A DNA stretch of 64,000 nt from positions 62,001 through 126,000 of the forward strand of contig NZ_JARXIA010000001.1 in NCBI RefSeq assembly GCF_031127875.1. Direction: 5' to 3'. The position numbers and the translations under genes are program-made. The stretch is from Pelagicoccus sp. SDUM812005. Lineage in GTDB: Bacteria; Verrucomicrobiota; Verrucomicrobiia; Opitutales; Opitutaceae. Shown one piece after another: positions 1 through 64,000 of the stretch. Each line of letters starts with the position of its first letter. Within the stretch, counting starts at the first letter, position 1. Below the pieces are notes generated by a model, which ran no database searches, was not told the origin of the DNA, and saw only the letters and a program-made list of their open reading frames with translations.

Positions 1-226
1 GGTTGCCCGCGAAGGAGGAGAAGGACTGGTAGGGGGAGTCGCCGAAGCCGGTGGGGCCGAGCGGGCAGATTTGCCAGTACTTGAAGCCGGCTTCTTCGAG
101 GAAGTCCAGGAAGCGGTAGCAATGTTCGTTGAGGGTGCCGATGCCGTATTCGCCGGGAAGGGAAGTTGGGTGGAGGAGAACTCCAGCTGCGCGGTGGTCG
201 AGCCAGTTGAAAAGCGGGTCTTTCAC
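1..226 (-). CDS. malQ: 4-alpha-glucanotransferase (amylomaltase), N-terminal part only
   Basis: Only the first 75 codons lie in the window; the gene runs off the left edge. The translation begins VKDPLFNWLDHRAAGVLLHP and continues through PTSLPGEYGIGTL, then KYWQICPLGPTGFGDSPYQS. These are the conserved N-terminal blocks of GH77 MalQ. The family moves alpha-1,4-glucan chains between maltodextrins in the cytoplasm and works with glycogen phosphorylase, which is encoded at 15351-17846. A GTG start at 224-226 is chosen because an in-frame TAA lies four codons upstream and no ATG lies between. No clear Shine-Dalgarno sequence is seen. Family assignment is firm; the C-terminal part cannot be checked here. 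Confidence 0.9.
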   Translation of the reverse strand, partial: MKDPLFNWLDHRAAGVLLHPTSLPGEYGIGTLNEHCYRFLDFLEEAGFKYWQICPLGPTGFGDSPYQSFSSFAGN

Positions 227-638
227 GATAGGTGATGGTTAGTTGGTGAGCGGGAAGTAAGCGCCCGCCCTAGCGGAATCACAAGCTTCCTAGGAAGGCC
301 GTTCGAAGATTTTTCGGCGGCGTAACCTTGTGGAGGCGAGTTGCATGAGCCAGGGCGCTGAATGTGGAGACCGTAGCTTATACCATGCCCCCTAGGTGTT
401 CAAAGGAGGCAAATTTTCTTCAGCCCGTTCGCGGCGGATCCGATTAAGGAGGTGATCAGACTCAAGGAGTTAACGAAGTAAAAAACGGAATACCGATACT
501 TAATAAAACGGAATTTCCACGAGTCGATTCAGCAAGCCGGCGCTCTCATCGCGAGATGCCGGTTTGTCGCGTTTTTGGGGGAGGGAAGGCGCGTGTTACG
601 AGGGGGTCCGTGGCAGAAAATGGAGAGCTTGTCTCAGC
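227..638. other. Gene-free gap with an isolated, full-length Shine-Dalgarno-like sequence and a hairpin
   Basis: I see no convincing gene in these 412 bases. The gap contains a GC-rich element at 248-276 that resembles one at 36269-36301. It also holds AAGGAGGTGATC at 446-457, a 12-base perfect complement of the usual 16S rRNA 3' tail. An imperfect hairpin at 537-562 has CCGGC/GCCGG outer arms and TCTC/GAGA inner arms, followed on the plus strand by a short T-rich stretch. The promoter of malQ should lie at its left end. Confidence 0.5.
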
Positions 639-1679
639 CTAATGACCGCTAGCTTCGACCAGTTCGGTGACCCAGCGGCGGTGGGGGCCGGAGAAGGGGA
701 GTCTTTGCAATGCTGCGGGGGCGACCCAGACGTGGTGCTCGGGCAGTTTGGAGGGAAGCTTGCCGGGCGGCAGGGCGTGGATGCGTTCCGTGATGCGGTA
801 CTTGGTGATGCCGCGCTTGCGGGTCAGGGTGGGTTTGCCTTTGGGGACGGGGATGCCGAGTTGGGCGAGGTCCGGCAGTTCGTGCAGGCCTTTCATGCGC
901 TTGGCGTCGGCGGGAATCTTGTGCAGCAGGATGCCGTGCTCGCTTTGGATCCATGCTCGGTTGACGGTGACTTCCTTGAACTTCGTTTTAGCGAGGCGCG
1001 GCAGGGTTTCGGCGATTCCGAGGGCTTGGGCTTGGCAATGGCTTTGCACGGGGCAGAGCAGGCAGGTGGGCGACTGCTTGTGGCAAACGGTGGCGCCCAG
1101 CTCCATCATGGCTTGGTTGTGGTCGCCCGGGCGCTCGAGATTGAGCAGCTCCTGCACGAGTCCGCGGTAGGACTTGGCTGCGTCGGTGGAGGTCTTGTAG
1201 TCGGATTCGTCGGCGGTGAGGCGGGCCAGGATGCGTACAACGTTACCGTCGACCACGGCGGAGGGATCGGAGAAAGAGATGCTGCAGATGGCGGCGGCCG
1301 CGTAGGGGCCGACGCCGGGGAACTTGAGCCAGCTTTTGGCGTCGGTGGGGAGCTGGCCTGGGGGGATGGCGGCGACTTCGCGGGCCAGCTTGTGCAGGTT
1401 GCGGGCCCGGGAGTAGTAGCCGAGGCCTTCCCAGCTTTTGAGGACCTGCTCTTCGCTGGCGGCGGCGAGGCTGGCGAAATCAGGATAGGCCTCCAGCCAG
1501 GCGGCGAAGTAGGGCAGAACGGTTTTCACCTGGGTCTGCTGTAGCATGAATTCGGATACTACGGTCTTGTAGGTGGACGGTTCGCGGCGCCAAGGCAGGT
1601 CGCGGGCGTTCGCGTCGTACCAGGCGATCAAGGCTTCGCGGAAGGCTGCGGCGTTTCTGGAAAGGGGCTCGGAAGGCAT
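639..1679 (-). CDS. mutY: A/G-specific adenine DNA glycosylase MutY
   Basis: MutY removes adenine mispaired with 8-oxoguanine, limiting G:C to T:A mutations. Seen: the glycosylase core with catalytic Glu43 in VVSEFMLQQTQV, a helix-hairpin-helix (LKFPGVGPYAAAA, 118-130) and catalytic Asp144 in VVDGNVVRI. The iron-sulfur cluster cysteines are C199, C206, C209 and C215 (C-X6-C-X2-C-X5-C). The C-terminal third should be the NUDIX-like domain that reads 8-oxoguanine. At 346 residues it matches the usual length of about 350. The frame stays open 35 codons further upstream, but the ATG at 1677-1679 gives the normal N-terminus and avoids overlap with the lipocalin gene, which ends at 1739 on the same strand. 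Confidence 0.93.
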   Translation of the reverse strand: MPSEPLSRNAAAFREALIAWYDANARDLPWRREPSTYKTVVSEFMLQQTQVKTVLPYFAAWLEAYPDFASLAAASEEQVLKSWEGLGYYSRARNLHKLAREVAAIPPGQLPTDAKSWLKFPGVGPYAAAAICSISFSDPSAVVDGNVVRILARLTADESDYKTSTDAAKSYRGLVQELLNLERPGDHNQAMMELGATVCHKQSPTCLLCPVQSHCQAQALGIAETLPRLAKTKFKEVTVNRAWIQSEHGILLHKIPADAKRMKGLHELPDLAQLGIPVPKGKPTLTRKRGITKYRITERIHALPPGKLPSKLPEHHVWVAPAALQRLPFSGPHRRWVTELVEASGH

Positions 1680-1738
1680 GGAGGTCGCACTCTGGGCGAG
1701 GCGATTCGCTTCGGCTAGCTTTTTTGGGAAAACGGGCT

Positions 1739-2317
1739 TCAGCGCTGCTGGAGGCTTGGGTGCACGGTCTCGTGCTCGACCCAAATCAGCGAGTCGGTAT
1801 CGAAGCCTGCCGCTTCCGCTTTGCGGAGCAGGGCGTCGATGGTGCTTGGGGGGAGTTGGGGCGTGCGGGCGAGGATCCAGAGGTAGCTATGGTTGTCGCC
1901 GCTCACGAGGGCGTACTGGTAGCCTTCGTGGTCGAGGGCGAAGACGTGGTAGCCTGCGTAGAAGGGCCAAAAGAAGGTGACCTTGAGGCTGCCCACCTCG
2001 GGGTCGCCGATTTTCTTGCCGGTGCCGTCGACCTCGTCCCATTCCTGGTTCTTGGCGTCCCAGCCGCGATTGTAGACGCGGATATTGCCGTCGTCCTTGA
2101 GGGTGTACTCGGCGGTGACGCTTTCCAGCCCGCGCTCGAAGCGGTTGTCGGTGCGGGCGATTTCGTACCAGAGGCCTAGGTAGCGCTGCAGGTCGAAGTT
2201 TTCGACGGGCTCGACTCCTTCCGGGGGCGTCTTCGCCGCGAGGGAGGGAGAGCCCAGGAGGCAGGCGAACAAGAGGAGGAGGCCGATGGGTGTCTTCGCT
2301 GTGGGGTCGTTGGGCAT
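1739..2317 (-). CDS. blc: Lipocalin family protein (Blc-like)
   Basis: A 192-residue exported lipocalin. An N-terminal hydrophobic segment (about 11-28) is a signal peptide. The lipocalin G-X-W signature is in YLGLWYEIARTDNRFERGL (W50), followed by AEYTLKDDGNIRVYNRGW and the GDNHSYLWILARTP block typical of bacterial Blc/apolipoprotein D-like proteins. Blc proteins sit in the outer membrane or periplasm and bind fatty acids or lysophospholipids, probably for membrane repair. A cysteine is present at LFAC, but the preceding residues are a poor lipobox, so lipidation is doubtful. It is the first gene of a likely pair with mutY (59-base gap) and is divergent from rnhC. Confidence 0.88.
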   Translation of the reverse strand: MPNDPTAKTPIGLLLLFACLLGSPSLAAKTPPEGVEPVENFDLQRYLGLWYEIARTDNRFERGLESVTAEYTLKDDGNIRVYNRGWDAKNQEWDEVDGTGKKIGDPEVGSLKVTFFWPFYAGYHVFALDHEGYQYALVSGDNHSYLWILARTPQLPPSTIDALLRKAEAAGFDTDSLIWVEHETVHPSLQQR

Positions 2318-2428
2318 TATGGAAGAGACGGGCGGCGCGGGGCGTCGATTTCGCGACGGCGAATCTAGGGTGTTTTTTGATTTTCAAAGCTCGCCTGCTC
2401 TGCCTTGCTGTTGCGAAGTAAATTATTG

Positions 2429-3433
2429 ATGGCCAGAGGCAAAAAGAAAGCAGTCGTCGATCCCGACGAGCCCAAGAAGAAAACGATGTACACCCACAAG
2501 CTCTCTCAGGAGCAGCTGGACAAGCTCCAGCATATCCTCGAGATGAAGATGTGGGAGCCTTACGAGGTCGAGTACGCCCAGTTCGGATTCAAGGGGAACA
2601 AGGTCAACGTGGTCGGCTACAAGAGTGGCAAGCTGGTGGTGCAGGGCAAGGATACCGAGGATTTCATCATCAACACCTTGGAGCCGGAGGTGCTGGGCGA
2701 GGCCCGCTTCGGCTACGACGAAGTGTACCATCCGGAGTGGTTCGAGTCGCACGCGGGCATGGACGAAAGCGGCAAGGGGGACTTGTTCGGCCCAGTCGTG
2801 ACGGCCTGCGTCATCGCGGACAAGGTTCACATCGACCAATGGGTCAAAGCTGGCATTCGCGATTCCAAGACCATCACCGATGGGCGTATCCTAAAGTTGG
2901 ATAAGATCATTCGCGAGACCAAGGGGGTCTCGGTGGAAACCTGCTTTTGCGGGATGACCAAGTACAACGAGCTGATGGGCAAGCCTCGGGCGAACCTCAA
3001 TCTCCTGCTCGCCTGGCAGCATGCCAAGTCCTTGACGGCGGCTTTGGCGAAGAAGCGGGTGCCTTGGGGAATGTTGGACCAGTTCAGCAAGCAGAACTTG
3101 GTGGGCCGCTATTTCAAGGATCCGAAGTTCGACCTGCGCATGCAGACCAAGGCGGAAGCGGACCCGGTGGTGGCGGCAGCCTCGGTGGTGGCCCGCGCCG
3201 AGTACGTTCGCTACATGGATGGCTTGTCCAAGAAATTTGGCGACACGCTTGCCAAGGGCGCCAGCGCCAAGGTGAAGGCTCAGGCCACGGAGATTTTGCA
3301 CAAGTTTGGGCCGGAGCGTTTGGGCGAGTTTGCGAAGCTGCACTTCAAGACTTCCTACCAGGTGGTGGAAGCGGCGGGCATGCTCGATCGCTTGCCGTTG
3401 AAGAAGCCGAAGGAGACAGTTTTTAAGCGGTAG
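2429..3433 (+). CDS. rnhC: Ribonuclease HIII
   Basis: RNase HIII cleaves the RNA strand of RNA:DNA hybrids. The N-terminal about 100 residues form the TBP-like DUF3378 substrate-binding domain found only in RNase HIII (TMYTHKLSQEQLDKLQHIL onward). The catalytic RNase HII-type fold follows, with AGMDESGKGDLFGPVV (D112, E113), IRDSK (D145) and a late Asp in AEADPVVAAASVVARA. The length of 334 residues is usual. The ATG at 2429 is preferred over TTG codons upstream in the same frame (2405, 2426); the Lys-rich beginning MARGKKK is ordinary. rnhB follows 52 bases downstream on the same strand, giving an unusual rnhC-rnhB pair. Confidence 0.93.
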   Translation: MARGKKKAVVDPDEPKKKTMYTHKLSQEQLDKLQHILEMKMWEPYEVEYAQFGFKGNKVNVVGYKSGKLVVQGKDTEDFIINTLEPEVLGEARFGYDEVYHPEWFESHAGMDESGKGDLFGPVVTACVIADKVHIDQWVKAGIRDSKTITDGRILKLDKIIRETKGVSVETCFCGMTKYNELMGKPRANLNLLLAWQHAKSLTAALAKKRVPWGMLDQFSKQNLVGRYFKDPKFDLRMQTKAEADPVVAAASVVARAEYVRYMDGLSKKFGDTLAKGASAKVKAQATEILHKFGPERLGEFAKLHFKTSYQVVEAAGMLDRLPLKKPKETVFKR

Positions 3434-3485
3434 TGGCAGTTTGGGTACAGTCTAGCTTCGTGGGAAAAGTCGGGGAGGCGCGAGG

Positions 3486-4238
3486 ATGAAGTCGCACCGC
3501 CTGAGAGCCTACGATCGCCGCTTGCTGAAGAAGAAGGCCGGCTTGATCGGCGTGGACGAAGCGGGACGCGGAGCCTTGGCAGGTCCGGTAGTAGCGGCCG
3601 CGGTGGCGGCTCGCTCGGAGTTTTACGACAGCGAGTGGTGCAAGCGCAACGCGTCGAGCATCAACGACTCCAAGCTGCTTAGCTTGGAGCAACGCGAGGA
3701 CTTGTATGCCAAGCTTCGCTGGCTGGAGCGGGAAGGCCGCATCTACATCGGGGTGGGGCGCGGCAGCGTGAGCGAGATCGAGGACCACAATATCCTAGGA
3801 GCCACCCAGATCGCCATGAAGCGAGCGGTGGAGGAAACCTTGGAAGCGGGGAACATCTCTCCGCACGAACCGGATCCGCTCTTCGATCAACTTTCGGACG
3901 AGGCCCAGCCGGAGACCCTTTCGAGGTGGAAGATCCTAGTGGACGGCAAGCCGATGAAGAACCTTGGCTATCCGCATCAAGCGGTGGTGAAGGGCGACTC
4001 CACGGCGCTCTGTATCGCGATGGCCTCCATCATCGCCAAGGTGACCCGGGACCGGATCATGATGGCCTTGGATTGCGAGTACCCGCACTACGACTTGGCT
4101 TCCTCCAAGGGCTACGCCACGGTGCTGCACCGCACCGCGATCCTGGACAACGGACCGACGAAGATCCACCGTCCGCTCTTCTTGCGCAAGCTGCTCGAGG
4201 AGCCCAGCGAAGAGTGCCAGGAAGAGTTTGGCTTTTGA
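3486..4238 (+). CDS. rnhB: Ribonuclease HII
   Basis: RNase HII incises at ribonucleotides embedded in DNA and starts ribonucleotide excision repair. The signature LIGVDEAGRGALAGPVVAA supplies the first two catalytic acids (D24, E25), with later Asp residues in ILVDGKP and VKGDSTALCIAMASIIAKVTRD. At 250 residues it is about 50 longer than usual; the extra length is an acidic, Pro-rich insert around residues 115-145. A purine-rich sequence (GGCGCGAGG) precedes the ATG. It probably forms a transcription unit with rnhC just upstream. The paralogues differ clearly: this one lacks the DUF3378 domain and has the GRG motif that marks HII. Confidence 0.93.
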   Translation: MKSHRLRAYDRRLLKKKAGLIGVDEAGRGALAGPVVAAAVAARSEFYDSEWCKRNASSINDSKLLSLEQREDLYAKLRWLEREGRIYIGVGRGSVSEIEDHNILGATQIAMKRAVEETLEAGNISPHEPDPLFDQLSDEAQPETLSRWKILVDGKPMKNLGYPHQAVVKGDSTALCIAMASIIAKVTRDRIMMALDCEYPHYDLASSKGYATVLHRTAILDNGPTKIHRPLFLRKLLEEPSEECQEEFGF

Positions 4239-4331
4239 GGAAGCGTAGCGCGGTGCTTCAGCCCGCGTCCCCGGCGAATGGATCCTGCACTGCTGACGCT
4301 GGCTAAAGCTCAGCGCTACGTTTTGGCGAAT
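4239..4331. repeat. REP-like palindromic intergenic element
   Basis: The short gap between the convergent rnhB and permease genes is almost entirely a large imperfect palindrome. CGTAGCGC near the left end pairs with GCGCTACG near 4313-4320, and an inner pair GCTTCAGCC / GGCTAAAGC flanks a GC-rich middle. The core AGCCCGCGTCCCCGGCG resembles the gap elements near 36269 and 250. It may act as a bidirectional terminator or a mobile REP/MITE-type repeat. There is no T-run typical of an intrinsic terminator. Confidence 0.55.
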
Positions 4332-5591
4332 CTACTCGTGCCTTAGCGACTCCACGGGGTGGAGGTTGGCGGCGCGCAGGGCGGGCACGAAACCGAAGCC
4401 GATTCCGATGAGGGAGCAAACGCCGACGGCGGCTCCGATCCAGAACCAGGGGATGATCATGGTCGCGTTGAATTGGGTGGCGATGATGTTGCCGACGAGG
4501 ATGCCGACGCCGATGCCGATGGCGGCGCCGACCTCGGACAGGAAAACCGCTTCCAACAGGAATTGGGCGAGGATGCTTTTCTTGCGAGCGCCGAGGGATT
4601 TGCGCACGCCGATCTCGCGGGTGCGTTCCGTTACGGAAACCAGCATGATATTCATAATTCCAATACCGGCACAGACGAGGGCGATGCCGCTGATCATGAG
4701 TCCTCCGATTCCTACGATGACGGCGATTTCAGCGAAGGCGGCTTGCAGGGCCTCGTTGGAAGTGATCTCGAAATCGTTCTCCTGCTCGGGTTGCAGGCCG
4801 CGAGCCATGCGCATTTTTCCGATGACCAGGTCCTCGACGTCCTCCAGCTTGTCGACGGAGTCGGCCTGGATGGCGATCTCCATGCTGCGGCGTCGATGCC
4901 AATTGTTTTCCACGAACTTGGAGTGGGGAATGAGGGCGATACCGTCCATGGATTGGCCGAAGATTTCTCCGCGCTCTTCGAGCACGCCGATCACGATGTA
5001 GCGTTCGCCATCGAGATTGATCTGCTTTTCGATGGGGTCTTCGTGGATGAAGAGCTCGTCGAGGATCTCACGTCCGATGACGACGACAGGGCGGTTGAAC
5101 TCGATATCGGCGGGCGTGATGTTGCGGCCGAAGGCGAGCTCGTACTTGTTGGTGATGAGAAAGTTCTCGTTTGTACCGATGATACGGATACGCGGCTGGG
5201 TACGGGCGTCCTTGTAGCTGGCTCTCTCGTTGCCGTCGCTCGCCGAAAGGGTGGTGGGGATTCCGAGCAGGTCCATCTCCTGCTTGAACTGCTCGGCTTG
5301 GCGCGGGGTGATCGGGTCGCGGCCACGGGTGCGGCGGCGCGGTCCGGGGGTGAGCTGGATAGCGGGATCCTTGGTTATTTGCAGCACGTTGGCGCCGAAG
5401 ACGTTCAGGCTGGTATCGATGCTGTGGCGGACTGCTGAGAGGGCGGTCATGACGCCGACCACGGAAAATACTCCGATGGCTACGCCCATGATGGTGAGGA
5501 AAGAGCGTAGCTTGTTGGCTCCGAGCGATGCGAACGACTGTTCGATCAGGTCGGAGAGCAGCATCGACTTTCTCTTCGGTTTCTTACTCAT
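4332..5591 (-). CDS. ABC transporter permease, MacB/FtsX type (second permease of the efflux operon)
   Basis: A 419-residue membrane protein with the MacB layout: an N-terminal transmembrane helix (LRSFLTIMGVAIGVFSVVGVM), a periplasmic MacB_PCD domain of about 220 residues, then a C-terminal FtsX domain with three helices. TERTREIGVRKSLGARKKSI is the conserved cytoplasmic loop of FtsX/MacB permeases. The nucleotide-binding domain fused in E. coli MacB is absent here and is encoded separately at 6883-7578. This gene overlaps the end of the upstream paralogous permease by 8 bases, so the two are probably translationally coupled and may form a heterodimer. The substrate is unknown; the family exports peptides, lipoproteins or macrolides. 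Confidence 0.85.
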   Translation of the reverse strand: MSKKPKRKSMLLSDLIEQSFASLGANKLRSFLTIMGVAIGVFSVVGVMTALSAVRHSIDTSLNVFGANVLQITKDPAIQLTPGPRRRTRGRDPITPRQAEQFKQEMDLLGIPTTLSASDGNERASYKDARTQPRIRIIGTNENFLITNKYELAFGRNITPADIEFNRPVVVIGREILDELFIHEDPIEKQINLDGERYIVIGVLEERGEIFGQSMDGIALIPHSKFVENNWHRRRSMEIAIQADSVDKLEDVEDLVIGKMRMARGLQPEQENDFEITSNEALQAAFAEIAVIVGIGGLMISGIALVCAGIGIMNIMLVSVTERTREIGVRKSLGARKKSILAQFLLEAVFLSEVGAAIGIGVGILVGNIIATQFNATMIIPWFWIGAAVGVCSLIGIGFGFVPALRAANLHPVESLRHE

Positions 5592-6867
5592 GGCGCAGTG
5601 CGTTGGCAGGTTCCAAGCGAGAAGCCATCAGAGCCGGGACGAAGCCGGAGAGGATGCCGGTAGTGACGGAAAGGGAAACGGCTAGGATCATCAGCTCGAT
5701 CGAGAAGCTGGCCGGAAAGTTGGGGAAGTAGTGGTCGAGGATCGCTTTGGATATGAAGGCGAGCAAGAGGCCCACGAGTCCGCCGAGAAGGCAGATCGAG
5801 ACGGCTTCCATGAGGAATTGGGTGAGGATGGAGCTACGGCGGGCGCCGATGGCGCGGCGGGTGCCGATCTCCTTGGTGCGTTCCTTTACGCTGACGAAGG
5901 TGATGTTCATGATGCCGATGGCGCCAACGAAAAGGGCGAGGCCGGTAATGACGAAACCGGCGATGGCGATGCCGGCTTTGACGGGGCCGATGGTGTCCTC
6001 CACGGCGTCGGAGGCATTGACTTCGAAATCGTTTTCTTCGCCGGGAAGCAGCCCGCGCACGCGCCGCATGGCGCCAATGATTTCGTCGCGCGCTTCGTCT
6101 CGGTCGGTCTCCGGGCGCTTTACGATGCGAATGGAGGTACCGTTCCACCGTCGTCCGCCGACGAAGAACTTTTGAGCAGTCGGCAGCGGGATGATGGCTT
6201 GGTTGTCGAAGCTTTGCAGGCCAAGGAAGGCTCCTTGTTCTTCGAGGGTGCCGATTACGGTAAATTGGATGTTCGCGATTTTTACTCGTTTGCCGAGCAC
6301 GCTTCCGGTCTCATCCGGGAAAAGGGCCTTCACGACGCCGGAGCCGAGAATCGCAACGTTCTGCCCGCTGGATTCCTCGGTCGGGGTAAAGAAGCGCCCT
6401 TCGGAAAGGTCGGCTGTGCTGATGTATCCAAAATCTGCGGTGGTGGCGGTGAACTGTATGTTGGAGGCAGAGCGATCCTCGTGGGAAATGCTGCGTCGAA
6501 AGCCCAATGTCGGCACGGCCATCAGGAGTCCGGAATTGGGTGTGTTGTCGATGATTGCGTTAAGCTCGTCCGCGTATCGAGTTTCGAAGTTCGGGCGGCG
6601 AATATAGGTGCGCCAATCGTCGCCTACATCTTTCCAAGGGAATTTTTCGATGTAGAAATGGTCGTCGCCCAGCATGCTGAGACTGTTCTTGAATCCCGTA
6701 TCCAGCCCGTTCATACCGACGCCGATTAGGATGACGGCCCAGACTCCGATGATGACGCCAAGGGCGGTGAGCAGGGAACGCATCTTATGCTGCGAAAGCT
6801 GTTCGCCAGCGATGCGGGCGGACTCTTCGAGGTCGTTGACCAGTCGTCTTGCGCGTGAACGTTTCAA
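5584..6867 (-). CDS. ABC transporter permease, MacB/FtsX type (first permease of the efflux operon)
   Basis: A 427-residue paralogue of the next gene, with the same order: an N-terminal helix (KMRSLLTALGVIIGVWAVILIGVG), the periplasmic MacB_PCD region, and a C-terminal FtsX block with KERTKEIGTRRAIGARRSSI between helices. A short amphipathic extension precedes the first helix (LVNDLEESARIAGEQLSQ). It starts 15 bases after the ATPase gene and overlaps the following permease gene by 8 bases. Two non-identical half-permeases in one operon suggest an asymmetric transporter. This is inferred from gene order; no direct evidence of pairing can be read from the sequence. Confidence 0.85.
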   Translation of the reverse strand: MKRSRARRLVNDLEESARIAGEQLSQHKMRSLLTALGVIIGVWAVILIGVGMNGLDTGFKNSLSMLGDDHFYIEKFPWKDVGDDWRTYIRRPNFETRYADELNAIIDNTPNSGLLMAVPTLGFRRSISHEDRSASNIQFTATTADFGYISTADLSEGRFFTPTEESSGQNVAILGSGVVKALFPDETGSVLGKRVKIANIQFTVIGTLEEQGAFLGLQSFDNQAIIPLPTAQKFFVGGRRWNGTSIRIVKRPETDRDEARDEIIGAMRRVRGLLPGEENDFEVNASDAVEDTIGPVKAGIAIAGFVITGLALFVGAIGIMNITFVSVKERTKEIGTRRAIGARRSSILTQFLMEAVSICLLGGLVGLLLAFISKAILDHYFPNFPASFSIELMILAVSLSVTTGILSGFVPALMASRLEPANALRHE

Positions 6868-6882
6868 GTGAGGGCGAAAAGG

Positions 6883-7578
6883 TTAGGGGCGAGTTATGGC
6901 GGCGTCGCTTTCAACGACCCCGTCGCGCAGGCGAACGAGGCGGCGGGCGTGTTGGGCGATGTCTTCCTCGTGCGTTACGAGGATGATGGTATTGCCTTTT
7001 GAATACAGGCCTTCGAAGAGCTCCATAATCTCGTCGCCGGTTTTCGAGTCGAGGTTTCCGGTTGGCTCGTCGGCGAGGATGATGGAGGGCTCGGTGACGA
7101 GGGCGCGGGCGATGGCGACGCGCTGGCGTTGTCCGCCGGAGAGTTCGTTGGGGCGGTGCTCGACGCGGTTGCCGAGGCCGACTTGGTCGAGGGCGTGGCG
7201 GGCGCGCTCGGCTCGATCCTTCTTGGGGATGCCGGCGTAGACGAGCGGGAGCTCGACGTTGCGCAGGATGGTGGCGCGGGGGAGGAGGTTGAAGGATTGG
7301 AAGACGAAGCCGATGCGGCGGTTGCGGATGTCGGCCAGGTCGTCGTCGCCCATCTTGGCAACGTCTTCTCCGCCGAAGTAGTACTGGCCTTCCGAGGGTG
7401 TATCCAGGCAGCCGAGCATATTCATGAGAGTGGACTTGCCGCTGCCGGAGGGGCCCATGATGGCGACGTAGTCGTTCTCGTAGATTTTCAGGTCGACGCC
7501 GTCGAGGGCGTGGACCTTGGCCTTGCCGAGATCGTAGATCTTTTTGACCCCGGTGATCTGGATGATTGTTTCGCTCAC
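6883..7578 (-). CDS. ABC transporter ATP-binding protein (LolD/MacB type)
   Basis: The ATPase subunit that drives the two adjacent permeases. Seen in 231 residues: Walker [11 protein letters not shown] (41-50), the [15 protein letters not shown] signature, Walker B with [16 protein letters not shown], and an H-loop in [17 protein letters not shown] after Walker B is characteristic of the LolD/FtsE/MacB branch. The start is GTG and shares a GTGA overlap with the stop of the membrane-fusion protein gene upstream, so translation is likely coupled. The ATPase acts at the cytoplasmic face of the inner membrane. Confidence 0.92.
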
Positions 7579-8870
7579 TTGGAAGGCTTCTTGGATTTGT
7601 CGTCCTTTTTCTTTTCGGCGATCTTGACGATCTTGCCGTGCTCGAGCTCGCGGGTGAGCACGCGGTAGCCGCCGGTGACGATTTGCTGTCCTTCCTCGAT
7701 GCCGGATTTTATCTCGATGGAGCGGTTGTCGGCGAGGCCGGTTTTGACGCGGACGAGGGAGACGGTGTTGTCGTCGTTGTAGAGGAAGACCACGCGCTCG
7801 AGGTTGTCGCGGTTGCGAGAGTTGCCGTTCGCGGCCTCGGAGGCCTTGCGTTTGTCGGAGTCGCCTTCGCCATCGGTCTTTTCGCCGAGTTGCCTTGCGA
7901 CTTCGTCCTTGGAGCGGACGGTGACGGCTTGTAGTGGGATTTTGACGACGTCCTTTACGGTTTGGGTCTTGATGTCGGCAGTGGCGGTCATGCCGGGACG
8001 AATTTTGGCGCTGGGATCTAGGAGGCGGACCTTGACTTGGAAGGTGGTGAGCTGGTCGCTTGAGTTTTCGCCTCCGGAGGCGGAGTTGGCGATCTCGGTG
8101 ACCTCGCCGTTGTACTCTTCGTTGGGGAGGGCTTCGATTTCGATGGTAGCGGGATCCCCGATTTTGACTTGCACGATATCGGACTCGCTCACGTCGACGC
8201 GGATTTCCATTTGGGAGAGGTCGGCCACCCGCATGATCTCGGTGCCCTCGAACTGTCCGGTGCCGACGACGCGGTCGCCGAGTTCGGAACTGAGCGAGGT
8301 GATGGTGCCGCTGATGGGGGAGAAGGTGGTCGCCTTGGCGAGGGAGTCGCGGGCTTCCTTGAGCTGCATCTCCTGTTGCTCGATGCGGGAGAGGGTGGCT
8401 TGGTAGGAGGCTTGGCTGATTTCGAGGTTGGTCTCGGCTTCGTCGAGTTGTTCGCGGGTGGCGAAGCCTTTTTCGAAGAGGTTGCGCTGGCGTTTGAGGT
8501 CGAGCTCGGCTTGCAGCATGCGAGCCTTCGACTCGAGAGAGTTGGACTTGTTGGCTCGCAGGGCGGCCTCTTGCTGGAGCACTTGGGCTTCGAGGCGGTC
8601 TGGGTTGACGCTTACGAGCACGTCGCCCTTTTCCACGAGTTGGCCGTCCTTTACGGGGAGTTCGACTATTTCTCCGGCGACTTCCGAGGAAATGGTGACT
8701 TCGGTTTCCGGATACACTTTTCCGGTAGCGGTTACGAGGCTGGTGATGTCGCCCCGTTTTGCCTTTTCGACGGTCACTTCAGTGGTTTGGTCGCCCTTCT
8801 TGAACTTGCTGGCTCCGGCGAAACCGAGGCCGATGATGACGAGGGCTGTTATCCAATAACGTTTTTTCAT
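7575..8870 (-). CDS. Periplasmic adaptor (membrane fusion protein) of a MacA-like tripartite efflux pump
   Basis: A 431-residue HlyD/RND-type adaptor. An N-terminal signal anchor ([22 protein letters not shown]) is followed by a biotinyl-lipoyl-like half-motif ([22 protein letters not shown]), a long coiled-coil hairpin (about 95-190) and the second half-motif ([19 protein letters not shown]). Beta-barrel and membrane-proximal domains follow. The adaptor bridges the inner-membrane ABC transporter and the TolC-like channel encoded immediately upstream. A charged insert rich in Lys, Glu and Asp near residues 330-360 and a Lys-rich C-terminus ([12 protein letters not shown]) are unusual but harmless-looking. 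It resembles MacA in context and layout. Confidence 0.9.
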
Positions 8871-8906
8871 GGGAAAGAGGATTGGGTAGTGGGAAATGGG
8901 ATACGG

Positions 8907-10439
8907 TTACTGCGAGTTGGGTAGAGTGTCGTTCCACTCGATACCGTGGCGGTCGAGGAGACTGCCTTCGACGCGGGCGAGCGTGATTTCGGCTTCGATG
9001 CTGGCGAGTTGGGCGTCGAGGAGGGCGAGCTTCGCTTGGTCGAGGTCGCGTTGGATTTCGAGAAGGGTGCGGAAGGTCGAGAGGCCTTCTTCGTACTTGC
9101 TGGTCTCCTGTTCGTAGGTGGCTTCTTGGAGGGCGACGACGAGTTCGGCGGCGGAGAGTTGCTGGCGGGAGGCTTCGAGGTCTCGCCAGGCGGAGCGGAC
9201 GGAGCGCAGCAGGTCTTGCTTGATGGTGGCGAGGCGGAGTTCCTCCTGGTCGATGCGGTAGAGGGTTTGGCGGAGGTTTGATTTGGCGGCTCGGGAGCCC
9301 CAAGGGAGGTTGAAGCTGAGGCGGAGTCCCCAGTCGTCGCCGCGGCGGTCGAAGGCTTCGCTGAAGGCGTCGCGCCCGCTTTCGGGCGAAAGTCCGTTGT
9401 AGGAGCTAGAGAGGCTGAGGTCGACCTGGGGGCGCTCGTTGTTTCGGGCGAGGATGCGGTCTTGTTCCAGTTGCTCGAGCACTTCCTCTTGGATGTCGGA
9501 GTCGAAGTTTCGCTCGATGGCGCGGTCGAGGGTGGCTTGGAAAGGGGGGAGCGTTCCTTGGGAGACGGGAAGCTGGGAAACGGCGAGTTGGGGGCTAAGC
9601 TCGATGGTTTCGTCGAGGATGCCCATGGTGGCGAAGAGGGTGTCGGTCGCTTCGCGGATGGCTTGCTCAGCCCGGATGATTTGCTCCTGGCGTTGGGCGA
9701 GGTTGGCCTCGGCTTGCAGGGTTTCGAGCTGGGTGGCGAGTCCGAGGTTTTCGCGTTCGCGGGCTTCTTCCAGCAGCTTATGGGAGAGCTCCAAGTTGGA
9801 TTGGCGCAGATCGCGTCGCTGGTAGGCGTCGGAGAGGCGCCAGTAGGCGGTCTCGATTTGCTGGAGCAGGTCGAGCACGGTGTTGCGGGTGCGCAGGTCG
9901 GCGACGCGGGCTTGGGAAGCGGCGCGGCGGATGGGGGCGAGGTTCACGTCGCGGCCGAAGTCGCGGAGCAGGGGTTGGGTGAGTTCGAGGGAGAGGGAGG
10001 CGCGTTCGCTGAGGGAGCCTCCGACGAGCTGGCCGAGCTCGGAGTTGAAGCTGGATCCGTTGCTGCGGGATTGGCTGGCGCTGGCGGTGATTTGGGCGCC
10101 GGTTTTGACTTTTTTGGTGACGCCGACTTCGTAGGAGCGGGAGTCGGAGGTGGTTTGGCGGGTGGCTCCGTTGGAGTCTTCCCAGTCGAGGTCGCTCTGG
10201 CTGAGGTTGGCTCGGGAAAAGACGGAGGGATCGAAGCCGGCTTCCTGGGCGGTGACGGCTTCCGCGGCGATCTCGGGGGCGAGGGTCTGGATGCGCAGGC
10301 CTAGGTTTTTCTCGAGGGCCACGTCGATGGCCGAGCGGAGAGAGAGCTCCGAGCTAGGCGCCCGGTCGGCGGATTGGGAAAAGGACAAGGGAGCGGCTAG
10401 CGCGAAGGCTAGCCCGAGGATGGCAAGGTTGGGTTTCAC
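8907..10439 (-). CDS. Outer-membrane efflux protein (TolC family)
   Basis: The first gene of the efflux operon; 510 residues. The signal peptide MKPNLAILGLAFALAAPLSFS is followed by two outer-membrane-efflux repeats, each with long heptad-rich helices (for example VADLRTRNTVLDLLQQIETAYWRLSDAYQRR and, in the second half, an ELRLATIKQDLLRSVRSAWR segment). These form the trimeric channel-tunnel through the outer membrane and periplasm. The spacing of 36 bases to the adaptor gene supports one transcript with the adaptor, ATPase and both permeases. The promoter should lie in 10440-10660, a region shared with the divergent VPDSG protein gene. Confidence 0.9.
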   Translation of the reverse strand: MKPNLAILGLAFALAAPLSFSQSADRAPSSELSLRSAIDVALEKNLGLRIQTLAPEIAAEAVTAQEAGFDPSVFSRANLSQSDLDWEDSNGATRQTTSDSRSYEVGVTKKVKTGAQITASASQSRSNGSSFNSELGQLVGGSLSERASLSLELTQPLLRDFGRDVNLAPIRRAASQARVADLRTRNTVLDLLQQIETAYWRLSDAYQRRDLRQSNLELSHKLLEEARERENLGLATQLETLQAEANLAQRQEQIIRAEQAIREATDTLFATMGILDETIELSPQLAVSQLPVSQGTLPPFQATLDRAIERNFDSDIQEEVLEQLEQDRILARNNERPQVDLSLSSSYNGLSPESGRDAFSEAFDRRGDDWGLRLSFNLPWGSRAAKSNLRQTLYRIDQEELRLATIKQDLLRSVRSAWRDLEASRQQLSAAELVVALQEATYEQETSKYEEGLSTFRTLLEIQRDLDQAKLALLDAQLASIEAEITLARVEGSLLDRHGIEWNDTLPNSQ

Positions 10440-10660
10440 GGAAGGATCGAAAGGGTACGAAGGGCGAACGAGTAACGATACACGACGATTTCTGCTTGGT
10501 TGCCTAAAGTCTACTGGTTAATGGCGGATCTCTAGCTATTGGGCGGGGATGGCAAAATTTTCTGGTCGGACAGTCAAATTTTTTGAGGGATAGGGTGGAT
10601 TTGGAGGTATTTATAGGGGCCAGCTCTCAACCTTGTTTCGCTGCGGTCGATTCCTCAGGC

Positions 10661-11251
10661 ATGAACTGCACCTCCTTTTGTTCCTCCCGCGTTCGTGCTT
10701 GGCTGGCGCTCGCCGCTTTCGCTTCGCTCGCGAGCATCGCCAACGCGATCAGCATGGCCTTCGTCCTGGACAACGCCACCGCAACCCTCGACGACGTCAA
10801 TCCGCAGAGCGACTTCTATAAGTTAGACGAGCCGAGCACGGAAAGCGGTTCGGCGACCGGCCTCTTCGACTTCTTTATTGGGGTCGATGACAACTTGAGG
10901 GAATACGTGCAATTGACTTGGGCGGGCAATCCCAAGCCGTTTCTGACATCGGTGGGGCTCAAGGCGGGCGGTCGTGGATCGGCGGCTGGCGGTTTGTTTG
11001 CGATGCTTTGGGATGCCAGCGATTTGCTCGCTTTCAACAATTCGAGCAGTTACGACGCGCTCCGGATCTACCAGGACGGAATCGTGCACAAGAACAATGC
11101 CAACAACTATCTCGGCATCTCGCATATCACGGTCGACGGCGAACCGGGGGACGATTACCTGAAGGTTCCCGATTCTGGCTCCGCGCTCGCCCTCCTGGCG
11201 ATGGGCTTGGCGGGGATCTTCTATTTAAAGAGGCGCATGCGGAAGGACTAG
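10661..11251 (+). CDS. Secreted protein with a VPDSG-CTERM sorting signal
   Basis: A 196-residue exported protein of unknown function. The N-terminus carries a signal peptide (RAWLALAAFASLASIANA). The C-terminus ends with KVPDSGSALALLAMGLAGIFYLKRRMRKD read in two parts: the VPDSG motif, one transmembrane helix, and a basic tail. This is the VPDSG variant of the PEP-CTERM signal described in Opitutae-like Verrucomicrobiota and processed by exosortase. The middle (NATATLDDVNPQSDFYKLD, AGGLFAMLWDASDL) looks like a beta-rich surface domain with no family that I recognise. The ATG at 10661 is chosen over an upstream in-frame ATG because it gives a normal signal peptide. No exosortase gene is in the window. 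Confidence 0.8.
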   Translation: MNCTSFCSSRVRAWLALAAFASLASIANAISMAFVLDNATATLDDVNPQSDFYKLDEPSTESGSATGLFDFFIGVDDNLREYVQLTWAGNPKPFLTSVGLKAGGRGSAAGGLFAMLWDASDLLAFNNSSSYDALRIYQDGIVHKNNANNYLGISHITVDGEPGDDYLKVPDSGSALALLAMGLAGIFYLKRRMRKD

Positions 11252-11275
11252 GCTCCGCGATCCCCTAAACTTTTC

Positions 11276-11308
11276 AAAAGCCGTTCCTCGAGGGAGGAGC
11301 GGCTTTTT
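11276..11308. terminator. Bidirectional intrinsic terminator
   Basis: AAAAGCCGTTCCTC (11276-11289) pairs with GAGGAGCGGCTTTT (11294-11307) across a 4-base loop, with one G-T wobble and A/T tails on both sides. It ends transcription of the VPDSG gene and may also serve the minus-strand GH67 operon. Confidence 0.88.
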
Positions 11309-11402
11309 GCGTTGGAGGCGCGGAAGGGTGCAAAGTTCATCGGCGAGGTGGCGAAGCGCTACCTTTCGTGGCTTTGCGTCGATCGGCGGGATGCGGCTTT
11401 GT

Positions 11403-13547
11403 TTACCATTGTTCGCCGGGATGGCCCGGCACGTGGTAGAGCTCGAAGTTTTTGTAGTAGTCGAGCGAATACTCGGGCGCTTCGACGCCTTCCGGAAAGG
11501 GACGCTGGGCGAAGGTGTGGAAGTAGGCGAGGCAGGCGTCCTTGTAGAACTTCGCGTCTTCGAGCTGGCGCCTGAGCAAGGCGGTGACTCGGGCGTGGCG
11601 TTGGGCGTCGACGGCTCCTTGGAGGCTGCTCCATTGATCCAGCATCTCGTCGACGCGGTCCACGCCGCTTTGGTAGGTGAGGCAGAGCTCGTTCCAGAGG
11701 GTGTTGCCGGACTTCATCTGGAAGTCCCAGTCGAGGTGGTGGAACCAGAGCAGGTACTTGTCTTCGATGGACTGCGGGGATCCCCATTTTTCTACGACTT
11801 CCGGGGCGTATTGGCCGAGGGCGTTCGATCCGCTAACGGTGCGGTCGAAGCCGATGCCGCGCTCGGAGGCGTTGTGGTAGTAGGTGGAGGTCCAGTCCGG
11901 GCGGCCTTGGTCGTGCCAAGGGCCGGGGCCGTAATGATGGCCTGGATACATGATGTGGTGCAATCCCAGCGGCATGGAGTAGTCGACCACCGTTTGGTGG
12001 GAGCCGAGTAGGATTTTCGTAATGGTGGCGACCGTGTTCGGGTCGTTGCCGAAGCTTAGACGGGTCCACTCGTCGGCGATATCCTCGGAGCTCAGCTCGT
12101 GATCCCAGGCGAGGCGTCCGAAGGCGTACCAATTGGCAGCTCCCATGGGGTGCCCGGTCCAGTTGCGTTCGTTGCCGATGTTGGCGACTCCGGCGATGGC
12201 GGTGAGGTTGTGGCCGAAGACGGAGCCGTCCACGATCTTGGCGACGGTGGAGCCGGGGCCTGTTGCGAAGGTATCGGACTCGAGGGTTTCTTCCCACATG
12301 GGGGCGAGGTAGGCCAGATGGATGTCGCCGCCCAGGTATTCCTGGGTGATCTGCAGCTCGAGGGTGTGCGGCGTTTCCGGAGTGGCTCCGAAGAGCGGGT
12401 GGAAGGGCTCGCGGGGCATGAAGTCGATGGCTCCGTTTTTGGTCTGGATGGAAACGTTTGGCTCGAAGCGGCCGTCCAGGGCGGTGAACTCGGTGTAGGC
12501 TTGCTTGTGGCGATCCTCCTTGACCTCGAAGTCGTAGACGAAGGCCCGCCACATGACGATGCCGTCGTGCGGCGCGAGGGCCCGGGCGAGGAGGTTGGCG
12601 CCGTCGGCATGGTCGCGGCCGTAGGCTTGGGGGCCGGGCTGTCCTTCGGAGTTGGCCTTGACCAAGAAGCCTCCGAAGTCGGGCACGTAGGTGTAGATCT
12701 CGTCGATCTTGTCGCTCCACCATTTGATGACGGCTGGATCGAGCGGGTCAGCGGTCTCGAGGCCTCCGATCTCGACCGGGGCGCTGAAGCGAGCTGTCAG
12801 GTAAACTTGGATACCGTAGGGGCGGAAGGTGTCGGCGAGGGCGGCGACTTTCTCCAGGAACTGGGGACGCAGTACGGTGGCGTTGGAGTTGACGTTGGTG
12901 AGTACGGTCCCGTTGATCCCAATGGAAGCGCAGGCGCGGGCGTAGTCGTGGTAGTAGGGCTCGACGTAGTAGGGGAGGTCGAACCAGTTGAAGATGGAGG
13001 CCCCTGCCATGGAGCGCTCGACGGTGCGAGTGAGGTTGTCCCAATGGTTGAGCAGGCGATGGTCGATCTTGGGCGTCGACGTGAGCGGGACGTTATCGAG
13101 GGAGCCTGCCGATTGCAGGTGTCTTAGAAAAGCGAATACGCCGTAGAGAAGGCCTTGGTCGGTGTTGGCGGCGATTACGAGGTTCTTGCCGCTTTGGGCG
13201 AGCTGGAAGCCTTCGCTGCCAAGTTCGGAAAGATCGAGACCTAGCTTGGCGATATGGGCGGACTGAGGGGTGCCGACAAGAAGCTTGGGGGCGGAGCGGG
13301 AGCGCTTGTTTCCGAGCAAGCCCGAGAGTCCGCGCTCGAGCTCGTCGAGGGCGATTTGGGCGGTGTCGCTGGTGGCGTCGGCCACGATGGGGCCGATGGC
13401 GTTTCGGTAGGCCTTGGCGAGGGCTTCGTTTGCCACCGGCTCGTAGCGGAGCCAGAGACGGTAGCCGTCTTCCGCGAGCAGGTTTGCGGCGGAGCCGGCG
13501 AGGGCTACGGCGAGGGAGAGAGCGAGTAAAGGGCGTGGAATACGCAT
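11403..13547 (-). CDS. aguA: Alpha-glucuronidase, glycoside hydrolase family 67
   Basis: The enzyme releases (4-O-methyl-)glucuronic acid from the non-reducing end of aldouronic acids made from glucuronoxylan. The 714-residue protein begins with a signal peptide (RPLLALSLAVALAGSAANLLA), so it is exported, probably to the periplasm. The general acid fits E301 in VKANSEGQPGP. The catalytic base pair fits D375 in KNGAIDFMPREPFHPLFG and E403 in ITQEYLGG; their spacing matches E292, D365 and E393 of Cellvibrio GlcA67A. The frame extends 116 codons upstream, but that part is the antisense-frame shadow of the transporter gene. The ATG at 13545-13547 starts the signal peptide. The GPH transporter gene lies 14 bases upstream. 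Confidence 0.93.
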   Translation of the reverse strand: MRIPRPLLALSLAVALAGSAANLLAEDGYRLWLRYEPVANEALAKAYRNAIGPIVADATSDTAQIALDELERGLSGLLGNKRSRSAPKLLVGTPQSAHIAKLGLDLSELGSEGFQLAQSGKNLVIAANTDQGLLYGVFAFLRHLQSAGSLDNVPLTSTPKIDHRLLNHWDNLTRTVERSMAGASIFNWFDLPYYVEPYYHDYARACASIGINGTVLTNVNSNATVLRPQFLEKVAALADTFRPYGIQVYLTARFSAPVEIGGLETADPLDPAVIKWWSDKIDEIYTYVPDFGGFLVKANSEGQPGPQAYGRDHADGANLLARALAPHDGIVMWRAFVYDFEVKEDRHKQAYTEFTALDGRFEPNVSIQTKNGAIDFMPREPFHPLFGATPETPHTLELQITQEYLGGDIHLAYLAPMWEETLESDTFATGPGSTVAKIVDGSVFGHNLTAIAGVANIGNERNWTGHPMGAANWYAFGRLAWDHELSSEDIADEWTRLSFGNDPNTVATITKILLGSHQTVVDYSMPLGLHHIMYPGHHYGPGPWHDQGRPDWTSTYYHNASERGIGFDRTVSGSNALGQYAPEVVEKWGSPQSIEDKYLLWFHHLDWDFQMKSGNTLWNELCLTYQSGVDRVDEMLDQWSSLQGAVDAQRHARVTALLRRQLEDAKFYKDACLAYFHTFAQRPFPEGVEAPEYSLDYYKNFELYHVPGHPGEQW

Positions 13548-13561
13548 GGTACGAGCGGGGG

Positions 13562-15055
13562 TTAGGCGTCGAGGCTGCTGTGGCGTTGCTTGAGTTCGTC
13601 CTCCATGGTGAGGGCCACTTTTTTGGTGATTGGGTAGAAGAGCATGAAAAGTACTCCAACTCCGAAGAATCCGCCAGAGTAGAAGCCGAGAAGCTTGCGC
13701 ATCCCGAGCTGTACTTCCGGGTCGCTCGCGGTTTCGGGCGAGTATCCGTACATCGCCAGCAGCCAGCCTGCGAGCGCTCCGCCGATGCCGAGTCCGGCTT
13801 TGAGAGCGAAGACCATTCCGGCGAAGACGAATCCGGTCGAGCGGCGGCCTTGTTTCCATTCCCCGTAGTCGGCGGTGTCGGCGATCATGGCCCAAAGCAG
13901 CGGGATGGTGGGACCGTAGGACATGCTGGTCAGCAGGGTCAGGAGGAGGATCATGGAGATGTCCTCGGGACCGACGAAGAAGTAGAGCGACTGGAAGAGG
14001 GCGGCGAGGCTGAGGCCAACGGTGAAGACGAGCTTCTTGCCGAAGACGCGGGCCAGCGGCTTAGCAGCGAGCACTCCTAGGATGCTGACCAGGCTGCCGA
14101 TCATGTTGAAGAGGCTGAAGCCGACGGAAGTGGGGTCGCCGTCGGGCTTGATGATGAGACCGAAGAGGTCGAGTATCCAAAATCCAATACCTTGGTTTTG
14201 CAGGATCTCCGGAGTGGCGACGAGGCCTAGGCTGTCGATGAAAGCCCGCAGAGCGTCGGGGGAGAGATAGTATTTGGCGTGCACGTAGCCGGCGTTGCCG
14301 CGCAGGGCGAGGGTGATGAACACGAAGAGCGTCATGCCGAACATGGCGAGCCAGGGGCGGTTCTTGAGGATGTCGCGGAAGTCTTGCTTGAGGTCGGGCT
14401 TTTGGCCTTTGGGAGGCTGTACGCGTTCCTTGACGCTGAAGAAGGAGATGACGAAGAAGACGATGGAGGTGAGGGCCATGATGCCGATGGTCATGGACCA
14501 GCCTTTGGCGGCGTCGCCGTCGCCGAACTTGTCTACCAGCGGCAGGGTGAAGCCTTGCACGAAGAAGGCGGCGACCATGGCGGCGAAGAAGCGGTAGCTG
14601 GAGACGCTGGTGCGCTCGATGCCGTCGCTGGTCATGACGCCGTTGAGGGCGGAGTAGGGCACGTTGTTCATGGTGTAGGCCATCATCAGCACGGTGTAGG
14701 TGATGGCGGCGTACCAGAGCCGGCCGCTGTCGCTCATGCCCTCGGGCACGGTGAAGGCGACCCAGAAGAGCAGGGCGAAGGGGATGGCGGACCAGAGCAG
14801 CCAAGGGCGGAACTTGCCCCAGCGGGTGTTGGTTCGGTCCGCGATGTAGCCCATGATGGGGTCGGTGATGGCGTCGCTGAAGCGGACCAGCAGGAGCATG
14901 GTTCCCATGGCCGCGGCGCTGATGCCCATCACGTCGACGTAGAAGGCGGTCGGGAAGACGATGAACATCTGGAATACGAAGTTCGCGGAGGCGTCTCCAA
15001 GGCTGTAGCCAGCTTTCTCGCGAAAGCTGAGCTTAGTTGAGGCGTTGCTACTCAT
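13562..15055 (-). CDS. Glycoside-pentoside-hexuronide (GPH) family sugar:cation symporter
   Basis: A 497-residue polytopic membrane protein of the GPH/MelB-XylP type within the major facilitator superfamily. Seen: LGDASANFVFQMFIVFPTAFYVDVMG near the N-terminus (read in pieces), the loop DAITDPIMGYIADRTNTRWGKFRPW typical of the family, and about twelve hydrophobic segments. It imports glycosides with Na+ or H+. Directly upstream of the GH67 gene on the same strand, it most likely imports xylo-oligosaccharides or (methyl)glucuronic acid freed from glucuronoxylan. The internal loop around residues 280-310 (YYLSPDALRAFIDSLGLV) is longer than in MelB, as in many Bacteroidetes and Verrucomicrobia homologues. 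Confidence 0.88.
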   Translation of the reverse strand: MSSNASTKLSFREKAGYSLGDASANFVFQMFIVFPTAFYVDVMGISAAAMGTMLLLVRFSDAITDPIMGYIADRTNTRWGKFRPWLLWSAIPFALLFWVAFTVPEGMSDSGRLWYAAITYTVLMMAYTMNNVPYSALNGVMTSDGIERTSVSSYRFFAAMVAAFFVQGFTLPLVDKFGDGDAAKGWSMTIGIMALTSIVFFVISFFSVKERVQPPKGQKPDLKQDFRDILKNRPWLAMFGMTLFVFITLALRGNAGYVHAKYYLSPDALRAFIDSLGLVATPEILQNQGIGFWILDLFGLIIKPDGDPTSVGFSLFNMIGSLVSILGVLAAKPLARVFGKKLVFTVGLSLAALFQSLYFFVGPEDISMILLLTLLTSMSYGPTIPLLWAMIADTADYGEWKQGRRSTGFVFAGMVFALKAGLGIGGALAGWLLAMYGYSPETASDPEVQLGMRKLLGFYSGGFFGVGVLFMLFYPITKKVALTMEDELKQRHSSLDA

Positions 15056-15350
15056 GGGCTTACAGGGGTGGTGAAGGGTGCGGTCGGGGTCGACGTATGA
15101 ACAGTCCTAGCTTTCTAGGCTTTGTGAGGAACATTGTTGTTAGCCCTTAGCCGGTGAAAGCTGAAACTCGCTGCCCTCCTAGCTAAGGGCGGTCTTTCTA
15201 TATGGCAATCTGGTGACAAAAGAATCGGCGCGGCGTTTGCTACGGCGGATCTGCCCCTCTGGGTGGCAATATTTCCTATTTTGCCTTTGTGTAATTCCCG
15301 AGAACGGTCCTAGAAGGACGCTTTCATTATCAACCACTTTTGAATTGAAA
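15056..15350. promoter_or_regulatory. Divergent control region of the GH67 operon and glgP, with two inverted repeats
   Basis: This gap separates the minus-strand transporter/GH67 operon from the plus-strand glycogen phosphorylase gene, so it must hold both promoters. CCTAGCTTTCTAGG at 15106-15119 is a perfect palindrome with a 4-base centre, close to the transporter start. GCCCTTAGC (15143-15151) and GCTAAGGGC (15182-15190) form a second perfect inverted repeat 30 bases apart. These are candidate operators. I could not place convincing -35/-10 boxes. Confidence 0.5.
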
Positions 15351-17846
15351 ATGAGTACTGTTGCAAAAAAGAAGACGGCTTCCAAGAAGGCCGCAAAAAA
15401 ATCCGCAGCTTCCGCCTCAGGCGACATGAAGCAAGCGATCCTCGACCACCTCAAGTACACGCTTGGACACAATCCGTCCGCAGCGACGAAACGCGACTGG
15501 TGGACTTGTATTTCCCTGGCCGTGCGCGACCGGATCGTGGACAACATGATCCAGACGCAGCAAACCCATTTCGAGCAAAACGTCCGTCGCTGCTACTACC
15601 TCTCCATGGAGTACCTGATGGGCCGCATGCTGGTGAACAACATGTACAGCGCCGGCGTTTACGACGAAGCTCGAACTGCGGTAGGGGAGCTCGGAATCGA
15701 ATGGGATGCGATCGTGGAGGAGGAGCTCGACATGGGACTGGGCAACGGCGGTCTCGGTCGCTTGGCTGCCTGTTTCCTCGACTCGCTCGCGACCTTGGAC
15801 CTGCCGGCGGTAGGTTACGGGATCTACTACGAGTTCGGACTCTTCAAGCAGGCCTTCCAGAACGGTCACCAGATCGAGAAGCCCGACAGCTGGAAGATGT
15901 TCGGCACTCCTTGGGATATCGTCCGTCCGGAGTATACGCAGACGCTTAAGGTCTACGGCCGGGTAGAGACGCAGTTCGACGAGAAGGGCGATCCGCGTCC
16001 TGTCTGGGTGGATACAAAAACGATCCAGGGTGTTCCGTACGACATTCCGATCGCGGGTTACGATACCAAAACCGTGAACTTCCTGCGCCTCTGGTCTTCG
16101 CGTTCCTCGGAGGAATTCGACTTGGACGAGTTCAACAAGGGCGACTACGTGGAAGCCATTCGCGAAAAGGCGATCGGCGAAACGATTTCGAAGGTCTTGT
16201 ATCCAAACGACAAGACAGAGAACGGCAAGGAGCTGCGCCTGGTGCAGCAGTACTTCTTCGTTTCCTGTTCCTTGCACGACATCATCCGCCGCTATTTCAA
16301 GAACAACGAGAGCTGGGACAAGTTCGCCGACAAGGTAGCGATCCAGCTCAACGACACGCACCCGGCGATCGGGGTGGCGGAGCTCATGCGAATCCTCGTC
16401 GACGAGCACCAGCTCACTTGGGAAAAGGCTTGGGAGATCAGCACCAAGACCTTCGCCTATACCAACCACACCTTGCTTCCCGAAGCGCTGGAGAAGTGGA
16501 GCGTCCCGTTGTTCGAAAAGGTCCTGCCGCGTCACCTCGAGATCATCTTCGAGATCAATCGCCGCCTGATGCTGACTATCGAGGACCGTTGGCCGGGCGA
16601 CAACTGGATGAAGCGCGACCTTTCCCTCATCGAGGAAGGCCATCCCAAGATGGTGCGCATGGCTCACCTGGCCGTGGTGGGAAGCCATACGGTCAACGGT
16701 GTTGCTGCAATTCACTCAGAATTGCTCAAAACAGTGCTTTTCCCGAGCTTCAGCGCTTTGTATCCAAATAAATTCACCAACATGACGAACGGCATCACGC
16801 CGCGTCGTTGGTTGCTGGCTTGCAATCCCAAGCTTTCCAAGCTGATCGACAGCAAGAAGATCCCGTCGGACTGGCCCAAGAACTTGGACGCCCTGCGCGG
16901 ACTCGAGAAGTACGCCGACGATGCGGACTTCCAGGACTCGTATATGAAAATCAAATACGAGAACAAGGTCGAGCTCGCGAAGACGATCAAGGAGCTTTGC
17001 GACGTGGAGGTCGATCCCAACGCCTTGTTCGACGTGCAGATCAAGCGTCTGCACGAGTACAAGCGCCAGCACCTCAACCTGCTGCACATCCTTACGCTCT
17101 ACCGCCGCTTGCTGCACAACCCGGACTTGGACATCGCTCCACGCGTCTTCATCTTCGGCGCCAAGGCGGCTCCCGGCTACTACCTCGCCAAGACTATCAT
17201 CAAGGCGATCAACTCGGTCGGGAAGGTCATCAACTCCGACGAGCGCATCAAGGGTAAGCTCAAGGTGGTGTTCCTGCCGAACTACCGCGTTTCCCTCGCC
17301 GCCAAGATCATCCCCGCCGCCGACCTGTCCGAGCAGATTTCCACGGCGGGCAAGGAAGCCTCCGGTACCGGCAACATGAAGCTGGCCCTCAACGGAGCGC
17401 TGACCATCGGCACCCTCGACGGGGCCAACATCGAGATCGGCGAGGAAGTCGGAGACGACAACATCTTCATCTTCGGCATGAACGTCGACGAGGTGCAGGC
17501 CCTCGATGTAAAGGGCTACGACCCGTACTCATTCTACCATGCGGACGAGGAGCTCAAGGCGGTCGTGGACTGGGTCGGATCCAGCTACTTCACGCCGGAC
17601 GAGCCGGAGGTGCTGCGAGCCGTGCGGGACAGCATGCTCGATGGAGGGGATCCCTTCAAGGCGCTGGCCGACTACCGCTCCTATGTCGATTGCCAGGAGC
17701 GAGTGGACGAGGCCTTCAAGGACAAGAAGCGTTGGGCGCGTATGGCGATCTTGAATACCGCTCGCGTGGGCAAGTTCTCCACCGACCGCACCATCGGCCA
17801 GTACGCTTCCGAAATCTGGAATCTGCCGCCGGTCGAAGTGAAGTAG
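15351..17846 (+). CDS. glgP: Glycogen/starch/alpha-glucan phosphorylase with a Lys/Ala-rich N-terminal tail
   Basis: The enzyme splits glucose-1-phosphate from glycogen by phosphorolysis in the cytoplasm, using pyridoxal phosphate. Seen in 831 residues: [40 protein letters not shown] (in pieces), [12 protein letters not shown], and the PLP lysine K677 in [20 protein letters not shown]. The first about 24 residues ([20 protein letters not shown]) are a Lys/Ala-rich, histone-H1-like tail absent from E. coli GlgP. The ATG at 15351 is chosen although the frame is open upstream, because upstream codons do not match the family. The malQ product at the window's left edge would process the limit dextrins. 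Confidence 0.95.
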
Positions 17847-17870
17847 TCCAGATTGCGCGTTAGACTTTCG

Positions 17871-17900
17871 AGCCGCCCCATTTCCCGGGGCGGCTTTTTT
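17871..17900 (+). terminator. Intrinsic terminator of glgP
   Basis: AGCCGCCCC (17871-17879) pairs with GGGGCGGCT (17887-17895) across a 7-base loop, followed by a run of Ts to 17900. It lies 24 bases after the glgP stop. Confidence 0.92.
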
Positions 17901-18030
17901 GTCGATACGCTGCGGCTGCGGCTCCGGGCCTTGTAAAAGGAGGCTTGGCATGCAAGGGGATCTTCGCATCGTTCCCTCCTTTAGTTACGTAAGCCGACCT
18001 CGCGTCGCGGACCGCCCCATAATTGACTGT

Positions 18031-19143
18031 ATGAACTTACAAAAACGCATTTTGGCCAGCATTGGCCTCGCCTCGCTTTTCATCGCTAGCGCCCTGCACG
18101 GGCAGGACCGGCCGGTCATCGCCCAGCAGCTCGACGGCTTTAAGACGCCGACCGCCGCGGTTTTCAGTCCGGATGGCCGTTACCTGTTCGTGGTAAACCA
18201 TGCCCAGGGCGAGTCCGGTACCCTGAGGAGTCAGAGCTACATCAGCAAGCTGGCCGTCGACGGGGAAGGGGAGGTCAGCGTGAACAACATGCGTTTCATC
18301 AAGAACTTGACCGCGCCGATCGACCTCGACTTTTCGCCGGTGCGTTTCGGAAACATCCCCAAGGGGGCGATTTTCTTGGCGGTAGGCACTCCGCTGGTGC
18401 AGGACGAGGCGGGGCGCGCCATGCGCGATTTGGGTAGGGTCATGGTAGGGATCGTGGTCCTCGACCCCAACACCGGCCGCGAGATCAAGTCCATCGATAT
18501 CGGGCCGAACAGCCGGCTCAACTTGAAGGACGAGCTTTCGCTCCTGTCGCCTTCCAGCATTTGCTTCGACGACAAGGGGAACCTCTACATCGGCGAATCC
18601 GGCGTCGGCGGCCATATGTTCGACAAGAAGCAGGTCGGCCGTCCAGGGATCTGGCGCATCGACGCGGAGGAGGTGGAAGCCTTGCTCATGGAGCGTTCGC
18701 CCAAGAAGGCGGAGCTGATCCGCACCACCAGCCTGCCGACCGACATGACCTTCCGCAATCGGGAGAACATGCTCTACTTTGTGACAAACCACACGCAAGG
18801 ACGCCCCAGCGGATCCGTTTTCCGCATCAGTTCCGGCCAGTACCAAGGCATTTCCTCGATGCAGACGATCGTGCGGGACTTGAGCGCCTTGACGGGGATC
18901 CAGGTTATGCCGAAGGGGCGGGTGCTCCTGGCCGGCAACTCCGGCGAGCTGATGTTCCCAAAAGGCAGGAAGGATACGCGTCCCTTGCGCTTCCGCCCGC
19001 GGCACGAGTTTTCCTCTCCCGGCAAGATCGCCCTGCTGGAGCTTAAGAACGGGAGCATCCTGATCGCGGTGCCGGAGCAAAGCAGCGAGGAAGCGGGCGG
19101 TCGTGGCCAGCGGGTCAGTATCGTGAAGCTTCCTGCGGAGTAG
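18031..19143 (+). CDS. Exported beta-propeller protein of unknown function
   Basis: A 370-residue protein with a signal peptide (MNLQKRILASIGLASLFIAS, cleaved near ALHGQ). The rest shows repeats typical of NHL/SMP-30-like six-bladed propellers: TPTAAVFSPDGRYLFVVNHA, APIDLDFSPVRFG, PSSICFDDKGNLYIGESG and TDMTFRNRENMLYFVTNH. No catalytic signature of a known lactonase or gluconolactonase is evident. The M16 peptidase gene starts 7 bases after its stop, so the two are probably one operon and may act together in the periplasm. The frame is open upstream, but the ATG at 18031 starts a clear signal sequence. Confidence 0.7.
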   Translation: MNLQKRILASIGLASLFIASALHGQDRPVIAQQLDGFKTPTAAVFSPDGRYLFVVNHAQGESGTLRSQSYISKLAVDGEGEVSVNNMRFIKNLTAPIDLDFSPVRFGNIPKGAIFLAVGTPLVQDEAGRAMRDLGRVMVGIVVLDPNTGREIKSIDIGPNSRLNLKDELSLLSPSSICFDDKGNLYIGESGVGGHMFDKKQVGRPGIWRIDAEEVEALLMERSPKKAELIRTTSLPTDMTFRNRENMLYFVTNHTQGRPSGSVFRISSGQYQGISSMQTIVRDLSALTGIQVMPKGRVLLAGNSGELMFPKGRKDTRPLRFRPRHEFSSPGKIALLELKNGSILIAVPEQSSEEAGGRGQRVSIVKLPAE

Positions 19144-19150
19144 AATTGCA

Positions 19151-22036
19151 ATGCGCGAGGGATGGGGATCTTGGCGTAGCGTAGCGGTATTTGTCTTTTC
19201 AATACTGCTGCTGCCTTGCGTTGTCGAGGCGAAGCGGGAGAAGTGGCCTCACGAGGCGAGTTCGCTGCAAGCGGACGAAAGCATCGTCTGGGGTCACCTC
19301 GACAACGGCTTTCGCTACGCCCTGAAGCCGCACTACGCCAAGCCCGGCTTGGTAAGCATGCGGCTGATGGTAAAGGTCGGGGCGTTGGACGAGGAGGAGG
19401 ACGAGCTCGGCTTGTCCCACTTTATCGAGCACATGGCCTTCGAGGGGACTCGAAACTTCAAGCCCGGCGAGCTGATCGCCTTTTTCCAGAAGTTGGGTAT
19501 GAGCTACGGGGTGGACGTGAACGCGTTCACTTACCATGACAAGACGGTTTACCATCTGGAGCTTCCGCAGAACGATGCGGAGTTGATCGAGCAAGGCTTG
19601 CGGCTGTATCGAGATTATGCGGACGGAATCCTTTTCGAGGAGGAGCGGGTGGAGAACGAGCGGGAAGTGATCCTGCGGGAAAAGCAGGCCCGCGATACGC
19701 CGAGCTCGCGGATCTCCGAGGCGTCCTTTCGCTTTTCCTTTGCCGGCACCGAGCTGGCGAAGCGCAACCCGATCGGCCTGGAGTCGGTGATCAAGGAAAC
19801 CTCGATCGAGAAGCTGAAAGCCTTTTACCGGAAGTGGTACCGTCCCGACTTGATGACCCTCGTGGTGGTGGGCGATATCGATCCCGCTCGCTTCGAGTCG
19901 CAGATCGCGGAGACCTTTGCGGACCTGGAAACGCCGCGCGGCCGAGCTCCCAAGCGCAAGATCGGCCGCCTGGAGCGGAGCAAGCCCTTCCGCACCGGAC
20001 ACCTTTCGGTGGAGGGAGTCGAACGCTATACCTTGGAAATATCCCGAGCGTGGATGGAGCGCGACGGCGGCGACAGCTGGGAGCGACGCAAGGAAGATGC
20101 CAAGCGCTCCTTCGCGACTGCGATCTTCAATGAGCGTTGCCGCGAACTGATCGACGGCATGAGCGACGACTTCGCCAACTACAACCGAGTCTTCGGCATC
20201 CCGTACTGCCAGCTGAGCATCAGCTCGGGCGGAGAGTTTTGGTGGGATGCCTTCGTGTGGATGGACCAGCTGCTAAGGCAGGCCTTGATCTATGGCTTCA
20301 CCCAGCAGGAGCTCGATTACGTGCGCAAAACCTGGCTGCAGTCCAGCCGCTCGGCGGCGGCCCGCTACGAGACAGCGGAGCCGCGCATGCTGGTCGACGA
20401 CCTGGTGGACAGCATTGCCATGGGCCGCGTTTACTTGGCGAGCGAATCCTTTGCCAAGGCAATGGACCGTTATATCGAGTCGCTTACCCTGGAGGAGCTC
20501 AACAAGGCCTTTCGCGATGTTTGGGAGCTCAAGCGGATGTCTTACTTCGTGGCGGGAGACCTGCAGGAATCCTTGAGCAGCTTGGCCTTGAAGCGTCGTT
20601 TCAACGAGGACCGCAAATATGCCATTCTGCCCTACGTGCCGAAGTTGCCAGAGGTTTTTGAATACAGCGAGCTAGGGAATCCCGGCACGGTGGTGGACTC
20701 CGGAACGATCGACGCGATCGGAGCGAAAACCTACCGATTCTCCAACAATTCCCGGCTGACCTTCCTGCCCTCCGAAAACGAGAAGGGCACGGTGCGGGCT
20801 GTCGTGCGGGTCGGCGGCGGCATGCTGGGCTTCAAGGATACGAACCCCGCCACCCATGCCTTGGCGATGGGAGCCCTGTTTCGTAGCGGCTTCGGCGGGC
20901 ACGACATCGAGGAAGTCTATAAGGAGCTGCGTTCCAACGTGTCCTCCTTCATGTTTGGAGTGGAGGATCACGACGCCTTTACCTATCGGGGAGTGACTCA
21001 GGTGGATGGGCTCGACGAGTTTCTCAAGATCGTAGCGGAATTCCTGCTGGATCCGACCGTTGACGAAGAAGCCTTCGTGGTTGCCCAATCCAAGTTCAAG
21101 CAAAGCCGCGAACTTGAACCGGACGGGATGAACGAAGGGTATCGCGACCTGTACCGGATGCTGTATCCAAACGAGCCTCGCTTCCACGCTCCCTCGCTTG
21201 CGGACATCGTCAGCGTGCAGCGCGATGCGGTACAGACTTGGTTGGGAGAGCCGCTGAAGGCAGGTTACCTGGAAGTCGCGGTGGTGGGCGACGTGGAGGA
21301 AGAGCTGCTGCTCAAGCTGTTCAGCGAAACGATCGGGGCCTTGCCGACGCGCCGGGAATCGAAGGCCGACTTTGCCGCAGCGCGGGCCTTGCGTACGCGT
21401 CCCAGCGCCGGGAAGCAAAGGATCGAGTACAAGAACGGCATGGGTGACAGCGCCGCATCGGTGATCGTCTGGACCATCCAGGAAGAGATTACCACCCGCG
21501 AAAGCGCCGCGCTGTATCTCTTGAGCAATGTATTTGAATCGAGGATACGAAAGCGGGTTCGCGAAGGTATGGGAGCGAGCTACTCGCCATCGGTTCGCTA
21601 CGTCACCTTTTCCGCCTACGATACCTTGCGGCACATTCGCGCAGACGTGGATTGCCTCAAGGGCGACGCGGAAAGCTTGTTGGATGTAGTCTTGGAAATT
21701 TCCGAGACGCTGAGTTCTGAGCTGGTGGAGGCGGACGAAATCCAGGCTGCGGTGGCGCCTTTGGAGGAAGGCTTGAAGCAGGCGTGGCAGGACAACGGCT
21801 ACTTGCTCGAGCACATCCTGTACGGCGTGCAGGAGTACCCCCGCGTGGTCGAGCGAGCCTTGGCTTACAAGGATGGGCTTTTGTCGACGATCACAGCCGA
21901 TGAGATGCTCGCGGTTGCTCGCAAGTACTTGAAGAAAGACGCGGCGCTTGCGGTGGCCATCGTACCCTCCGAACCTTCGAAGATCGCGGAGGCCCCCAAG
22001 TGGGAGGAAACGAAGCGGGCCGGAGCGATTAAGTAA
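19151..22036 (+). CDS. M16 family zinc metallopeptidase (insulinase/PqqL-like)
   Basis: A 961-residue, two-halved M16 peptidase. It has an N-terminal signal peptide (RSVAVFVFSILLLPCVVEA). The inverted zinc motif is HFIEH (H90, E93, H94) in LGLSHFIEHMAFEGTRNF, and the third ligand is a Glu in VENEREVILREK (about 170-172). The second half (from about residue 530) lacks the zinc motif, as usual, and closes the clam-shell around peptide substrates. Length and layout match E. coli PqqL (about 930 residues). It likely degrades peptides in the periplasm. It lies 7 bases downstream of the propeller gene in the same operon. Confidence 0.9.
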   Translation: MREGWGSWRSVAVFVFSILLLPCVVEAKREKWPHEASSLQADESIVWGHLDNGFRYALKPHYAKPGLVSMRLMVKVGALDEEEDELGLSHFIEHMAFEGTRNFKPGELIAFFQKLGMSYGVDVNAFTYHDKTVYHLELPQNDAELIEQGLRLYRDYADGILFEEERVENEREVILREKQARDTPSSRISEASFRFSFAGTELAKRNPIGLESVIKETSIEKLKAFYRKWYRPDLMTLVVVGDIDPARFESQIAETFADLETPRGRAPKRKIGRLERSKPFRTGHLSVEGVERYTLEISRAWMERDGGDSWERRKEDAKRSFATAIFNERCRELIDGMSDDFANYNRVFGIPYCQLSISSGGEFWWDAFVWMDQLLRQALIYGFTQQELDYVRKTWLQSSRSAAARYETAEPRMLVDDLVDSIAMGRVYLASESFAKAMDRYIESLTLEELNKAFRDVWELKRMSYFVAGDLQESLSSLALKRRFNEDRKYAILPYVPKLPEVFEYSELGNPGTVVDSGTIDAIGAKTYRFSNNSRLTFLPSENEKGTVRAVVRVGGGMLGFKDTNPATHALAMGALFRSGFGGHDIEEVYKELRSNVSSFMFGVEDHDAFTYRGVTQVDGLDEFLKIVAEFLLDPTVDEEAFVVAQSKFKQSRELEPDGMNEGYRDLYRMLYPNEPRFHAPSLADIVSVQRDAVQTWLGEPLKAGYLEVAVVGDVEEELLLKLFSETIGALPTRRESKADFAAARALRTRPSAGKQRIEYKNGMGDSAASVIVWTIQEEITTRESAALYLLSNVFESRIRKRVREGMGASYSPSVRYVTFSAYDTLRHIRADVDCLKGDAESLLDVVLEISETLSSELVEADEIQAAVAPLEEGLKQAWQDNGYLLEHILYGVQEYPRVVERALAYKDGLLSTITADEMLAVARKYLKKDAALAVAIVPSEPSKIAEAPKWEETKRAGAIK

Positions 22037-22085
22037 GGTTTCGCTTTGGCAGGGGGGCTTCGCGGCTGGGTCGTGCTCAGCAGCT

Positions 22086-25000
22086 TCAGTCGCTGCTCTT
22101 GAGAAGCCGGACGGGGCCTTTCAAGCCTGAGGGTTCGAGCCTTTGCAGTTCCTCTTTATCGTAGAAGTTCCAAGCGGTCCAAGTGACGCGATCGCTTGGC
22201 GGAGGCGGTTGGTTGGCGCTGAACCATTCCGGCATGGGTTTGCCCATTTCGTAGCCGTCGTTTCTGGGGAAAGCCTCGTCGCCGATAAGCCGGTTCGTCC
22301 AGACGTTTGTAACCTCGATTTTAATACGGTTCCTTCCAGGTTTTAGGGATTGGGTCGCGTCCAAGGCGAAGGGTGGTTTCCAAAGCGTTTCGTAGGAGTG
22401 GCCGTTGATGGTGACATCGGCGGCGATCGAAACGTGTCCGAGATCGAGCACGATCGTTTCTCCACTCGAGCGCCAATCGCTGGGAAGCTCGACCTCCGTT
22501 TCGTAGACGGCGGTGCCGGAGTAGTGACGGATTCCCGGAAGGGCACTCTCCGTCCAGTCCTGCAGCTCTTGCATGACCACCTTTCCGGGACCGCCCCATT
22601 TCGGATCGAAGCTCACGGTCCAAGGCTGGTCGAGTAGGAGGCTTGCTGCGCTAGCGGGCGTTTGGCTGGACGAATACGCTTGCAGGAGAGCGAGCTTTGC
22701 CGGGCTGGTTTGCGGGGTCGGCGAACTTGGGCTGCGGAAGTAGATGAAGCGCGAACCGCCTGGCTCGACGAGCAGGGGAAAGCGGGTTCGCCCGTCTGCT
22801 GCGTGGTAGGATTCGACCCGTTCGATCTTTCCGCTGTCCGCGTCCCAGACTTCGGGAGCAAGCCCTTGAACGCGAAAGTCCAAGCTCAGTTCGCGGTACT
22901 CGTCGGTTTCGTTGAAGAAGAAGTAGAGCTCTCCCTCTCCGATGCGGCGGTGGGTGAAGTGTTCCGCGCCGCTTCCATCGATCAACAGGTCCGGGCCGAG
23001 CTGGAGGTAGTCGAGGGCGGATTGCGGGGAGGCTTGGGGGATTAGGTAACCCTTGCCGTAGGCTCGCGCCTCGGAACCGTCGCCCCAGACTTGAGTTACG
23101 ATCTTGTCGAACTCGTGGCGCTTGTTTTTCAGTTCGATGTATCCAATTGGCTGCGACGGAGGAAGGCCCACGACGACGGCTCCTTGCCGGGCTAGGGTCT
23201 CGATGCGCTTGAGCGTAGCTAGGCGAAGGGATTGGGAGTTGTGCAGGTAGAGGGCGTTGTACCGCGTGCCCTCTGGCAGGACGAGCTTGCCGTCCTCTAC
23301 GCGAACTCGATTGATAAGCACGTCCGCATTTACGAAGTCACCAAGCGTTCCAGCGGGCAGCTTGACGGAGTTCCAGCCAGGCACTTTGTTGGGAGTTGTA
23401 TCTCCTACGAACACGAGAAAGTCGGAGGCGGGCATTCCTTGCTGAAGCAGGTAGGAGCCGCGGGCCAGGTACTTGAACCAAGCCTTGCCGGCGTTGTGCC
23501 ACCAGGTCTGGGTCCGGTCGATATGGGATCCCACGGAGCCCATGGTCATACCAGGAATGACGTGGGTGTTCGGTTGGTGGGCGAAGCGGTGAAACATGGT
23601 TTCGTTGACTCCGGAGGCCCAAGCGTGGTCGCCGAAAATCTTCATGGAGTAGGGGTGTCCGCGCCAGTTGACCTCGGACCAGGCGGTGAAGGACTCGGCG
23701 GATATGACTTTCTTTCCGTAGGTGCGGGCGGAGGAAACAGCGGCGTCGAAGGTACCCTTGAAGCCTTCGTCGACGACCCAGAATTCTCCCATGGTCATAT
23801 CGGAGGCGCCGCCCACGGCCAGTTCGTCCAAGGTGCCGAAGCCGTAGGGCTCGATGTAGGACTTCATGCCGTGCTCGCGGCATAAGTCGGTGAACCGTTG
23901 GAAGTAGTTTTGTGTCATGAGATTGGATACGAGACCTCTCATGTCGGTCAGGACGGCGTCGGTGGATTCGACCGATTCGACGACGTGTCCCGCGAAAGCG
24001 GGGAGCCATTCGATTAGGTCGTAGCCCCAACGGTCGTAGAAGGTTTGGTCGAAGTTTTGGGTCCAGTTGTTTCCGCCCATCTCGAAGCTATCGATCTCGG
24101 AGTAGAGCAAGGCGTTCGAACCGCGAGCTTGGGCTTCCTTCACGACCTTTGCCACGTATTGCTCGAAGTGGAAGTCTATCGCCTCGGCGTTGAGCTTGTC
24201 GATTTCGAGGCCCCGTCCTGCGTCGGATGCTGGGTGGTTGCGGGCGTCGGTTGTGGTGTATCCAAAACGTGTGACGATCCAGGAGCCGGGAGGAAGGTCG
24301 ATGGCGATTTCGTCGTTCGGGAGGGAACCTTTGTGCAGGATGCGGATGGCTTTGCGATCGATCGCGGAACTTTGAGGGAAGCTTTTATCGAGCTTGGTCG
24401 AGCCTTCGACGATGGCGTTTCGGGTTTGCCAGTCGCTTAGCCGCGGGTAGGCGGAGAGTTGAAACTGGCGGATCGGGAAACTGTCGTTGAAGACGATGCG
24501 AAACGCTTTGGCGGTGAGTCCGTCGCGGTAGTCTCCGGTGAAACTCCAATGGTGCTTGCCGGTGCGCGATTGCGTGAGCGGTCCGATTTTTTCGAAGTGG
24601 GATCCGTCCTTGGAAATCCAAAGGCTTCCGGTTCCGTGACGCGACCGTTGCTCGGTGTGCAGGGAGCGGATCGTGACAGGCGCGGAGTAGGTTGACTGGA
24701 TCCAGACCTCGCCCTTGGCATCGGGGCGTGGCGTAAATTCTGTATCGAGATTTCCATCACGCAGCAGCGAGGCGTCGGCTAGCGGGGACGAGGCGCTCAA
24801 GGTTTCCTTTTGCTTTGCGAGCTTATCTACGTCCTCGTTCGCTGGCCATGCGAGTAGGGCGATGTCCCGGTAGTAGCCTTGGCTTGCGTCGGCTGGGGGA
24901 AGGGTGAGCTGCGTCGCTCCGCCAGTGGTTACGGCTTCGGCGAAGACCACCTTTTTCATGGAGAGCTCGGGGGTGACCCAGGGCCCGCCGCTCGAAGACC

Positions 25001-25343
25001 AGCCGTCGCAATTGTGCACCCCCATTTCGATGCCGACTCGTTCCGCTTCCACCGCGGCATGGGCGAGCACGTCGTTGAACGCATCGCTGCCGAAGGCGGT
25101 CGGTCCGTCCGGAATCCCGCGAGCGATGTGGAAAACGAGGGCCCCGCCGATGCCGGCGTCCGCTAGGGCTTCGAAGTCTTTGGTGAAACCTTCCTTGCTG
25201 AGATTTCCGTTCATGGCATGCATCCAGGTGCGCGGCAGGTAGGCGTGCGGCGGATTTTTGAAGGCTTCGGGATCGGGGGCGGCTACGCTTAGTGACGAGA
25301 GCAGGCAGCAGCTGGCGAGGAGGCGTTTCGGGAAGGTGTACAT
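22086..25343 (-). CDS. Glycosyl hydrolase, GH106-like (alpha-L-rhamnosidase type)
   Basis: A large exported glycosidase of 1085 residues. The signal peptide is MYTFPKRLLASCCLLSSLSV, cleaved near VAA. The start of the mature part (FKNPPHAYLPRTWMHAMNGN, GFTKDFEALADAGIGGALVF) and GMEMGVHNCDGWSSSGGPW-like text match the GH106 family, which hydrolyses alpha-L-rhamnosides in plant or algal polysaccharides. The centre contains a long TIM-barrel-like region (SNALLYSEIDSFEMGGNNW). The C-terminal about 180 residues are a galactose-binding-like beta-sandwich (SIAADVTINGHSYETLW, GRNRIKIEVTNVWTNRLIGD). It stands alone on the minus strand; a role in rhamnose release is inferred from family only. Confidence 0.82.
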   Translation of the reverse strand: MYTFPKRLLASCCLLSSLSVAAPDPEAFKNPPHAYLPRTWMHAMNGNLSKEGFTKDFEALADAGIGGALVFHIARGIPDGPTAFGSDAFNDVLAHAAVEAERVGIEMGVHNCDGWSSSGGPWVTPELSMKKVVFAEAVTTGGATQLTLPPADASQGYYRDIALLAWPANEDVDKLAKQKETLSASSPLADASLLRDGNLDTEFTPRPDAKGEVWIQSTYSAPVTIRSLHTEQRSRHGTGSLWISKDGSHFEKIGPLTQSRTGKHHWSFTGDYRDGLTAKAFRIVFNDSFPIRQFQLSAYPRLSDWQTRNAIVEGSTKLDKSFPQSSAIDRKAIRILHKGSLPNDEIAIDLPPGSWIVTRFGYTTTDARNHPASDAGRGLEIDKLNAEAIDFHFEQYVAKVVKEAQARGSNALLYSEIDSFEMGGNNWTQNFDQTFYDRWGYDLIEWLPAFAGHVVESVESTDAVLTDMRGLVSNLMTQNYFQRFTDLCREHGMKSYIEPYGFGTLDELAVGGASDMTMGEFWVVDEGFKGTFDAAVSSARTYGKKVISAESFTAWSEVNWRGHPYSMKIFGDHAWASGVNETMFHRFAHQPNTHVIPGMTMGSVGSHIDRTQTWWHNAGKAWFKYLARGSYLLQQGMPASDFLVFVGDTTPNKVPGWNSVKLPAGTLGDFVNADVLINRVRVEDGKLVLPEGTRYNALYLHNSQSLRLATLKRIETLARQGAVVVGLPPSQPIGYIELKNKRHEFDKIVTQVWGDGSEARAYGKGYLIPQASPQSALDYLQLGPDLLIDGSGAEHFTHRRIGEGELYFFFNETDEYRELSLDFRVQGLAPEVWDADSGKIERVESYHAADGRTRFPLLVEPGGSRFIYFRSPSSPTPQTSPAKLALLQAYSSSQTPASAASLLLDQPWTVSFDPKWGGPGKVVMQELQDWTESALPGIRHYSGTAVYETEVELPSDWRSSGETIVLDLGHVSIAADVTINGHSYETLWKPPFALDATQSLKPGRNRIKIEVTNVWTNRLIGDEAFPRNDGYEMGKPMPEWFSANQPPPPSDRVTWTAWNFYDKEELQRLEPSGLKGPVRLLKSSD

Positions 25344-25490
25344 TTGCTTGGCGGAAAGGGCTACTTCTTCGAGGGGGTTAAAATGAGAGTAGCGACGCTA
25401 TTCCGCCAGGGAGCGAATGGCTCTTGTTTGCAAATAGTAATTGTATGGTTGCCGCGGCCCTCCCTGCAGGCAGCGGCCTTGAGGTGGGGC

Positions 25491-27005
25491 TCAGTCCAGC
25501 TCGCGGCTGTTGCTCACGAAGGCGATATGGGTGCCGTCCGGCGACCAGCTGGGAACGTTTATCGAGCCTTGTCCGCCGTAGAGGTAGGCGATGGTTTTGG
25601 CTTGGCCTCCCTCGGCTGGCATTTGGCGCAGGTAGACCTTCTTGTAGAAGGGGTGGTCGTTGGGATCGATGTCGGCGGGGAAGGCGAGGTAGACGAAGCT
25701 TTGGCCGTCGGGGGAGAGGTGGGGAAACCAGTTGTTGAAGGAATCGAAGGTGAGCTGGGTTTGCTCGCTCCCGTCCGCCTTCATGCGCCAGATCTGCATG
25801 TTTCCGCTGCGCACGGAATTGAAGTAGATGAAGGAGCCGTCCGGCGAAAATTCCGATCCGTCGTCCAAGGTAGTGAGCTGGGTGAGAGGGGTCTCCTCTT
25901 TGCTTTCGATATCGATGGCCCAGATGTCGTACTGGCCGTTGCGGTGGCCGGTGAAGATGAGTTGGCGGTTGTCCGGAGACCAGCCGTGCAGGAAGGAATG
26001 TCCGTTCTCTGGGTCGGTGATTCGCGTGGGCGCTTCGCTTCCGGAAACGGTCAAGGTGTAGATGGTGGAGATGCGCTCCTCGCCGACGTGGTGGCTGATG
26101 CCGATCTGCTTGCCGTCGAAGGAGAGTACGTGGTCGTTGTTGTTCTGGTTAGCGAACCCTGTATTCAGCTCAGTGATACGACCGTCGCTGATCCGGTAGT
26201 TGTAGAGCTTGCCCTCGGAGTTGTAGATCAGGGTCTTGCCGTCGGGAGTCCAGTTGGGGGCTTGGATGGAATTTGGAAAGCTCGCCAATACCTTTCGCTC
26301 TCCGCTGGCGACCTCCATGATTTCGAGGTGGCTGCCGATGTAGTCCTGGTAGGGGCGGAAGTCTGCCGGGGCGGGCAGCACGATGCGCACGTTGGTGAAG
26401 TGGGCGGTTTCGACGACTTCGGGATTGTGCGAGCAGATGAAGAGACCGGCTAGGACCGTGTCGTTGAGGTCGAGCTGCTGGCTGACGGATTGGAAGACGT
26501 CGCCGAAGCGGGCGGCTGAAAAGGTGAAGCGGTCGCCTTCGCGCTGCAGTTCGATTTCGGTGGGCGCCGAAAGGTCCATTTCGACCTGCTCGGTGATCCC
26601 TCCTTGGTTGCGGCGAAACTGGAGCGAAGTCAATCCGTCGCCGTGCACGCAGGCGTCGGCGTAGGGCGAGGCGTCGTCGAGCGTATTGCGGGCGATGATA
26701 CCGATCTTGCGGTGCGGATCGACGCCGTCGCCCTCGAAGCGCACGGTGGCGCGGATGATGAAATCGCCCTCGATCTCTCGGTAGGCGAATTGGAATTGGT
26801 CCTGCTCGGCCCACATGTTGATGCCGGCCCCGCTCAGGGTGTAGGCTTGCCGGCTGGGGTCGTAGCTTGCGGAACCGGCCAGTCGGGGCTGGCCGACATC
26901 GGCGGCGTGGGTGAAGTCGCCGACGGCGTCGGCGTAGCTTGGGAGGGAGAGGGGGCTGAGGGCTGCGAAGCCGAGCGCGGCATTGATGAGGGTACGTGTC
27001 GTCAT
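25491..27005 (-). CDS. Exported TolB-like WD40 propeller protein with an N-terminal beta-sandwich domain
   Basis: A 504-residue exported protein. The signal peptide (TLINAALGFAALSPLSLPSYA) is followed by a DUF1349/concanavalin-like domain of about 190 residues (FQFAYREIEGDFIIRATVRF, KIGIIARNTLDDASPYADAC). The C-terminal half has TolB-like propeller repeats with the PDGK/PDNR/PDGS/PDGT motifs (APNWTPDGKTLIYNSEGKL, GWSPDNRQLIFTGH, EFSPDGSFIYFNSV, PSWSPDGTHIAFVSNS). Proteins of this build are common in polysaccharide-degrading Bacteroidetes and Verrucomicrobia and are thought to bind or sense carbohydrates outside the inner membrane. No enzymatic residues can be named. The gene is divergent from the FMN reductase gene. 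Confidence 0.75.
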   Translation of the reverse strand: MTTRTLINAALGFAALSPLSLPSYADAVGDFTHAADVGQPRLAGSASYDPSRQAYTLSGAGINMWAEQDQFQFAYREIEGDFIIRATVRFEGDGVDPHRKIGIIARNTLDDASPYADACVHGDGLTSLQFRRNQGGITEQVEMDLSAPTEIELQREGDRFTFSAARFGDVFQSVSQQLDLNDTVLAGLFICSHNPEVVETAHFTNVRIVLPAPADFRPYQDYIGSHLEIMEVASGERKVLASFPNSIQAPNWTPDGKTLIYNSEGKLYNYRISDGRITELNTGFANQNNNDHVLSFDGKQIGISHHVGEERISTIYTLTVSGSEAPTRITDPENGHSFLHGWSPDNRQLIFTGHRNGQYDIWAIDIESKEETPLTQLTTLDDGSEFSPDGSFIYFNSVRSGNMQIWRMKADGSEQTQLTFDSFNNWFPHLSPDGQSFVYLAFPADIDPNDHPFYKKVYLRQMPAEGGQAKTIAYLYGGQGSINVPSWSPDGTHIAFVSNSRELD

Positions 27006-27161
27006 AAGGGTATAGGGTTCTGGGGTGATGGTGCCCGTTATAACAGCTCGGCGCGGGAAACGCCTGCGCGGGCAATACTCTTACACAATAATCTCGCGGT
27101 CCCGGTGTGGGCTGGAGCCTGGGCGGTTGACAATCTTAGCTTTGCCAAGGAAAGCTTTCGC

Positions 27162-27686
27162 ATGAAGATCGCGATCGTTAGCTCCAGTTTGAATCCCGGC
27201 AGCCGTAGCCGCATGATGGCCTTGGAGGTCCGGACTCGTTTGCTGGCTCGAGCGGAGGTGGAGGTCGACTTTATCGATTTGCGCGAGATGGAGCTGCCGC
27301 TCTGCGATGGCGGAGCCGCCTATGGCGACCCGTACGCTCTCGACCTCAACAAGCGCCTGGAGGCGGCCGACGCCTATGTGCTTGCGTCACCAATTTACAA
27401 CTACGACGTCAATGCGGCTTTGAAGAACGCTATCGAGTTGGCGGGGCGGAACATGGAAAACAAGCTGGTCGGCTTTCTCTGCGCGGCGGGCGGAGCCATG
27501 AGCTACATGTCGGTGATGCCATTGGCCAATAGCTTGATGCTGGACTTTCGGGTCATCGTTTTGCCGCGGTTCGTTTATTCCGTTCCGGAGGATTGGACAG
27601 GGGATACGATGAGCCCGGTGGTGAGCGACCGAATCAGCCAGTTTTGCGAGGCGCTGGCGACGTTGGGGGAAAAGCTCGCCCGCTAG
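27162..27686 (+). CDS. NADPH-dependent FMN reductase family protein
   Basis: A 174-residue flavodoxin-fold protein. The N-terminal phosphate-binding loop is in MKIAIVSSSLNPGSRSRMMA, followed by a DLREMELPLCDGG strand-turn and the family segment YVLASPIYNYDVNAALKNAI, then GRNMENKLVGFLCAAGGAMS. Members reduce FMN or quinones with NAD(P)H in the cytoplasm. The ATG at 27162 is chosen because upstream in-frame codons run through the divergent gene's promoter and coding region. Its stop overlaps that of the convergent SAM-hydrolase gene in the four bases CTAG. Confidence 0.85.
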   Translation: MKIAIVSSSLNPGSRSRMMALEVRTRLLARAEVEVDFIDLREMELPLCDGGAAYGDPYALDLNKRLEAADAYVLASPIYNYDVNAALKNAIELAGRNMENKLVGFLCAAGGAMSYMSVMPLANSLMLDFRVIVLPRFVYSVPEDWTGDTMSPVVSDRISQFCEALATLGEKLAR

Positions 27687-28459
27687 ACCAGCTTGAACTC
27701 GGACTCGGCTTCCAGGTTGAGGGAGACGCGGGCGCTGCCGAGGTTGACGGCGATTTCCAGGAAGCCGCCGGAGCCGAGGTAGGCGATGGGCTTGCCTTTT
27801 TCCACGCTGTGGAAGGATAGGCCGAAGGGGATCTTGTCTCCATTTTTCAATACGACGGATTGGGGGGCGGGGCTGCTCCGCGTGATGCGGAGATTGGTGA
27901 TGGCGTTGCCGAATTGGTCGAAGTAGATGACTTGCCCGTCCATGGGGAGGTCGTGGACTTCGGGGAAGTCGATGCCGTCGTGGGCGAACTTGGGCAGGGC
28001 GGTGCAGAAGTCGCTGGGCGGGATCTTGCTCGCAAGGAAGGCGGCGGCGGGAGCGAAGATGTCGCGGCCGTGGAAGGTGTTGCTCTCGCGAACTTGGGCG
28101 TCGAAGCGGTGCGGCTCGATCTCGTAGGTGCGGCACATGCCGGAATCGAGCAGCCCCAGCAGCCCGTTGTCGGGAGCTACGAAGTAGTAGTCGCCGTCGA
28201 AGTGTACGATGGGTTTGCGGTCGGAGCCGACGCCGGGATCGACCACGCAGAGGAAGACGGTGCCGCGGGGGAAGTCGTGGTAGCACTGGGAGAGGATGAA
28301 GGCGCCGGAGCGGATGTTGCCCGGCTCGACCTGGTGGGAAATGTCGATGACTTTTGCTTCGGGGCAAAGTCTAGCGAGAACGGCTTTGACGGATGCGACG
28401 TACCAGTCGCTTTCGCCGAAGTCCGAGAGGAAGGCAACGATGGGTGGAGTTGGAACCAT
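27683..28459 (-). CDS. S-adenosylmethionine hydrolase (DUF62/SAM hydroxide adenosyltransferase family)
   Basis: A 258-residue protein of the fluorinase/chlorinase superfamily. Seen: VAFLSDFGESDWYVASVKAV at the N-terminus, ISHQVEPGNIRSGAFILSQ, GTVFLCVVDPGVGSDRKPIV, and YYFVAPDNGLLGLLDS. The C-terminal beta-barrel starts around residue 165 with YFDQFGNAITNLRI. Family members hydrolyse SAM to adenosine and methionine rather than halogenating it. There is no extended halide-binding loop evident. It is a monocistronic minus-strand gene that ends in a CTAG overlap with the reductase gene. Confidence 0.88.
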   Translation of the reverse strand: MVPTPPIVAFLSDFGESDWYVASVKAVLARLCPEAKVIDISHQVEPGNIRSGAFILSQCYHDFPRGTVFLCVVDPGVGSDRKPIVHFDGDYYFVAPDNGLLGLLDSGMCRTYEIEPHRFDAQVRESNTFHGRDIFAPAAAFLASKIPPSDFCTALPKFAHDGIDFPEVHDLPMDGQVIYFDQFGNAITNLRITRSSPAPQSVVLKNGDKIPFGLSFHSVEKGKPIAYLGSGGFLEIAVNLGSARVSLNLEAESEFKLV

Positions 28460-28546
28460 GGGCTATAGGTATCGTCGAGCGTACCTTTTGAGTTTAGCCG
28501 ATTGCGAGAGTTGGCGTTAGGAGGAGGCTATGCTAGGGTGTGGGGC

Positions 28547-29005
28547 ATGAGATTCAATGCGAATATTGGCGGGCTGGTTTTGGCGTTGGCCCTGTGCGCT
28601 CCGGCCTTGGGGGGGCAGGAGGAAGAGGTCGGCTTTCGCGAGCCGCTCTTCTTTTCGGAGATCGACCGGGATGAGAGGACGCCGCAGGCGGTTCGCGTGG
28701 GCGGGGTGGTTTTCGTAGCGGCGATGGGGGCCTCCGGCGAGACGGTGCAGCAGCAAGCCCGCACGGCCTACATCCGCCTGCAGTCGGTGCTGGGCAACTA
28801 CGGGCTGCGCATGGCCGATGCCGTGCAGGAGCGGGTCTACCTGAAGCAAGGCGCGAGCTACGAAGCGGCCAAGGCGGCCCGGCTCCTCGTCTATGGCGAA
28901 GGCGGCGGACCGGCCTTGACCATGGTGGAGGTGGCGGGCTTCGAGGACCCGTCGACCTTGATCGAGATCGAGCTGGTCGCGGTCGCGAACCCCGAGGAGG
29001 AATAG
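28547..29005 (+). CDS. RidA/YjgF-YER057c-UK114 family protein with a signal peptide
   Basis: A 152-residue protein. Residues 1-22 (MRFNANIGGLVLALALCAPA) are a signal peptide, followed by a RidA-type domain: PQAVRVGGVVFVAAMGASGE, QQQARTAYIRLQSVLGNYGL, ADAVQERVYLKQGASY and GGPALTMVEVAGFEDPSTLI. Cytoplasmic RidA deaminates reactive enamines and imines made by PLP enzymes. The catalytic Arg of RidA (in the R-T/S-A/C motif near the C-terminus) is not evident; the equivalent place reads GPALTMVEV, so this is probably a different Rid subfamily. Export of a Rid protein is unusual. The ATG at 28547 starts the signal peptide. Confidence 0.72.
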   Translation: MRFNANIGGLVLALALCAPALGGQEEEVGFREPLFFSEIDRDERTPQAVRVGGVVFVAAMGASGETVQQQARTAYIRLQSVLGNYGLRMADAVQERVYLKQGASYEAAKAARLLVYGEGGGPALTMVEVAGFEDPSTLIEIELVAVANPEEE

Positions 29006-29065
29006 GCTCGTTATCTTTGGAGGCGACCTTGCATTTTTTGCTGAAACTATAAGGCTTTGCCCCCT

Positions 29066-30268
29066 ATGAGTTATCAGCCCTCTGAAGAGATCCTAGAAAA
29101 GTACGCGGATGTTATGATTAACTTCGCCCTGAACAGCGGGGAAGGCGTGAAGCCGGGCGAGGTGGTTCAACTGCGGGTGCCGGAGGTTGCGAAGCCGTTC
29201 CTGGTCGCCTTGCGCCGCGCGGTCTTGAAGGCAGGGGCTCATCCTTTGGTCTTTTTCACTCCGGACGACATGGCTCGCGAGTTCTTCGAGCTCGCCAACG
29301 AGGAGCAGCTCAACTTCTTCGCCGAAAAGTTCCACCGGGGGACGGTGGAGCAGATCGATCACACGGTGGCGATCTTGGCGGAGACGAACAAGAAGGAACT
29401 CGATGGCATCCCTTCCAAGAAGATCATGGCGGCCCAGAAGGCCATGAAGCCGTACATGGACTGGCGCCGCGCCAAGGAATCGGCGGGACGGTATACCTGG
29501 ACGCTCGCCATGTGGGGGACCCAGCAGATGGCCGACGAGGTCGGCATGTCCCTGGAGGAGTATTGGGAGCAAATCATCGAGGCGTGCTATCTCCGCGAGG
29601 AAAAGCCCGCGGAAAAGTGGAAGGCTCTCTATGAGGAGCTCTACGCGTACAAGGACAAGCTCGACGCCCTCGAGATTGAGAAGCTGCACGTGGAAGCCGA
29701 GAATACCGATCTCTGGGTGAAGCTGGGCGACCATCGCAAGTGGCTGGGCGGCTCGGGGCGCAACATTCCGAGCTTCGAGCTCTTTGTCTCGCCGGATTGG
29801 CGCGGGACGGAAGGACGTATCCAGTTTACGGAACCGCTCTATCGCTACGGCGCCTTGATCGAAAACGCGTATTTGGAATTCAAGGACGGATTGGTGGTCA
29901 AGGCGACCGCATCGAAGGGCGAGGATCTGCTCAAGGAAATGATTGCGGTGGAGAACGCGGACAAGGCGGGTGAGTTTTCGCTCACGGACCGCCGCTTCTC
30001 GCGCATCACCAAGTTCATGGGAGAAACGCTTTACGACGAAAACGTGGGAGGCAAGTACGGCAATACGCACATCGCGGTCGGCTCCGCGTACCGAGATTCC
30101 TTCACGGGAGATCCTTCGAAGGTATCTGAAGGGCAATGGGCGGAGATGGGGTACAACAACTCCGTGGTCCATACCGATATCGTCGCTACCTCCAACCGCA
30201 CCGTTACTGCCTACTTGAAGGATGGCAGCAGCACGGTGATCTACAAGGACGGTCAATTCACGATCTAG
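29066..30268 (+). CDS. M29 family aminopeptidase (AmpS/AmpT-like)
   Basis: A 400-residue cytosolic metallo-aminopeptidase. Seen: the N-terminal domain (ILEKYADVMINFALNSGEGV) and the conserved block GSGRNIPSFELFVSPDWRGTEG. Metal-site motifs follow: FTEPLYRYGALIENAYLEF (Glu), KFMGETLYDENVGGKYGNTH (Glu, then His in GNTHIAVGSAYRDS), and VVHTDIV (His, Asp). These match the Glu, Glu, His, His, Asp co-catalytic site of family M29. The ATG at 29066 is preferred over a TTG three codons upstream. The next gene starts 20 bases after the stop, so a three-gene operon is likely (29066-32563). Confidence 0.92.
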   Translation: MSYQPSEEILEKYADVMINFALNSGEGVKPGEVVQLRVPEVAKPFLVALRRAVLKAGAHPLVFFTPDDMAREFFELANEEQLNFFAEKFHRGTVEQIDHTVAILAETNKKELDGIPSKKIMAAQKAMKPYMDWRRAKESAGRYTWTLAMWGTQQMADEVGMSLEEYWEQIIEACYLREEKPAEKWKALYEELYAYKDKLDALEIEKLHVEAENTDLWVKLGDHRKWLGGSGRNIPSFELFVSPDWRGTEGRIQFTEPLYRYGALIENAYLEFKDGLVVKATASKGEDLLKEMIAVENADKAGEFSLTDRRFSRITKFMGETLYDENVGGKYGNTHIAVGSAYRDSFTGDPSKVSEGQWAEMGYNNSVVHTDIVATSNRTVTAYLKDGSSTVIYKDGQFTI

Positions 30269-30287
30269 CGGCCGCGCCTTTTGCATC

Positions 30288-31202
30288 ATGTTCTCCCGCT
30301 TTTTGAGGAATCTATTGCTTGTCCTGCTTGGATTCCTGCTAGCGGGGACCTCGCTGTCGGCCAAGCGTTTCAACATTCTGGTGAACGCGGAAGCCGAGGA
30401 GGACTACCTGGAGCGGACGGCGGATTTGGAGTACCAGACCTACCACATCGTCAAGGGAAAGTTCCATGGCGGCTCGACGCGCGATCGCGGTTTGGAGACG
30501 ACCCGTTTCGAGGATCTCTTCGAGTCCCTCGAGGAGACGCTGAGGAAGCGAAGCCTGTATCCAGAGCCGGACCGGCATAAGGGCGACCTCTTGATCATGG
30601 TCTCCTGGGGCCGGACTTCCTTGGATCCGAACTGGGGAGAATTGCAGGGAATCGCGAGCGCCAGCGACCTCGGAGGCGAGTCCGGACTGGGCTCGACGGG
30701 CAGCGAAGCGAGCCTCGCGACGGCGAGCGCTGGAGCGGATGCGATCGCAGCGCCGGCTCAAACCGCATCGGCCGCATCGGCTGCTGGCGAAGGCTTCGTC
30801 TGGGGATCCGGTGGCGGTTCGCAGCGCTCCAAGAACATGGCATTGCTCGGGCTGGAGGGGAAGCTGCGGAGCCGGAACCTTTTCGGCCCGGATCCGGACG
30901 AGGAGTTGTGGAATGCCTTGGAGGAGGAACGCTACTTCGTCATCCTAAACGCATTCGACTACCAGCACCTGATTCACAACAAGGAGCTGAAGCAGGTGTG
31001 GCGGGTCCGCTACAATACCAGAGCCATCGGGCTCGGCTTCGAGACGGCCTTCGAGTCGATGAACGCGGCGGTCGCGGACGTGATTGGCCTGCAGATGGAT
31101 GATATCGCTAAAGTGAAGGGTGATACCAGCGGCAGGATTTCCATGGGGGAAATCGAAATGGTCAAAATGACGGAATCCGATAAGAAGGCGGTCGGGGAGT
31201 GA
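30288..31202 (+). CDS. Exported hypothetical protein with an Ala/Ser-rich linker
   Basis: A 304-residue protein that I do not recognise. It has a signal peptide (RNLLLVLLGFLLAGTSLSA), a domain with the segment RTADLEYQTYHIVKGKFHGG, a low-complexity Ala/Ser/Gly stretch (about 135-175), and a C-terminal domain with LWNALEEERYFVILNAFDYQ and VWRVRYNTRAIGLGFETAFE. The first domain could be a small alpha/beta fold. It is the second gene of the operon between the M29 aminopeptidase and the epimerase, with tight spacing on both sides; function may be linked to the envelope. Confidence 0.6.
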   Translation: MFSRFLRNLLLVLLGFLLAGTSLSAKRFNILVNAEAEEDYLERTADLEYQTYHIVKGKFHGGSTRDRGLETTRFEDLFESLEETLRKRSLYPEPDRHKGDLLIMVSWGRTSLDPNWGELQGIASASDLGGESGLGSTGSEASLATASAGADAIAAPAQTASAASAAGEGFVWGSGGGSQRSKNMALLGLEGKLRSRNLFGPDPDEELWNALEEERYFVILNAFDYQHLIHNKELKQVWRVRYNTRAIGLGFETAFESMNAAVADVIGLQMDDIAKVKGDTSGRISMGEIEMVKMTESDKKAVGE

Positions 31203-31222
31203 TCGCGTTGCGGTGGGGCGGC

Positions 31223-32563
31223 ATGAGGTTTTTCATTCTTGGTTTCGGGTTCCTTCGATGGCTGCTCGGCGTTTCCTTTGCCGCGGCAGATGAGGCGATT
31301 CTAGCGGAATTGGAGGCATCCTTCGAGCGCGACCTGATCGAGGCTTGGTACCCGCGAGCGGTGGATCGGGAGATGGGCGGCTACGTGACGGGCTTCGACT
31401 TCAAGTGGGAGCCGACGGAGGAAACCGACAAGTTTCTAGTCGGACAGGCTCGGCATGTTTGGGTCCTGTCTCAGCTTGCTGGATACAAAGGCGACGCGAG
31501 CTTCGCGGAGCAGGCCCGGCATGGGGTTCGCTTTTTGATCGACGTGATGTGGGATGCGGAGAATGGCGGTTTCTTTGAGGGCGTTAGCCAGGCGGGGGAG
31601 CCCATTCTTGAGGAAGGGAAGTCGGCCTACGGGATGTCCTTCTCGATTTACGCTCTAGCGGCCTTCTACCGGGAGACGAAGGATGCGGAGGCCTTGGCCT
31701 ACGCGAAGCGAGCTTTCGAGTGGCTGGATCGGCATGCCCGGGACGAGCAGGAGGGCGGTTATGTCGACGATTTGGACCTGCGCGGAAAATGGTCGCGGAA
31801 GCGTATCTACGACTCGGATACGATTGCGATCGGGGCGAAGGACTATAACTCTTCGATCCACCTCCTGGAGTGTTTCACGGCTTTGTATGCGGTTTGGCCA
31901 GACGATTGCCTGCGAACGCGGCTGGAGCAGATGCTCGCGATCTTGAGGGACCGGTTCGTGCAGGAGCCAGCTTACTTGCATTTGATCTTCGATCGCGAGT
32001 GGCGAAAGCTGAGCTTTCGGGACGAGGGGCGGGAGTCGGTGATGCGGCATCGCTTCGTCGACCACGTTTCCTGGGGGCATGATGTGGAAACCGCGTTTTT
32101 GATGCTGGAAGCGGCGGAGCTGCTGTACGGGGAACCTGGCGAGCGAACCTCCGAGGTGGCGAAGGCGCTGGTCGACCACGCTTTGGCGACCGGTTGGGAC
32201 GCGGAGCGCGGTTCGCTTTTCGAAGGCGGCTACTACTTCGGCGACTGCGGCGAAGTGGAGGTCATCATGCCGCAGAAGGTTTGGTGGATTGCGGCCGAGT
32301 CTTTGAACGCGACGCTTCTGATGTCCCAGCTGTACCCCGGAGAGCCGAAGTATCGCCAAGCCTTTGAGGATCAGTGGGCTTACATCAAGCGATACCTCAT
32401 CGATGCGGAGCATGGTGGGTGGCTGGCGACGGGGCGGGACAGCGATCCGGCGGCCGGTTCTCAGGCGAAGGCCTCGCGCTGGAAAGCGAGCTACCATGAC
32501 GGGCGAGCTTACTTGAACTGCATCGAAATGTTGCGGGAAAGCTTTCCGCTGACGCGGCATTGA
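31223..32563 (+). CDS. Exported AGE-family epimerase (cellobiose/mannobiose 2-epimerase-like)
   Basis: A 446-residue (alpha/alpha)6-barrel protein of the N-acylglucosamine/cellobiose 2-epimerase superfamily. Seen: QARHVWVLSQLAGYKGDASF, AYGMSFSIYALAAFYRETKD, HVSWGHDVETAFLMLEAAEL (catalytic His region) and MPQKVWWIAAESLNATLLMS, which match the WGHDxE and WW-Q/A-E blocks of cellobiose 2-epimerases. The N-terminal segment FFILGFGFLRWLLGVSFAAA is a signal peptide, unusual for this mainly cytosolic family. A GTG at 31199 overlapping the previous stop is an alternative start. The enzyme probably isomerises a beta-1,4-linked disaccharide (cellobiose or mannobiose), but the substrate is not determined by these motifs. 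Confidence 0.78.
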   Translation: MRFFILGFGFLRWLLGVSFAAADEAILAELEASFERDLIEAWYPRAVDREMGGYVTGFDFKWEPTEETDKFLVGQARHVWVLSQLAGYKGDASFAEQARHGVRFLIDVMWDAENGGFFEGVSQAGEPILEEGKSAYGMSFSIYALAAFYRETKDAEALAYAKRAFEWLDRHARDEQEGGYVDDLDLRGKWSRKRIYDSDTIAIGAKDYNSSIHLLECFTALYAVWPDDCLRTRLEQMLAILRDRFVQEPAYLHLIFDREWRKLSFRDEGRESVMRHRFVDHVSWGHDVETAFLMLEAAELLYGEPGERTSEVAKALVDHALATGWDAERGSLFEGGYYFGDCGEVEVIMPQKVWWIAAESLNATLLMSQLYPGEPKYRQAFEDQWAYIKRYLIDAEHGGWLATGRDSDPAAGSQAKASRWKASYHDGRAYLNCIEMLRESFPLTRH

Positions 32564-32667
32564 GCGCATTCGTTTCCTAAACGAGCTTGACAGGAGCGCC
32601 TGGGAAAGCTTTTTCGATTTCATTCTTCATCGGATCCGTCCGATGGAAATCGAATCAACCTCGCAAG

Positions 32668-32769
32668 ATGAAGCCATCCGCAATCAAGCCAAGCAAGCTT
32701 ATCAACCTCGTACTAGTGAACGTGGTCGTGGTGGTCGTGGTCGGATGGACCGCGTCAGCGAGAGGTTGA
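32668..32769 (+). CDS. Branched-chain amino acid leader peptide of the ilvB attenuator
   Basis: A 33-codon reading frame just ahead of ilvB. Its peptide is MKPSAIKPSKLINLVLVN followed by VVVVVVVGWTASARG. Nine of its residues are Val, three Leu and two Ile, including seven consecutive Val codons. This is what a transcription-attenuation leader for the Ilv pathway looks like: ribosome stalling at Val, Leu or Ile codons during starvation would allow readthrough. It is followed 23 bases later by a strong hairpin (32793-32826). The same frame opens earlier, but the ATG at 32668 gives a typical leader size. No sequence similarity to the enterobacterial ilvB leader is claimed beyond composition and position. 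Confidence 0.85.
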   Translation: MKPSAIKPSKLINLVLVNVVVVVVVGWTASARG

Positions 32770-32792
32770 ACGAAGCAAAGAGCTTTTGACGA

Positions 32793-32830
32793 AACAACCC
32801 CGCCGGCGCAATCCGGCGGGGTTGTTCGTT
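32793..32830 (+). terminator. Attenuator hairpin ahead of ilvB
   Basis: AACAACCCCGCCGG (32793-32806) pairs perfectly with CCGGCGGGGTTGTT (32813-32826) across the loop CGCAAT: 14 uninterrupted base pairs. CGTTTTA follows. It lies between the Val-rich leader and ilvB. GGTTG inside the end of the leader frame (near 32764) can pair with CAACC at the hairpin's base, a possible seed for an anti-terminator, but I could not model a complete alternative fold. Confidence 0.82.
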
Positions 32831-32890
32831 TTAGGACGCCATCGTCGGAATCAGTCAGCGACTAACCTTAGAAATCAACTGAATCCGAAA

Positions 32891-34579
32891 ATGAACTACA
32901 CAGGCGCAGAAATCCTCATCAAGTTGCTCGAACGACAGGGCATCCAACGAATCGCGGGCATACCGGGCGGAGCCAACCTCCCCATGTACGATGCCTTGTC
33001 GCGAAGCGAAACGATCCGGCACGTCCTGGCTCGTCACGAGCAGGGGGCCGGCTTCATCGCCCACGGACAGGCTCGGGTAACGGGGGAGTCTGCGGTCTTT
33101 TTCGCGACCTCCGGACCGGGGGCTACCAATACGATAACGGCCTTGGCCGACGCGAAGCTCGATTCCATACCGGTTATCTGCATCACGGGCCAGGTTCCCA
33201 AGAGCTTGATCGGCACGGATGCCTTTCAGGAGATCGACACCTTCGGGCTCAGCCTTCCCGTTACCAAGCACAGCTACTTTGCCCAGTCCGCCGAGGAGTT
33301 GCTCCAGATCATTCCGGAAGCCTTCCGCGTAGCCAATTCCGGCCGTCCGGGACCGGTTTTGATCGATATCCCCAAGGACGTCCAGATGGAGCGTATCCAA
33401 GTCGAGCAATGGCCCGAGCCGGGGCGGCGGGAATTGGAGTCGTCGATCGAGGCGAAGGCGATCGAAGCGGCTGCCCGCATGATTGATGAGGCCCAGCGGC
33501 CTGTAATCTATCTCGGCGGCGGAGCGATCCATAGCGGAGCGAGCTCCCGCATGATCGAGTTCGCGGAACGTATCCACGCTCCGGTTACGACGACCTTGAT
33601 GGGCTTGGGAGCCTTTCCAGCGAGTCACCCGCAATCCATCGGCATGCTCGGGATGCATGCTGCTCGCTATACCAACAAAGCCTTGGAGGAGTGCGACCTC
33701 TTGATCGCCCTTGGCGCCCGCTTCGACGATCGCGCTACGGGAAAGGTCGCTCAGTTCTGTCCCGACGCGAAGATCGTCCACATCGACATCGATGCCGCGG
33801 AGCTGCACAAGATCAAGACTGCCCATATCGCTATCCAGGCCGACTTGAACGCGGCCTTGCAGGACTTGATCCCTGCCACCCGGGAGCGTCGCCGCGAAGC
33901 TTGGATGGAGCGGATCGCGGAGTTGAAACGCGATTTTCCAATGGAGATGCCGGACGCGGATTCGCCGACTTCCGCCTACGGCATCATTCGCCAGACGCAG
34001 CGTATTTGTCCGGAGGATACGATCGTGACTACCGACGTTGGGCAGCACCAGATGCGGGCGGCTCAAGCCTTCAGCTTCGACCAGCCGCGACGTTGGCTGA
34101 CCTCGGGTGGATTGGGGACTATGGGCTTCGGCTTGCCGGCTGCCATCGGAGCTGCCTTGGAGGCGCCCGAGCAAACGATCGTTTGCTTCTCGGGCGACGG
34201 CAGCTTGATGATGAATATCCAGGAATTGGCTACGGCGGCGGAAGAAGGAGCGAACTTGAAGGTCGTTCTTTGCAACAACAACTCCTTGGGCTTGGTGCAC
34301 CAGCAGCAAACCCTGTTCTACGGGAAGAACATCTTCGCGTCGAACTTCAGCAGCCATCTCGACTTCTGCATGATCGCCCGCGGTTTCGGCGTAGGCGCCT
34401 ACGACTTGGGCAAGACCGAGGATCCGCAAGCGGCGCTTGAAGAGGCCTTGAAGGCGAAGGGCACGGTTTTGATCAACGTTCCCATCGATGTTACGCACAA
34501 GGTTTTCCCCATGGTTCCTCCTGGCGGAGCGAATTCGGAGGCGTTGGTCGAGCAGGCGGAACGGGAGGTCGCCATTTAG
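32891..34579 (+). CDS. ilvB: Acetolactate synthase, catalytic (large) subunit
   Basis: This thiamine-diphosphate enzyme makes acetolactate or acetohydroxybutyrate, the first shared step of Val, Leu and Ile synthesis. In 562 residues: the activating Glu in VLARHEQGAGFIAHGQARVTG (read in parts), SGPGATNTITALADAKLDS, the central FAD/nucleotide domain with LIALGARFDDRATGKVAQFC, and the TPP-binding GDGSLMMNIQELATA with CNNNSLG. The length matches IlvB/IlvI/IlvG. The Val/Leu/Ile-rich leader and hairpin upstream predict control by attenuation. No small regulatory subunit gene (ilvN/ilvH) or other ilv gene follows. The ATG at 32891 gives the normal N-terminus (MNYTGAEILIKLLERQGI). Confidence 0.94.
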   Translation: MNYTGAEILIKLLERQGIQRIAGIPGGANLPMYDALSRSETIRHVLARHEQGAGFIAHGQARVTGESAVFFATSGPGATNTITALADAKLDSIPVICITGQVPKSLIGTDAFQEIDTFGLSLPVTKHSYFAQSAEELLQIIPEAFRVANSGRPGPVLIDIPKDVQMERIQVEQWPEPGRRELESSIEAKAIEAAARMIDEAQRPVIYLGGGAIHSGASSRMIEFAERIHAPVTTTLMGLGAFPASHPQSIGMLGMHAARYTNKALEECDLLIALGARFDDRATGKVAQFCPDAKIVHIDIDAAELHKIKTAHIAIQADLNAALQDLIPATRERRREAWMERIAELKRDFPMEMPDADSPTSAYGIIRQTQRICPEDTIVTTDVGQHQMRAAQAFSFDQPRRWLTSGGLGTMGFGLPAAIGAALEAPEQTIVCFSGDGSLMMNIQELATAAEEGANLKVVLCNNNSLGLVHQQQTLFYGKNIFASNFSSHLDFCMIARGFGVGAYDLGKTEDPQAALEEALKAKGTVLINVPIDVTHKVFPMVPPGGANSEALVEQAEREVAI

Positions 34580-34739
34580 TCGCAGGCCGACTCCCCGTTG
34601 GCGCAGTCGCAGGCTTCCTCCTGCGCTGCTTAATCCTTGCGGGACGGTGGGGTGGATTGTTGAGTGAAGCGCGAATCGGAGGGGGTGCGCCGCACGAGGC
34701 TAGGCTCTCTAGGAAAAACGATATAAGAGGAAACGGAAA

Positions 34740-35432
34740 ATGTATCAGGAATGGAAATACGATGAGTATCGGCAGGTAGGGAAGGATTATTCGCAAGCGG
34801 CCGAAGTGGAGGTCTACGATGCTTCGCACGCCCAGTTTCGCGACGTGGAAACAGAGAACGCGGCCTTGCTCGCGAAGCTAGGCCTGAGGGCCGGTTCCGC
34901 TGTTTTGGATATCGGCTGTGGAACGGGTGAATTTGCCATGGAGGCCGCTCGGGCAGGTCATCGCGTCACCGCGATCGACGTTTCTCCAGCCATGCTGGTG
35001 CGGGCGAGGGGGAAGGCGTCGGAGGCAGGGCTGGCAAACCTGTCCTTTGTCCATGCGGGCTACCTCGATTTCGAGCTCGAAGCGGGCAGCATGGACGCCG
35101 TTACGAGCAGCTTTTCGCTGCACCACCTGCCGGACTACTGGAAAGGCGTGGCCTTGGACCGCATTTCGAGATGCTTGAAGGCGGGTGGGCTGTTTTTTCT
35201 GCGCGACGTTGTTATGCCGGACCAGGGAGCCGCTGCCAGCGTTTCCCGTTTCATCGAAGAGCAGGAGAGGCTCGGTGGCGACTTTTTGCGCGACGACGCG
35301 ATCGGGCATTTCCGTGACGAGTTCTCTACTTATGACTGGGTCATGCGCGGACTGCTTGAGCGCAGCGGATTTCGGATAAGGACCGTAGAAACGTCTAGCG
35401 GTGTCTTGTCCGAATACCTCTGCGAAGTCTAA
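34740..35432 (+). CDS. Class I SAM-dependent methyltransferase
   Basis: A 230-residue methyltransferase. Motif I is VLDIGCGTGEFAMEAARAGH (SAM binding), followed by VTAIDVSPAMLVRAR (motif II) and the post-motif segment SMDAVTSSFSLHHLPDYWKGV, LKAGGLFFLRDVVMPDQG. The substrate cannot be told from sequence. The N-terminal about 40 residues (YQEWKYDEYRQVGKDYSQAA) are typical of small-molecule or tRNA/lipid methyltransferases of this class. It follows ilvB by 160 bases and appears to be a separate transcript. Confidence 0.82.
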   Translation: MYQEWKYDEYRQVGKDYSQAAEVEVYDASHAQFRDVETENAALLAKLGLRAGSAVLDIGCGTGEFAMEAARAGHRVTAIDVSPAMLVRARGKASEAGLANLSFVHAGYLDFELEAGSMDAVTSSFSLHHLPDYWKGVALDRISRCLKAGGLFFLRDVVMPDQGAAASVSRFIEEQERLGGDFLRDDAIGHFRDEFSTYDWVMRGLLERSGFRIRTVETSSGVLSEYLCEV

Positions 35433-35532
35433 GGCCTTCGGCGAGAATCTCCGATCTCAATGTCAAAGTGCAAGGTTTGAGACCGTTGGAGACACGTCAA
35501 TGCGAACCTACGGTTCGAAGGTCCCTTTATTG

Positions 35533-35844
35533 TCAGCCCTTTCTTCGTTGTAGTTCTTTTCGGATCCAAGCCGGATCTCGCCGCATATCCAAAATCGCTG
35601 CCACGCGTGCCATCTGACCGTCTATGTCGTAGTACAGAGCAAATGGGAATCGCTTGGATAGCATCCGATAAAAGCCGAACTTTTTACTGTGAATCCCAGC
35701 TAAGATCTTCAGAGATTCAATGTCTGAAAGGAGGCTGTCGATAAAGTAGAGGCCGATTCCATCTTCATTAAAATCGTAGAACGCCTTTCCGGCGTCCAAG
35801 TCCTTGGCAGCCTCTTCTAGGGTGACGACAGCCCTGATTTCCAT
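35533..35844 (-). CDS. RelE/ParE family toxin of a type II toxin-antitoxin pair
   Basis: A 103-residue protein with the ParE/RelE fold: an N-terminal beta-hairpin and two helices (AKDLDAGKAFYDFNEDGIGL, FIDSLLSDIESLKI) and a C-terminal sheet (RFPFALYYDIDGQMARVAAI, LDMRRDPAWIRKEL). The end VAAILDMRRDPAWI fits ParE-type proteins. The ATG at 35842-35844 shares one base with the antitoxin's stop (TAATG), so translation is coupled. Upstream codons in the same frame are antitoxin-gene sequence. The target (gyrase or mRNA) is not known. Confidence 0.85.
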   Translation of the reverse strand: MEIRAVVTLEEAAKDLDAGKAFYDFNEDGIGLYFIDSLLSDIESLKILAGIHSKKFGFYRMLSKRFPFALYYDIDGQMARVAAILDMRRDPAWIRKELQRRKG

Positions 35845-36047
35845 TAGCGATAACGCTCTCGAAGCTGCTCGATGGTCAGGAATTTGGCATCCGGAGAATC
35901 CATGATCTTTTTTCTCTCGGCTAGAATCGTCTCGTGCCACTCTGGGGACTCTGGCTCCCTATCCTCGTGGCAGAGCGAATCCCAGATGTGCTCCATGGTC
36001 GTAAGTCGTTCTTGTATAGTCATTTTTTTGATGTCCGGGATGCTCAT
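35844..36047 (-). CDS. Antitoxin, addiction-module component (CHP02574-type)
   Basis: A 67-residue acidic/helical protein: MSIPDIKKMTIQERLTTMEH, IWDSLCHEDREPESPEWHET, ILAERKKIMDSPDAKFLTIE, QLRERYR. The layout (early helix ERLxxMExIWDSL, then PEWHxxxLxxR) is the addiction-module component family that pairs with ParE/RelE toxins. It precedes and overlaps its toxin gene by one base on the minus strand. Its neighbours are a methyltransferase and a helicase; no other mobile markers are seen, so the pair is probably a small stand-alone module. Confidence 0.86.
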   Translation of the reverse strand: MSIPDIKKMTIQERLTTMEHIWDSLCHEDREPESPEWHETILAERKKIMDSPDAKFLTIEQLRERYR

Positions 36048-36365
36048 GGAATCTAAGGTAGGATTTTTTTTAACCGTGGCAAGGTGGTCTTTTTCTTTGG
36101 CTAACGCCGAGCTCAGGCGACAAGGCCTAAGCTAACGTTTAAGTTTCTGGGGTGGTCGATTTTTGTGGGGTCGTAACGAAAGAGGCGGGCGTTTGCCACT
36201 GTTGCTTGGAGTGCCTTGAGTGCGCCCAACCTGGGCATGTTGTAATCGAGCGAATGTACGTTGCCTGTGAGCGGGCAGTGAAGCCCGCGCCCTGCGCGGG
36301 GACGGAGGCGAGTTGGGTTTGGGACGGAAGGGACGGCGGGGTAGCGGTCCCTCCAGGGATGGTCG
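36048..36365. repeat. Gene-free gap with a GC-rich hairpin element
   Basis: No gene is supported here. It holds the antitoxin promoter at its left end. GCGGGC (36271-36276) and GCCCGC (36283-36288) form a hairpin in TGAGCGGGCAGTGAAGCCCG, resembling an element at 248-276 and, more loosely, the one at 4239-4331. A second GC-rich inverted stretch follows (CCCTGCGCGGGG). The minus-strand helicase gene ends at 36366. Confidence 0.45.
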
Positions 36366-38840
36366 CTAGATGAGTTCCTTGAGGTCTTGCAGGGTGATCT
36401 TGGCGTTGGCGGCTTCGCTGGCTTCGAAAACGTCGGCGAGCAGCTGGCGCTTCTGGTTCTGGAGCTGCAACACCTTTTCTTCCACGGAGTCGCTGACGAT
36501 GAGCTTGTAGCTGGTGACCACCTTGGTTTGGCCGATGCGGTGGGCTCGGTCGGTGGCTTGGGCTTCGGCGGCGGGGTTCCACCAGGGGTCGAAGTGCACG
36601 ACGGTGTCGGCGGCGGTGAGGTTGAGTCCGGTGCCGCCGGCTTTGAGGGAGATGAGGAAGATGGGGATGTCGTCGGAGTCGTTGAAGCGGTCGACTTCGG
36701 CCATGCGGTTACGGGTGGAGCCGTCGATGTAGCAGTAGGGGATGTTTTGCGAATCGAGCTCTTCCTTGAGTATCGAGAGCAGGGATACGAACTGGGAGAA
36801 GACGAGGATGCGGTGGCCGCCGTCCATAGATTCTTCGAGGAGTTCGAGGAAGGAGTTGAGCTTGGAGGAGGCGGAGGCGTCGAGCTGCTTGTCGAGGAGG
36901 CGGGGGTCGCAGCAGGTTTGGCGCAGGCGCAGTAGCTGGGTGAGGGTCTTCATGCGCAGGGCACCTTCGCTGGCTCCGCTTTTTTCGAGCTGGGAGATTT
37001 CTTTTTCGGCGTGCTGGCGGGCGGCTTCGTAGGTCTTCTTTTGGGCCGGAGTCATCTCCATAAAGAGGATCTGCTCGATCTTTTCCGGCAGTTCGGTGGC
37101 GACCTTGTCCTTGGTGCGGCGGAGGATGTAGGGGGCGGCTTGGTCGAGGATGCGGCGCTCGTGCCAGCGTCGCTCGTCTCCGCGGGCCCCGCTGGGGATG
37201 GGCTTCCAGCCGCCGGGCATGATGAAGTCGAGGAGCGACATGAGATCCTGGATACTGTTTTCGATGGGCGTACCCGTCAGGAGGATACGGCCGTCGGTTT
37301 GCAGGGCGGTGAGGGCCTTGGCGTTTTGGGTGCGTCGGTTCTTGATGTGCTGGGCTTCGTCGGCGATGACGCAGAGGAAGTTGAGGTCGGCGAAGCGTTT
37401 CTTGTCGCGGATGAGGGTGCCGTAGGAGGTGATGATGAGGTCGTAGGCGAGGGCTTGCTCGGGCGACTTGATGCGGTCGCTACCTTGGTTGACGAAGACC
37501 TTGAGCTCGGGGGTGAACTTGGCGGCTTCCCGGCGCCAGTTTTCCACGAGGGAGGCGGGGCAGACGACGAGACTGACGTCGCGTGGGTTTTGGGTTCTGG
37601 GTTTTTGGTTCTGGGTGTTGCGGGCGGAGTCTAGGAAGGCGAGGGCTTGCAGGGTTTTGCCGAGACCCATTTCGTCGGCGAGGATGCCGCCGAGCTTGTT
37701 CTTGAAGAGGTGGTGCAGCCAGGCGACCCCGGTCTTTTGGTAGGGGCGCAGGGTGGACTCGAGGGCAGGTGCGAGGGGCGGTGCGACGAGCTTGTCGAGG
37801 CGCTTGAGGGCTTCGCTACGGGTGCGCCAGGTGGCGGGGGGCTTGAAGTTGGGGTTGAGTTCGGAGAGGGGTTCTTCGATCTCGAGGCTGCGGGAGTAGG
37901 GGATCTTGTAGCTGCCGTTGTGCAGGAGGGGGGCGTTGAAGTCGCCGGTGAGCTGCTTCTGCACGGAGTTGAGGGTATCGAGGCGGGAGCGCTTGACGAG
38001 GAAGACCTTGTCGCCGGACTCGATGTAGCGCTTGCCGGTGTTGAGGCTTTGGCTGATCTCTTGCGGGGTGGCTTGTCCGGCTGCGATGGATACGGTGAGG
38101 TTGTAGCCGTTGCGCTCTTCGACGACCTCGGTCTTGATCTTGGCTTCGGGCATGGCCCCGACGCGTTGCTCGAAGTTTGGGGTGAATTCGGCTTGGTACT
38201 TGGTTTCGAGGTCGGTCCAGTATTCGCCGAGGAAGTTGAGGGTGAGGTGGCGGTCGCGTAGCCACCACTTGCGGTTGCCCGGCTCCAGCTTGAAGCGGTA
38301 GGTCTGGAGCAGCTCGCGGATCTCCTCGTAGTAGGGATGCTCGCGGGAGGGGAGCGAGATGGCGAGGTAGTGGGTGGAGCCGTCGACGGTGAGGGGCTTG
38401 CCGTCGAAGAGGAAGGGCTTGTGGGGGTCCGAGTCCTGGGGTTGGGGTTCTGGGTCGAGCGGGCTTGGGGCGGCGCGGGCTTGGGGCTCCTCTGGTTGGA
38501 TGTGTTCGGTGACGCCGATGAGCTCGGAGCCGTTCCATGCGATGGGGGCCTGGGGCTGGTTGGCCCAGTAGAAGTCGCCTTGTCCGGAAAGGGTGGTGAC
38601 GAGGGTGGCGAGCTTTTCGCGGTCGAGCTGGAGGAAGGAGGAGAGCTTGCCTCCGCACCATTGGAAGAGGGAGAAGGCGGCGACGCGGCCGGCTTCGTCG
38701 AGCTCGCCGAGCTTGTCGGGGGTAAGCGTTTCGGGGCGGACGTTTTTGCCGCCGGGCAGGGCGATTTCGAGCTTGGTGGGAATGGCGTCGCGGGGAGCGG
38801 CGGATTCGATGTTGGGCGGAAGGATGATGCGGAGTCGCAT
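36366..38840 (-). CDS. SNF2/DEAD-box-type ATPase (Snf2 family helicase)
   Basis: An 824-residue SWI2/SNF2 ATPase. Motif I is ADEMGLGKTLQALAFLD (about 388-393), motif II is the DEAQ box VIADEAQHIKNR (about 493), and motif V/VI include LISLKAGGTGLNLTAADTVV and DRAHRIGQTKVVTSYKLI. It lacks a SWIM zinc finger or other recognised fusion. The first about 380 residues (ALPGGKNVRPETLTPDKLGE and onwards) form an N-terminal region as in bacterial HepA/RapA-like SNF2 proteins. Two Gln/Pro/Thr-rich low-complexity inserts (around 128-136 and 407-420) share a DNA repeat, GGGTTCTGGGT. The start chosen is the ATG at 38838-38840. rsmG is upstream on the same strand. Confidence 0.85.
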   Translation of the reverse strand: MRLRIILPPNIESAAPRDAIPTKLEIALPGGKNVRPETLTPDKLGELDEAGRVAAFSLFQWCGGKLSSFLQLDREKLATLVTTLSGQGDFYWANQPQAPIAWNGSELIGVTEHIQPEEPQARAAPSPLDPEPQPQDSDPHKPFLFDGKPLTVDGSTHYLAISLPSREHPYYEEIRELLQTYRFKLEPGNRKWWLRDRHLTLNFLGEYWTDLETKYQAEFTPNFEQRVGAMPEAKIKTEVVEERNGYNLTVSIAAGQATPQEISQSLNTGKRYIESGDKVFLVKRSRLDTLNSVQKQLTGDFNAPLLHNGSYKIPYSRSLEIEEPLSELNPNFKPPATWRTRSEALKRLDKLVAPPLAPALESTLRPYQKTGVAWLHHLFKNKLGGILADEMGLGKTLQALAFLDSARNTQNQKPRTQNPRDVSLVVCPASLVENWRREAAKFTPELKVFVNQGSDRIKSPEQALAYDLIITSYGTLIRDKKRFADLNFLCVIADEAQHIKNRRTQNAKALTALQTDGRILLTGTPIENSIQDLMSLLDFIMPGGWKPIPSGARGDERRWHERRILDQAAPYILRRTKDKVATELPEKIEQILFMEMTPAQKKTYEAARQHAEKEISQLEKSGASEGALRMKTLTQLLRLRQTCCDPRLLDKQLDASASSKLNSFLELLEESMDGGHRILVFSQFVSLLSILKEELDSQNIPYCYIDGSTRNRMAEVDRFNDSDDIPIFLISLKAGGTGLNLTAADTVVHFDPWWNPAAEAQATDRAHRIGQTKVVTSYKLIVSDSVEEKVLQLQNQKRQLLADVFEASEAANAKITLQDLKELI

Positions 38841-38915
38841 AGGTGCATCGCCGGGGGCGACGAGGTGTGGAAGGTGGAAAGTGAAGTGGCGGCGCTGGGG
38901 CGGCAAAGCTCGCCC

Positions 38916-39554
38916 TTACCGTTTTACGGGGACGTGGATGACGTACTTTTGCTCGAACTCGTCGTAGTCGAAATAGTCGCGAATAAGGTGGGGCTGCGGC
39001 TTTTCCTTGATGGAGGAGAGCTCTTCGGCGAGGTCGCCGCCTTTTAGGTAGAGCACGCCGTTGGGCAGGTCGTTGAAGCTAGAGCGCTTTACCTTTTTGC
39101 GGATCCAGCCCATGAACTTGGGGAGTTGGGTGACGGCCCGGGCTACGATGAAGTCGACTTGGCGGTCCACTTCCTCGACGCGGCATTGGATGGCGACGGC
39201 GTTTTCGAGGCCGAGGCGTTCGAGGCAGTCTTGCACTACCTTGATCTTTTTGCCGATGGAGTCGACGAGGAGGAAGCGGGTTTCGGGGAAGGCAATGGCG
39301 AGGGGGACGCCGGGGAATCCGCCGCCGGTACCGACGTCGATGACGGTGGTGTCCGGCTTGAAGGCCATGACTTTGGCGATGGCGAGGGAGTGGAGGATGT
39401 GGCGCTTTGGGAGGTTTTCCACGTCGGAGCGGGAGATGAGGTTGATCTTCTCGTTCCACTCCGCGATGGCGGAGGCGTAGGTTTCGAACTGCGAGATTTG
39501 CTCGGGCGTGAACTCGGGAAAGTGCTTTGAGACGATGGAAAGGTCGAATTTCAT
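38916..39554 (-). CDS. rsmG: 16S rRNA (guanine-527-N7)-methyltransferase
   Basis: RsmG methylates the N7 of G527 in 16S rRNA using SAM. In 212 residues: the GidB-type segment WNEKINLISRSDVENLPKRH, motif I VIDVGTGGGFPGVPLAIAFP, and RVEEVDRQVDFIVARAVTQL. Length matches the family (about 207). The ATG at 39552-39554 gives MKFDLSIVSKHFPEF; further upstream codons lack family similarity. It precedes the helicase gene by 75 bases and is probably cotranscribed, which is not a classical pairing. Confidence 0.92.
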   Translation of the reverse strand: MKFDLSIVSKHFPEFTPEQISQFETYASAIAEWNEKINLISRSDVENLPKRHILHSLAIAKVMAFKPDTTVIDVGTGGGFPGVPLAIAFPETRFLLVDSIGKKIKVVQDCLERLGLENAVAIQCRVEEVDRQVDFIVARAVTQLPKFMGWIRKKVKRSSFNDLPNGVLYLKGGDLAEELSSIKEKPQPHLIRDYFDYDEFEQKYVIHVPVKR

Positions 39555-39638
39555 AGGAAGTTGGCCAAAGAAAATGGGTTTGGCGGCGGTGGCGAAACAA
39601 AAGCGTGCCTCTGGGGTTGATCGATTTTGGATGAACCG

Positions 39639-39667
39639 GTTACTTGTTGGTAACACGCGGGTAACAC
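39639..39667 (+). promoter_or_regulatory. Candidate binding sites spaced 11 bp ahead of the two-component operon
   Basis: Three GTTAC/GTAAC half-sites lie exactly 11 bases apart (39639, 39650, 39661): the first is inverted relative to the next, and the last two are direct copies of GGTAACAC (39649-39656 and 39660-39667). Eleven-base spacing is typical of OmpR/PhoB-family regulators. The site is 20 bases ahead of the ATG at 39688, the first gene of the operon that ends with such a regulator. Binding is inferred. Confidence 0.6.
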
Positions 39668-39687
39668 TTTCTCGCTAGGATGGCCCC

Positions 39688-41163
39688 ATGATGAAAAAGC
39701 GAATGACAATTAAGGGTTGGGTTGGAATGGCGGTATTTGGGGTGGCTAGCGTGTTGGCCCAGGGGCAAGTCGAGTCGGCTTCGCAGCGTTTGGCGGACGA
39801 CCTGGAGCGGGCGATCTACCTGCATCAGGGTGAAGCGAATCTCGACGAGGCGGCGCATGTGCTGGAGCGGATCCTCGAAGAAACGGCTCTGGTCGACTCG
39901 ATCGCGGCGGAAGCGAAGTATCGCTTGGCCTTGGTGTACTTGGATCAGGGCAAGAGGGGGCTGGGCATGCAGGTCCTGAACGAGTTGATCGAGCTGTACC
40001 CGAACGAGTCGAGGTGGGTTGCGGATGCGAAGGCTTTGTTGCCGGAGGATTTCGTTCCAAAGATCACACCCTGGGAGGATGGGGAACGCACGCATTACGA
40101 CTGGGTGTTGCCGACGGGCAACGTGATCGGGCACAGCTTTTCGACGATCTACAGCTACGAGTGGGAGGGGCGCTCGCTGTGGCGCAAGGAGTCCCGCTTT
40201 TTGCTCAATGGGCATCGGGCCACGGTGGTCGAGTTCGACAAGGAAACCTTTAACACGGCCTACAGCATGATGGAGCTTGGCGAGGCCGGGATCACGCGGG
40301 CTTGGTATGGGGACGATGGCTTGTCAGCGAAAGTTGAATACGAGAAGTCGGGCGCGGAGCGGAGCTTCGATTTTCCGGCGCGGGTCTACGACAACGAGCA
40401 AGCGGTGGAGCTGCTGCGTCAGCTGCCGTTGGAAGTTGGGTACACGATGTCCAAGAAGATATTCGTGAGCTTTTCGGGAATGCCGCTCGATATCGAGTTT
40501 CAGATCCTTGGAATCGAGGAAATGGATACGGCTCTGGGCGCGGTCGATTGCTACGAGGTGCTGATCGACATGAAGGTGCAGCAGCAGCGCGTCTTCTTCA
40601 CGGCGGATGAGCGGAGAATCCTGATCAAGATGGTGGCCGGCGGAGTGGAAGGAGTGCTTTCCAAGCTGGAGACGGTGGATGTCGGCAAGGATGCGGTATA
40701 CGTGAATCCAGTGCACAACTACGAGATATCGCTGCCGGGCAGTTGGCAGGCGATCCCGCAAGGCCGAGGCAACAGCGAGCGCGAGCAGGTTATCTGGTTG
40801 GCCGATCCTTTGGCTCAAGGGAAGTACCTTTCCCTCTCGGAGCTGAACTCGGAATGGAAGTCGGAGAAGGAGCTCAACCTAGATGCTCTGGTGGAAAAAA
40901 TGGGCGGCAATGTGGCCCGGCATTTTAACGGTTACGTGCTCGATGAAGGATGGGGGCAGAATCTGCAGGTGAGCGGAATGGAGGGGCGTTTTCTCCGCTT
41001 CACGAATCCTAGCAGTAGTGAAGATCTCGATACCGTGTACCTCTTCGTGTTCTTAGGGGATGAAAAGCACCATGTGTTCCAGGCGGTTATATCCGACGGA
41101 AACAGGGAAGAGATGCTGCCTACGTTCGAGAGGATCGTTCGCAGCCTGAAGACGAATTTGTAG
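39688..41163 (+). CDS. Exported protein with TPR-like and DUF3108-like regions
   Basis: A 491-residue protein with a signal peptide (MTIKGWVGMAVFGVASVLAQG). Residues about 30-110 form TPR-like helices (LDEAAHVLERILEETALVDS, AKYRLALVYLDQGKRGLGMQ). The middle (HYDWVLPTGNVIGHSFSTIYS, DNEQAVELLRQLPLEVGYTM) resembles DUF3108-type beta-barrel proteins. The last 150 residues (YEISLPGSWQAIPQGRGNSE) resemble a PsbP/DUF1795-like fold. It is the first gene of a three-gene operon with the sensor kinase and response regulator; a one-base gap separates it from the kinase gene. A role in supplying the signal or cargo to the sensor is possible but unproven. Confidence 0.7.
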   Translation: MMKKRMTIKGWVGMAVFGVASVLAQGQVESASQRLADDLERAIYLHQGEANLDEAAHVLERILEETALVDSIAAEAKYRLALVYLDQGKRGLGMQVLNELIELYPNESRWVADAKALLPEDFVPKITPWEDGERTHYDWVLPTGNVIGHSFSTIYSYEWEGRSLWRKESRFLLNGHRATVVEFDKETFNTAYSMMELGEAGITRAWYGDDGLSAKVEYEKSGAERSFDFPARVYDNEQAVELLRQLPLEVGYTMSKKIFVSFSGMPLDIEFQILGIEEMDTALGAVDCYEVLIDMKVQQQRVFFTADERRILIKMVAGGVEGVLSKLETVDVGKDAVYVNPVHNYEISLPGSWQAIPQGRGNSEREQVIWLADPLAQGKYLSLSELNSEWKSEKELNLDALVEKMGGNVARHFNGYVLDEGWGQNLQVSGMEGRFLRFTNPSSSEDLDTVYLFVFLGDEKHHVFQAVISDGNREEMLPTFERIVRSLKTNL

Positions 41164-41164
41164 C

Positions 41165-42889
41165 ATGTTTGGCCGTACTGGTAATGCGAAGTCAACTGTC
41201 ACCCAAGCTTCGGCTTGGGTGACCTACTTGCTGTTGGCGATCGGCATCGTCAGTCCGGTGGTGTGCGTGGTTTGGTTGGTGCGGACGGCGGTGGAGAACG
41301 AAAACGCGGTGGTCCGCCGACTGGTGTCGGAAGCGAACGAGAGGCGACTCGCGGACGCGGCTGCCTACTGTTTGGAGATTGCCGAGACGCTTGTGCCGGA
41401 ACTTGGAAATGGGGTTGTCGCCTATTCCTGGGGGAGTTCGGGAGAGGTCGTTGCGGAAGGGGAGTCGGAGCGAGCTCGGGCCGCGCTGGAAAGCGTTCGA
41501 GAGGACTTGAAGGGCGAGGGTCGGGCTGCGAGGCAGCTGATGCTCGCGGGGTATTTGAGGGACTCGGATCTGAGCTCCTTGCGCCTGAGCGAAGGGCGTC
41601 GGTTGGGGGCGTTGCTGCTGCAGCTAGGCTTGAGGGAGGTTCGTGTCGCGGAGGATTTGGAGGATGCGTTTCGCGTGGAAGCGGATCGTTACGTGGTGGC
41701 GAACATGCAGGGGAGCGATCTGAGTCGGCAACATCGGTATTTGTTGCGTCAATACGCGCCCTTGAGCGGTTCGAAGGAGGTTGCTGCTATTTTAGAGCGG
41801 GAGGGTTTGGTCGACCGCTGGATCGCCGCGGTCGAAGCGGAGGGGATGTTTCCGCCGGAGCTTGGTCTGGGCCACGTTGACGGCCTGCTGTACTACCGGG
41901 AGTCCGATGCAGAGTCGGTGCGGATCTTTCGGCAAGCGGATTGGCGAGAGAAGCTGGTGGGTTCGGAGGCATGGCGGGAGTTTGGCGTTTCGCTGGTGGA
42001 CAGTGGGGTCGAGGCGAATCGGGCGAGGCCCTTGCCGGCGCCCTTGGGCTTCCTAACCTTGGAGCTCGACCATGAGGAACTCGCGAACGGAGGAGCGACG
42101 AGCGATAAGGCGGTCTTGTACCTGTGGATCGGAGGGATCGTGCTCGGCTTGTCCATCCTCTCGGGAGTCGCGATCGTGGCCTCGGTCCGGAGGCAAGCCA
42201 GCGTGACCCAGCTCAAGGATAATCTGGTGGCAACCGTGACCCATGAGCTGAAGACGCCGGTCTCGTCGATTCGCCTGCTCATCGATACCTTGATGGATGA
42301 GACTCGTCGGGATAAAGTGAATACGCAGGAATATATCGAGTTGATTTCCCGGGAGAACGAGAGGCTGGGAAGGTTGATCGACAATTTTTTGTCCTTCTCA
42401 CGCATGGAGCGGTCCAAGGGGAGCTTCGACATTCAGCGAATCTCGCCAGCGGCTGTTTTGCGTGCTGTGGAGCAGGCGTTTCGCGAGCGCTTCAAGGGGC
42501 AGGCTTACGAGCTGTCGGTTGAAGGGGGCGAATGCTTGCCTGATATACTGGGAGATCCCGATGCGCTGGCGACGGTGTTGGGGAATCTATTGGAGAACGC
42601 TTTCAAGTACGGCGGACGCTCGAAGCGGATCGAGTTGAGCGGGAAGGCGGCTGCTGGGGGCGTGGAGTTTGAGGTTCGCGACTTCGGCAAGGGAATCGGC
42701 AAGCGCGACCAGAAGCGGATCTTTCGAAAGTTTTTCCAAGTCGATCACCATGCTTCCGGCCAGACGGGGAGCGTCGGTTTGGGCTTAAGCATCGTTGAGT
42801 TTATCGTATCCAAGCACTCGGGACAGATCGAGCTCGAGAGCGAATTGGGGAAGGGAAGCGTATTTAGAGTGAGGATTCCATATGCCTAA
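41165..42889 (+). CDS. Sensor histidine kinase
   Basis: A 574-residue membrane kinase. A first transmembrane helix (TYLLLAIGIVSPVVCVVWLV, about 17-40) and a second (LYLWIGGIVLGLSILSGVAI, about 318-340) bracket a periplasmic sensor domain of about 280 residues that I do not recognise. The cytoplasmic part has a HisKA H-box (VTHELKTPVSSIRLL, phospho-acceptor H360), an N-box LGNLLENAFKYG, G1 VRDFGKGIG and G2 GSVGLGLSIVEFIV. It follows the exported protein gene by a single base and overlaps the response-regulator gene by 8 bases. This is a classical two-component sensor; the stimulus is unknown. Confidence 0.93.
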   Translation: MFGRTGNAKSTVTQASAWVTYLLLAIGIVSPVVCVVWLVRTAVENENAVVRRLVSEANERRLADAAAYCLEIAETLVPELGNGVVAYSWGSSGEVVAEGESERARAALESVREDLKGEGRAARQLMLAGYLRDSDLSSLRLSEGRRLGALLLQLGLREVRVAEDLEDAFRVEADRYVVANMQGSDLSRQHRYLLRQYAPLSGSKEVAAILEREGLVDRWIAAVEAEGMFPPELGLGHVDGLLYYRESDAESVRIFRQADWREKLVGSEAWREFGVSLVDSGVEANRARPLPAPLGFLTLELDHEELANGGATSDKAVLYLWIGGIVLGLSILSGVAIVASVRRQASVTQLKDNLVATVTHELKTPVSSIRLLIDTLMDETRRDKVNTQEYIELISRENERLGRLIDNFLSFSRMERSKGSFDIQRISPAAVLRAVEQAFRERFKGQAYELSVEGGECLPDILGDPDALATVLGNLLENAFKYGGRSKRIELSGKAAAGGVEFEVRDFGKGIGKRDQKRIFRKFFQVDHHASGQTGSVGLGLSIVEFIVSKHSGQIELESELGKGSVFRVRIPYA

Positions 42890-43574
42890 GATATTGATCG
42901 TAGAAGATGACCAGGCTTTGGCCCGAGGTTTGCGTGATAATTTTTCCTGCGAAGGGTATGAGGTTTTGTATGCAGCGGACGGAGATGGGGGGTTGGACCT
43001 GTTGCTGGAGAAGGGGCCGGATATCGCTTTGCTCGATGTGATGCTCCCGGGACTGGACGGATTTTCCATTTGCGACGCCGCTCGCAAGGAAGGCTGCGAC
43101 ATGCCGATTATCATGCTAACCGCTAAAGGGCAGGAGCGGGATATCGTGCGCGGCTTGGAGTTGGGGGCGGACGATTATGTGGTGAAGCCGTTTTCGGTGA
43201 AGGAGCTGATGGCTCGCGTGAAAGCCTTTTTGAGGCGGCATCGGGCTGTAGAGGAACGAGTGTTCGCGTTTGGGGCGTTCGTGATGGATCGGGATTCGGT
43301 GAGCTTGAGCCGAAATGGGAATCCGGTGAAGCTGACGCGGAAGGAGTACCAGCTGCTAGAGTACCTTGTGACCAACGAAGGAAAGGCGTTATCGCGTCAG
43401 GGGATTATGAATACGGTTTGGGGAAGCAGCGTTTTGGTGACGCAGCGAAGCGTGGACCGGTGCGTGACCACTTTGCGGGCTAAGGTGGAGGAGAACCCGT
43501 CGAGCCCGAAGCATATCCTGACGATCCGCGATGTGGGCTATCGCTTCGAGTCCGGTTCTAGCTCGAAGGGCTGA
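42882..43574 (+). CDS. OmpR-family response regulator
   Basis: A 230-residue regulator: receiver domain with acidic pocket ILIVEDD, phospho-acceptor D52 in IALLDVMLPG, and a switch Lys in YVVKPFSVKE, then a winged-helix DNA-binding domain (VKLTRKEYQLLEYLVTNEGK, VTQRSVDRCVTTLRAKVEEN, ILTIRDVGYRFE). Such domains bind direct repeats near 11 base pairs apart, and such a repeat sits at 39639-39667 ahead of its own operon. It overlaps the kinase gene by 8 bases. Its stop overlaps the end of the convergent hemG gene by 17 bases. Confidence 0.94.
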   Translation: MPKILIVEDDQALARGLRDNFSCEGYEVLYAADGDGGLDLLLEKGPDIALLDVMLPGLDGFSICDAARKEGCDMPIIMLTAKGQERDIVRGLELGADDYVVKPFSVKELMARVKAFLRRHRAVEERVFAFGAFVMDRDSVSLSRNGNPVKLTRKEYQLLEYLVTNEGKALSRQGIMNTVWGSSVLVTQRSVDRCVTTLRAKVEENPSSPKHILTIRDVGYRFESGSSSKG

Positions 43575-44928
43575 TGGCGGCAGCGAGGCGCTTGCCGCTG
43601 AGGATAGAGGCGCCCATGGCTATCCCGTCGATGCTGTTGCCGCCGAAGTGGAGGCCGGAGAATTCGTCCTCTAGGCTGCGTAGGGTATCCTTCCAGGCTC
43701 CGAAGTCGCGAGTGTACTGCGGGATGGCCTTGGGCCAGGAGCTGCAATGGTAGTAAGCGGGGTCGCCTTTGAGGCCGAGCAGGGATCGAAGGTCGCGCAG
43801 GGCGATTTGCAGGAGCTTGTCGGGGTCGAGGGCGGCGAGCTCCCGATGGCGGATGCCGCCGATCATGACGGTGAGCAGGCAATGTCCGTCCGGGGCGCGT
43901 CCTGCGTAGAGCGAGGAGCTGAAGAGGACTCCGAGGACGGTGGGGGATTCTTTGCTGGGCACGAGGACGCCGAAGCCGTCGAGGGGGTGCTCGATTTGAT
44001 CGCGGCGGAATCCGAGGGCAAGGCTGTGGACCGGCGGGTATTCGAGATTTGGGGATGCCTTGAGCGGCTCCGATATGCCTTTGCTCCAGGCGATGCGCTT
44101 GGTGGCGTGGGAGGGGATGCAGACGAGCAGGCTTTTTGCGAACCCTTCGAAGTTCTCCCCGTCTCGTTTCCAAGTGACTTGCCAGGCCTCGTCGACGCGA
44201 TTGACAGCGACGGCCTCGGAGTTGAGCCAGAGTCGGTTTCCGAGCTTGCGAGCGATGGTTTTTGGCAGGACGCCTAGGCCTTCCTCGAAGCTGATGGAGC
44301 GTTTCTTGTAGGCGGTGCCTTCGCGCTTTCGCTTCTTTTTGTACTGGATAGCGCCCCGTATGATGGAGCCTCCGTCTCGCTCGAAGCCGCGCATCAAGGG
44401 AAAGGCGTGCTCGAGGATGAGCTTATGGGGATCGCCCGCGTAGACTCCGCTAACGAAAGGATCGATGGCGTAGTCCAGGAAATCCCTGCCCATGCGTCGC
44501 TGCACGAAGCTGGCGACCGTTTCGGTCTTGGCGGCGCGTTCGGAAATTTGCTTGCGAAAGGGCTCGAGCAGGAATCCCAGTTTTCCTTTGAGCGAAAAGA
44601 GCGGCGTGAAAATGGCCTGTAGTGGAGAGGCGGGGACGGCGACGGGGCAGCCGTTCTTGACGATGTAGCGCTTATGGGCGACGGGGTTCGTTTCTTGGAG
44701 CTGTCCTTTGAGGCCGAGTTCCTCGATGAAGGATTCGACCCAGGGATCCGGGAGGAGGAGGGAGTTGGGGCCGCGTTCGAATAGGTATCCCTCTTCCTTG
44801 CAAGAGCTGATGGGGCCGCCTGGCTGCGGAGCTTTTTCGATGACGGAGACGTCCAAGCCCTTTTGCTGGGCGAGGTAGGCAGCGGTGAGCCCGCTGATGC
44901 CGCCTCCGAGTATGATCGCGTCTTGCAT
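43558..44928 (-). CDS. hemG: Protoporphyrinogen oxidase (oxygen-dependent, HemY type)
   Basis: The enzyme converts protoporphyrinogen IX to protoporphyrin IX in heme synthesis, using FAD and oxygen. The N-terminal FAD-binding loop is IILGGGISGLTAAYLAQQ with ERGPNSLLLPD following. Later family segments are AIDPFVSGVYAGDPHKLILE and LHFGGNSIDGIAMGASILSG (C-terminal FAD contact). Its length of 456 residues fits bacterial HemY. It is the last gene of the hemF-hemE-hemG operon, 25 bases after hemE. Some databases would call it hemY; the gene name hemG is used for the same step. Confidence 0.92.
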   Translation of the reverse strand: MQDAIILGGGISGLTAAYLAQQKGLDVSVIEKAPQPGGPISSCKEEGYLFERGPNSLLLPDPWVESFIEELGLKGQLQETNPVAHKRYIVKNGCPVAVPASPLQAIFTPLFSLKGKLGFLLEPFRKQISERAAKTETVASFVQRRMGRDFLDYAIDPFVSGVYAGDPHKLILEHAFPLMRGFERDGGSIIRGAIQYKKKRKREGTAYKKRSISFEEGLGVLPKTIARKLGNRLWLNSEAVAVNRVDEAWQVTWKRDGENFEGFAKSLLVCIPSHATKRIAWSKGISEPLKASPNLEYPPVHSLALGFRRDQIEHPLDGFGVLVPSKESPTVLGVLFSSSLYAGRAPDGHCLLTVMIGGIRHRELAALDPDKLLQIALRDLRSLLGLKGDPAYYHCSSWPKAIPQYTRDFGAWKDTLRSLEDEFSGLHFGGNSIDGIAMGASILSGKRLAAAISPSS

Positions 44929-44953
44929 TATTTCGAGTCGAGCGTGGGCGAGG

Positions 44954-45985
44954 TTAGTCGTTTGACCAGTTTACGACGGTGTCGACCAGCGTCTCCATGT
45001 TTTCGATACGAGCGGTCGGGTGGATGCCGTGGCCGAGGTTGAAGATGTGTCCGGGGCGGTTTTTCATGGCTTCGAGGATGCGGGTGGCGCTGGATCGGAC
45101 GATTTCCGGTTTCGTATCGAGGAGAACTGGGTCGAGGTTGCCTTGGATGGCGATGTCGACGGGAATTTGGGCGGCGGCCTCTTCGATAGGAATGGTCCAA
45201 TCTACTGCGATCGCTTTCGGCTGGCAAGCGGCCTGGCGAGAGAGTTGGGGAGTGGTGCCTTTGGCGTAGATGATCATCGGGACCTCTTCGCGCACCGCGT
45301 CGATGATTTTGCGAATCCATTTTAGGGATGCGGCTTCGTAGTCTTCGCCGGAGAGGATGCCTCCCCAGGAATCGAAGATCTGGATGGCGTCCGCGCCTGC
45401 CTTCTTTTGCATGCGGAAGTAGGCGATGAGGGAGTCGGAAATTTTCTCCATCAGCAGCTCGAAGGTCGGGCGATCTTCGTAGAAGAGGGCTTTGACCTTG
45501 GCGAAGTCCTTGGAGCTGCCGCCTTCGAGCATGTAGGTGGCAAGGGTCCAGGGCGAGCCGCCGAAGCCGAGGAGCATCTTGGAGCCGTCGAGTTCGGCGT
45601 CGATGAGCTTAAGGGCTTCGGCAACGTAGTTGAGCTTTTCCTCGATGCTGTCGGAGGTGAGCTTTTCGATCTGGGCGCGGCTTTCGAGGGTGTAGTCCAT
45701 GCCGATGCCGCCCTGTTCGCGGAAATGGTAGCCTTGGCCCATGGCCTCAGGGATGACTAGGATGTCGGAAAAGAGGATGGCGGCGTCGAGCGGGAAGCGT
45801 CGCAGGGGCTGCATTGTGACTTCGAGGGCCAGCTCCGGGGTTTGGGCGAGCTCGAGGAAGCTGTATTTTTCCTTGAGGGCTCGGTATTCGGGGAGGTAGC
45901 GGCCGGCTTGGCGCATGACCCAGATGGGAGGGCGGTCGAGCGGTTTACAGTCGAGCGCGGCGAGGAAACGTTCTTTGGAATTCAT
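44954..45985 (-). CDS. hemE: Uroporphyrinogen decarboxylase
   Basis: HemE removes four carboxyl groups from uroporphyrinogen III to give coproporphyrinogen III. In 343 residues: the signature [20 protein letters not shown] (Arg residues bind substrate), [20 protein letters not shown] (catalytic Asp), [21 protein letters not shown]-like text (here [19 protein letters not shown]), and a C-terminal [12 protein letters not shown] segment with a conserved His. Length matches the family. It sits 12 bases downstream of hemF and 25 bases upstream of hemG on the minus strand. Confidence 0.95.
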   Translation of the reverse strand: [343 protein letters not shown]

Positions 45986-45997
45986 GGGAATAGGAAA

Positions 45998-46933
45998 TTA
46001 CTTTTGCGAGAGCCAGTCGGTGGGTTTGAGGAACTTTTCGTAGAGTTCGGCTTCGGGGGAGCCGGGCTCCGGTTGGTAGTTGTAGCGCCACTCTACCGCG
46101 GGAGGCAGGGACATGAGGATGGATTCGGTGCGACCGTTGCTTTGTAGGCCGAAGTGAGTGCCGCGGTCCCAAACGAGGTTGAACTCGACGTATCGGCCAC
46201 GTCGATACAGCTGAAACTTTTTCTCTCGCTCGGCGTAGGGGGTGTCGATCCGTCGAACAACGATTTCGGAGTAGGCCTCCATGAAATGTTCGGCGACGCT
46301 TTGGATCAGGCCGAGGGAATGCTCGAATCCACCTTCGTCGAAGTCGTCGAAGAAGAGGCCTCCGATACCGCGAGGTTCGTTGCGGTGCTTGAGGAAGAAG
46401 TACTCGTCGCACCATTTCTTGAATTTTGGATACAGGTGTTCGCCGAAGGGCTGGCAAGCGGTCTGGGCGTGCTGGTGCCATGAGACGCAGTCTTCTTCGA
46501 AGCCGTAGTAGGGAGTGAGGTCGAAGCCGCCGCCGACCCACCAGATGTCTTCTTCGTCGGCGTTTTGGGCGGGTGCGACGAATACGCGCACGTTGGCGTG
46601 GGAGGTGGGAACGTAGGGGTTGCGGGGGTGGATGACGATGGAGACGCCGGTGGCGTGGAAGGGGCGGCCCGCGAGTTGGGGGCGGTTGGCGGTGGCGGAC
46701 GGGGGGAGCTTGTCGCCCATGACGTGGGAAAAGTTGACGCCTGCCTTTTCGAAGGTTTGGCCGCCTTCGAGCACTTTGGAGACGCCGCCTCCGCCTTCGG
46801 CCCGCTTCCAGTCATCGGCGAGGAAGCGCGAGGGGGACGCTTCGAGTTGTTCGAGGCGAGCGCAGAGGCGTTCTTGGTAGTCGAGGAGGAAGGTTTTGGC
46901 TTGTTCGAGTTTGTCTCGTTCCACGAGGGCCAT
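45998..46933 (-). CDS. hemF: Oxygen-dependent coproporphyrinogen III oxidase
   Basis: HemF oxidatively decarboxylates coproporphyrinogen III to protoporphyrinogen IX using O2. In 311 residues: [41 protein letters not shown] (the family's His-rich metal-free site, split here), [40 protein letters not shown], and [20 protein letters not shown]. It is the first gene of hemF-hemE-hemG. Use of HemF and HemY shows that this branch of heme synthesis is aerobic. The promoter should lie in 46934-47065. Confidence 0.95.
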
Positions 46934-47065
46934 GTGTAGCGGGAAAGGGCGTGAGGGCTAGAAATTTGTTCTCCTAGGCTTGAGAATCTTGGAAAAGCGC
47001 GGATTGCGGGCCCGATGTGGAGGAAGTCGTTAAGGTTGGAGGGGAGGAGTGCCGTTAGAGTCTTT

Positions 47066-47233
47066 ATGCTCGAAACGTTTTTCCTTATTTATGGCGTCAT
47101 GATCGTCGCCGGTTCCTGGTTGATGTTGAACGGGGTCGCTGAGGCTCCGCTCGGATACGAGGACGAGGACGGGTTTCACTACGCGCCTGCTCGGGTCGAG
47201 GAAGACAGGTACGAATCGCTGGACGGGCGCTGA
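47066..47233 (+). CDS. Small single-pass membrane protein
   Basis: A 55-residue protein with one transmembrane helix right after the start (LETFFLIYGVMIVAGSWLML) and an acidic, Tyr-rich tail (YEDEDGFHYAPARVEEDRYE). Starting 17 codons earlier at 47015 would add a basic extension; GGAGGGGAGGAG upstream of 47066 is rather far (about 16 bases) but is the only purine-rich sequence in view. It is followed by a good terminator (47260-47297), which supports a real gene. Function is unknown. Confidence 0.5.
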   Translation: MLETFFLIYGVMIVAGSWLMLNGVAEAPLGYEDEDGFHYAPARVEEDRYESLDGR

Positions 47234-47259
47234 GCGCTTCGTTTGATGATTCGGATACG

Positions 47260-47297
47260 AAAAAGCCCTGCTGGTTGAATTTTCAGCAGGGCTTTTT
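47260..47297. terminator. Bidirectional intrinsic terminator
   Basis: AAAAAGCCCTGCTG (47260-47273) pairs with CAGCAGGGCTTTTT (47284-47297) across a 10-base loop. It lies between the convergent small membrane protein gene and the response-regulator gene and can serve both. Confidence 0.92.
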
Positions 47298-47321
47298 GCG
47301 TGTTGAACGTTTCGCGGCGCC

Positions 47322-48071
47322 TTAGCTTGCGTCGTTGGAGCGGACCAGCGGTTCGTATTGGTAGCCGATGCCGTGGATGGTCTTGAGGTTGTCCAGCGGG
47401 GCGTTCTTGCGTTTGAAGAGGTCGCGGATCTTCACGATGTACTGGTCGAGGGAGCGGCTGCGGATGTCCGCGTGGATGCCCCAGACCGAGTGGATGAGGT
47501 TCTTGCGGGTGATGATGGTCTCCGGGTTTTCGTGGAGGTAGGAGAGGATGCCGATTTCCTTGCGGCCGATGTTGACGATTTCGCCGTCGGGGAAGGTGAC
47601 TTCCATGCTGGTCGGGTTGACGGAGGCGGTGTTGAACTCGAAGGGGGCGTCGGTGAGCTTGACGTTCTTGGTGACGTTGAAGTCGTGGGCGACTTCGGCG
47701 CGGCGCAGCACCGCGTGGATGCGAGCCACGAGTTCCGGCGCGGAGAAGGGTTTGGTGACGTAGTCGTCGGCCCCGAGCTCGAGGCCCTTGACCTTGGAGA
47801 TTTCCGAATCGTTTCCGGTGAGGAAGATGGTGGGGATGTTGATGTCCTCTCGCTTGAGTTCCTCGAGGAAGGCGAAGCCGTTCTGGTCGGGCAGGGTGAG
47901 GTCTAGCAGGAGGATGTTTGCGAAGTTGTGCTTCAGGAAGCGCATCGCGAGGGCGCAGCGGTTGCAAACCTGGGTTTGCATGCCGGCCGCTTCGAGGTGT
48001 TCCGAAATCACGTTGGCGAGTTCGGTTTCGTCTTCGACGATGAGTACAAGCGGTTTGGGTTTAGTCGGCAT
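47322..48071 (-). CDS. Orphan OmpR-family response regulator
   Basis: A 249-residue regulator. The receiver has IVEDE at residues 11-15, phospho-acceptor D57 in ILLLDLTLPDQNGF and Lys in YVTKPFSAPE. The output domain is winged-helix (GEIVNIGRKEIGILSYLHEN, SRSLDQYIVKIRDLFKRKNA, IHGIGYQYEPLVRS). A linker of about 25 residues (NVTKNVKLTDAPFEFNTASV) precedes it. No kinase gene is adjacent, so its partner is encoded elsewhere. It is divergent from hisG; the shared region has repeats (48218-48242) that it might bind. Confidence 0.92.
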   Translation of the reverse strand: MPTKPKPLVLIVEDETELANVISEHLEAAGMQTQVCNRCALAMRFLKHNFANILLLDLTLPDQNGFAFLEELKREDINIPTIFLTGNDSEISKVKGLELGADDYVTKPFSAPELVARIHAVLRRAEVAHDFNVTKNVKLTDAPFEFNTASVNPTSMEVTFPDGEIVNIGRKEIGILSYLHENPETIITRKNLIHSVWGIHADIRSRSLDQYIVKIRDLFKRKNAPLDNLKTIHGIGYQYEPLVRSNDAS

Positions 48072-48217
48072 GACGGGTCTTGTTTAAGTATTGGCTAATT
48101 CTCGAACTGGGGAAACTTAGGGCCAGTCCCGGATGGTGGAGCGGCTCAGGTAGACCACTTAGCGGAAAGCAAGGTGTTTAGTGCTAGGCGATATGGGCAA
48201 CAATACCCATTATTAAC

Positions 48218-48242
48218 AAATGTAAAATCACAAAATGTAAAA
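48218..48242 (+). promoter_or_regulatory. Direct repeats upstream of hisG
   Basis: AAATGTAAAA occurs at 48218-48227 and again at 48233-48242, 15 bases apart, between the divergent response regulator and hisG genes. A short inverted pair ATGGG/CCCAT (48193-48197, 48206-48210) lies just before it. AT-rich in a GC-rich surrounding, it may be a promoter or operator region. Confidence 0.4.
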
Positions 48243-48307
48243 ACAGCGAATTTTGTTGCGCTCGATTTGGCTTGAGGCTTCGGGCGACTCTGTTTTTTGA
48301 GTTTCGA

Positions 48308-49192
48308 GTGTCACAAGAACAGTCACTGATCATGTTTGGGCTGCCGAAGGGCAGTCTAGAAGAACCAACCATCCGCCTTTTCCAAAAAGCCGGTTGGAAT
48401 ATACGCAAGAGCTCGCGTTCCTACAAGCCGAGCATCGACGATTCTGAGTTGGACGGGCGCTTTGTCCGCAGCCAGGAGATCAGCCGCTATGTCGATCATG
48501 GATTCTTCGATTGCGGTCTTTGCGGTTACGACTGGGTGGTCGAAAACGAGTCCGACGTGGTGGAGGTGTGCGATTTGGTCTACAGCCGCGCCTCGAATCG
48601 CCCTTCCTACTGGGTGCTGGCGGTGCCTGAGGCGTCGCCCATCAAGCAGATCAAGGATCTGCAGGGGAAGCGCATCGCGACGGAAGTCGTCGGCATGACG
48701 CGCAAGTTTCTCGCCAAGCATGGCGTAGAGGCGGAGATCGAATTTTCCTGGGGCGCGACGGAGGTCAAGGTTCCGGACATGGTGGACGCCATCGTCGACT
48801 TGACGGAAACGGGAAATTCCCTGCGCGCCAACAAGTTGCGCATCGTGGAGACCTTGCTCAAGACCAACACCAAGCTCATCGCCAACAAGAAGAGCTGGGA
48901 GGATCCGAAGAAGCGGGCCAAGATCGAGAACATCGCCATGATGTTGCAGGCGGCCCTTTCGGCGGAGGACAAGGTGGGCCTTAAGCTCAACGCCCCGCAG
49001 GACAAGCTGGCCGCGATCCTGGAGATCTTGCCAGCCCTTCGCAATCCGACGGTGAACCACTTGTCCGACGAGAACTGGACTGCCGTGGAGGTGATTCTCG
49101 AGGAAAAGGTCGTTCGCGACATCATTCCGCAGCTCAAGGAGCTCGGAGCCGAGGGCATCATCGAGTACCCCTTGAACAAGGTCGTCTACTAG
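48308..49192 (+). CDS. hisG: ATP phosphoribosyltransferase (long form)
   Basis: HisG starts histidine synthesis by joining ATP and PRPP. In 294 residues: the first strand and loop [20 protein letters not shown], the family's central [20 protein letters not shown], and the PRPP-binding [20 protein letters not shown]. The C-terminal about 75 residues ([20 protein letters not shown] onwards) are the PII-like regulatory domain of the long, self-sufficient HisG, which needs no HisZ. The GTG at 48308 is chosen over the ATG at 48332 because the ATG would cut into the first beta-strand (LIMFG). No other his genes are adjacent. Confidence 0.9.
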
Positions 49193-49221
49193 GCTGGGGC
49201 GTAAAAACGCCGCTTTTTCTC

Positions 49222-49227
49222 TATAAT
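49222..49227 (+). promoter_or_regulatory. Perfect -10 box (TATAAT) likely serving rpsA
   Basis: TATAAT lies 29 bases after the hisG stop and about 205 bases ahead of the rpsA start. No good -35 box is found 17 bases upstream (CGTAAA region). It fits a promoter for the long rpsA leader. Confidence 0.55.
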
Positions 49228-49303
49228 AGTGGCAGTTTCTCGCATTTTCGCTTGCTCAAGGCAGGCGAGGGTGCGATTTCTGCCCGCTTGCGACATACAA
49301 ACA

Positions 49304-49372
49304 AGCTCAGCCTTGTCGCGCCGCTTCCGGCTGAGCTATTCAAAAATCAAACCCGAGCCGGCTTGCTGGCTC
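49304..49372 (+). promoter_or_regulatory. Structured leader of rpsA (two hairpins)
   Basis: AGCTCAGCC (49304-49312) pairs perfectly with GGCTGAGCT (49329-49337), and GAGCC (49355-49359) with GGCTC (49368-49372). No T-run follows either hairpin, so termination is unlikely. In gammaproteobacteria the S1 protein represses its own mRNA by binding such a leader; the same role here is an inference. Confidence 0.5.
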
Positions 49373-49432
49373 ACCTTCAGGTAGGTCGTCGAGGAGGATG
49401 GAAGCTCCCGAGATGAAACCGCCAATCTTATC

Positions 49433-51094
49433 ATGAGTTCAATAATGTCTGAACTTCTCGCCCAGACCTCCTTCGACCAGCTCAAGGAAGGTTCTATCGT
49501 AAAGGGCACCATCACCGAAATCCGCCAAAACGAAGTCGTAGTCGACATCGGCGGTAAGTCCGAAGGACTTGTTCCTGGCCAAGAATTCGTCGACCTCGGC
49601 GAACTCCAGATCGGGGAAGAAATCGAAGTCTACCTCGAAAAGCTCGAAAACAAGGAAGGCAATCCGCTTCTTTCTTTCGACAAGGCCGAGCAGAAGAAGA
49701 ACTGGGAGAACATCATCACCAAGTGTGAAGAAGGTTCGATCGTACAGGGCCGCGTTAAGGGCAAGGTCAAGGGCGGTCTCATCGTTGCGATGGGCGTCGA
49801 TGCTTTCTTGCCAGCTTCCCACATCGATATCCAGCCTCCTAAGAACCTGGACCAGTACATTGGCCAGACTTACGATTACAAGGTTCTCAAAATCAATTTG
49901 GAGCGGAAGAACATCGTACTTTCCCGCCGCGAGCTGATCGAAGAGCAACGCGCTTCCAAGCGTCGCGACCTCCTCGAGCGCGTCAACCCTGGCGATGTCG
50001 TCAAGGGTGTGGTCAAGAACATCACCGACTTCGGCGCGTTCATCGACCTCGACGGCATGGACGGTCTCCTGCACATCACCGACATGAGTTGGGGCCGTAT
50101 CTCTCACCCGAGCGAAATGCTCAAGCAGGGTGAGGAGATCGACGTGATGATCATCGAGATCAACCGTGAGAAGGAGCGTGTCTCCCTCGGTCTCAAGCAG
50201 ACCAAGTCCAACCCATGGCAGGACATCGAGGCCAAGTACCCAATCGGCGCCAAGGTTGCCGGCAAGGTCGTCAACCTCGTGCCTTACGGCGCCTTCATCG
50301 AAATCGAAGAAGGTGTGGAAGGTCTCGTGCACGTTACCGAAATGTCCTGGACCAAGCGCATCACCAAGCCAAGCGAGCTCCTCAAGGTTGGGGACGAAGT
50401 GGAAGCAGTGGTACTCGGCATCCAGAAGGACGAGGAGAAGATCTCCCTCGGCATTCGTCAGCTCGATCCAAACCCATGGGACATGGTCGTGCACAACTAC
50501 CCAGTTGGCGCCCACGTTCACGGCAAGGTTCGCAACATCACCACTTACGGTGCGTTCGTGGAGCTCGAAGAAGGCATCGACGGCATGGTTCACGTGTCCG
50601 ACATGTCCTGGACGCGCAAGATCAACCATCCGTCCGAAGTCCTCAAGAAGGGCGACGAGATCGATGCCTTGGTACTCGACGTGGACACTGGCAACCAGCG
50701 TATCTCCCTCGGCATGAAGCAGCTTGCTGACGATCCTTGGGCAGACATCGACGGACGCTTCCGCATCGGCGACGTGGTTTCCGGCACCGTTTCCAAGATC
50801 ACTTCCTTCGGCGCTTTCGTCGAGTTGCAGGATCACATCGACGGTCTCGTTCACATCAGCCAGATCAGCGAAGAGCGCGTAGAGAAGATCAAGGACGTCG
50901 TAGACATCGGCTCCGAGGTTACGGCTCGCGTTATCAAGATCGACCGCGAAGAGCGCCGTCTCGGCCTCTCCATCAAGGCTGCGAACTACGACGACAGCCA
51001 GTTGGCTCAGGAAACTGCCACTTACGACAACATGAGCGACGGCGGCGACTTGATGAACTTGGGCGACATCCTCGACCAGGCTTCCAACAAGTAG
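49433..51094 (+). CDS. rpsA: 30S ribosomal protein S1
   Basis: S1 helps the 30S subunit bind and unwind mRNA. The 553-residue protein contains six S1/OB repeats, starting around residues 18, 97, 180, 265, 352 and 437: for example GSIVKGTITEIRQNEVVVDI, GDVVKGVVKNITDFGAFIDL, GAKVAGKVVNLVPYGAFIEI and GDVVSGTVSKITSFGAFVEL. Six repeats and this length match E. coli S1. A second in-frame ATG (MSELLAQTS) follows four codons in. A perfect -10 box and two leader hairpins lie upstream, and a strong terminator follows. Codon use is strongly C-ending, as expected for a highly expressed gene. Confidence 0.96.
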   Translation: MSSIMSELLAQTSFDQLKEGSIVKGTITEIRQNEVVVDIGGKSEGLVPGQEFVDLGELQIGEEIEVYLEKLENKEGNPLLSFDKAEQKKNWENIITKCEEGSIVQGRVKGKVKGGLIVAMGVDAFLPASHIDIQPPKNLDQYIGQTYDYKVLKINLERKNIVLSRRELIEEQRASKRRDLLERVNPGDVVKGVVKNITDFGAFIDLDGMDGLLHITDMSWGRISHPSEMLKQGEEIDVMIIEINREKERVSLGLKQTKSNPWQDIEAKYPIGAKVAGKVVNLVPYGAFIEIEEGVEGLVHVTEMSWTKRITKPSELLKVGDEVEAVVLGIQKDEEKISLGIRQLDPNPWDMVVHNYPVGAHVHGKVRNITTYGAFVELEEGIDGMVHVSDMSWTRKINHPSEVLKKGDEIDALVLDVDTGNQRISLGMKQLADDPWADIDGRFRIGDVVSGTVSKITSFGAFVELQDHIDGLVHISQISEERVEKIKDVVDIGSEVTARVIKIDREERRLGLSIKAANYDDSQLAQETATYDNMSDGGDLMNLGDILDQASNK

Positions 51095-51123
51095 TCCTGT
51101 ATCACGTTTTTCGATACTTTCGA

Positions 51124-51154
51124 AGCGGACCTCTTTCGAGGTCCGCTTTTTTTT
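51124..51154 (+). terminator. Intrinsic terminator of rpsA
   Basis: AGCGGACCTC (51124-51133) pairs with GAGGTCCGCT (51138-51147) across TTTC, followed by a run of eight Ts (to 51154). It lies 29 bases after the rpsA stop. Confidence 0.94.
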
Positions 51155-51301
51155 GTGTATCCGGAAGCTGGATCCGTTCGGGGCGATCTGCAGCGGCGTG
51201 GGGGCATTTGGCCGCTTTCGACTGCATTTGTAGGAAGATCCGGCAGTCTTTTCACCATTTGCCTTGAAATCAGGCATTTATTGGGGATCTTAGCCTGCGT
51301 C

Positions 51302-51676
51302 ATGACCGTTACTGACTTCGTACCTGTATTGATCCAGATCGCCCTCGCAGCGGGGCTTGCCGGCGCTATCCTGACCGGAAGCGTGCTTTTTGGCCAACGC
51401 GGTTCCAAGAACAAGATCAAGAACTACGCCTACGAGTGCGGCATCAAGTCCGATGGTAAGACGAGCACCCGCTTCTCCGTGAAGTTTTACGTGACGGCGA
51501 TGCTTTTTATCCTCTTCGATATCGAAGTTCTCTTTCTGATCCCCTGGGTGCTGGTGTACCGCGATTTCGTGGCCAACAGCCTTCCGATTCTTGGCCCCAT
51601 CCTCTTTTTCCTCGGAGTGCTCGTCGTCGGGCTTTTCTACGAGTTGAAGAAGGGCGCGTTGGAGTGGGAAAAGTAA
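51302..51676 (+). CDS. nuoA: NADH-quinone oxidoreductase subunit A (lone copy)
   Basis: A 124-residue membrane subunit of respiratory complex I. Three transmembrane helices are seen (FVPVLIQIALAAGLAGAILT, VTAMLFILFDIEVLFLIPWV, LPILGPILFFLGVLVVGLFY). The invariant segment YECG and the following FSVKFYVTAMLFILFDIEV match NuoA/NdhC. No other nuo gene is adjacent; the remaining subunits must lie elsewhere or this is a displaced copy. The ATG at 51302 is chosen; upstream codons run into the rpsA terminator region. The diadenylate-cyclase-like gene starts 44 bases downstream. Confidence 0.9.
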   Translation: MTVTDFVPVLIQIALAAGLAGAILTGSVLFGQRGSKNKIKNYAYECGIKSDGKTSTRFSVKFYVTAMLFILFDIEVLFLIPWVLVYRDFVANSLPILGPILFFLGVLVVGLFYELKKGALEWEK

Positions 51677-51720
51677 GTCTGTCCTAACCAGGTCGCAGGG
51701 GGCTGCTGCTTTGCCCCGAC

Positions 51721-53085
51721 ATGAGACTCGACCGATATTTTTCGCGGAGGCGTACACTCGACCTCGAAAGCGACAACCTAGAGGGCGCTCTAAAAGAGCT
51801 GCTCAAGGTGTCCACGTCCCGATTCAAGGACTTGGAGGGCAAGCGGCTGCTGCCAGGGTTGATGCAGCGGGAGAGCACCATGACGACCTACCTCGGCAAC
51901 GGGGTGGCCTTGCCTCACTTGCGGGTCAAGATGCGGCGCAAGTACGTGTTCGCCATCGGGCGCTCGAAGGAGGGCTTCGATTACGAAGGGCCTAAGAATC
52001 AGGAGAAAGTGCACTTGGTGGTGCTTCTCTTGGCAGGTGAGGGGGCACGGGATTACTTGAACGTGCTGGCGGCGGTTGCTCGCCTGGTCAAGGATCGGGC
52101 GTTCGTCGAAATGCTGCTGGCTTCGGCGAGCCTCGACGATCTATACGAGCAGCTGACCTCGGCCTTCGGCGGGATTTTGGCGTCGCCCAAGAAGACGCGG
52201 CAGAGCTCCATCAATCGCTTGATGTTGCGCCAGGCCATGCGCGTGGCCAAGGGGGTGCATTGCGATTCGATCGCCGTCTTTGGCGATACTCTCGTCTCGA
52301 GCCCGGTGGAGCCGCCGGAGGGGTTCAAGGAGTTCAAGACGGTGCTCATCTCCCGCCGGGCGAAAGAGGGCGACGTGGAGGATTCGGTTTTCAACGAGGT
52401 TATCCAGGTTCGTTCCTTTTCCAACGGTCGCCTGGCCCAGATGCGTTCTGCGTTTTTGGTCGGACTGACTCGTGGCGTCTTCAAGACTTCGGACAAGATC
52501 TGCTGCGTTGGTGGAATTCCGGGCAGCGACCAGTTCGATACCTTGGTGGTTATCGACATGAAGAACGAGTTCCAGGCTTTGCTGGCCGAGCGGGACAACT
52601 TCATGCCGAGCGACGTTTCGCCGGAGGTTCTGGAGCGCGTGATTGGCGTGGCTATGGAGCTTTCGATCGAGGGTCGGGAAGGGCGGCCGGTGGGCACGCT
52701 CTTCGTCTTGGGCGATACCAAGAAGGTTGAGAGCATGACCAAGCCGCTGGTTTTGAATCCGTTCTACGGCTACAAGGAGGAGGATCGGAACATCCTCAGT
52801 CCCTTTATGGACGAGACGGTGAAGGAATTCTCCGGTTTGGACGGAGCCTTCATTATTAAAGGCGACGGGGTTCTGACCTCGGCGGGTAGCCTGATCCATA
52901 CTCCGGAGTTCGACCAGACGCTGCCGAGCGGCTTGGGGGCTCGCCATGCGGCCGGGGCGGCGATATCGCTGGCGACGGACTGCCTGGCGATCGTGGTTTC
53001 GTCGAGTTCCGGCCAGGTGACGGTGTTTCGCAACGGAATCGCCTTGCCGTTGGTGGAGCGATCTTTCGGGGGCAAGTCGCTTTAG
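51721..53085 (+). CDS. PTS-EIIA-like / diadenylate cyclase (DAC) domain fusion protein
   Basis: A 454-residue cytosolic fusion protein. Residues about 1-150 resemble a PTS EIIA type-2 (EIIANtr/fructose) domain with an intact phospho-His motif GNGVALPHLR (H66). Residues about 155-290 (AVFGDTLVSSPVEPPEGFKE, LAQMRSAFLVGLTRGVFKTS) look like the pyruvate-kinase-C-like domain found next to archaeal DAC domains. The last about 140 residues are a DisA_N/DAC domain: MELSIEGREGRPVGTLFVLG, LDGAFIIKGDGVLTSAG (DGA at 374-376) and LGARHAAGAAIS, where the RHR motif reads RHA (408-410). DAC enzymes make c-di-AMP. Retention of DGA favours nucleotide binding; the altered third motif residue leaves catalytic activity open. 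Domain order is certain; function is inferred. Confidence 0.8.
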   Translation: MRLDRYFSRRRTLDLESDNLEGALKELLKVSTSRFKDLEGKRLLPGLMQRESTMTTYLGNGVALPHLRVKMRRKYVFAIGRSKEGFDYEGPKNQEKVHLVVLLLAGEGARDYLNVLAAVARLVKDRAFVEMLLASASLDDLYEQLTSAFGGILASPKKTRQSSINRLMLRQAMRVAKGVHCDSIAVFGDTLVSSPVEPPEGFKEFKTVLISRRAKEGDVEDSVFNEVIQVRSFSNGRLAQMRSAFLVGLTRGVFKTSDKICCVGGIPGSDQFDTLVVIDMKNEFQALLAERDNFMPSDVSPEVLERVIGVAMELSIEGREGRPVGTLFVLGDTKKVESMTKPLVLNPFYGYKEEDRNILSPFMDETVKEFSGLDGAFIIKGDGVLTSAGSLIHTPEFDQTLPSGLGARHAAGAAISLATDCLAIVVSSSSGQVTVFRNGIALPLVERSFGGKSL

Positions 53086-53172
53086 CTAGGGCTTCTGCGG
53101 ACGCGGAGTCATTTTCCCCTTGCATTCTGGCTGTGAGCTGAGATGTTCCGCCTTCTTTAATTTTTAGACACC

Positions 53173-53340
53173 ATGCCACGCGAAGTAATCACTCTCGAAT
53201 GTACCGAGGCGAAAGCCGAAGGTAAGCCTGTTTCACGTTACCTTTCTTCTCGCAACAAGAAGACCGTTACAGAACGCGTCGAAAAGAAGAAGTACAACCC
53301 GCACCTGAAGCGCCACACGATCCACAAGGAGATCAAGTAA
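53173..53340 (+). CDS. rpmG: 50S ribosomal protein L33
   Basis: A 55-residue basic protein, [20 protein letters not shown] then [20 protein letters not shown] and [15 protein letters not shown]. The KKYNPxLKRHTxHKE end is diagnostic of L33. A Zn-ribbon CXXC pair is absent (only one Cys, C10), so this is a zinc-free (C-) paralogue. It has its own terminator 25 bases after the stop (53366-53399) and no adjacent ribosomal genes. Confidence 0.94.
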
Positions 53341-53365
53341 GCGCCCTGCGTTTTTCGATTTTCAC

Positions 53366-53399
53366 AAAAAAGCGACACTTGCGAGTGTCGCTTTTTTTT
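53366..53399. terminator. Bidirectional intrinsic terminator of rpmG
   Basis: AAAAAAGCGACACT (53366-53379) pairs with AGTGTCGCTTTTTT (53384-53397) across TGCG, with T- and A-tails. It lies between rpmG and the convergent small protein gene. Confidence 0.93.
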
Positions 53400-53435
53400 G
53401 TGCGGTCCTAGGGGAGGGCCCGAAAAGGCTGAGCT

Positions 53436-53657
53436 TTAGTTGGCTTCGGGGCGACGTCGCGAAGCCCGCCAGCTGTCGCGGTGCTTGCGGATCCAGTCGA
53501 GCAGGGCTCGTTCGAAACCGATGTCGTAGCCGAGCCGCTCGGACTCGAGCCACTTGTGGCGCAGTATCTCTTCACGCTCGGCGAGAAACTCCTGGTAGAG
53601 GCTCGACTGCTTGACGAACTCGTGCTGACCGCTCGACTTGGTTTTCTTAGATGGCAT
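53436..53657 (-). CDS. Conserved small hypothetical protein
   Basis: A 73-residue, strongly charged and helical protein: Lys-rich start (MPSKKTKSSGQHEFVKQSSL), then LRHKWLESERLGYDIGFERA and LLDWIRKHRDSWRASRRRPE. The WLESERxGYDxGFExALxDW pattern gives the impression of a conserved family, but I cannot name it. No signal peptide or membrane segment. It ends near the rpmG terminator, convergent to rpmG, and a gap of 171 bases separates it from mrp on the same strand. An overlapping plus-strand frame at 53481-53825 looks less protein-like. Confidence 0.6.
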   Translation of the reverse strand: MPSKKTKSSGQHEFVKQSSLYQEFLAEREEILRHKWLESERLGYDIGFERALLDWIRKHRDSWRASRRRPEAN

Positions 53658-53828
53658 AAGGCGCGATTTGCTGCTCAGGCTGAGCGTCCCATTAGTGACG
53701 ATTTGCCTGAAGGAGCATTTACTATAGTGGAAAGCATTGAGGTTAATTTGTTCAAGGCCAACCTTTTTTGCGTCCTAGGAGCCTTAGCTTTCCATCAGGA
53801 AAGTGCCCATGCGCCGCTAATTTGAGCG

Positions 53829-54878
53829 TTAACTCCGTACCTTTGCGAGAAGTCCCTTGGCAATATCCATGAAGACCTTGGCGGCTTGGGAGTCCGGATT
53901 ACCGAGCACGATGGGTTTGCCGGCGTCGCCGCCTTCGCGGATGGATTGGTCGAGCGGAATCTGGCCGAGGAAGTCGGTCTTGAGCTCGGTTGCGGTCTGG
54001 GCTCCGCCGCCTTCTCCGAAAATGTTTTGTCGAGATCCGTCGGGTCCTTCGAGGTAGCTCATGTTTTCGGCGACGCCGAGGATCTTGACGTTGGTCTTCT
54101 CCAGCATGCGGGCTCCGCGCTTGGCGACTTGGGTCGCGGCGGGCTGGGGGGTGGTCACCAGGACGGCTCCGCTGAGCGGTATGGTCTGCACGAGGGAGAG
54201 CTGGGCGTCGCCGGTGCCGGGAGGGAGGTCGACCACGAGGAGTTCGAGTTCGCCCCACTTCACGTTTTGGGAAAATTGCTGGATGGTTTTCATAACCATC
54301 GGTCCGCGCCAGACCACGGGGGTGTCTTCGTCGACGAGGAAGCCCATGGACATGACGCTCAGGTTGTGGCCTTCCATGGGGATGAGGGAGTCGCCTTCGA
54401 CGTAGGGGCGGCCCGAGAGGCCGAGCATCAGCGGAACGGAGGGGCCGTAGATGTCGCAGTCCATGATGCCTGCCTTTTTGCCTTCCCCTTCGAGGAGTTG
54501 GGCGAAGGCGCAGGCGAGGTTGACGGCGAAGGTCGATTTGCCGACGCCGCCTTTGCCGCTGGAGACGGCGATGACGTGCTTGACGCCGGGGATGCCTTCG
54601 GTGGGCGCCGATCCGTCCTTGGGGGCGGCCTTCTTGCCGGCGGTGAGGACGATGGATACGTCGACTTCGGTGACTTCCGGGATGGCTTTGAGAGCTGCTT
54701 CGACCGAGTCGCGAATGGCGGGAGGGATGCTGTTGTCGGAGGTCGTGATCGCGATCGATACGCTTGCTTTGCCGTCTTGGAAATCAACGGAGCGGACGAT
54801 TCCGAAGGAGACGATGTCTCTGCTGAATCCCGGATACTTGACGGTGGCTAGGGCTTGGTTGATTTTTTCGAGGCTCAC
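53829..54878 (-). CDS. mrp: Iron-sulfur cluster carrier protein Mrp/ApbC
   Basis: A P-loop scaffold that delivers iron-sulfur clusters. In 349 residues: an N-terminal DUF59/MIP18 domain (INQALATVKYPGFSRDIVSF), the deviant Walker A VSSGKGGVGKSTFAVNLACA, a Walker B-like GIMDCDIYGPSVPLMLG, and LELLVVDLPPGTGDAQLSLV. The C-terminal CXXC of some Mrp proteins is not seen. The GTG at 54876-54878 gives the family's usual N-terminus; another GTG lies 22 codons upstream (54944). The gene is monocistronic and divergent from tolB. Confidence 0.9.
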   Translation of the reverse strand: MSLEKINQALATVKYPGFSRDIVSFGIVRSVDFQDGKASVSIAITTSDNSIPPAIRDSVEAALKAIPEVTEVDVSIVLTAGKKAAPKDGSAPTEGIPGVKHVIAVSSGKGGVGKSTFAVNLACAFAQLLEGEGKKAGIMDCDIYGPSVPLMLGLSGRPYVEGDSLIPMEGHNLSVMSMGFLVDEDTPVVWRGPMVMKTIQQFSQNVKWGELELLVVDLPPGTGDAQLSLVQTIPLSGAVLVTTPQPAATQVAKRGARMLEKTNVKILGVAENMSYLEGPDGSRQNIFGEGGGAQTATELKTDFLGQIPLDQSIREGGDAGKPIVLGNPDSQAAKVFMDIAKGLLAKVRS

Positions 54879-55013
54879 TCTGGTAGCTGTGTTTCTTAAA
54901 TTTTGCCCTCCTTGCGGTTCCCGCGCTTGCTCTTGCAAGGACACGGACCATAAAGGGCCTTTTCTCAGAAACCTGAAACATTCGCTCCTCTGTCAAGTCT
55001 GCGTTGTTGCCGC

Positions 55014-56222
55014 ATGAATCTCCGTCTAACCAATCTCTATCGAACTGCCCTGTTAATCGCGATGGCAACGCCGTTTTTCGGCCTTGCGCTAGCCCAATAC
55101 GATGGAGGCGTGGTGGAAGTGGTCACGGTGCCCGATTCGACTCCGGTGGTGGTGCGTTCGGGAAATTCGAATACGAAGGCGATTTTGGATACGGCGTTCC
55201 AGATCGATGGCCGTTTCTCTATCGTGCGCTCCGCCAGCGATGCTCACTACACCATTGCGGTGGATCCGGTCGGCTCCAACAGCGCTCGCCTGTCCATCTA
55301 CTCGGGCGTGCCGGAGAAGTTGATGTTTACGGAAACGCTTACTGGCGACTCGTCGCTAAATGCGGTTTACCAAGCGATCGATCGTGCGGTCTACAAGACA
55401 CGTCGCGGCGACAAGGGTTTTTGGGCGGGCAAGCTAGCCTTTATCAACGAGGAGTCCGGCGCTGCCGAGGTTTGCGTTTCGGACCTGCTTTTCCAGAGCG
55501 TGGTGCAGTTGACCAATGATCGCGTCAGCGCCTTGGGGCCTAAGTGGTCGCCGGATGGAAACGCGATCTTGTATACGAGCTACCGTTCCGGCTTTCCCGA
55601 TATCTACAAGTTGGACCTGCGCACGAACAGCCGCCAGGTCATCGCCAATTTTAAGGGATTGAATACGGGAGCTCGCTACAGTCCGGATGGCTCTCGCATC
55701 GCTATGATCATTTCCGGCGGTACCAACTCGGACGTTTGGGTGCGGGAAGCGAGCGGTCGCATGATGAACCTGACCAAGTCCCGCGGCTTGGAGGCAGCAC
55801 CAGCTTGGTCGCCGGATGGGACGCGACTCGTTTTTTCCTCCGACGAGCGGGGCGGGCCTCAGCTCTATGTGATGCCATCGGTGGGCGGCAGCTCGCGCCG
55901 CTTGGCGACGAACGTGAGCGGCGACTGCGCCCAGCCGGACTGGAATCCGGTGTTCGACAACCAAATCGCTTTCAGCGCGGCGATGGGTTCGGGTCGCCAG
56001 ATTATCATTTACGATTCCAAGCTCGGCAAGAGCTTGCCAGCGGTGACCAACGAGAGCGGCGACGCGATCGAGCCGCATTGGCTGAGCGACGGGCGTCACC
56101 TCGTCTACACGCACCGCCGGGCGAATCGCAGCGAGATCAAGATCGTCGATACCTTGACTCGCAAGAGCTACGTCATCTCCGGTCGCCGGGCCAAGGTTTC
56201 CCAGCCGAGTTTCGTACGCTAG
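55014..56222 (+). CDS. tolB: TolB-like periplasmic propeller protein
   Basis: TolB bridges inner-membrane TolA and the Pal lipoprotein at the outer membrane. In 402 residues: a signal peptide (RTALLIAMATPFFGLALAQ), an N-terminal alpha/beta domain (AFQIDGRFSIVRSASDAHYT, AVYQAIDRAVYKTRRGDKGF), then a six-bladed propeller with LGPKWSPDGNAILYTSYRSG, ARYSPDGSRIAMIISGGTNS, and PAWSPDGTRLVFSSDERGGP. The length matches E. coli TolB (about 430). tolQ, tolR and tolA are not adjacent; pal is 3.5 kb away on the other strand. The start ATG at 55014 begins the signal peptide. Confidence 0.88.
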   Translation: MNLRLTNLYRTALLIAMATPFFGLALAQYDGGVVEVVTVPDSTPVVVRSGNSNTKAILDTAFQIDGRFSIVRSASDAHYTIAVDPVGSNSARLSIYSGVPEKLMFTETLTGDSSLNAVYQAIDRAVYKTRRGDKGFWAGKLAFINEESGAAEVCVSDLLFQSVVQLTNDRVSALGPKWSPDGNAILYTSYRSGFPDIYKLDLRTNSRQVIANFKGLNTGARYSPDGSRIAMIISGGTNSDVWVREASGRMMNLTKSRGLEAAPAWSPDGTRLVFSSDERGGPQLYVMPSVGGSSRRLATNVSGDCAQPDWNPVFDNQIAFSAAMGSGRQIIIYDSKLGKSLPAVTNESGDAIEPHWLSDGRHLVYTHRRANRSEIKIVDTLTRKSYVISGRRAKVSQPSFVR

Positions 56223-56280
56223 TCTTGGACCCGCAGCGGCGCTTTATCGCGGCGGCCATTCGAGGCGCCGCGACGCGAAA

Positions 56281-56310
56281 AAGCCGAGCTCCTGATGAAG
56301 CTCGGCTTTG
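56281..56310. terminator. Bidirectional terminator between tolB and sodA
   Basis: AAGCCGAGCT (56281-56290) pairs with AGCTCGGCTT (56299-56308) across CCTGATGA, with A- and T-flanks. It lies between the convergent tolB and sodA genes. Confidence 0.82.
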
Positions 56311-56334
56311 TTGTATTCAAAAAGTTGAGTCGCC

Positions 56335-56940
56335 TTAGAGGGCGGCTTCGTAGTTGGCGTTGGCCGCTTCCCAGTTAACGACGTTCCAGAACGCTGCGAT
56401 GTAGTCGGGGCGGCGGTTTTGGAAGTTGAGGTAGTAGGCGTGCTCCCAGACGTCGAGGCCGAGCACGGGCTTGCCGCCGTCCATGATGGGGGAGTCTTGG
56501 TTGGGCGTGGAGCAAACGCAGAGCTTGCCGTCGCGAACGCAGAGCCATGCCCAGCCGCTGCCGAAGCGTGTGGCGCCTGCCTTGGCGAAGGCTTCCTTGA
56601 AGGCTTCGAAACCGCCGAGCTCGGACTCGATCGCTTCCGCGAGCTTGCCCACTGGAGCGCCGCCGCCGTTCGGTCCGATGACCTTCCAGAAGAAGCTGTG
56701 GTTGGCGTGTCCGCCGGCGTTGTTGCGAACGCCGCCGCGGATGTTTTCAGGAACTGCGTCGAGGTTGGCGATGAGGTCTTCGACGGACTTGGACTCGAGG
56801 TCGGTGCCGGCGATCATGCCGTTGACGTTGTTGATGTAGGTTTGGTGATGCTTGGTGTGATGGATCTCCATCGTGCGAGCGTCGATGTGTGGTTCGAGCG
56901 CGTCGTATGCGTAGTCGAGTGCAGGGAGTTCGTATGCCAT
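56335..56940 (-). CDS. sodA: Superoxide dismutase (Mn-type by signature)
   Basis: The enzyme converts superoxide to O2 and H2O2. In 201 residues: metal ligands H27 ([16 protein letters not shown]), H80 in [18 protein letters not shown]162 and H166 in [18 protein letters not shown]. Gln147 in [11 protein letters not shown] is the outer-sphere Gln typical of Mn-superoxide dismutases (Fe-enzymes place it earlier). Length matches the family. Metal choice is inferred from this residue only. It lies upstream of the tolB terminator, convergent with tolB, and 73 bases from the tadA stop on the same strand. Confidence 0.93.
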
Positions 56941-57013
56941 AATATTATAGTGTTGGTTTTCGTTGGTTTAGAAAAAAGGGAAGCTCTCTTGATTAAAGAA
57001 AGAAAAAACTTTG

Positions 57014-57547
57014 TCAAATGGAACCTTTTGCCATGTCCCGTTTAAGTTGGAAGAAAGCTTGCAGGAGTTCGAGGCAATCCTCGCGCAGCACGCCGATCTC
57101 GACTTCGAGGCTGTGGTTGATGGTGGGGTAGCTGTTCACGTCGTAGAGGCCGCCGAGGCCTCCCATCTTGGGGTCGGGCACGGCGTAGACGACGCGCTTG
57201 AGGCGGGACATCATGCTGGCGCCGGAGCACATGGGGCAGGGTTCCTTGGTGACGTAGAGGGTGGCTTCGTTGAGGCGCCAGTTCTTGATGGCGTCGCTGG
57301 CCTGGGTGATGGCTAGCATTTCGGCGTGGGCGGTGGGGTCGTTGGTAGACTCGACTCGGTTGTGGGCGGCGCCTACGACTTCGCCTCCGTATTCGATGAC
57401 GGCTCCGATGGGCACTTCGTTTTCCCTCCAGGCGTCGATGGCTTGGTTGTAGGCGAGCTCCATGAAGTAGCGGTCGTCCCGCTGCAGGGCGGAGGGGTAG
57501 CGTTTTTCGAAAGGGCAGTCCGGGGCTGGTTTGGGCGGATTGTGCAT
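57014..57547 (-). CDS. tadA: tRNA-specific adenosine deaminase
   Basis: TadA converts the wobble adenosine A34 to inosine in tRNA-Arg(ACG). In 177 residues: the zinc motif TAHAEMLAI (H74, E76) and PCPMCSGA (C104, C107), within the deaminase core FMELAYNQAIDAWRENEVPIG (in pieces) and the C-terminal helix VLREDCLELLQAFFQLKRDM. The ATG at 57545-57547 is chosen; the frame opens earlier, but those codons form a poor extension. The first about 25 residues (MHNPPKPAPDCPFEKRYPSA) are a Pro-rich extension not needed for catalysis. It is divergent from infA. Confidence 0.9.
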   Translation of the reverse strand: MHNPPKPAPDCPFEKRYPSALQRDDRYFMELAYNQAIDAWRENEVPIGAVIEYGGEVVGAAHNRVESTNDPTAHAEMLAITQASDAIKNWRLNEATLYVTKEPCPMCSGASMMSRLKRVVYAVPDPKMGGLGGLYDVNSYPTINHSLEVEIGVLREDCLELLQAFFQLKRDMAKGSI

Positions 57548-57663
57548 GGTGGAGGCTGTAGGGCTAGGTGGGTATGAATACTCTTGACTAATAGCAAGGA
57601 TATGAAAGGAACGACGCTTCATCTATTCCGCCCTGGCCGGTTCTGCCAGATCTCGATTTATAT

Positions 57664-57936
57664 ATGGCTGACGAAACAATCCAAGTAGAAGGCAAGATAG
57701 TCCAAGTGCTCCCAGGAACCATGTTCCGTGTCGAGCTCGAGAATGGACACCAGGTCCTTGCCCACATCTCAGGAAAGCTTCGTAAGCATTTCATCAAGAT
57801 CACGGCTGGCGATTTGGTAAAGATGGAGATGAGCCCTTACGACCTGAACAAGGCTCGCATCGTCTACCGTCTGCGCAACGCCGCCCAGAACCGCAACGCG
57901 CCGATCCGTTCCTTCGGACCGCGTCGCCGTCGCTAG
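57664..57936 (+). CDS. infA: Translation initiation factor IF-1
   Basis: IF-1 blocks the A site of the 30S subunit during initiation. The first 72 residues are the S1/OB-fold factor ([71 protein letters not shown]). A basic extension ([19 protein letters not shown]) of about 18 residues makes it longer than the usual 72; similar tails occur in Verrucomicrobiota and Planctomycetes. No other translation genes are adjacent. xerD-like follows after 44 bases. Confidence 0.94.
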
Positions 57937-57980
57937 TTGCTCCTTGCGGGGCAAGGGCTTCGCTTCCAAGCTGCAGTCCT

Positions 57981-58904
57981 GTGGCTAGCAATCTGCTCGA
58001 GGGCGTGGACGATTTCCTCGCCTACCTTTCCTTGGAGAAGGGGCTTTCGGAAAATACCCTGCAAGGGTACGAAAGCGACTTGAGGCAATTCTTGGATCGC
58101 TTGCAGGCGACTTCCCGGCCGAGTAGTTGGAGAGAGGTCACGGCAGCGGACGTGTCGGACTGGATCTACTCACTGAGCGAGGAGGACTATTCAAACGCGA
58201 GCTTGTGTAGAAAATTGAGCGCCGTGCGGGCGATCGACGCTTTTTTGCTGCGTGATCGTTCCATCGAGAAATCGTTCACTGAAATCGTGGTAGGGCCTAA
58301 GTTGCGTCGCAAGGCGCCGTTTACCTTGAGCATCCAGGAGGTGGATCGCCTTTTGAGGGCGCCGGACGAAACGACGCCGCAAGGCTTGCGGGACCGAGCC
58401 ATGTTGGAGCTCTTTTATTCGTCGGGGCTCCGTGTATCCGAATTGTCGGGACTGCAGCTGCAGCAGATCGATCTGGACCTCGGGGCTTTGAAGGTATTCG
58501 GCAAAGGTTCCAAGGAGCGGGTTTGCCCGATGGGCAGCAAGGCGGTGGCGGCCATGGACAATTACCTTCGCAACGCCCGACCCGCCTTGGTGAAGGCCAA
58601 GACGGGGAGCGCGGTTTTTCTCAGCGCTCGAGGGACTGCGATTTCGCGCAAGACGGTTTGGTTTTTGGTGAAGAAGTATACGCAAGCGGCGGGCATCGAC
58701 AAGCCGGTCAAGCCCCACATGCTGCGCCATTCCTTTGCGACCCACTTGCTGACGGGCGGAGCGGATTTGCGCATCATCCAGGAGCTGCTGGGGCATGCGG
58801 ATATTTCCACCACGCAGATCTATACGACAGTCGAGGCGGAGCGTACGCGAAGCGCTCACGAGGAGTTTCACCCGCGTAGTCGAGAAATGGGTACAGGACT
58901 TTAG
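57981..58904 (+). CDS. xerD: Tyrosine recombinase XerC/XerD
   Basis: Xer recombinases resolve chromosome dimers at dif during division. In 307 residues: the N-terminal SAM-like core-binding domain (LLEGVDDFLAYLSLEKGLSE), then the catalytic domain with LFYSSGLRVSELSGLQ (Arg), a Lys in GKGSKERVCPM, HMLRHSFATHLLTGGADLRI (His and Arg) and ELLGHADISTTQIYTTVEAE (His, Tyr nucleophile). It starts with GTG. The remnant of XerC versus XerD choice is not clear from motifs; the RLRH/LSGLQ context leans to XerD. No phage genes are nearby, which supports the housekeeping role. Confidence 0.88.
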   Translation: MASNLLEGVDDFLAYLSLEKGLSENTLQGYESDLRQFLDRLQATSRPSSWREVTAADVSDWIYSLSEEDYSNASLCRKLSAVRAIDAFLLRDRSIEKSFTEIVVGPKLRRKAPFTLSIQEVDRLLRAPDETTPQGLRDRAMLELFYSSGLRVSELSGLQLQQIDLDLGALKVFGKGSKERVCPMGSKAVAAMDNYLRNARPALVKAKTGSAVFLSARGTAISRKTVWFLVKKYTQAAGIDKPVKPHMLRHSFATHLLTGGADLRIIQELLGHADISTTQIYTTVEAERTRSAHEEFHPRSREMGTGL

Positions 58905-58935
58905 GCGCCGGGCCCAAGGGCGTTGGATACGAAAA

Positions 58936-58963
58936 CGGGCGATACTCGTTGGAGTACCGCCCG
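58936..58963 (-). terminator. Hairpin terminator of the Lys/Ala-tailed protein gene
   Basis: CGGGCGATACTC (58936-58947) pairs with GAGTACCGCCCG (58952-58963), with an A-C mismatch. Read on the minus strand it is followed by TTTTCG, so it most likely ends the gene at 58990-59460. Confidence 0.75.
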
Positions 58964-58989
58964 CAAGGAAAAGGTTTATTCAGGGAATC

Positions 58990-59460
58990 CTAGAAGGAAG
59001 GAGTGATGGTGGTTTCCACGCCTGGCTCGGCGACGTCGTTGTATCCACCGCTCCAGTACTCGTCGTTGATGAGTACCTTGAACTCGAAGGCCGTGGTGAC
59101 GCCTGCAATGTCGATGCTCCAGCTGGAGTCGGACTTGCAATCCATGGGGATGCCTTCGGACCAGGAGAGTCCGTTGGCGCTGCCGCGTAGGAAGAGGGTG
59201 TTCCCGAAGCCGATATCGACGTTGGCGACGATAGTGGTTTTGGGAGCTGCTTTCTTAGCGGGCTTTTTAGCTGCGGCCTTTTTGGCGGGAGCCTTCTTGG
59301 CGGGCGCTGGAGCAGCTGCCTTAGTGGCAGGAGCCTTAGCGGCAACCTTCTTGGCGGCCTTCTTGGCGGGAGCTTTCTTGGCGGCTACCTTTTTGACGGC
59401 GGCCTTTTTGACGGCTTTCTTTGCGGCCTTCTTGGCAGCGGCGATAGTAGTCTTTTTCAT
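58990..59460 (-). CDS. Lys/Ala-rich-tailed protein with a C-terminal starch-binding-like domain
   Basis: A 156-residue protein with two parts. Residues 1-about 75 are a Lys/Ala/Pro repeat (AAAKKAAKKAVKKAAVKKVA, KAPAKKAAAKKPAKKAAPKT), like histone H1 or HU-tail proteins. Residues about 76-156 (NVDIGFGNTLFLRGSANGLS, WSEGIPMDCKSDSSWSIDIA, FEFKVLINDEYWSGGYNDVA) resemble a CBM20/CBM48-type starch-binding fold (aromatic residues at the expected ligand sites). No signal peptide is seen, so it is cytoplasmic. It may bring glycogen and nucleic acid or anionic surfaces together. The glycogen phosphorylase here carries a similar tail. An upstream in-frame ATG (59628) is possible, but the ATG at 59458-59460 starts the repeat. 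Confidence 0.72.
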   Translation of the reverse strand: MKKTTIAAAKKAAKKAVKKAAVKKVAAKKAPAKKAAKKVAAKAPATKAAAPAPAKKAPAKKAAAKKPAKKAAPKTTIVANVDIGFGNTLFLRGSANGLSWSEGIPMDCKSDSSWSIDIAGVTTAFEFKVLINDEYWSGGYNDVAEPGVETTITPSF

Positions 59461-59709
59461 GAGTTTGTCTTCTGATTTGGTACCGGTTTTGGTGTTGGAT
59501 TCAACGGAGTGAGAAATGCCAACCGGCTCCCAGTTTCCGCGAATGAACACATACTTTTGCGCAATAGCAACAGCGAGATGTCCTTCGTGCGTTACGCCTG
59601 AGTGACGCCCGCCGTTGTTGCGCTCCATTAGCAGTGGTCGCGCCAGAAATCAAATCTGATCGAAGCTTATTAGCGAGCCTGCATTTCGGCTTAAGCGGGG
59701 ACGCAAAAA

Positions 59710-59734
59710 AGCCCTGCCGGTGATCGGCAGGGCT
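59710..59734 (-). terminator. Intrinsic terminator of pal
   Basis: AGCCCTGCCG (59710-59719) pairs with CGGCAGGGCT (59725-59734) across a 5-base loop. Read on the minus strand a run of six Ts follows, so it ends the pal transcript 28 bases after the pal stop. Confidence 0.9.
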
Positions 59735-59762
59735 CGTTTGGAAAATCAATACAGGTATCCGC

Positions 59763-60341
59763 TTAGCGGATGAGGAGCAGCTCGACCTTGCGCTCTTGGG
59801 CCATCTGGGCGGAGCTGGCGCCTTCGGTGGCCTTGAGGTCGCCTTGGGAGAGCGTCTTCAAGCGGTTGCCGGAAACGCCGAGAGTGATGAGGTAGTCGAG
59901 GGCGCTCTTGGCGCGACGATCGCCGAGGGCGAGGTTGTATTCCTGGGTGCCGCGCCAGTCGCAGTGTCCTTCGAGGATGAGCTTGGCTGTCGGGTTTTGC
60001 TTCAGGAAGTTGGCTGCCGATTCCAAGGTGCCGCGTTGAGTGGGAGCGATCGCGGAGGAGTCGAACTGGAAGAGCACGGGGGAGAACATGCCTCGGTCGG
60101 CGTTGGCGACGAGGGTCGCGATGTCCGCTCCGTCCCAGTCCGTGCCGCGAGATTCGAGCATGTTGCCTTCGCCGAGGTCGATCGGGTTGAAGCCGTCGTC
60201 CATTCCGCCGCCGTTGCCCTGGCCGTAGCCTTGGCCCATCACGGTGTCGAGCGGGTTCGGACGGCGCGGTTTCTTGGAGCAGCCGGAAAATGCGAGAGCG
60301 ATCAAAGATGCGGTGGCGATTAGGACGATTTTCTTGAACAT
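59763..60341 (-). CDS. pal: Peptidoglycan-associated lipoprotein Pal (OmpA-like)
   Basis: Pal anchors the outer membrane to peptidoglycan and works with TolB in constriction and envelope integrity. In 192 residues: a lipoprotein signal peptide with lipobox LAFSGC (C21), a Gly/Asp-rich linker (PLDTVMGQGYGQGNGGGMDD), then the OmpA domain with VLFQFDSSAIAPTQRGTLES, KLILEGHCDWRGTQEYNLAL, GDRRAKSALDYLITLGVSGN and a C-terminal RKVELLLIR. EGHCDWRGT replaces the usual EGHTDxRGT. It is monocistronic and divergent from the CbiX-like gene. Confidence 0.9.
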   Translation of the reverse strand: MFKKIVLIATASLIALAFSGCSKKPRRPNPLDTVMGQGYGQGNGGGMDDGFNPIDLGEGNMLESRGTDWDGADIATLVANADRGMFSPVLFQFDSSAIAPTQRGTLESAANFLKQNPTAKLILEGHCDWRGTQEYNLALGDRRAKSALDYLITLGVSGNRLKTLSQGDLKATEGASSAQMAQERKVELLLIR

Positions 60342-60434
60342 GATGGAGGGCTTGGTCTTCGTATTAAGGGACTATCGGTATTCGCCAAAGTTCGGCAAGA
60401 ATTTACTGGCGAGAGTTTAAGGCGATTTTGGGAT

Positions 60435-61274
60435 ATGGAAGCGAGTGAAGAGTGTATTGTTTTACTGGATAACGGATCGCTGCGTCCGGAGGCGGTGTTT
60501 AGCCTTCGGACTATTGCGATGAATCTGGAGCGAGCGATCGGCAAAAAGGTGCATCCGGTGTCGCTGCTGCACTCGAGCAAGATTCCAGCGGAGAAGCTGG
60601 GCGGAGTGGAAGCGGAGACGTGGAGGCGTTTTTTGCGGCGCCGCATAGAAGGGGGAGTGGTCCGCTTCCGAGTTGTTCCCTTGTTTTTTGGTCCGAGTTC
60701 GGCGATCGCGGACTACTTGCCAAAGGTGACTGCCGAGGTGATCGGTGCTCTGGAAGGTGTGGAGCTACAGGTCGCTCGCCCCTTGGTTGACGCGGAGAAT
60801 CGGAGCGACGATGCGGTTGCTTGCATTTTGGAGGAGCTGCTTATTCAGAAACTGGATACGCAGGAGAGTAAGGCCGCATGCGGAGTGGTAGTGGTGGACC
60901 ATGGCAGCCCCGTGGAAGCGGTGGCGAAGTGTCGGGATTTGGTGGCTGCCCAGCTGGAGAAGCGTCTGGGGGAGCGTGTGCTGGGAGTTGTGGCAGCGTC
61001 GATGGAACGGAGGGAAGGCATGGAGTACGCATTCAACGAGCCCTTGCTCGAATCGGCTCTGGAGATGGCGGCTCAGCGAGGTTGGCAGCGGCTTATCCTT
61101 AGCTACATGTTCTTTTCGCCTGGAAGGCATGCCGGAGCGGGCGGGGATATCGATGAGATCGTGGCTGCCTCCGATTTTGTGAAACGCGGTGGCGAAGTCC
61201 TATCGGCGCCCTTGGTTGGACGGAGCTCGCTGCTCATCGACTTGTTGGCTCGCCGCTACCGGGAGTCTTTGTAG
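60435..61274 (+). CDS. CbiX-like sirohydrochlorin cobaltochelatase (two-domain)
   Basis: A 279-residue protein with two CbiX/SirB-type halves. The second half is well conserved (ACGVVVVDHGSPVEAVAKCR with the active His in DHGSP, EYAFNEPLLESALEMAAQRG, LILSYMFFSPGRHAGAGGDI). The first half is degenerate: LLDNGSLRPEAVFSLRTIAM has DNGS where DHGS is expected, though VVPLFFGPSSAIADYLPKV retains the partner motif. Cobalt chelatases insert Co2+ into sirohydrochlorin for cobalamin; related enzymes insert iron for siroheme. The metal cannot be told here. No other cobalamin or siroheme genes are adjacent. Confidence 0.75.
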   Translation: MEASEECIVLLDNGSLRPEAVFSLRTIAMNLERAIGKKVHPVSLLHSSKIPAEKLGGVEAETWRRFLRRRIEGGVVRFRVVPLFFGPSSAIADYLPKVTAEVIGALEGVELQVARPLVDAENRSDDAVACILEELLIQKLDTQESKAACGVVVVDHGSPVEAVAKCRDLVAAQLEKRLGERVLGVVAASMERREGMEYAFNEPLLESALEMAAQRGWQRLILSYMFFSPGRHAGAGGDIDEIVAASDFVKRGGEVLSAPLVGRSSLLIDLLARRYRESL

Positions 61275-61420
61275 GAGCGACTGGGGTTGCGTTTTTCAGC
61301 GCTTATCGCGGGGCGAGGCCGCGTTCTGCACTGCGGAGGGGCGGCAAGCGTCAGCTCCAGCTTGCGGCGTTTGAGTTTCTGCTGGGACCGATTCCCTGCA
61401 AAATAAATGGAGCCAAAAAA
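61275..61420. repeat. GC-rich palindromic gap sequence
   Basis: This gap holds an imperfect GC-rich inverted repeat (GCAAGC ... GCTTGC at about 61347-61373) and TCGCGGGGCGAGGCCGCG at 61308-61325. TTCTGCACTGCGGAGGGG resembles the CCTGCACTGCTG motif of the element at 4239-4331. No reading frame is supported. Confidence 0.35.
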
Positions 61421-61448
61421 AGGATGGAAGGCCGAGGCCCTCCATCCT
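61421..61448 (-). terminator. Terminator of the NarL-type regulator gene
   Basis: AGGATGGA (61421-61428) pairs with TCCATCCT (61441-61448), with an inner GGCC/GGCC extension. Read on the minus strand seven Ts follow. It lies 28 bases after the stop of the regulator gene (61476). Confidence 0.9.
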
Positions 61449-61475
61449 GCAAAAGAATAATACTCCTAAAAAAGT

Positions 61476-62123
61476 CTAGATCGCGGGCTCGAGGTCGATG
61501 AGGCCGTTCTGCATGGCGTAGCGGGTGATGCTGGCGACGTTGTGGAGGTCGAGCTTGCGCATCATGTTGGTGCGGTGGTTGTCGACGGTCTTGATGCTGA
61601 GGCCGAGCTTGAGGGCGATTTCCTTGGTGCTGTGCCCTTCGGCGATCATTTGCAGAACCTCGCGCTCGCGCTCGGTGAGGCTGTCCTTGGAGCGCTGGAC
61701 GTTGCCTGGATTGGCGACCACGGTGCGGATGAGCTCCGCTACGTTGGGGCCGAAGAAGGTGCCGCCTTCGGCGACGATGCCTAGTCCGTTGATGAATTCT
61801 CGCAGGTTCGCGGTCTTTTCCACGAATCCGTGGGCTCCGGCTTCCAGCATGTCCTTGACGATGGACGGATTTTGGTAGGCGGAGAATACGAGGAAGCGGG
61901 TGTCCGGCAGCTGGCGATTGAGGCGGCGTACGATTTCGAGGCCGTTGAGGCCGGGAAGCCGAGCGTCGACGATGACGATGTCGGGCTTGAGCTCGAGGAT
62001 TTCCTTGAGGGCGTCCTGCCCGTTGCCGCAGTCGCCGATGATCTCGTAGCTGTGGCGTTCGAGAACGTCGGCGAGCATTTGCCTTACGGCTGTGAGGTCG
62101 TCAACTATGTAGAGTCGTTTCAT
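61476..62123 (-). CDS. NarL/FixJ-family response regulator
   Basis: A 215-residue regulator. The receiver has YIVDDL at residues 5-10, phospho-acceptor D53 in DIVIVDARLPGLNG and Lys in HGFVEKTANLREFI. The LuxR-type helix-turn-helix follows: LTEREREVLQMIAEGHSTKE, IALKLGLSIKTVDNHRTNMM. It has no adjacent kinase gene. Its promoter lies in the palindrome-rich region 62124-62669. Its regulon is unknown. Confidence 0.93.
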   Translation of the reverse strand: MKRLYIVDDLTAVRQMLADVLERHSYEIIGDCGNGQDALKEILELKPDIVIVDARLPGLNGLEIVRRLNRQLPDTRFLVFSAYQNPSIVKDMLEAGAHGFVEKTANLREFINGLGIVAEGGTFFGPNVAELIRTVVANPGNVQRSKDSLTEREREVLQMIAEGHSTKEIALKLGLSIKTVDNHRTNMMRKLDLHNVASITRYAMQNGLIDLEPAI

Positions 62124-62669
62124 GATGGCGTAAATTCAGTGGTGGTTTGGGGAGCTCGTTCTCCCGAGGTGGTCTCTATGTACTCAATCTATAAGGATAA
62201 GTCCTTATATCAAGCTGGAGGCATTGTATTCACATTCGTTTGAAGTTTGAGGGTAAAAATTGGTCAACGCTTTGACCACGATTGTAAGTCGGAGGTGACT
62301 ATTTGTAATAAATTAGGGCTTACGCCCTATGCTTGGCCTCCCTGTTTTTAACCCTAATTAGAGACGTTTCGTGACCCTAGCTTCGCTCGGGTGGCCGTGG
62401 GGAGCGGGAGGGCGGCCGCGTTAGTATTAAGTTAGAGTGGAGAAAGCCCGGCCGGCGGCTCTCCTGTTATTGCTTCGAGCCACACGGGCGGCTTATGTTC
62501 CTCATTAGTTGATGCGTTGGATCTGGAGGGATTGATGCGCTGGGGATGTCCCCGTTCCGGTAGCTTTGGCTGCTTGCGAAGCTGTCTCCCCATGTCCGCT
62601 CGCTCCTTGCGGAAGCAAGGGCGGGAATCGCGCTCGACCGATCTTAGTTCGTTTGCCCCAAACTGCCTA
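62124..62669. promoter_or_regulatory. Long non-coding region with three perfect palindromes
   Basis: This 546-base gap separates the divergent NarL-type regulator and cytochrome genes. Seen: TATAAGGA/TCCTTATA (62190-62209), TGGTCAA/TTGACCA (62261-62278) and TAGGGC/GCCCTA (62314-62329), each with a 4-base centre. AATTAGGG (62311-62318) can also pair with CCCTAATT (62352-62359). No reading frame or RNA gene is recognised. The region is a good candidate for operator sites. Confidence 0.6.
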
Positions 62670-64000
62670 TGCCCCCTTTTACCAAGCGCGTTTCTGGCGC
62701 CTTTGCGCTCGTTTATTTAGGTTCCGTCGCCTCCCTTGCAGGCGCGGCGGACGGTTTCTTCGAGGAGTTTTCCGAGGAGATTCAACCGGTGCTCGATATC
62801 TATTGCTACGATTGCCATGGATACGGCAGCGAGAAGGGCGGGGTCGTCTTGGACGAATTCGACAATGCCATGGAGTTGCGCGACCACGGCCTTTGGTTGC
62901 GGGCCTTGAAAAACTTGCGTAGCGGCCTGATGCCGCCCGCGGACGAATTGCAGCCGAGCGAAGCGGAACGCGAGGAAGTCTTGGCTTGGATCAAGGCCAA
63001 GGTCTTCCAGCTTAATCCGGCGAATCCGGATCCCGGTCGCCAGGTGCTGCGCCGCTTGAATCGGGTCGAGTACCGCAACACGATCCGCGACCTGCTCGGC
63101 TACGACTACGATACCTCCGCGGAGTTTCCCGCGGACGATACGGGGCATGGCTTCGATAACATGGGGGACGTGCTGACAATCTCCCCCATGCTGCTGGAGA
63201 AGTATTTGGACGCGGCCCAGCAGATAGTTGCAGCTACGGTGCCGACTCGTTCCAGGGTGGTAGCGGAGACGGTCGTGCCGGGACGGCATTTCGTGGCGAC
63301 TGGCGCCGCGGCGCCCAGTTCGGGGGCGTGGACGCGCGATCTCTCTTATTACAAGCCGGTAAGCGTAACGGCGGAGCGAAGGGTGGAAGTGGGAGGGACC
63401 TATGAGATCGTTTGGGACCTGATGGCGATCGAGACCTACGTGGATAACGTGTTCGACCAGAATCGCTGCACGCTCGTTCTCAAAGTTGACGGGGAAGTGG
63501 TGCTGGAGCGGGAATTCACGCGGGAAGGCTGGCAGGCGTACACCTTCGTGCAGGAGCGCCATTGGGAACCGGGCTTGCATCGCTTTACCGCAGAGGTGGT
63601 ACCTCTGACTCCAGATGTGGAGCAAGTGCGGGATCTGCGCTTCAGGCTGAACAAGGTGAGCTTGCGCGGGCCTTTCTCGGAATCGCATTTCGTCGAGCCG
63701 AAGGATTACCGAAAGTTCTTTCCGCGTCCCGTTCCGGAAGACGAAAAGGGGCGACGCGAGTACGCTCGGGAGTTGATCGAGAAGGCGGCCACGCGCGCTT
63801 TTCGCCGTCCGGTGGAGGACTATACATTGGAGCGTCTGGTGTCCTTGGCGATGTATTCAGCTTCCGGAGAAGACTCCACTTTCGAAGCGGGAATCGCCCA
63901 AGCTTACGCGGCTATCTTGGCTTCGCCGCGATTCCTCTTTCGCGAAGAGTCGGTATTGGGCGAGAGCCTGCAAGGGGATGCCGCCTTGGTGGACGAGTGG
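62670..64000 (+). CDS. Planctomycete-type cytochrome c domain protein (DUF1587/DUF1592/DUF1588 family), cut by the window end
   Basis: The first 443 codons of an exported, large protein; the gene continues past base 64000. A signal peptide (VSGAFALVYLGSVASLAGAA) is followed by a heme c motif CYDCH in DIYCYDCHGYGSEKGGVVLD, then DUF1587 (LNRVEYRNTIRDLLGYDYDT), the DUF1592-type region (AARELIEKAATRAFRRPVED-like text near residues 365-385) and AQAYAAILASPRFLFREE. Such proteins are abundant in Planctomycetes and Verrucomicrobia and usually accompany a DUF1552 partner. They probably act in extracytoplasmic redox steps of polysaccharide breakdown; this is inference. The ATG at 62670 starts a good signal peptide. 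Confidence 0.85.

Follow-up and report, generated by a model that had tools for sequence, protein, structure and literature searches.

For most classes of diadenylate cyclase, little is known, to our knowledge, about what sets the synthesis of the second messenger c-di-AMP. A class called DacD was reportedly defined by Corrigan and Gruendling in 2013 and drawn with an EIIA domain, and the 2023 survey by Galperin is said to have named the DacZ_P domain. EIIA proteins of the PtsN (EIIA-Ntr) and FruA types are not known to be fused to a cyclase; they share with the protein described here the EIIA_2 fold and the phospho-His motif. The accessible part of PMC6741144 lists proteins of Lacunisphaera, Puniceicoccaceae, Coraliomargarita, Verrucomicrobia and Opitutae as DacD representatives, and because this class with its Opitutae members is already in print, the fusion is filed here under a known kind and its build is not new. 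The same source, in the sections available, describes DacZ N-termini as having a predicted fold of the PK_C kind, places N-terminal membrane helices in CdaA, and records that purified H. volcanii DacZ made c-di-AMP with Mn and that E. coli lacks a DAC. The DAC fold and the DGA, R-H and S motifs are common to CdaA/DacA and the fusion, whereas the N-terminal part of the latter consists of EIIA and DacZ_P. DacZ resembles the fusion in its C-terminal DAC domain and in the GLGxRH and S-x-S motifs, the fusion having DacZ_P before DAC; in contrast, two haloarchaeal DacZ are only about 268 aa long and have no EIIA domain. A search of the open-access literature returned, by title, no paper on an EIIA-cyclase fusion.

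The window, that is, the whole 64,000-nucleotide stretch of Pelagicoccus sp. SDUM812005 DNA that was analysed, encodes one such fusion, for which domains, folds, motif conservation, gene set and gene order were computed. Its main features are the following:

51721..53085, + strand: EIIA-DacZ_P-DAC fusion (DacD-like diadenylate cyclase), 454 aa, assigned from the open reading frame, Pfam, relatives, AlphaFold2 and Foldseek
51757..52158, + strand: PTS_EIIA_2 domain, residues 13-146 (Pfam 1.4e-20; PtsN fold match)
51916..51918, + strand: codon of the predicted phospho-acceptor H66, which lines up with the PH motif in PtsN chains and is invariant in alignment A3
52213..52575, + strand: DacZ_P domain, residues 165-285, a probable sensor in Pfam's wording (Pfam 2.1e-13)
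52663..53037, + strand: DAC (diadenylate cyclase) domain, residues 315-439 (Pfam 1.8e-19; CdaA/DacA fold match)

A first-pass annotation made from the sequence had proposed a three-domain build with a "pyruvate-kinase-C-like" middle region, and each domain scored above its Pfam cut-off: 74.2 bits against 27 for PTS_EIIA_2, 50.5 against 27.4 for DacZ_P (PF21755) and 70 against a curated 27 for DAC. The middle region proved to be Pfam's DacZ_P; a profile comparison over the whole chain gave a weak match to pyruvate kinase 3eoe (E 9.8e-4, no single stretch passing alone), in agreement with the earlier description. The residue numbering given there (H66, DGA at 374-376, RHA at 408-410) was correct, and the profile search it had suggested as a check placed PTS_EIIA_2 and DAC above cut-off at the E-values listed. 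The other suggested check, structure prediction, gave an AlphaFold2 model that matches the PtsN and CdaA/DacA folds: in Foldseek it aligned with PtsN 3urr_A (TM by target 0.87, probability 1.00) and with DacA 6gyw_B (TM by target 0.65, probability 1.00). Mean pLDDT was 80.9 and pTM 0.57, a low value that does not fix the domain arrangement. The input was alignment A3, whose 60 rows are the window protein and 59 of 80 near relatives and are biased to close kin; the intact phospho-His motif reported earlier is borne out by H66, which is invariant across these rows and aligned with the PtsN PH motif. Among the 45 full-length proteins of alignment A1, M1 is invariant and H66 varies.

Regarding class, the best NCBIfam match was DacZ (NF041371), at 117.4 bits and below the equivalog cut-off of 430; by sequence, the window protein is kin of DacZ and not a DacZ member. 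The earlier statement that it belongs to none of the best-known classes stands, the DisA, CdaA and CdaS models being far below cut-off (22.8 of 201, 29.6 of 188.8 and 24.1 of 225, respectively). For the EIIA part, the PtsN model TIGR01419 scored 44.3 against a cut-off of 138.7 and the FruA-type model 53.9 against 103.5. The fusion probably belongs to DacD, whose named representatives come from the same clade as the fusion's relatives.

Of 288 genomes in the phylum, 45 contain a match along the entire protein, and the fusion is thus not a frame or assembly artefact; the type is common in Opitutales. Among the matches listed, all 25 genomes of its own family (the window genome included) and 16 further genomes of the order have one, G102 and G146 have none, and four far matches, at 30-33 % identity, lie outside the class. 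Some match at 1e-5 occurs in 253 of the 288 genomes, mostly, among the matches listed, to the EIIA part alone. Named relatives within the best 80 of 555 include Pelagicoccus (84 %), Puniceicoccaceae, Opitutaceae, Lacunisphaera and Didemnitutus. A phage link was set aside; the matches of 12 phage records are confined to the EIIA part (residues 1-147). An 840-codon frame around the cyclase of a relative (L048) was discarded as another fusion: only its last ~300 residues are related, and the rest is presumably a gene-less open frame.

The active site was compared at three motifs:

52840..52848, + strand: DGA, residues 374-376; D and G invariant in 45 and 63 proteins, third residue A, G, S or C
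52942..52950, + strand: RHA, residues 408-410, counterpart of RHR; R and H unchanged throughout the sets of 45 and 63 proteins, third position variable
52999..53007, + strand: S427-S429, counterpart of (V/I)SEE; SES in two haloarchaeal DacZ

D374, G375, R408 and H409 are invariant in the 45 proteins of alignment A1 and in 63/63 proteins of the order set, EIIA-less ones included. This second set has one protein per DAC-bearing genome, drawn from 70 genomes of the order; further DAC proteins of G000, G313 and G334 lie outside it. Where the full motifs would be RHR and (V/I)SEE, the window protein reads RHA and VSSS, with Ser429 at the position of CdaA Glu124 and Ala407 at that of CdaA Thr102. 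The residue that follows RH varies in relatives and haloarchaeal DacZ (A, S, T, N, M, L, G, V or H), and a single relative (L047) has R there. The Glu124 position is Ser or Thr across the fusion family in both the 45- and the 63-protein sets. Two Haladaptatus proteins annotated as DacZ, with RHH and SES (LSES), also lack the third Arg. According to the available portion of PMC7288161, the ten active-site residues of CdaA include Thr102, R103, H104 and Glu124 and not the third Arg of RHR, and the DGA and RHR motifs are important in catalysis. The first-pass annotation had taken RHA as a sign of a modified enzyme or of a c-di-AMP-binding sensor, a suggestion that loses force with a third residue variable in DacZ kin. 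The doubt is weaker because the motifs are kept in 63/63 proteins, two haloarchaeal DacZ do without the third Arg and H. volcanii DacZ is active. Judging from these motifs, the RHA and SxS departures probably mark a kin group and not decay, and the window protein is most probably a functional DacZ-like cyclase. In the literature covered, part of which was available in sections, no activity test of an enzyme of this class was found.

A single DAC match was found in 60 of the 63 DAC-bearing genomes of the order, mostly the fusion (that of G323 is of the EIIA-less kind). The Pelagicoccus genome itself has a second DAC protein, of 313 aa and without EIIA, which reads DGG and RHL (L002 964-1905, contig C32). 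Similar EIIA-less proteins are present at L050, L175 and L176, and the one at L050 (5998-6885) weakly matches (E 0.043) a chain of solved structure, 37jy, designated Panoptoo PanS synthase. Two genomes of the order have a different type of DAC domain, at L173 and L177 (PF02457 at 112 bits in a frame of 438 codons and at 108 bits in one of 402), which the search with the DAC part of the fusion missed. In the Pfam profile search, seven of the 70 genomes had no DAC match. The PF07698 domain, which we take to be PgpH, is found in 61 of the 70 genomes and in 59 of the 63 with DAC; it is absent from 5/7 DAC-less vs 4/63 DAC-bearing genomes (Fisher p 2e-4, uncorrected for kinship or completeness), and two of these five DAC-less assemblies are incomplete (G292, 80 %; G302, 50 %).

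In profile searches, EI, HPr and HPr kinase were each matched once in the Pelagicoccus genome. HPr has GIHARPA and KSIMG, HPr kinase has GSSGVGKS and EI has TSHT; we take GIHARPA as the HPr phospho-His motif, KSIMG as the regulatory-Ser motif and GSSGVGKS as Walker A. The families searched also took in the PF02378 permease and EIIA-man, neither of which gave a match, and the only PTS_EIIA_2 in the genome is that of the fusion. Of the 70 genomes of the order, 6 have PF02378, as against 57 with EI, 61 with HPr and 59 with HPr kinase. Because the genome has one EI, one HPr and one HPr kinase, lacks a PF02378 permease and holds its sole PTS_EIIA_2 in the fusion, its phosphorelay probably ends on a c-di-AMP synthase, and a regulatory phosphorelay with the cyclase as end point would be the simplest reading of this gene set. 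An upstream phosphorelay is present in the same genome, and c-di-AMP synthesis may respond to it, as the first-pass annotation suggested.

The natural variants of H66 were scored in 60 proteins of the order, excluding those of G297 and G325, which are truncated at contig ends, and that of G323, where only an EIIA-less protein was found. H66 is present in 43/49 EI-bearing genomes and in 5/11 EI-less ones, these five being G293, G299, G307, G310 and G315. The nominal Fisher p is 0.005 (43, 6, 5, 6) with kinship ignored. A quick tree, with weak forks, long branches and G314 and G319 joined doubtfully, implies a minimum of five changes of H66 and four of EI and leaves two independent pairs with a median p of 1, and for this reason the association was dropped as proof. 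One family has Tyr at the H66 position (four genomes: G290, G311, G321, G332) and another has Ser (two genomes: G149, G175), all six with EI, HPr and HPr kinase; these clades count against a strict need for H66. Seven small genomes (0.8-1.0 Mb) have no EI, HPr or HPr kinase matches. In four of them (G306, G318, G319, G328) the EIIA domain is eroded or gone and the cyclase motifs are kept, G314 has an EIIA domain without the His, and G293 and G310 retain this residue.

Loci L182, L184, L185 and L189, from one family, have Tyr for H66, no nuoA neighbour, and EI, HPr and HPr kinase in their genomes, and at L042 and L043 a fusion with Ser for H66 retains its nuoA pair. G102 and G336, of another genus in the same family as L042 and L043, have neither DAC nor PF07698 matches. 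At L165 (239-2696, minus strand), a locus of a small genome that gave no EI match, an HPr kinase frame starts ~15 nt past the cyclase frame in the same orientation, and the residue at H66 is Tyr.

We consider it rather likely that the fusion is an active, metal-dependent synthase of the DacZ kind, probably DacD, with H66 as the end acceptor of the relay and with phosphorylation setting the c-di-AMP level. Phosphoryl groups would pass from PEP to EI, HPr and H66, with HPr~P phosphorylating H66, and the state of H66 would set how readily two DAC domains pair and hence how much c-di-AMP is present; we infer both the catalysis and the phosphorylation of H66. A PgpH-type phosphodiesterase would remove the product, and DacZ_P may add a second input. 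Because EIIA-less proteins keep their cyclase motifs, unphosphorylated EIIA is taken here to restrain the cyclase and phosphorylation to release it; this direction is a guess, leaning only slightly to the side given. In the part of PMC11808508 available, unphosphorylated PtsN inhibits the K+/H+ antiporter YcgO in E. coli, and c-di-AMP controls potassium balance in many bacteria, as stated in the available text of PMC7900238; by analogy with these two systems, K+ balance is a plausible output.

Three other explanations were weighed. The cyclase could be active with EIIA acting as a docking or dimer module, or persisting as a vestige, in which case phosphorylation of EIIA would not control synthesis. 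The Tyr and Ser clades, which still have an EIIA domain although EI and HPr are encoded in their genomes, fit this explanation, as do the cyclase motifs that stay intact after EIIA is lost. However, H66 is invariant in the 60 rows of A3 and kept in most scorable EI-bearing genomes (the 43/49 above), and we regard this alternative as unlikely.

A degenerate cyclase domain, with the protein serving as a sensor of c-di-AMP or ATP, would account for RHA in place of RHR and for S429 in place of CdaA Glu124, RHR being a motif called important in catalysis in the available portion of PMC7288161. It is weakened by the same departures in two haloarchaeal DacZ, set beside the activity of H. volcanii DacZ (PMC6741144, available sections); moreover, the fusion is mostly the single DAC match of DAC-bearing genomes, the Pelagicoccus genome with its second DAC protein excepted, and nearly all of these (59/63) also have PF07698. 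A reverse flow, in which the state of the cyclase or of DacZ_P alters phosphoryl flow at EIIA and the protein is a phosphorelay buffer with c-di-AMP as a secondary output, is consistent with the sole PTS_EIIA_2 of a genome in which neither a PF02378 permease nor EIIA-man was found, and with EI-less G331, where an HPr kinase frame follows the cyclase frame by ~15 nt on the same strand. Where EIIA is lost, however, the cyclase motifs outlast it, and we see only a slim prospect for reverse flow and a slightly slimmer one for the degenerate sensor.

The fusion gene also has a conserved upstream neighbour:

51122..51149, + strand: strong terminator-like hairpin (12 pairs and a T run) between an S1-repeat gene (49433-51094) and nuoA
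51302..51676, + strand: nuoA, complex I subunit A, 124 aa (PF00507, 6.6e-29)

nuoA ends 44 nt upstream of the fusion on the same strand and is the only PF00507 match in its genome. The terminator search listed no site in the 44-nt gap and one weak 5-pair site within the end of nuoA. nuoB is on a different contig, followed by frames that visual inspection assigned to nuoE to nuoK, with nuoC and nuoD not recognised among them, and no nuoB-like frame was found in any of the 159 loci examined. The nuoA-cyclase pair occurs in 41/61 scorable genomes of the order, a count that leaves out two contig-edge loci and includes the EIIA-less locus of G323, and in 90/94 of a second set (96 loci, two at an edge), which may share species with the first. 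In two of the four misses of the second set (L066 and L112, same contig) nuoA is present and failed the distance rule. Genomes that lack the pair include the small ones and those of the H66Y family; the H66S family has it. From distance and conservation we infer that nuoA and the cyclase are cotranscribed. Rfam gave nothing at gathering score in the 64-kb window and seven related loci.

A broader proposal, which we put forward as tentative and rather doubtful, is that across much of the order a PTS of EI, HPr and HPr kinase without PF02378 ends on a c-di-AMP synthase cotranscribed with nuoA, so that PEP supply would set c-di-AMP and its dose would be tied to complex I. If true, this would be a carbon- and respiration-gated c-di-AMP switch. 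As the sole copy in its genome and apart from the other nuo genes, nuoA offers a second, independent lead to the subject of the signal. The putative links of the cyclase to a phosphorelay with no known transporter and to a respiratory-chain gene look informative; the enzyme carries its own input domain, and EI and HPr could be used to rebuild the donor chain in vitro. The open-access literature search, in one library and mostly at title level, brought up no permease-less relay, nuoA pair or EIIA loss pattern of this kind. Further downstream in the window, on the minus strand (58990-59628), lies a gene for a protein with a long Lys/Ala/Pro-rich stretch followed by a different C-terminal part.
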